Source: Fidelibacterota bacterium
GTDB taxonomy: Bacteria; Fidelibacterota; UBA8477
DNA length: 12,113 nucleotides
Direction of reading: 5' to 3'
Assembly (NCBI GenBank): GCA_021734045.1
Contig: JAIPJR010000073.1
Span: 1-12,113, forward strand
A program made the position numbers and the translations under genes. How positions within the stretch are numbered: position 1 is the stretch's first letter; every line of letters begins with the position of its first letter. Shown here piece after piece: positions 1 to 12,113 of the stretch. The notes below the pieces were generated by a model. That model searched no databases. It was given only the letters and a program-made list of their open reading frames with translations, and was not told where the DNA came from.

Positions 1-508
1 CCAAAGCGTAAGTGGTTAACACACCAAATGCGGTCTGGTATCCGGTAGGTGAAGGACGCAACCCCTGAACCCGGTAAAGATACACCATGAAAAAAATCAG
101 CAGACCGTGGGAAATAAACATGGCGAAAAACCGCACATGGGGGAAAGGCATTTCCAGGTCAGGGATGAAAAATCCTAAAACGGAACCGGTCATGATCCAG
201 TAGAAAAGGACATCGAAGAGCTTTTGACGGGGAAACCAGAAGTAAATCGCCAGCAGAAACGTAGATAAACTACAGACATGAAGGGGTAGATCCTGTTCGG
301 GGTGGAAATCGCCGATTTCCACGAGCAACATCCGCCAAATCACGCCATTGAGCAGTGCCAGGAACCCAAATCGGGAATGCCACTTTTTCAACGAAAGTGG
401 CGAGGATACCTGCTCCATTTTGCGGATGATAAAAAAACCAATGAAAGTGAGCAGTACCAGGGTGAGCAGGTGTGATTTGCCGAAAAGGATGAAGCTTTCT
501 GCCGACAT
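1..508 (-). CDS. TIGR02206/YwaF-type (TMEM164-like) integral membrane protein, 3' end cut by window edge
   Basis: The minus strand is open from an ATG at 508-506 to the left edge, giving 169 residues; the C-terminus lies outside the window. GAGG about 7 bases before the ATG supports the start. The protein is strongly hydrophobic with several membrane segments (about 12-28, 46-63, 78-92, 97-115, 126-146). The family pattern is visible: FGKSHLL near residues 9-15, PLHVCSLS at 75-82 (His77, Cys79), then an aromatic/Pro segment and FISHGLL (His134). This fits TIGR02206/YwaF proteins of about 230-250 residues, which are related to eukaryotic TMEM164. The bacterial members have no established function; TMEM164 has been reported as a phospholipid acyltransferase using a conserved Cys, so a lipid-related role is possible but inferred. 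It lies downstream of the DUF3078 gene on the same strand, 145 bases away. Confidence 0.82.
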   Translation of the reverse strand, partial: MSAESFILFGKSHLLTLVLLTFIGFFIIRKMEQVSSPLSLKKWHSRFGFLALLNGVIWRMLLVEIGDFHPEQDLPLHVCSLSTFLLAIYFWFPRQKLFDVLFYWIMTGSVLGFFIPDLEMPFPHVRFFAMFISHGLLIFFMVYLYRVQGLRPSPTGYQTAFGVLTTYAL

Positions 509-653
509 GGCTGAACCTCATTTAGCTAGCGCGGCAATATACAATCCCTAAAGGCGGGTGGGAAGGTTAACCGAGCCAGCGCCCCCTGTCGAAATGTGTG
601 TTTTTGCCCCTATCTGAATGGATTATCCGGATAGTGCTGCCGGCGAGTCCGAT

Positions 654-1565
654 TTAGAAAAATTGATACGTGAGGCTGACGCCAATTATCTCTTTAAACT
701 GCGGTTTGGCGATCATGATGCCGGCGTCATTGGGAAACCGGGTGTCATCATCATACACGAATTGCGTGTTGAGGGTGGCTGAGACATAATCGTTGACCTT
801 CAGATTCAGTTCCAGCTCCCAGTTTATATCCACATTCTGAGGTTTTTCCAGATAGTTGGAAAACAGACCAAGACTGGTGCTGAGGTTGATGTTTTCCATC
901 ACCTTTTTCTGCCAGACCAGATTGGCGGACGCACCAAACTCAGCCCGCATGGTTTCCCCGGCCGAGATGCGGGTCCCGGATGTGTCGTACTCAGCAGATG
1001 TAACACCAAAGGCACCGGCATCGGCCAGATCCTGGTTCTGAACAAAAGTCACCTTCCCGGAAACCGGCGAGATCATGGCGCTGAAAGTATCGTCCTGCTT
1101 ATAATCCATACCCAGAGAGAGGGTGAGATAGCCGGGCGCCATGAATTGGGATACGATGGTGGAGTCATCGGGGAGTTTATAGCCGGCGGAAAATTGGGTT
1201 TTGAAATTCAAGGCCGCACTGTAAAACCAGTGTTCCGACCGGGCCCGGCCATATTTGGACGTGAACTCGAGCCGGTCGTCACTCTTGCGGGTGGGATCGC
1301 TGCCCTGGCGGGAGAATCCATAGGCTAAATGGAGGGCGTTGTCCCAGTTAGCAGCACCCTTCGCATAATTTGCCGTCACATTGGCCATTCCGGTTAGCGT
1401 TATGGCATCCTCACCACCAGCCGCCCAATTTTCCATAGCCAATTGGGAGAATAACACGCTGCTCTGCCCGCTGGTTGTCCAAAATGAGCTGTCGGCTGAT
1501 TGGCCATAGTTGGTAGAAGCCATGACCGCGGTGCTGACGAATGCTATTATCAATAATTTTCTCAT
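654..1565 (-). CDS. DUF3078-family outer-membrane beta-barrel protein
   Basis: A 303-residue protein starts with a Sec signal peptide (MRKLLIIAFVSTAVMAS, cleavage probably after about residue 22). The mature part has alternating strands rich in Tyr, Phe, Asn and Thr and ends in a terminal Phe (LTYQFF), typical of outer-membrane barrels. The segment SVLFSQLAMENWAAGGED (37-54), with NWAAGG at 46-51, and the following repeated strand pattern match DUF3078, a family common in Bacteroidetes and relatives. GGAG about 8 bases before the ATG supports the start. Its precise role is unknown; members are exported envelope proteins without known enzymatic residues. It is transcribed divergently from the inositol-phosphate synthase gene, so the two may share a regulatory region. 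Confidence 0.85.
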   Translation of the reverse strand: MRKLLIIAFVSTAVMASTNYGQSADSSFWTTSGQSSVLFSQLAMENWAAGGEDAITLTGMANVTANYAKGAANWDNALHLAYGFSRQGSDPTRKSDDRLEFTSKYGRARSEHWFYSAALNFKTQFSAGYKLPDDSTIVSQFMAPGYLTLSLGMDYKQDDTFSAMISPVSGKVTFVQNQDLADAGAFGVTSAEYDTSGTRISAGETMRAEFGASANLVWQKKVMENINLSTSLGLFSNYLEKPQNVDINWELELNLKVNDYVSATLNTQFVYDDDTRFPNDAGIMIAKPQFKEIIGVSLTYQFF

Positions 1566-1824
1566 GTTAATCTCCGTTCTCCTTCACAGGGAATAGTTAT
1601 TGCCTTAAAGTACTTGAAATTCTGCAATTATTAAACCACCGCATGGTCGTAAACCTAACTCACCGGTGATGCGCGCCATATTAAAAAAGACAATTGCCTG
1701 AAAAACTTGTCCCAAATACCCTAAAATCCTCCATGCAGGACATGCCACAGCAGTTATATTTTATCGATGATTTTATGGTACGATAACCGATTATTATTAA
1801 CGCATAAACAAGATAGGTGACAGC
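1566..1824. promoter_or_regulatory. Divergent intergenic region with inverted repeat upstream of the inositol-phosphate synthase gene
   Basis: This 259-base spacer separates two divergent genes and so should hold promoters for both. It is AT-rich near 1755-1805. A perfect 6-base inverted repeat, TTATCG (1761-1766) and CGATAA (1781-1786), is separated by 14 bases, the geometry of a dimeric repressor or activator site. A weak promoter-like pair, TTATGG (1773-1778) and TATTAA (1795-1800), with a 16-base gap overlaps the repeat. AGGTGA at 1815-1820 is the ribosome binding site of the downstream gene. No start site can be assigned with certainty, and FCB promoters often differ from the E. coli consensus. 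Confidence 0.3.
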
Positions 1825-3135
1825 ATGAAAATTGATTCTCCCAATGGAAAATTAGGTGTCTTGATTCCGGGCCTGGGCGCTGTATCCACCACATTTATTG
1901 CCGGTGTTGATGCAATTATGAACAACCGTACGGCACCTCTGGGCAGCGTTTCCCAGATGGCGACTATCCGGTTGGGGAAACGGACTGAAGATCGCAATCC
2001 CAAAATCAAAGACTTCGTACCATTGGCCAATCTGGAGGATATGGTATTTGGCGCTTGGGATTTGTTTCCCGACAATGGTTATGAGTCCGCTGCCAACGCT
2101 CAGGTGCTCTCCTCGGAGGATTTGGAAGCCGCTAAGCCGACCCTGGAGGCGGTGAAGCCCATGAAGGCTGTTTTCGATCGCCAGTATGTGAAAAAACTGG
2201 ATGGCCCGCATGTGAAAAAGGGGGCGACCAAAATGGAGCTGGCCGAGCAATTAATGGAGGATATCAGCCGCTTCCGGAAATTGAATCAGACCTCCCGGGA
2301 GGTGATGATTTGGGCTGGTAGCACCGAGATCTATATCGAAGCAGGCGATGTACACAGTTCCTTGAAGAAATTTGAAGCGGGTCTTCGCAAAAATGACCCG
2401 CAAATCCCGTCCAGTATGATCTACGCCTACGCCGCTTTGAAATCGGGCATTCCATATATCAATGGATCGCCCAATCTCTCGGTTGATGTGCCGGCCATGC
2501 ATGAGTTGGCGGATGAAATGGGGGTGGCCATTGCAGGGAAGGACTTCAAAACCGGGCAGACTTTATTGAAAACCATTCTGGCACCGGGACTGAAAGCCCG
2601 CATGCTGGGTGTGGACGGCTGGTTCTCCACCAATATACTGGGAAACCGGGATGGGGAAGTGTTGGACGATCCCATGTCCTTCAAAACCAAGGAGGTTTCC
2701 AAAAAGGGCGCGCTGGATTACATTTTCCAACCCAAAGTCTATCCCGAATTGTATAAAGATTTGTACCACAAAGTTCGTATCAACTACTACCCGCCTCGGG
2801 GGGATGCCAAAGAGGGCTGGGATAACATTGACATTTTTGGCTGGATGGGCTATAAAATGCAGATCAAAGTGGACTTCCTATGCCGTGATTCCATCCTGGC
2901 GGCACCCGTGGTGCTGGATTTGGTGTTATTCACCGACCTGGCTCAGCGCGCCGGCATGAAAGGCATTCAGGAATGGCTTTCATTCTATTTTAAAAGCCCG
3001 ATGGTTGCGCCGAAATTATATCCGGAACACGACCTGTTTATCCAACTCACCAAGTTGAAGAATACGCTGCGCTGGATGATGGATGAAGAGCCCATCACCC
3101 ATTTGGGACACGAGTATTACGATGGTTATCAATAA
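1825..3135 (+). CDS. ino1: myo-inositol-1-phosphate synthase (inositol-3-phosphate synthase)
   Basis: The predicted reaction is NAD-dependent isomerisation of D-glucose 6-phosphate to 1D-myo-inositol 3-phosphate in the cytoplasm (EC 5.5.1.4). The 436-residue protein has an N-terminal Rossmann glycine motif (PGLGAVSTT, 15-23), the signature AGKDFKTGQT at 237-246 with the lysine region used in catalysis, STNILGNRDGEVL (268-280), equivalent to the eukaryotic 'SYNHLGNNDG' segment, and KVDFLCRDSILAAPVVLDL (348-366). Its length matches the shorter prokaryotic enzymes. AGGTGA 4 bases before the ATG supports the start. The stop codon (3133-3135) nearly abuts the CDP-alcohol phosphatidyltransferase gene, the next enzyme in inositol-phospholipid synthesis, which strongly suggests an operon for membrane inositol lipids. 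Solute (di-inositol-phosphate) synthesis is less likely because no inositol-1-phosphate cytidylyltransferase is seen nearby. Confidence 0.95.
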   Translation: MKIDSPNGKLGVLIPGLGAVSTTFIAGVDAIMNNRTAPLGSVSQMATIRLGKRTEDRNPKIKDFVPLANLEDMVFGAWDLFPDNGYESAANAQVLSSEDLEAAKPTLEAVKPMKAVFDRQYVKKLDGPHVKKGATKMELAEQLMEDISRFRKLNQTSREVMIWAGSTEIYIEAGDVHSSLKKFEAGLRKNDPQIPSSMIYAYAALKSGIPYINGSPNLSVDVPAMHELADEMGVAIAGKDFKTGQTLLKTILAPGLKARMLGVDGWFSTNILGNRDGEVLDDPMSFKTKEVSKKGALDYIFQPKVYPELYKDLYHKVRINYYPPRGDAKEGWDNIDIFGWMGYKMQIKVDFLCRDSILAAPVVLDLVLFTDLAQRAGMKGIQEWLSFYFKSPMVAPKLYPEHDLFIQLTKLKNTLRWMMDEEPITHLGHEYYDGYQ

Positions 3136-3140
3136 TGGAT

Positions 3141-3147
3141 GAGGTGA
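3141..3147 (+). promoter_or_regulatory. Ribosome binding site choosing the ATG at 3156
   Basis: GAGGTGA lies 8 bases before the ATG at 3156. The earlier in-frame ATG at 3135, which overlaps the upstream TAA by one base, has no comparable motif before it. The later start is therefore preferred. Confidence 0.6.
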
Positions 3148-3155
3148 AGGATACC

Positions 3156-3776
3156 ATGAGTACGCGCGATAAGATTGTGAAAATTTATTACTCTTACGTT
3201 CGTTTGCTCATCAAACTCACGCCCTTAAAAGACCTGAATCCTAATACCATTTCCGTACTGGCCTCCATCATTGGGGTAGTGGCCGGGTTGGCATTTCTAA
3301 CGGGTCACAGTTTCACAGCGGGCATTTTTCTACTCATCAGTGGAGCACTGGATACTTTCGATGGCACCGTAGCCCGAATGAACAACCGCGCCACGAAATT
3401 CGGTGCCATTGTGGACTCCAGCCTGGATCGGTATGTGGAATTCGTCATTTTCCTGGGCATCATCAATTACTACCGCAACACGGAAATGTTTTACTGGGGC
3501 TTTGCCGCTTTAGCCGGCTCAATCATGGTGAGTTATGCCCGTGCCCGTGCCCAGACGCTGGGCGTGGATAAGATTGTGGGCTTAATGCAGCGGGCCGAGC
3601 GACTGATCCTGCTCTCACTGGGCGCCATTGTGAATACATTTGTAGCCATGGCGTACGACACGGATGTGGTTTTGCGGACCACCATTATCCTACTGGCCAT
3701 CGGTGCTAATTTCACGGCATTCCAACGGATTATGGTGGTGAAAAAAACTGAAGATGGATCATCCGGTGATTCATAA
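3156..3776 (+). CDS. CDP-alcohol phosphatidyltransferase, probable phosphatidylinositol-phosphate synthase
   Basis: The predicted membrane enzyme joins inositol-phosphate to CDP-diacylglycerol, releasing CMP. The full family signature D-x2-D-G-x2-A-R-x8-G-x3-D-x3-D is intact: Asp66, Asp69, Gly70, Ala73, Arg74, Gly83, Asp87 and Asp91 (206-residue numbering). A following SYARARAQTLG segment (126-136) and MQRAERL (144-150) resemble phosphatidylinositol-phosphate and archaetidylinositol-phosphate synthases. About six membrane helices are apparent. An alternative ATG at 3135 would add seven residues. The gene follows inositol-phosphate synthase by about 20 bases, so its substrate is very likely inositol-phosphate, not glycerol-phosphate; this rests on context plus motif. 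The 3' end overlaps the next gene by 23 bases. A di-inositol-phosphate-phosphate synthase is an alternative but would normally sit beside a cytidylyltransferase. Confidence 0.88.
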   Translation: MSTRDKIVKIYYSYVRLLIKLTPLKDLNPNTISVLASIIGVVAGLAFLTGHSFTAGIFLLISGALDTFDGTVARMNNRATKFGAIVDSSLDRYVEFVIFLGIINYYRNTEMFYWGFAALAGSIMVSYARARAQTLGVDKIVGLMQRAERLILLSLGAIVNTFVAMAYDTDVVLRTTIILLAIGANFTAFQRIMVVKKTEDGSSGDS

Positions 3777-4260
3777 TCTGCTGGCAATTGTCAGCATTAT
3801 TATTGCCCAATTTATTCTGGGGAAGAAAGCTGCCTTCCCACTGGGATTGGTCCTTGGTTTTTCAGCCTGGAGTATTGCTGCCATCGTCATCCTTTGTGAT
3901 ATGGTGCTCATGTTCATCCTTCTGAATCTTTTTGCCGTATCCATTTCCCGTCTCAAATGGATGCGCCTGGTGCGAAAACGTTTCGAATGGGCACAGGAAT
4001 GGCTCGCCGAGGGACGCTGGACCCGAAAACTTATCCCGGTGGGCTGGTTGGGTGTGGTGGCGATTACGGCAATCCCACTGGCTGGCGGCGTTTGGTCAGG
4101 CGTGGCTTTGTCGCGCACCATGGCCATGACTCGTAACCAATCCATCATTACCATTACGCTGGGAATCATCCTTGGCTGCGCCATATTCCTGTTCGCAGCA
4201 TTGGGTGTGATGCATGTGGTGAGTATTCCGTCAGAACCGGTAATGATTCCGGAGCTGTGA
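3754..4260 (+). CDS. COG2426 / PF06695 'small multidrug export' family membrane protein
   Basis: This is a 168-residue polytopic membrane protein with hydrophobic segments near 8-22, 26-62, 95-121 and 129-157. The segment AITAIPLAGGVWSGVALSR (103-121) matches the conserved Pro/Gly re-entrant-like motif of COG2426 (PF06695) proteins. The family name 'small multidrug export' is a database label and the substrate is not established. Structure-prediction work has, to my recollection, linked PF06695 to the DedA/VTT fold, whose members move phospholipids or undecaprenyl phosphate. The start overlaps the preceding phosphatidyltransferase by 23 bases, so the two are probably translationally coupled. 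A role in handling the lipid product is an inference from this context. An ORF on the opposite strand covers nearly the same bases but has no family features. Confidence 0.83.
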   Translation: MDHPVIHNLLAIVSIIIAQFILGKKAAFPLGLVLGFSAWSIAAIVILCDMVLMFILLNLFAVSISRLKWMRLVRKRFEWAQEWLAEGRWTRKLIPVGWLGVVAITAIPLAGGVWSGVALSRTMAMTRNQSIITITLGIILGCAIFLFAALGVMHVVSIPSEPVMIPEL

Positions 4261-4330
4261 TTCAACTTTAACCACGAGTTCCACTCGGATAATAAAGTCG
4301 GGTAACACCCGGTTAAGGAAGGAGATACTC
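4261..4330 (+). promoter_or_regulatory. Short leader with small hairpin before the 60-residue gene
   Basis: The 70-base spacer contains a compact inverted repeat CGGGT-aac-ACCCG at 4299-4311, a promoter-like GATAAT at 4288-4293 with a poor TTTAAC 15 bases upstream, and the strong ribosome binding site AAGGAAGGAGA (4315-4325). The hairpin ends four bases before that site and could modulate initiation, but it is short. There is no terminator-like T run. Confidence 0.25.
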
Positions 4331-4513
4331 ATGAGAAAAAAGGAATATAATCTGGGTCTTGCATTCGCTCTGGGAACCAGTGTGGGTACAGCCATTGGAA
4401 CGGCGCTAAAAAGTCTGCCTATGGGGATTGCCATTACTGTGGCCATGATAATTGTATTTTACCAGGCATTCAAAAAGCAGCGGTGTGGAAAGGATACGCA
4501 TGCATCCCAATGA
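4331..4513 (+). CDS. Small glycine-zipper membrane protein (60 aa)
   Basis: This 60-residue protein is supported as real by a strong AGGAGA ribosome binding site 5 bases before its ATG and by its stop overlapping the next gene. After a basic N-terminus (MRKKEYN) it has a Gly/Ala-rich stretch (8-26) with regularly spaced glycines (G9, G15, G19, G23), then a hydrophobic helix (about 31-46), then a polar tail. The pattern resembles small glycine-zipper membrane proteins seen in many bacteria as hypothetical proteins. Such zippers pack helices into oligomers or membrane assemblies. No enzymatic residues are visible and no function can be assigned. Its place between the COG2426 and NTF2-like genes of the inositol-lipid cluster suggests an accessory membrane role, but this is inferred only from position. 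Confidence 0.7.
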   Translation: MRKKEYNLGLAFALGTSVGTAIGTALKSLPMGIAITVAMIIVFYQAFKKQRCGKDTHASQ

Positions 4514-4970
4514 GGCTTTAATCCTCCAATTATACACCGGTTTACAGAACCTGGATGGGGAAGCCATGGGAGCTTGTTATCACCCGCAGGCACAGTTCTC
4601 AGATCCGGTATTTCCGGATTTACATGGCAAGGCGGTGGGCGGGATGTGGCGCATGTTGTGTCAATCTGCCACCGACCTGTCGGTCTCTTTCCGGGATATC
4701 CGGGCTAATGACAATACCGGACAGGGATATGTGGAGGCAGTTTACACTTTTTCTACCGGCCGGAAGGTGCATAACAGCATTGCATCGCGATTTGAATTTC
4801 TGGATGGAAAAATTATCCGCCAGAAGGACGATTTTAATTTTTGGCGCTGGAGCCGGATGGCGCTGGGCATGACGGGCTTCCTACTGGGTTGGACGCCCTG
4901 GCTGCAACGGAAGGTCCAGAAACGGGCTGCGCGGCAACTGGAGCGCTACCTGGCGCGCAAAAGCGTGTAA
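4500..4970 (+). CDS. NTF2/SnoaL-like protein with Trp/Arg-rich C-terminal tail
   Basis: A 156-residue protein starts at the ATG at 4500, preceded 5 bases upstream by AAGGA (4490-4494). The in-frame ATG at 4452 would lie deep inside the previous gene and has no such site. The first about 110 residues fit the SnoaL-like/nuclear transport factor 2 fold: an N-terminal helix, ACYHPQAQFSDPVF (25-38) and a beta sheet ending DGKIIRQKDDFNFWRW (102-117). Residues 112-150 are rich in Trp, Arg and Lys around a hydrophobic stretch (ALGMTGFLLGWTPWL), a pattern that could bind the membrane surface. Related proteins are annotated only as nuclear transport factor 2 family. The gene overlaps the upstream small membrane protein by 14 bases, indicating coupled translation. 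A specific ligand or reaction cannot be named. Confidence 0.82.
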   Translation: MHPNEALILQLYTGLQNLDGEAMGACYHPQAQFSDPVFPDLHGKAVGGMWRMLCQSATDLSVSFRDIRANDNTGQGYVEAVYTFSTGRKVHNSIASRFEFLDGKIIRQKDDFNFWRWSRMALGMTGFLLGWTPWLQRKVQKRAARQLERYLARKSV

Positions 4971-4976
4971 TACAAC

Positions 4977-5004
4977 TTGAACGCTCCTTAATTATTTCTA
5001 ATAT
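4977..5004 (+). promoter_or_regulatory. Possible sigma-70-type promoter before the Aur1-like gene
   Basis: TTGAAC (4977-4982) and TAATAT (4999-5004) are separated by 16 bases, 42 bases before the next ATG. This would let the PAP2/Aur1-like gene be transcribed separately from the upstream cluster. The match is by eye and the organism's promoter consensus is unknown. Confidence 0.35.
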
Positions 5005-5045
5005 CCTGCCATGCTGATCCAACTTTCGGAAAATTATTCCACACG

Positions 5046-6029
5046 ATGACGAATCACCTCAAAGCCTTGGGTCGGCGCATTCAGGGATTGCGCATCGAGG
5101 AGGTCATTTTCCTGATCTTCCTGATTCCCTCCCTCATCATTACACTGCGAGCCAATTGGTACTTCTACACCACACCGGGTGAACGCTCGGTGAAGATTGA
5201 GGGTGGGCTCTGGCGAATTGGGATAACCATCGTCTTGTTGCTGGTGTTTTACTGGTTCCTGTGGTATCGACCGGATAAGCGCATGTTTCGTTTCATCCGG
5301 GATATCGCACCTTTCCTGTTTGCTATTCTTATCTACACCAACCTTCACGATACCATTCACTTCGTCAATCCCCATGATGTTCATTATCAGCTCAATGCCA
5401 TTGATGAATGGATGTTTGGGGGTGTGTCGCCCACGGTCTGGGCAGAACAGTTTTATAAGCCCTGGCTCACCGATTGGTTGTCATTCGCCTACATGAATTA
5501 TTTCTGGATTACGGTGATTTTGGTGCTGGTGCTCTATTTTAAAAAGGAACACCGACAGTTTCGCACCATTATGCTCACCATGATCCTGTGTTACTATTTT
5601 GGGTACCTGCTGTACATTATTTTTCCGGCCGCGCCACCTCGACTGGCCATTGCGGATCAATACACAATAAATATTTACAAGGGCACATCCCTGGTTTCTG
5701 ATGGCGCGCGGGCATTGGTACACATCAGCGCTTCCTCAGCCCGGGGTGCTTTCCCATCGCTGCACTGTGCCATCACATTTATGACCTTGGGAATGGCCTG
5801 GCGGTTCCACAAAGGGCTGTTCTGGCCGTTCCTACCCATCGGGATTTCTCTTATCACGGCTACCGTGTATCTGCGTCATCATTACGTGATTGACATTATC
5901 GCCGGACTCGCCCTGTGTGTTTTCGCCTGGTATGTAACGCCCGGTCTGGATCGCTGGTGGCGAAATCGTCAAAAGCGGCAGGGGATTATCTCCAAATCTC
6001 CACCGGTACTGAAACCGGGCGAAAAATGA
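5046..6029 (+). CDS. PAP2-superfamily, Aur1/inositolphosphotransferase-like membrane enzyme
   Basis: This 327-residue polytopic membrane protein has helices near 18-35, 58-74, 86-101, 148-166, 174-194, 242-257 and 262-275, with further hydrophobic sequence to about 297. It carries both catalytic motifs of the Aur1/PAP2_3 (PF14378) group: GAFPSLHCA (234-242) with His240, and YLRHHYVIDIIAG (275-287) with His279 and Asp283. These closely resemble fungal inositol-phosphorylceramide synthase motifs (FPSLHSG and THHYFVD). Family members transfer inositol-phosphate or another phosphoryl head group from one lipid to another, or hydrolyse lipid phosphates, at the outer face of the membrane. Near the inositol-phosphate and phosphatidylinositol-phosphate synthase genes, it is a candidate for head-group transfer to ceramide-like acceptors or for dephosphorylating phosphatidylinositol-phosphate. 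The choice between these cannot be made from sequence. The ribosome binding site is weak. Confidence 0.87.
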   Translation: MTNHLKALGRRIQGLRIEEVIFLIFLIPSLIITLRANWYFYTTPGERSVKIEGGLWRIGITIVLLLVFYWFLWYRPDKRMFRFIRDIAPFLFAILIYTNLHDTIHFVNPHDVHYQLNAIDEWMFGGVSPTVWAEQFYKPWLTDWLSFAYMNYFWITVILVLVLYFKKEHRQFRTIMLTMILCYYFGYLLYIIFPAAPPRLAIADQYTINIYKGTSLVSDGARALVHISASSARGAFPSLHCAITFMTLGMAWRFHKGLFWPFLPIGISLITATVYLRHHYVIDIIAGLALCVFAWYVTPGLDRWWRNRQKRQGIISKSPPVLKPGEK

Positions 6030-6047
6030 TCGCGTGGGAGCTTCCTG

Positions 6048-6064
6048 TATTCAGAAATTGAATA
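6048..6064. repeat. Short perfect inverted repeat downstream of the Aur1-like gene
   Basis: TATTCA and TGAATA flank a 5-base loop (GAAAT), 19 bases after the stop codon. It is AT-rich and not followed by a T run, so it is a poor terminator; it may be a protein-binding site for the downstream amidase gene or chance. Confidence 0.25.
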
Positions 6065-6187
6065 TCTGGTGCTGATACCCTGCGAAGGCGTGTGATTCCC
6101 GCTTCTATCCTGGGGCGTGGAAGTTTAATTTCCCGGCGAAAACAGAAAACCCAACGCAAACGCTGGTAAGCGCGGAGGAATGATACC

Positions 6188-7924
6188 ATGACCCGGCAGG
6201 ACGCATTTTTTAATAACCAGAGCGACAAAAATACCAATCAGTCAGAACACGATTCACAACCGGCAGAATCCGGGCGGGGTATCCTGCGGCGGGATTTTCT
6301 AAAATACAGTGCCGCCGGAAGTATTTTGACAGCCACCGCGGCGGCCGGAGGTTTAGGTGGTCTGCTTGCTGGCTGTGAGAAACACGAACCGGTCGAAAAA
6401 ATTACTGAAAAAGTGATGCCCTTCCGCTATTCCGAAATCACTGTCCCGGAAATCCAACAGCTCATGGCCTCCGGCAAGCTGTCCTCCCGGGAACTCACCG
6501 CTGCCTACCTGGAACGTATTGATAAAATTGACAAAAACGGTCCCGGGTTGAATGCGGTCATCGAAATAAATCCTGAAGCGTTGGTGCTGGCGGAAGCCAT
6601 GGATGCGGAGCGTAAGGCCGGCAGGGCGCGGGGGCTGTTACACGGTATTCCCGTCTTACTAAAAGACAATATCGGCACCGCGGATCAGATGCAGACCACT
6701 GCCGGATCCCTTGCGCTCATGAACGCCCGGCCGAAGGAAGATGCCTTTCTGGTTAAGCAACTTCGTGCTGCCGGTGCCATTATCATGGGAAAAACCAATC
6801 TTAGCGAATGGGCTAATTTTCGTGACAGTCTTTCCTCCAGCGGTTGGAGTGGACGTGGTGGTCAGACCAAAAACCCGTATGCGTTGGACAGGAATCCGTG
6901 TGGTTCCAGTTCCGGTTCCGCTGTGGCAGTAGCGGCCAATCTCACCATGCTGGCCGTGGGAACCGAAACCAATGGCTCCATCGTCTGTCCTTCTGGTGTC
7001 AATGGTATTGTGGGCATTAAACCAACGCTGGGGCTGGTGAGCCGGTCCGGTGTGATTCCCCTGGCTCACAGTCAGGATACGGCCGGTCCTATGGCGCGTA
7101 CGGTAAAGGATGCCACCCATCTGTTGGAAGTAATGGTGGGTGTGGATTCCCGGGATGCCATTACCAAACAACGGGAGCGTAAACAGCTCAGTGATTATGC
7201 CAAATTTTTGTCTGCCGACGGTTTATCCGGTGCTCGCATCGGCGTGGTGCGCCACTATTTTGGATTTCATCCCCGGGTAGATGCGATTATGGAAACCGCA
7301 ATTGGTGAAATGTCAAAAGCCGGTGCGGTGATAGTGGATCCGGTGGAGATTAAGACCTATAAAGATTTTGGTGCCGCCTCCTTTCAAGTGCTGCTGTATG
7401 AGTTTAAAGCCGACCTGAATCAGTACCTGGCCGAATTGGGACCAGAGGCTGAGATTCATTCCCTGGAGGAGTTGATTGCTTATAATAAAGCCCACACTGA
7501 CCGGGAAATGCCGTTCTTCGGGCAGGATTTGCTGGAAATGGCGCAGGAAAAGGGTCCCCTCGCTTCCAAAGATTACAAAGATGCCCGGGAAAAAGCGCGT
7601 CGGCTGGCCGGTCCGGAAGGCATTGACGCTGCCATGGAAAAACACAATCTGGATGCCCTCATCGCGCCCACCAATGGTCCGGCCTGGCTTACGGATCATG
7701 TAAATGGTGACCATTTTCTGGGCGGAAGCTCCTCACCTGCCGCGGTGGCGGGCTATCCCAATATCACTGTGCCCGCCGGAGATGTGTTCGGCCTGCCTAT
7801 AGGGATCAGCTTTTTCGGTCGCGCCTTTACCGAACCCATTCTTCTGCGTATCGCGTATGGTTACGAGCAAAAGAGCGGGAAACGAATTGCGCCGAATTTT
7901 CCAGCCTCCGTTAATTTGTCATAA
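6188..7924 (+). CDS. Exported amidase-signature enzyme, peptide-amidase-like, Tat signal with lipobox
   Basis: A 578-residue amidase-signature hydrolase follows GGAGG (6174-6178), 9 bases before the ATG. After a polar 30-residue leader comes a Tat motif (RRDFLK, 34-39), a hydrophobic segment and a lipobox LLAGC (Cys63), so the enzyme is probably a Tat-exported lipoprotein. The Ser-cisSer-Lys triad is visible: Lys159 in VLLKDN, Ser240 in CGSSSGS and Ser264 in TETNGSIVCPS, with the family's 24-residue gap between the serines. The TETNGSIVCPS and SQDTAGPMARTV (295-306) segments match the peptide-amidase subfamily (like Stenotrophomonas Pam), not the GatA subunit of tRNA amidotransferase. It likely hydrolyses C-terminal amides or related amide bonds outside the cytoplasm; the substrate is unknown. 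The 158-base gap before it holds no further clear signal. Confidence 0.92.
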   Translation: MTRQDAFFNNQSDKNTNQSEHDSQPAESGRGILRRDFLKYSAAGSILTATAAAGGLGGLLAGCEKHEPVEKITEKVMPFRYSEITVPEIQQLMASGKLSSRELTAAYLERIDKIDKNGPGLNAVIEINPEALVLAEAMDAERKAGRARGLLHGIPVLLKDNIGTADQMQTTAGSLALMNARPKEDAFLVKQLRAAGAIIMGKTNLSEWANFRDSLSSSGWSGRGGQTKNPYALDRNPCGSSSGSAVAVAANLTMLAVGTETNGSIVCPSGVNGIVGIKPTLGLVSRSGVIPLAHSQDTAGPMARTVKDATHLLEVMVGVDSRDAITKQRERKQLSDYAKFLSADGLSGARIGVVRHYFGFHPRVDAIMETAIGEMSKAGAVIVDPVEIKTYKDFGAASFQVLLYEFKADLNQYLAELGPEAEIHSLEELIAYNKAHTDREMPFFGQDLLEMAQEKGPLASKDYKDAREKARRLAGPEGIDAAMEKHNLDALIAPTNGPAWLTDHVNGDHFLGGSSSPAAVAGYPNITVPAGDVFGLPIGISFFGRAFTEPILLRIAYGYEQKSGKRIAPNFPASVNLS

Positions 7925-7964
7925 TGAGAATCACCTCCGCCGATGGATAGTGGATGTACTCGAT

Positions 7965-7973
7965 GGAGAAGGA
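7965..7973 (+). promoter_or_regulatory. Ribosome binding site for a TTG start
   Basis: GGAGAAGGA precedes the TTG at 7977. A TAG stop lies in frame directly before that codon (7974-7976), so no upstream start is possible, and no ATG occurs in the first part of the frame. Confidence 0.55.
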
Positions 7974-7976
7974 TAG

Positions 7977-8864
7977 TTGCTGATTTATAAGCTCACGCTG
8001 GGATCGCTCCTGTTTGCTGCCATACCGTTCTGGGTTCTAAGTCGGCACCATTTGGGACTTTGGCGCCGCCTGTTAACGGCGGGATTATGGAGCTGGGGCG
8101 TGTGGTGGGGCATTGCCTGGCCGGTTGTGGGCTTTGGGCTGCGCTGGCTCTGGTTGGTTTTAGTTCTGGCTATGGCAGCTGCGGCTTTTTCACGACATAC
8201 CCGTGAGTCTGTGGTATCGCTTCCTTTGATAAAAAAAATCGGCTGGAATACGGTTTTTATTCTGGGTTTCATGTTGGTAATGGGCCAGGCGTTAGGGCGC
8301 TGGTATCCCAGTGAGCCCCACGCCATGAATCTGGAAAATTCGCTGCAGGGTGGGGCCTTTGCTGTCCTGCAGGGGGGAAGTAACGGCGCTACCAATCCGG
8401 GCCATGCTGGTGGCATTCAACGGGAAAGATTGGCCGTTGACTGGGTGAAATTGGGCCGCTGGGGATTCCGGGCGCGCGGCTTGAAACCGGATCAATTATC
8501 AGCGTATCATATTTACGGGGATACGGTTTATGCGCCCATCAACGGTATTGCCATCGCTCACTGCGATTCATTACCGGAATTGATGCCGGGAATGAGGGAT
8601 ACCATTAATACGCGAGGTAATTATGTGGAAATTTCAGTACGAGACAGCCTCACCCTGCTGCTAGCCCATCTCCAACCGGAGAAAATTTGGGTTCTGCCCG
8701 GTGATTCGGTGAAATCGGGTATGCCGCTGGGGCTGGTGGGGAATTCAGGGGATAGTATGGAGCCCCATTTGCACATGAGTCTTTCTGATTCCCGGGGGTG
8801 GGCAGTTCCCTTATTGGTGAGGGGTGTTTACCCGGTGTTGAACCGCCGATTTGATTCTTGGTAA
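7977..8864 (+). CDS. Membrane-anchored M23-family metallopeptidase-like protein
   Basis: A 295-residue protein is read from a TTG start, fixed by a TAG immediately upstream and a GGAGAAGGA ribosome binding site. The first about 107 residues hold three or four hydrophobic helices (4-21, 33-50, 53-71, 90-107). The rest resembles the LytM/M23 fold: GHAGGIQRERLAVDWVKLG (142-160) with Asp155, GDTVYAPINGIAIA (181-194), LLLAHLQ (228-233, His231), PGDSVKSGMPLGLVGNSG (241-258), and PHLHM (His264, His266). In canonical M23 enzymes the first zinc motif is HxxxD; here Arg151 takes the place of that His, though His143 lies nearby, as in some QRxAxD-type relatives. It may cut peptidoglycan peptides in the periplasm, or may be a regulatory, inactive member. 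It follows the amidase by 52 bases. Confidence 0.82.
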   Translation: MLIYKLTLGSLLFAAIPFWVLSRHHLGLWRRLLTAGLWSWGVWWGIAWPVVGFGLRWLWLVLVLAMAAAAFSRHTRESVVSLPLIKKIGWNTVFILGFMLVMGQALGRWYPSEPHAMNLENSLQGGAFAVLQGGSNGATNPGHAGGIQRERLAVDWVKLGRWGFRARGLKPDQLSAYHIYGDTVYAPINGIAIAHCDSLPELMPGMRDTINTRGNYVEISVRDSLTLLLAHLQPEKIWVLPGDSVKSGMPLGLVGNSGDSMEPHLHMSLSDSRGWAVPLLVRGVYPVLNRRFDSW

Positions 8865-9024
8865 AAAAACGCGCTGATGTCTTCGTGTAACCCATAAAAT
8901 TATATTGATCGATTTCGGTAGGGTGCGCTTGCCTGATGACCGCGAAAACCGCACATTACCATCGAAGCGACATTTGACAACATTACTTCCTACAACACCA
9001 ACATAGCTTACCTGTGAGGAAACC
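8865..9024. other. Intergenic spacer before the cupin gene
   Basis: This 160-base non-coding spacer has a TTGACA at 8974-8979 but no convincing -10 element at proper distance. AGGAAA just before the ATG at 9025 is the ribosome binding site of the cupin gene. No terminator hairpin is seen for the M23 gene. Confidence 0.3.
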
Positions 9025-9522
9025 ATGACCACGATTTTTTCAGTCAAAGACCTTGAATTCAAATCCAAATCCACCCCACTGGAGATGTTCTCCTGGGCCT
9101 CCAGCCCGCGGCTGGCTCAATTGGCTGGCTCAAAACAACTCCAGTTCGATGTGCGGTCATTAAATCCGGGAAAGTTCAGCTTCCCTTACCATTTTCACCG
9201 GGTTGCGGAAGAGCTTTTCGTGATTCTGGAGGGGGAAGTCGTGTTGCGTTCTCCGGAGGGGTTTAAAACGGTGCGGAAGGGCGATATTCTGTTTTTCGAA
9301 CCCGGGTTGAGTGGTGCTCATCAACTATACAATCCCGGAGATGAGCCCTGCGTTTACCTGGATTTGCGTACTACCGCGGGTGTAGATGTGTGTGAGTATC
9401 CGGATTCAGGGAAGATTAATATTTTACCCTATCAGGAGATTTATCAGACGAAGGATCAGGTGGAATATTTCGAAGGTGAAGAGGAGGTGAAAGCCCATTG
9501 GCCACCAGAGTATTTTCGATAG
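9025..9522 (+). CDS. Single-domain cupin protein
   Basis: A 165-residue protein has one cupin beta-barrel. Motif 1 is present: Gly49, His56 and His58 in PYHFHRV, Glu63, Gly70. Motif 2 runs from Gly86 (KGDILFFEPGLSGAHQLYN) with His99 and Asn103. The three histidines and Glu63 would bind one metal ion. Small cupins of this type include isomerases, dioxygenases, sugar-binding proteins and storage-type domains, and nothing here fixes the substrate. The C-terminal part (about 122-165) is acidic, with an EGEEEV run and the end WPPEYFR. There is no signal peptide, so it is cytoplasmic. It stands alone between two non-coding stretches and is probably its own transcription unit. Confidence 0.88.
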   Translation: MTTIFSVKDLEFKSKSTPLEMFSWASSPRLAQLAGSKQLQFDVRSLNPGKFSFPYHFHRVAEELFVILEGEVVLRSPEGFKTVRKGDILFFEPGLSGAHQLYNPGDEPCVYLDLRTTAGVDVCEYPDSGKINILPYQEIYQTKDQVEYFEGEEEVKAHWPPEYFR

Positions 9523-9934
9523 GGTTTGGTTTTAGAAAATGCGAGTGCGAGACCTGCTCTCCGGTTGTCTCCCTGAGCGTCGCCTGCCCGTACGGAGCAA
9601 CGCGGAGCAGGGTCTAAAGGCAACCGGGCTGAATGGATTAAAGCGTTGACTGCGTCGAACAAGATGATGAATCAAATTCAGCATGACTTTTGATGTAAAC
9701 GATAGTGGCTAATCCGTCACCCTGACAATCCTAACAAATTTCAATCGAACCATAGTCACAGAAAATTTATTTATTACCCCGAACCTTCTCCGCTAACATT
9801 GCCCCATCGACAATGAAAAAGATAAACCAGCTGCCTGCTTTTGGTTTTACAGCAAGAAGCAGCCGGGGAACATCATACCGGACGATCTGAGATCTCATTT
9901 TGAATGAAAAGATGAGGGGAATAAGAGGGGAAGC
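9523..9934. other. 412-base non-coding region upstream of the VIT-VWA gene
   Basis: No supported gene lies here; an opposite-strand ORF reaching into the downstream gene is a shadow without family features. The left part carries a GC-rich inverted-repeat element (separate entry). The stretch 9640-9780 is AT-richer and may hold the promoter of the VWA gene, though no clear -35/-10 pair was found. The right end has a perfect 10-base palindrome TGAGATCTCA (9888-9897), overlapped by a small hairpin with arms CTCAT (9894-9898) and ATGAG (9912-9916), just before the GAGGGG ribosome binding site (9925-9930). Confidence 0.5.
9550..9627. repeat. Structured inverted-repeat element with interleaved arms
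   Basis: AGACCTGCTC (9550-9559) pairs with GAGCAGGGTCT (9605-9615) with one bulged base. CCGGTTG (9561-9567) is the exact complement of CAACCGG (9621-9627). The two pairs are interleaved (a-b-a'-b'), the order needed for a pseudoknot or for alternative hairpins. Between them lie the palindrome CCGTACGG (9588-9595) and a tandem CGGAGCA (9593-9599, 9603-9609). No T run follows, so it is not a simple terminator. It may be a structured RNA, a decayed dispersed repeat of the REP type, or a binding site. Confidence 0.45.
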
Positions 9935-12037
9935 GTGCTTACCATGAAGAAACATCTTTTGTCCATTTTCATCCTGCTTTGCGTTGTTCAACAAACGCTT
10001 GCCAATGGCGTGGCGGTGGTTGATGCTGCCACACAAACCTATTTTCAACTGGATTCCAGCCTGGTAACCACCGAGGTGGAGGGCGATGTGGCCATCACCA
10101 CGATGCGGAATGTTTTTATCAATACCGATACAACCGATACCGTGGCGGTTTTTGCTTTTCCCGTTGATTATCATGCCAGCGCCACGGGCATTCGCTGGGA
10201 CGCGGGTGCCGGTTGGCATGCTGCCACCATGATTTCCCAAGCGCCTACCGATACCCTGCCCCGTTCCGGTCCTATTGCCGCCGCGCTGAAAACCTACCTG
10301 GGATACGCTCCCTTCTATTTCGCCATTCCGGACACCATTCCCGCCGGCGCTACCTTGACGGTGGAATTCACCTATGTGGAACTGCTGGACTACAGTCACG
10401 GTGTAGTGATTTATCAATTTCCAAATCAGTATGCCTTGATCCAGGATTCCGTTTTAACCCGGCAGGAATTATCCTGGTCGCTCACCAGTCTGCGGACCAT
10501 CGACACGCTGGTGATATTAAGTGCGCAAAACCAGGAATTGGTGACTTATACCGATCATGCAGCTTCAGTGAGCCTTTCCGCGGACGATACCACGGCATTT
10601 GATGATTATCGCATTCTCTACCGGTTGAGTGGGGACGAGTTGGGTGTCTTTGCCTACTCCACCTATCTGGACCCGGTTGATCTGCCCGATGAATGGCCCG
10701 GCTATTTTGCCCTGCAGATTGAACCCACGCCGTATGACACGATTGACGCGATGGCGAAAAACTTCACCCTCATGATTGACCGCTCCGGGAGTATGTCCGG
10801 ACAGAAGATTAATGATGCTAAAAATGCCGCCGCTTATATCGTAAGTAACCTGGATACTATGGACCATTTTAATGTCATTGATATATCGGACGGGATCGGG
10901 AAATTCCGCCCGGGATTGGTACGCTTTACCCAAACTGCCCGGGATTCGGCCCTGGCCTTTATTGCGGCGCTGGACGCCCGTGGCGGCACCAATCTCAGTG
11001 GGGCATTCGAAGCGGTGATACCTGCTTACACCGGCGCTGATTCCACCCGTGCCAATATTATAATGTTCTTCTCCGACGGTTTACCCACATCCGGAATTAC
11101 CACCACGGGCCAACTCCTAAACCGGATAAATGACCTGGTGAATGAAACGGGTGAAATTATCTGCATTTATACCCTGGCCATCGGTGAGGATGTGGATTGG
11201 GAATTCTGCACCTCCCTGGCGCAAAATCATAATGGGTTTACCCAATTCGTGGATCCATCGAACATTATCGCCACCGCCAGCAGTTTTTACCAGTCGGTGC
11301 GATCACCGGTGCTGATTCGACCTGAGCTCACCTTCACGCCTGCCGACGCGCTGGTTGAACTGAACCCAGCCGTCACACCCAATTTTTTCGAGGGGGAACA
11401 GGTGCTGGTTTCCGGTCGCTATACCGATCCGGGTGCTATTTCCCTCACCATTTCGGGAACTGCCTTCGGGATGCCATTCTCGCAGGATTTTAATTTCACT
11501 TTGGCATCGACACCGGCTCCTGAAAATCAATTTCTTATGAAAATCTGGGCCAAGCAAAAGATCGAATCGCTGCTTTTTGACTACTTCCTTCATGGGGCTG
11601 ATGCAGCCACTGCCCAGTCACTGGAGGAGCAGATCGGCTGGCTCAGCTTGAACTACAATATTGTGAGCCCCTTCACCAGTCTTAGCATTCCCGATAATCT
11701 ATTTACTGGCATCGCGAACGAGACTGGTGAGGATGAACCGAATGGCGTTGCGCAAGCCTTCGAATTAATGGGCAATTTTCCCAACCCTTTCAATGCTGCC
11801 ACCACCATTCGATTTCGTCTCAACGATGCCCATTCCGGCCTGGTGAAGGTGAAAATCTACAATACACTGGGGCAACTCGCGCGTGTGCTGACACGCTATG
11901 TGGATTCGGCAGGTAAATACCAACTAACCTGGGATGGAACGCTGATGGATGGCAGTGCCGCACCGTCCGGTACTTACATCTACATGGTGGATTTCGGGAA
12001 CGCGTTGCTCGGTGGTCGGATGAGTTTGATTAAGTAA
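9935..12037 (+). CDS. Secreted VIT and von Willebrand factor A domain protein with C-terminal sorting-type domain
   Basis: This is a protein of about 700 residues. The GTG at 9935 has the better spacing from GAGGGG; the ATG at 9944 (MKKHLLSIF) gives the more typical signal peptide and is equally possible. Numbering is from the GTG. After a signal peptide (to about residue 24) comes a VIT-like region (25-170). A von Willebrand A domain (about 276-455) follows with an intact metal-ion site: Asp282, Ser284 and Ser286 in DRSGSMSG, Thr352 and Asp381. WAKQKIESLL (538-547) and LEEQIGWLSLNYNIVSPFTS (563-582) match the conserved tail of inter-alpha-trypsin-inhibitor heavy-chain-like proteins. The end (614-700: NFPNPFN, VKIYNTLGQ, WDGTLMDG, PSGTYIYMV) is the FlgD-like/type IX secretion-type C-terminal domain of FCB bacteria. 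It is probably a surface or secreted adhesion protein. Confidence 0.92.
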   Translation: MLTMKKHLLSIFILLCVVQQTLANGVAVVDAATQTYFQLDSSLVTTEVEGDVAITTMRNVFINTDTTDTVAVFAFPVDYHASATGIRWDAGAGWHAATMISQAPTDTLPRSGPIAAALKTYLGYAPFYFAIPDTIPAGATLTVEFTYVELLDYSHGVVIYQFPNQYALIQDSVLTRQELSWSLTSLRTIDTLVILSAQNQELVTYTDHAASVSLSADDTTAFDDYRILYRLSGDELGVFAYSTYLDPVDLPDEWPGYFALQIEPTPYDTIDAMAKNFTLMIDRSGSMSGQKINDAKNAAAYIVSNLDTMDHFNVIDISDGIGKFRPGLVRFTQTARDSALAFIAALDARGGTNLSGAFEAVIPAYTGADSTRANIIMFFSDGLPTSGITTTGQLLNRINDLVNETGEIICIYTLAIGEDVDWEFCTSLAQNHNGFTQFVDPSNIIATASSFYQSVRSPVLIRPELTFTPADALVELNPAVTPNFFEGEQVLVSGRYTDPGAISLTISGTAFGMPFSQDFNFTLASTPAPENQFLMKIWAKQKIESLLFDYFLHGADAATAQSLEEQIGWLSLNYNIVSPFTSLSIPDNLFTGIANETGEDEPNGVAQAFELMGNFPNPFNAATTIRFRLNDAHSGLVKVKIYNTLGQLARVLTRYVDSAGKYQLTWDGTLMDGSAAPSGTYIYMVDFGNALLGGRMSLIK

Positions 12038-12058
12038 ATAGTTTTATTCAATATCTCG

Positions 12059-12089
12059 AAAAGAGCCTCGGTCTTACGGGGCTCTTTTT
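12059..12089 (+). terminator. Strong intrinsic terminator after the VIT-VWA gene
   Basis: A 12-base stem, AAAAGAGCCTCG (12059-12070) pairing with CGGGGCTCTTTT (12077-12088) with one T-G wobble, encloses a 6-base loop and ends in a TTTTT run. It lies 21 bases after the stop codon. The A tract on the left arm means it may also act on the opposite strand. Confidence 0.9.
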
Positions 12090-12113
12090 ATATGTTTGAC
12101 TATCGGGAGTCGG

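Follow-up and report, generated by a model that had tools for sequence, protein, structure and literature searches.

A candidate inositol-phospholipid gene cluster with a four-gene core kept in two FCB phyla

The window analysed here, a stretch of 12,113 nucleotides, is a contig of a metagenome-assembled genome from an uncultured marine member of Candidatus Neomarinimicrobiota, in keeping with the FCB host assigned to it by the original prediction. Six genes follow one another on its forward strand, all of them where they had first been placed. MIPS, at 1825-3135, is a myo-inositol-3-phosphate synthase of the Ino1 type (436 aa). It is followed by PIPS (3135-3776), a phosphatidylinositol-phosphate (PIP) synthase of the class I CDP-alcohol phosphotransferases, which, judged against its relatives, more probably starts from the ATG at 3156; by a divergent COG2426/PF06695 membrane protein of the DedA superfamily (3754-4260); by a Gly-rich membrane peptide of 60 aa (4331-4513); by a SnoaL/NTF2-like protein with a hydrophobic C-terminus (4500-4970), its likely start being the ATG at 4500, whereas its open reading frame had been listed from the TTG at 4452; and by AUR1L (5046-6029), an Aur1-like PAP2_3 lipid phosphotransferase of 327 aa. 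The spacing is operon-like: MIPS and PIPS share TAATG, and PIPS and COG2426 overlap by 23 nt. In a codon comparison with a sister genome, AUR1L proved to be under purifying selection, with 88 synonymous and 14 non-synonymous changes, as did the NTF2 gene (24 and 11), so that the gene set is not due to chance; the peptide showed hardly any (4 and 6). Scanning for promoters and terminators gave nothing usable: promoter-like matches were slightly above those of shuffles (11 vs 6.9, sd 2.2) and terminator matches were at chance level.

The first two genes supply the inositol head group. MIPS matches PF07994 (E=5.8e-97) and PF01658 (E=9.4e-32), is the only PF01658 copy of the genome, and is approximately 76-79% identical to the copies found in the clusters of the sister family. 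PIPS matches PF01066 (E=5.5e-15) and keeps intact the signature DxxDGxxAR...GxxxDxxxD (D73, D76, G77, A80, R81, G90, D94 and D98). Its R153 and R198 align with R153 and R191, which bind inositol phosphate in RsPIPS, and they are invariant in 14 sequences. The top NCBIfam models are those of archaetidylinositol-phosphate (AIP) synthase, the BT1523-type PIP synthase and PIP synthase; on PIP and AIP synthase models the protein scores 142, 119 and 111 bits, as against 26 and 21 on PgsA models, all under the curated equivalog cutoffs. With these scores, and with a separate PgsA adjoining PgpA in the genome, we reject a phosphatidylglycerol-phosphate (PGP) synthase, as had been anticipated when the gene was read as making an inositol lipid.

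It had been suggested that the six genes might form a unit conserved in related genomes, with the peptide and the NTF2-like protein as overlooked parts of the system. Neither idea survives the comparison. The peptide, preceded immediately 5' by a good Shine-Dalgarno sequence, GGAAGGAG, has no significant family match; it is present in a sister genome (L028), and a congener (G002) has no room for it. The NTF2-like protein matches SnoaL_2/PF12680 (E 6.8e-12 to 8.7e-12), and its gene is absent from the clusters of the sister family and of Calditrichota. Both are insertions at the level of the genus, the peptide probably no core part, and the six-gene unit has to be rejected. What is kept is a core of four: the order MIPS-PIPS-COG2426-AUR1L recurs in nearly all relatives sampled from the order, and so in nearly all loci of the sister family, across genera, while in Calditrichota the same genes appear as AUR1L-PIPS-MIPS-COG2426 (locus L047) or otherwise rearranged (L119).

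One might still imagine that MIPS and PIPS make phosphatidylinositol (PI) as a plain membrane lipid, and that COG2426 and AUR1L lie beside them while serving the envelope independently, in undecaprenyl-phosphate recycling for example. Indeed, MIPS-PIPS stands without the other genes, in a housekeeping neighbourhood, in many Calditrichota and in one family (f3) of the window's own phylum, and either COG2426 or AUR1L may be missing. This explanation is nevertheless improbable: the four genes remain linked despite rearrangement in two phyla, AUR1L occurs in Calditrichota solely in genomes that have PIPS (10/10, Fisher p 0.08), and the COG2426 subfamily of the cluster was not found outside it.

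That COG2426 might be an unrecognised part of the system was a guess which the distribution of this protein upholds. It matches PF06695 (E=2e-12, 48.2 bits, gathering cutoff 30.7), in a divergent subfamily that sits in the cluster in all 18 Neomarinimicrobiota genomes having it and never occurs there in a genome without AUR1L (Fisher p 9e-22); in Calditrichota it is found in 3 of 10 genomes with AUR1L and in none of 30 without (p 0.012). It is not obligatory, since seven Calditrichota genomes, as well as G062, have PIPS and AUR1L without it. PF06695 is homologous to the DedA lipid flippases and scramblases (PMC7818093, PMC10127716), the link of the cluster protein to DedA being that of PMC7818093, and the helices predicted for the latter (4-22/24-33/38-66 and 88-106/112-122/127-155), in a model of medium confidence (pLDDT 77), would fit an inverted repeat of a broken (re-entrant) helix and a transmembrane helix. 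Searching the PDB with this model gave no match with E<1 or Z>=5 and no DedA structure, which is uninformative either way. Membership of the DedA superfamily leads us to infer a translocator of PI or PIP, standing in place of the PgpA/GtrA pair of the Bacteroides type. In Bacteroides thetaiotaomicron, loss of the GtrA-like BT1524 raises PI and lowers inositol phosphorylceramide (PMC8791184), as expected for a translocator supplying a transferase at the outer face; in a second study, deletion of BT_1524 left thin-layer chromatography unchanged (PMC9246714).

AUR1L matches PF14378 (PAP2_3, E=2.1e-26) and has an invariant catalytic triad, H240, H279 and D283. It shares the FPAAPP motif with Aur1, and its third motif is of the Aur1 type (ATVYLRHHYVID in the window, STMYLTHHYFVD in Aur1), with a threonine in place of the phosphate-binding arginine in the SRx5Hx3D of PAP2 phosphatases. 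The best matches of its AlphaFold model are the two solved Aur1 enzymes, 9vj4 (Z 19.0, 262 aa, rmsd 3.8) and 9ivc (Z 17.3, 269 aa), ahead of the PAP2 phosphatases, LpxE being next (Z 13.2 over 162 aa). These features bear on a further possibility, namely that the phosphatase converting PIP to PI lies inside the cluster, as COG2426 or as AUR1L with its PAP2 fold, and that no head group is transferred. PgpA is indeed absent from the window and from the loci of relatives, whereas Bacteroides has BT1525; the single PgpA of the genome lies on another contig beside PgsA; PGP phosphatases are found among PAP2 enzymes; and a phosphatase would need no ceramide, which fits the sister family discussed below. 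Yet 21 Calditrichota genomes have PIPS and neither COG2426 nor AUR1L, so that PI(P) synthesis is independent of both there, which disfavours COG2426 as an obligatory PIP phosphatase. Moreover, COG2426 has no conserved histidine and no recognisable phosphatase motif, while AUR1L lacks the phosphatase arginine and resembles Aur1 far more than PgpB or LpxE. We regard a phosphatase within the cluster as unlikely.

There remains the question of what AUR1L would act upon. On the curated PhinosDhcerSyn model (PI-dihydroceramide synthase, BT_1522 type) it reaches 31 bits and does not pass the cutoff of 480; the protein is too distant from characterised enzymes for its acceptor to be read off. An inositol sphingolipid had been put forward as a possible product, together with a search for serine palmitoyltransferase (SPT), and the outcome is divided. 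The enzyme is present in the window's genus (G000), where the protein scores 457 bits against Sphingobacterium SPT, with the next kind of enzyme at 330, and 547 bits on NF047600. It is absent from the sister family, where 17 genomes with AUR1L, several at least 90% complete, hold the full cluster with an AUR1L approximately 76% identical. The sole alpha-oxoamine synthase there, where examined, is Kbl, scoring 675 bits for glycine C-acetyltransferase and 341 for SPT, and its gene adjoins a Tdh-like gene, which rules it out as an SPT. A Bacteroides-like interpretation, with AUR1L as inositol phosphorylceramide synthase, phosphoinositol dihydroceramide as the end product and COG2426 as an accessory, agrees with the Aur1 fold and motifs, with the SPT of the genus and with SPT in 9 of the 10 Calditrichota that have AUR1L. 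It is at odds with the sister family, with two further genomes without SPT (G062 and G193), and with a co-occurrence of AUR1L and SPT not beyond chance (Fisher p 1.0 within Neomarinimicrobiota and 0.66 within Calditrichota); we consider it possible, if doubtful. Because the sister family has AUR1L and no SPT, the acceptor across the clade cannot be ordinary ceramide made by the cell. The product is probably an inositol phospholipid, and the acceptor of the Aur1-type enzyme probably not, or not only, ceramide.

Joining gene identities, motifs, fold, conservation and linkage with the distribution of SPT, we propose, with doubt and confidence evenly balanced, that the four core genes form an operon for inositol phospholipids, as foreseen from an inositol-phosphate synthase, a PIP-type synthase with an intact signature, and an Aur1-like transferase. 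MIPS would convert glucose-6-phosphate to inositol phosphate, which PIPS would join to CDP-diacylglycerol at the cytoplasmic face, giving PIP. An unlinked housekeeping phosphatase, probably PgpA, would remove the phosphate. The COG2426 protein would then bring PI (or PIP) across to the outer leaflet. There AUR1L, as its fold and motifs suggest, would take phosphoinositol off PI and place it on an acceptor lipid via a phosphohistidine intermediate; in the window's genus that acceptor may be ceramide, since SPT is present there. A more speculative version, which we hold only tentatively, has the Aur1-type enzyme placing phosphoinositol on a non-sphingoid lipid, supplied by a dedicated PI flippase of the DedA superfamily. 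If true, this would add a new class to the inositol lipids of bacteria and give the first bacterial translocator specific for PI.

Bacteria rarely have inositol lipids, and the literature that we found describes clusters in actinobacteria and Bacteroides; no earlier description of the present one was found in open-access literature. In the present case the pathway appears to extend, in a form of its own, over two FCB phyla. This puts two questions within reach of experiment: by what route PI made at the cytoplasmic side is handed to transferases that face outwards, and what role an Aur1-type enzyme plays in bacteria lacking the known enzyme of the first step towards ceramide. The actinobacterial RsPIPS and MtPIPS likewise make PIP from CDP-diacylglycerol and inositol-1-phosphate with the same binding arginines; for that pathway we know of no description of its genes clustered with those of an Aur1-like enzyme and of COG2426. 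The alternative cluster of Bacteroides vulgatus and Prevotella shares MIPS and a CDP-alcohol phosphatidyltransferase, but its NTP transferase and HAD hydrolase (PMC9246714) are both missing from the present cluster. With yeast Aur1, AUR1L shares the fold over approximately 265 residues and the FPAAPP, PSLH and HHYxxD motifs, while being approximately 20% identical in structural alignment and occurring in a sister family without known enzymes for ceramide. The BT_1522-BT_1526 cluster of B. thetaiotaomicron similarly unites MIPS, a PIP synthase of the same signature, an Aur1-like PAP2 transferase and a small membrane protein, and a Saprospiraceae locus (L049, PIPS-AUR-PgpA-GtrA) is of this type. 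By contrast, AUR1L is weak on the BT_1522-type model, the present cluster is not tied to SPT, and in lieu of the PgpA-type phosphatase (BT_1525) and GtrA (BT_1524) it carries the DedA-superfamily COG2426 protein.

The window corresponds to contig C40 in a metagenome-assembled genome (2.54 Mb, 92% complete), and its nearest named relatives are Candidatus Neomarinimicrobiota genomes of the same kind, one of which has an Aur1-like protein at 96% identity. Six genes follow one another on the forward strand (1825-6029), encoding myo-inositol-3-phosphate synthase (MIPS), phosphatidylinositol-phosphate (PIP) synthase (PIPS), the COG2426/PF06695 membrane protein, a 60-residue peptide, a SnoaL/NTF2 protein and a PAP2_3 Aur1-like protein (AUR1L). 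This is a real, conserved inositol-lipid cluster. MIPS and PIPS are in contact at TAATG, unless PIPS begins at 3156, the start used in relatives, which would leave a gap of about 20 nt; PIPS overlaps COG2426 by 23 nt, and 4500 is the likelier start of the NTF2 gene. Also present are a TMEM164-related integral membrane acyltransferase near the lipid genes (2-508, reverse strand; TIGR02206 above cutoff), truncated by the contig edge, and a 700-residue von Willebrand-type protein (9935-12037, forward strand) that bears VIT-like and C-terminal sorting-like domains and has a counterpart in the sister genome.

Profile scores, rather than a tree, favour a PIP-type enzyme, as originally predicted, over a phosphatidylglycerol-phosphate (PGP) synthase: PIPS reaches 142 bits with the archaetidylinositol-phosphate model, 119 with the BT1523-type and 111 with the PIP-synthase model, all below curated cutoffs, and just 26 and 21 bits with PGP-synthase models. 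Its CDP-alcohol signature is intact, the PIP synthases of Renibacterium (RsPIPS) and Mycobacterium are among its closest solved structures, and R153 and R198 align with the RsPIPS arginine pair that binds the phosphate of inositol-phosphate.

The six-gene order originally noted gives way to a four-gene core. In a related Neomarinimicrobiota family (the sister family) almost all loci read MIPS-PIPS-COG2426-AUR1L without intervening genes; the peptide and NTF2 genes are confined to the window's genus, and in genome G002 the gap between COG2426 and NTF2 is too small for the peptide gene. Codon changes between window and sister genome indicate purifying selection on AUR1L and NTF2, and are unclear for the peptide. 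Sister-family AUR1L identity, about 76%, is nearly that of MIPS and well above that of PIPS (about 53%) and COG2426 (about 45%). Further afield, PIPS is found in 31 of 40 Calditrichota genomes; at the loci read MIPS adjoins it, mostly amid RsmI, Tmk and a Ctp-type protease (named by sequence, without a profile scan). That this housekeeping setting is common to Neomarinimicrobiota family f3 and many Calditrichota (L091, L093, L097, L141-L160) suggests an old shared locus. At L093:4389-4622 a MIPS frame of 77 residues, most of its middle gone by deletion or assembly error, lies beside an intact PIPS.

COG2426 is a dedicated part of the cluster. The phylum's PF06695 proteins form mainly two groups, one ordinary (about 75-127 bits), the other divergent (31-53 bits), a few further weak copies located elsewhere (G025, G055, G067) being assigned to neither; all 18 divergent members lie inside the cluster, and AUR1L is present in all 18 genomes concerned. 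Among Calditrichota, the cluster-type protein occurs in 3 of 10 genomes with AUR1L and 0 of 30 without (p 0.012, to be read loosely, as related genomes are not independent); in these three it sits beside MIPS-PIPS, with AUR1L adjacent in two and on another contig in the third. Never, in the Neomarinimicrobiota and Calditrichota genomes surveyed, was it seen with MIPS-PIPS alone, which argues against a role in phosphatidylinositol (PI) synthesis itself. Calditrichota genome G191 (L048:6971-7894, L147) has AUR1L distant from MIPS-PIPS and without cluster COG2426; the Aur1-like enzyme can therefore work without it. PF06695 and DedA are homologous (PMC7818093), and the DedA group includes flippases for undecaprenyl phosphate and scramblases of phospholipids (PMC10127716); the helices of COG2426, predicted with medium confidence, are consistent with the DedA inverted repeat. 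In aligned cluster copies Gln19, two adjacent lysines (24-25) and an acidic residue at position 49 are conserved; no His is conserved.

For AUR1L we favour, from sequence and modelled structure, a lipid phosphotransferase, because its confident model (pLDDT 81, pTM 0.83) aligns with the Aur1 structures 9vj4 at Z 19.0 (rmsd 3.8 over 262 residues) and 9ivc at Z 17.3 (269 residues), PAP2 phosphatases ranking well below (LpxE, for example, Z 13.2, 162 residues); because its motifs FPAAPP, PSLH and ATVYLRHHYVID match FPAAPP, PSLH and STMYLTHHYFVD of Aur1; and because Thr273 of the family stands where the PAP2 phosphatase motif, SRx5Hx3D, requires Arg. The curated PI-dihydroceramide synthase model matches it weakly (31 bits against 480). 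Many sister-family genomes encode, near the cluster and on the opposite strand, another Aur1-like protein, a divergent paralogue with about 40% identity (L094:3668-4696, L030:3349-4335, L102:8132-9109), which a GNAT acetyltransferase adjoins in two loci read, L094 and L102.

The serine palmitoyltransferase (SPT) that the originally envisaged inositol-sphingolipid calls for is present in the window's genome and absent from the sister family, where glycine C-acetyltransferase (Kbl) is found instead. The former, on another contig, scores 457 bits to the Sphingobacterium SPT, the next kind of enzyme reaching 330, and 547 bits on the SPT model; beside it (L084:2781-4098) are an unknown 126-residue protein and PhyH, a phytanoyl-CoA dioxygenase with the sphingoid chain as a possible substrate. 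In the sister family the general alpha-oxoamine synthase model matches one enzyme per genome, which is Kbl at the four loci scanned (one scores 675 bits against 341 for SPT), with 571 bits to a solved Kbl and an SDR neighbour resembling threonine dehydrogenase. The SPT model, searched in six sister-family genomes, returned only Kbl-range scores in all six (322-344 bits); the family's genomes are metagenome-assembled, but several reach 90% completeness or more, and the lack of SPT is consistent throughout. Despite this lack the sister family retains the entire cluster, and SPT is not associated with AUR1L in the window's own phylum (p 1.0) or in Calditrichota (p 0.66), values to be taken as loosely. 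Conservation of AUR1L across genomes with and without SPT suggests an unchanged reaction, so that ceramide is probably not its acceptor, or not the only one.

Two surprises, the role of COG2426 and the acceptor of the Aur1-like enzyme, are open to testing. The Bacteroides-type locus, exemplified by Saprospiraceae L049, has PgpA and GtrA where the present cluster has COG2426. Here the simplest candidate for the PIP phosphatase is an unlinked PgpA beside PgsA, while COG2426 may deliver PI to an outward-facing transferase. In B. thetaiotaomicron lacking the GtrA gene BT1524, PI went up and inositol phosphorylceramide down in one study (PMC8791184), as could be explained by a translocator supplying PI to such a transferase, but the deletion had no TLC-visible effect in the other (PMC9246714). 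The present cluster is related to the Bacteroides inositol-lipid cluster, yet distinct from it.
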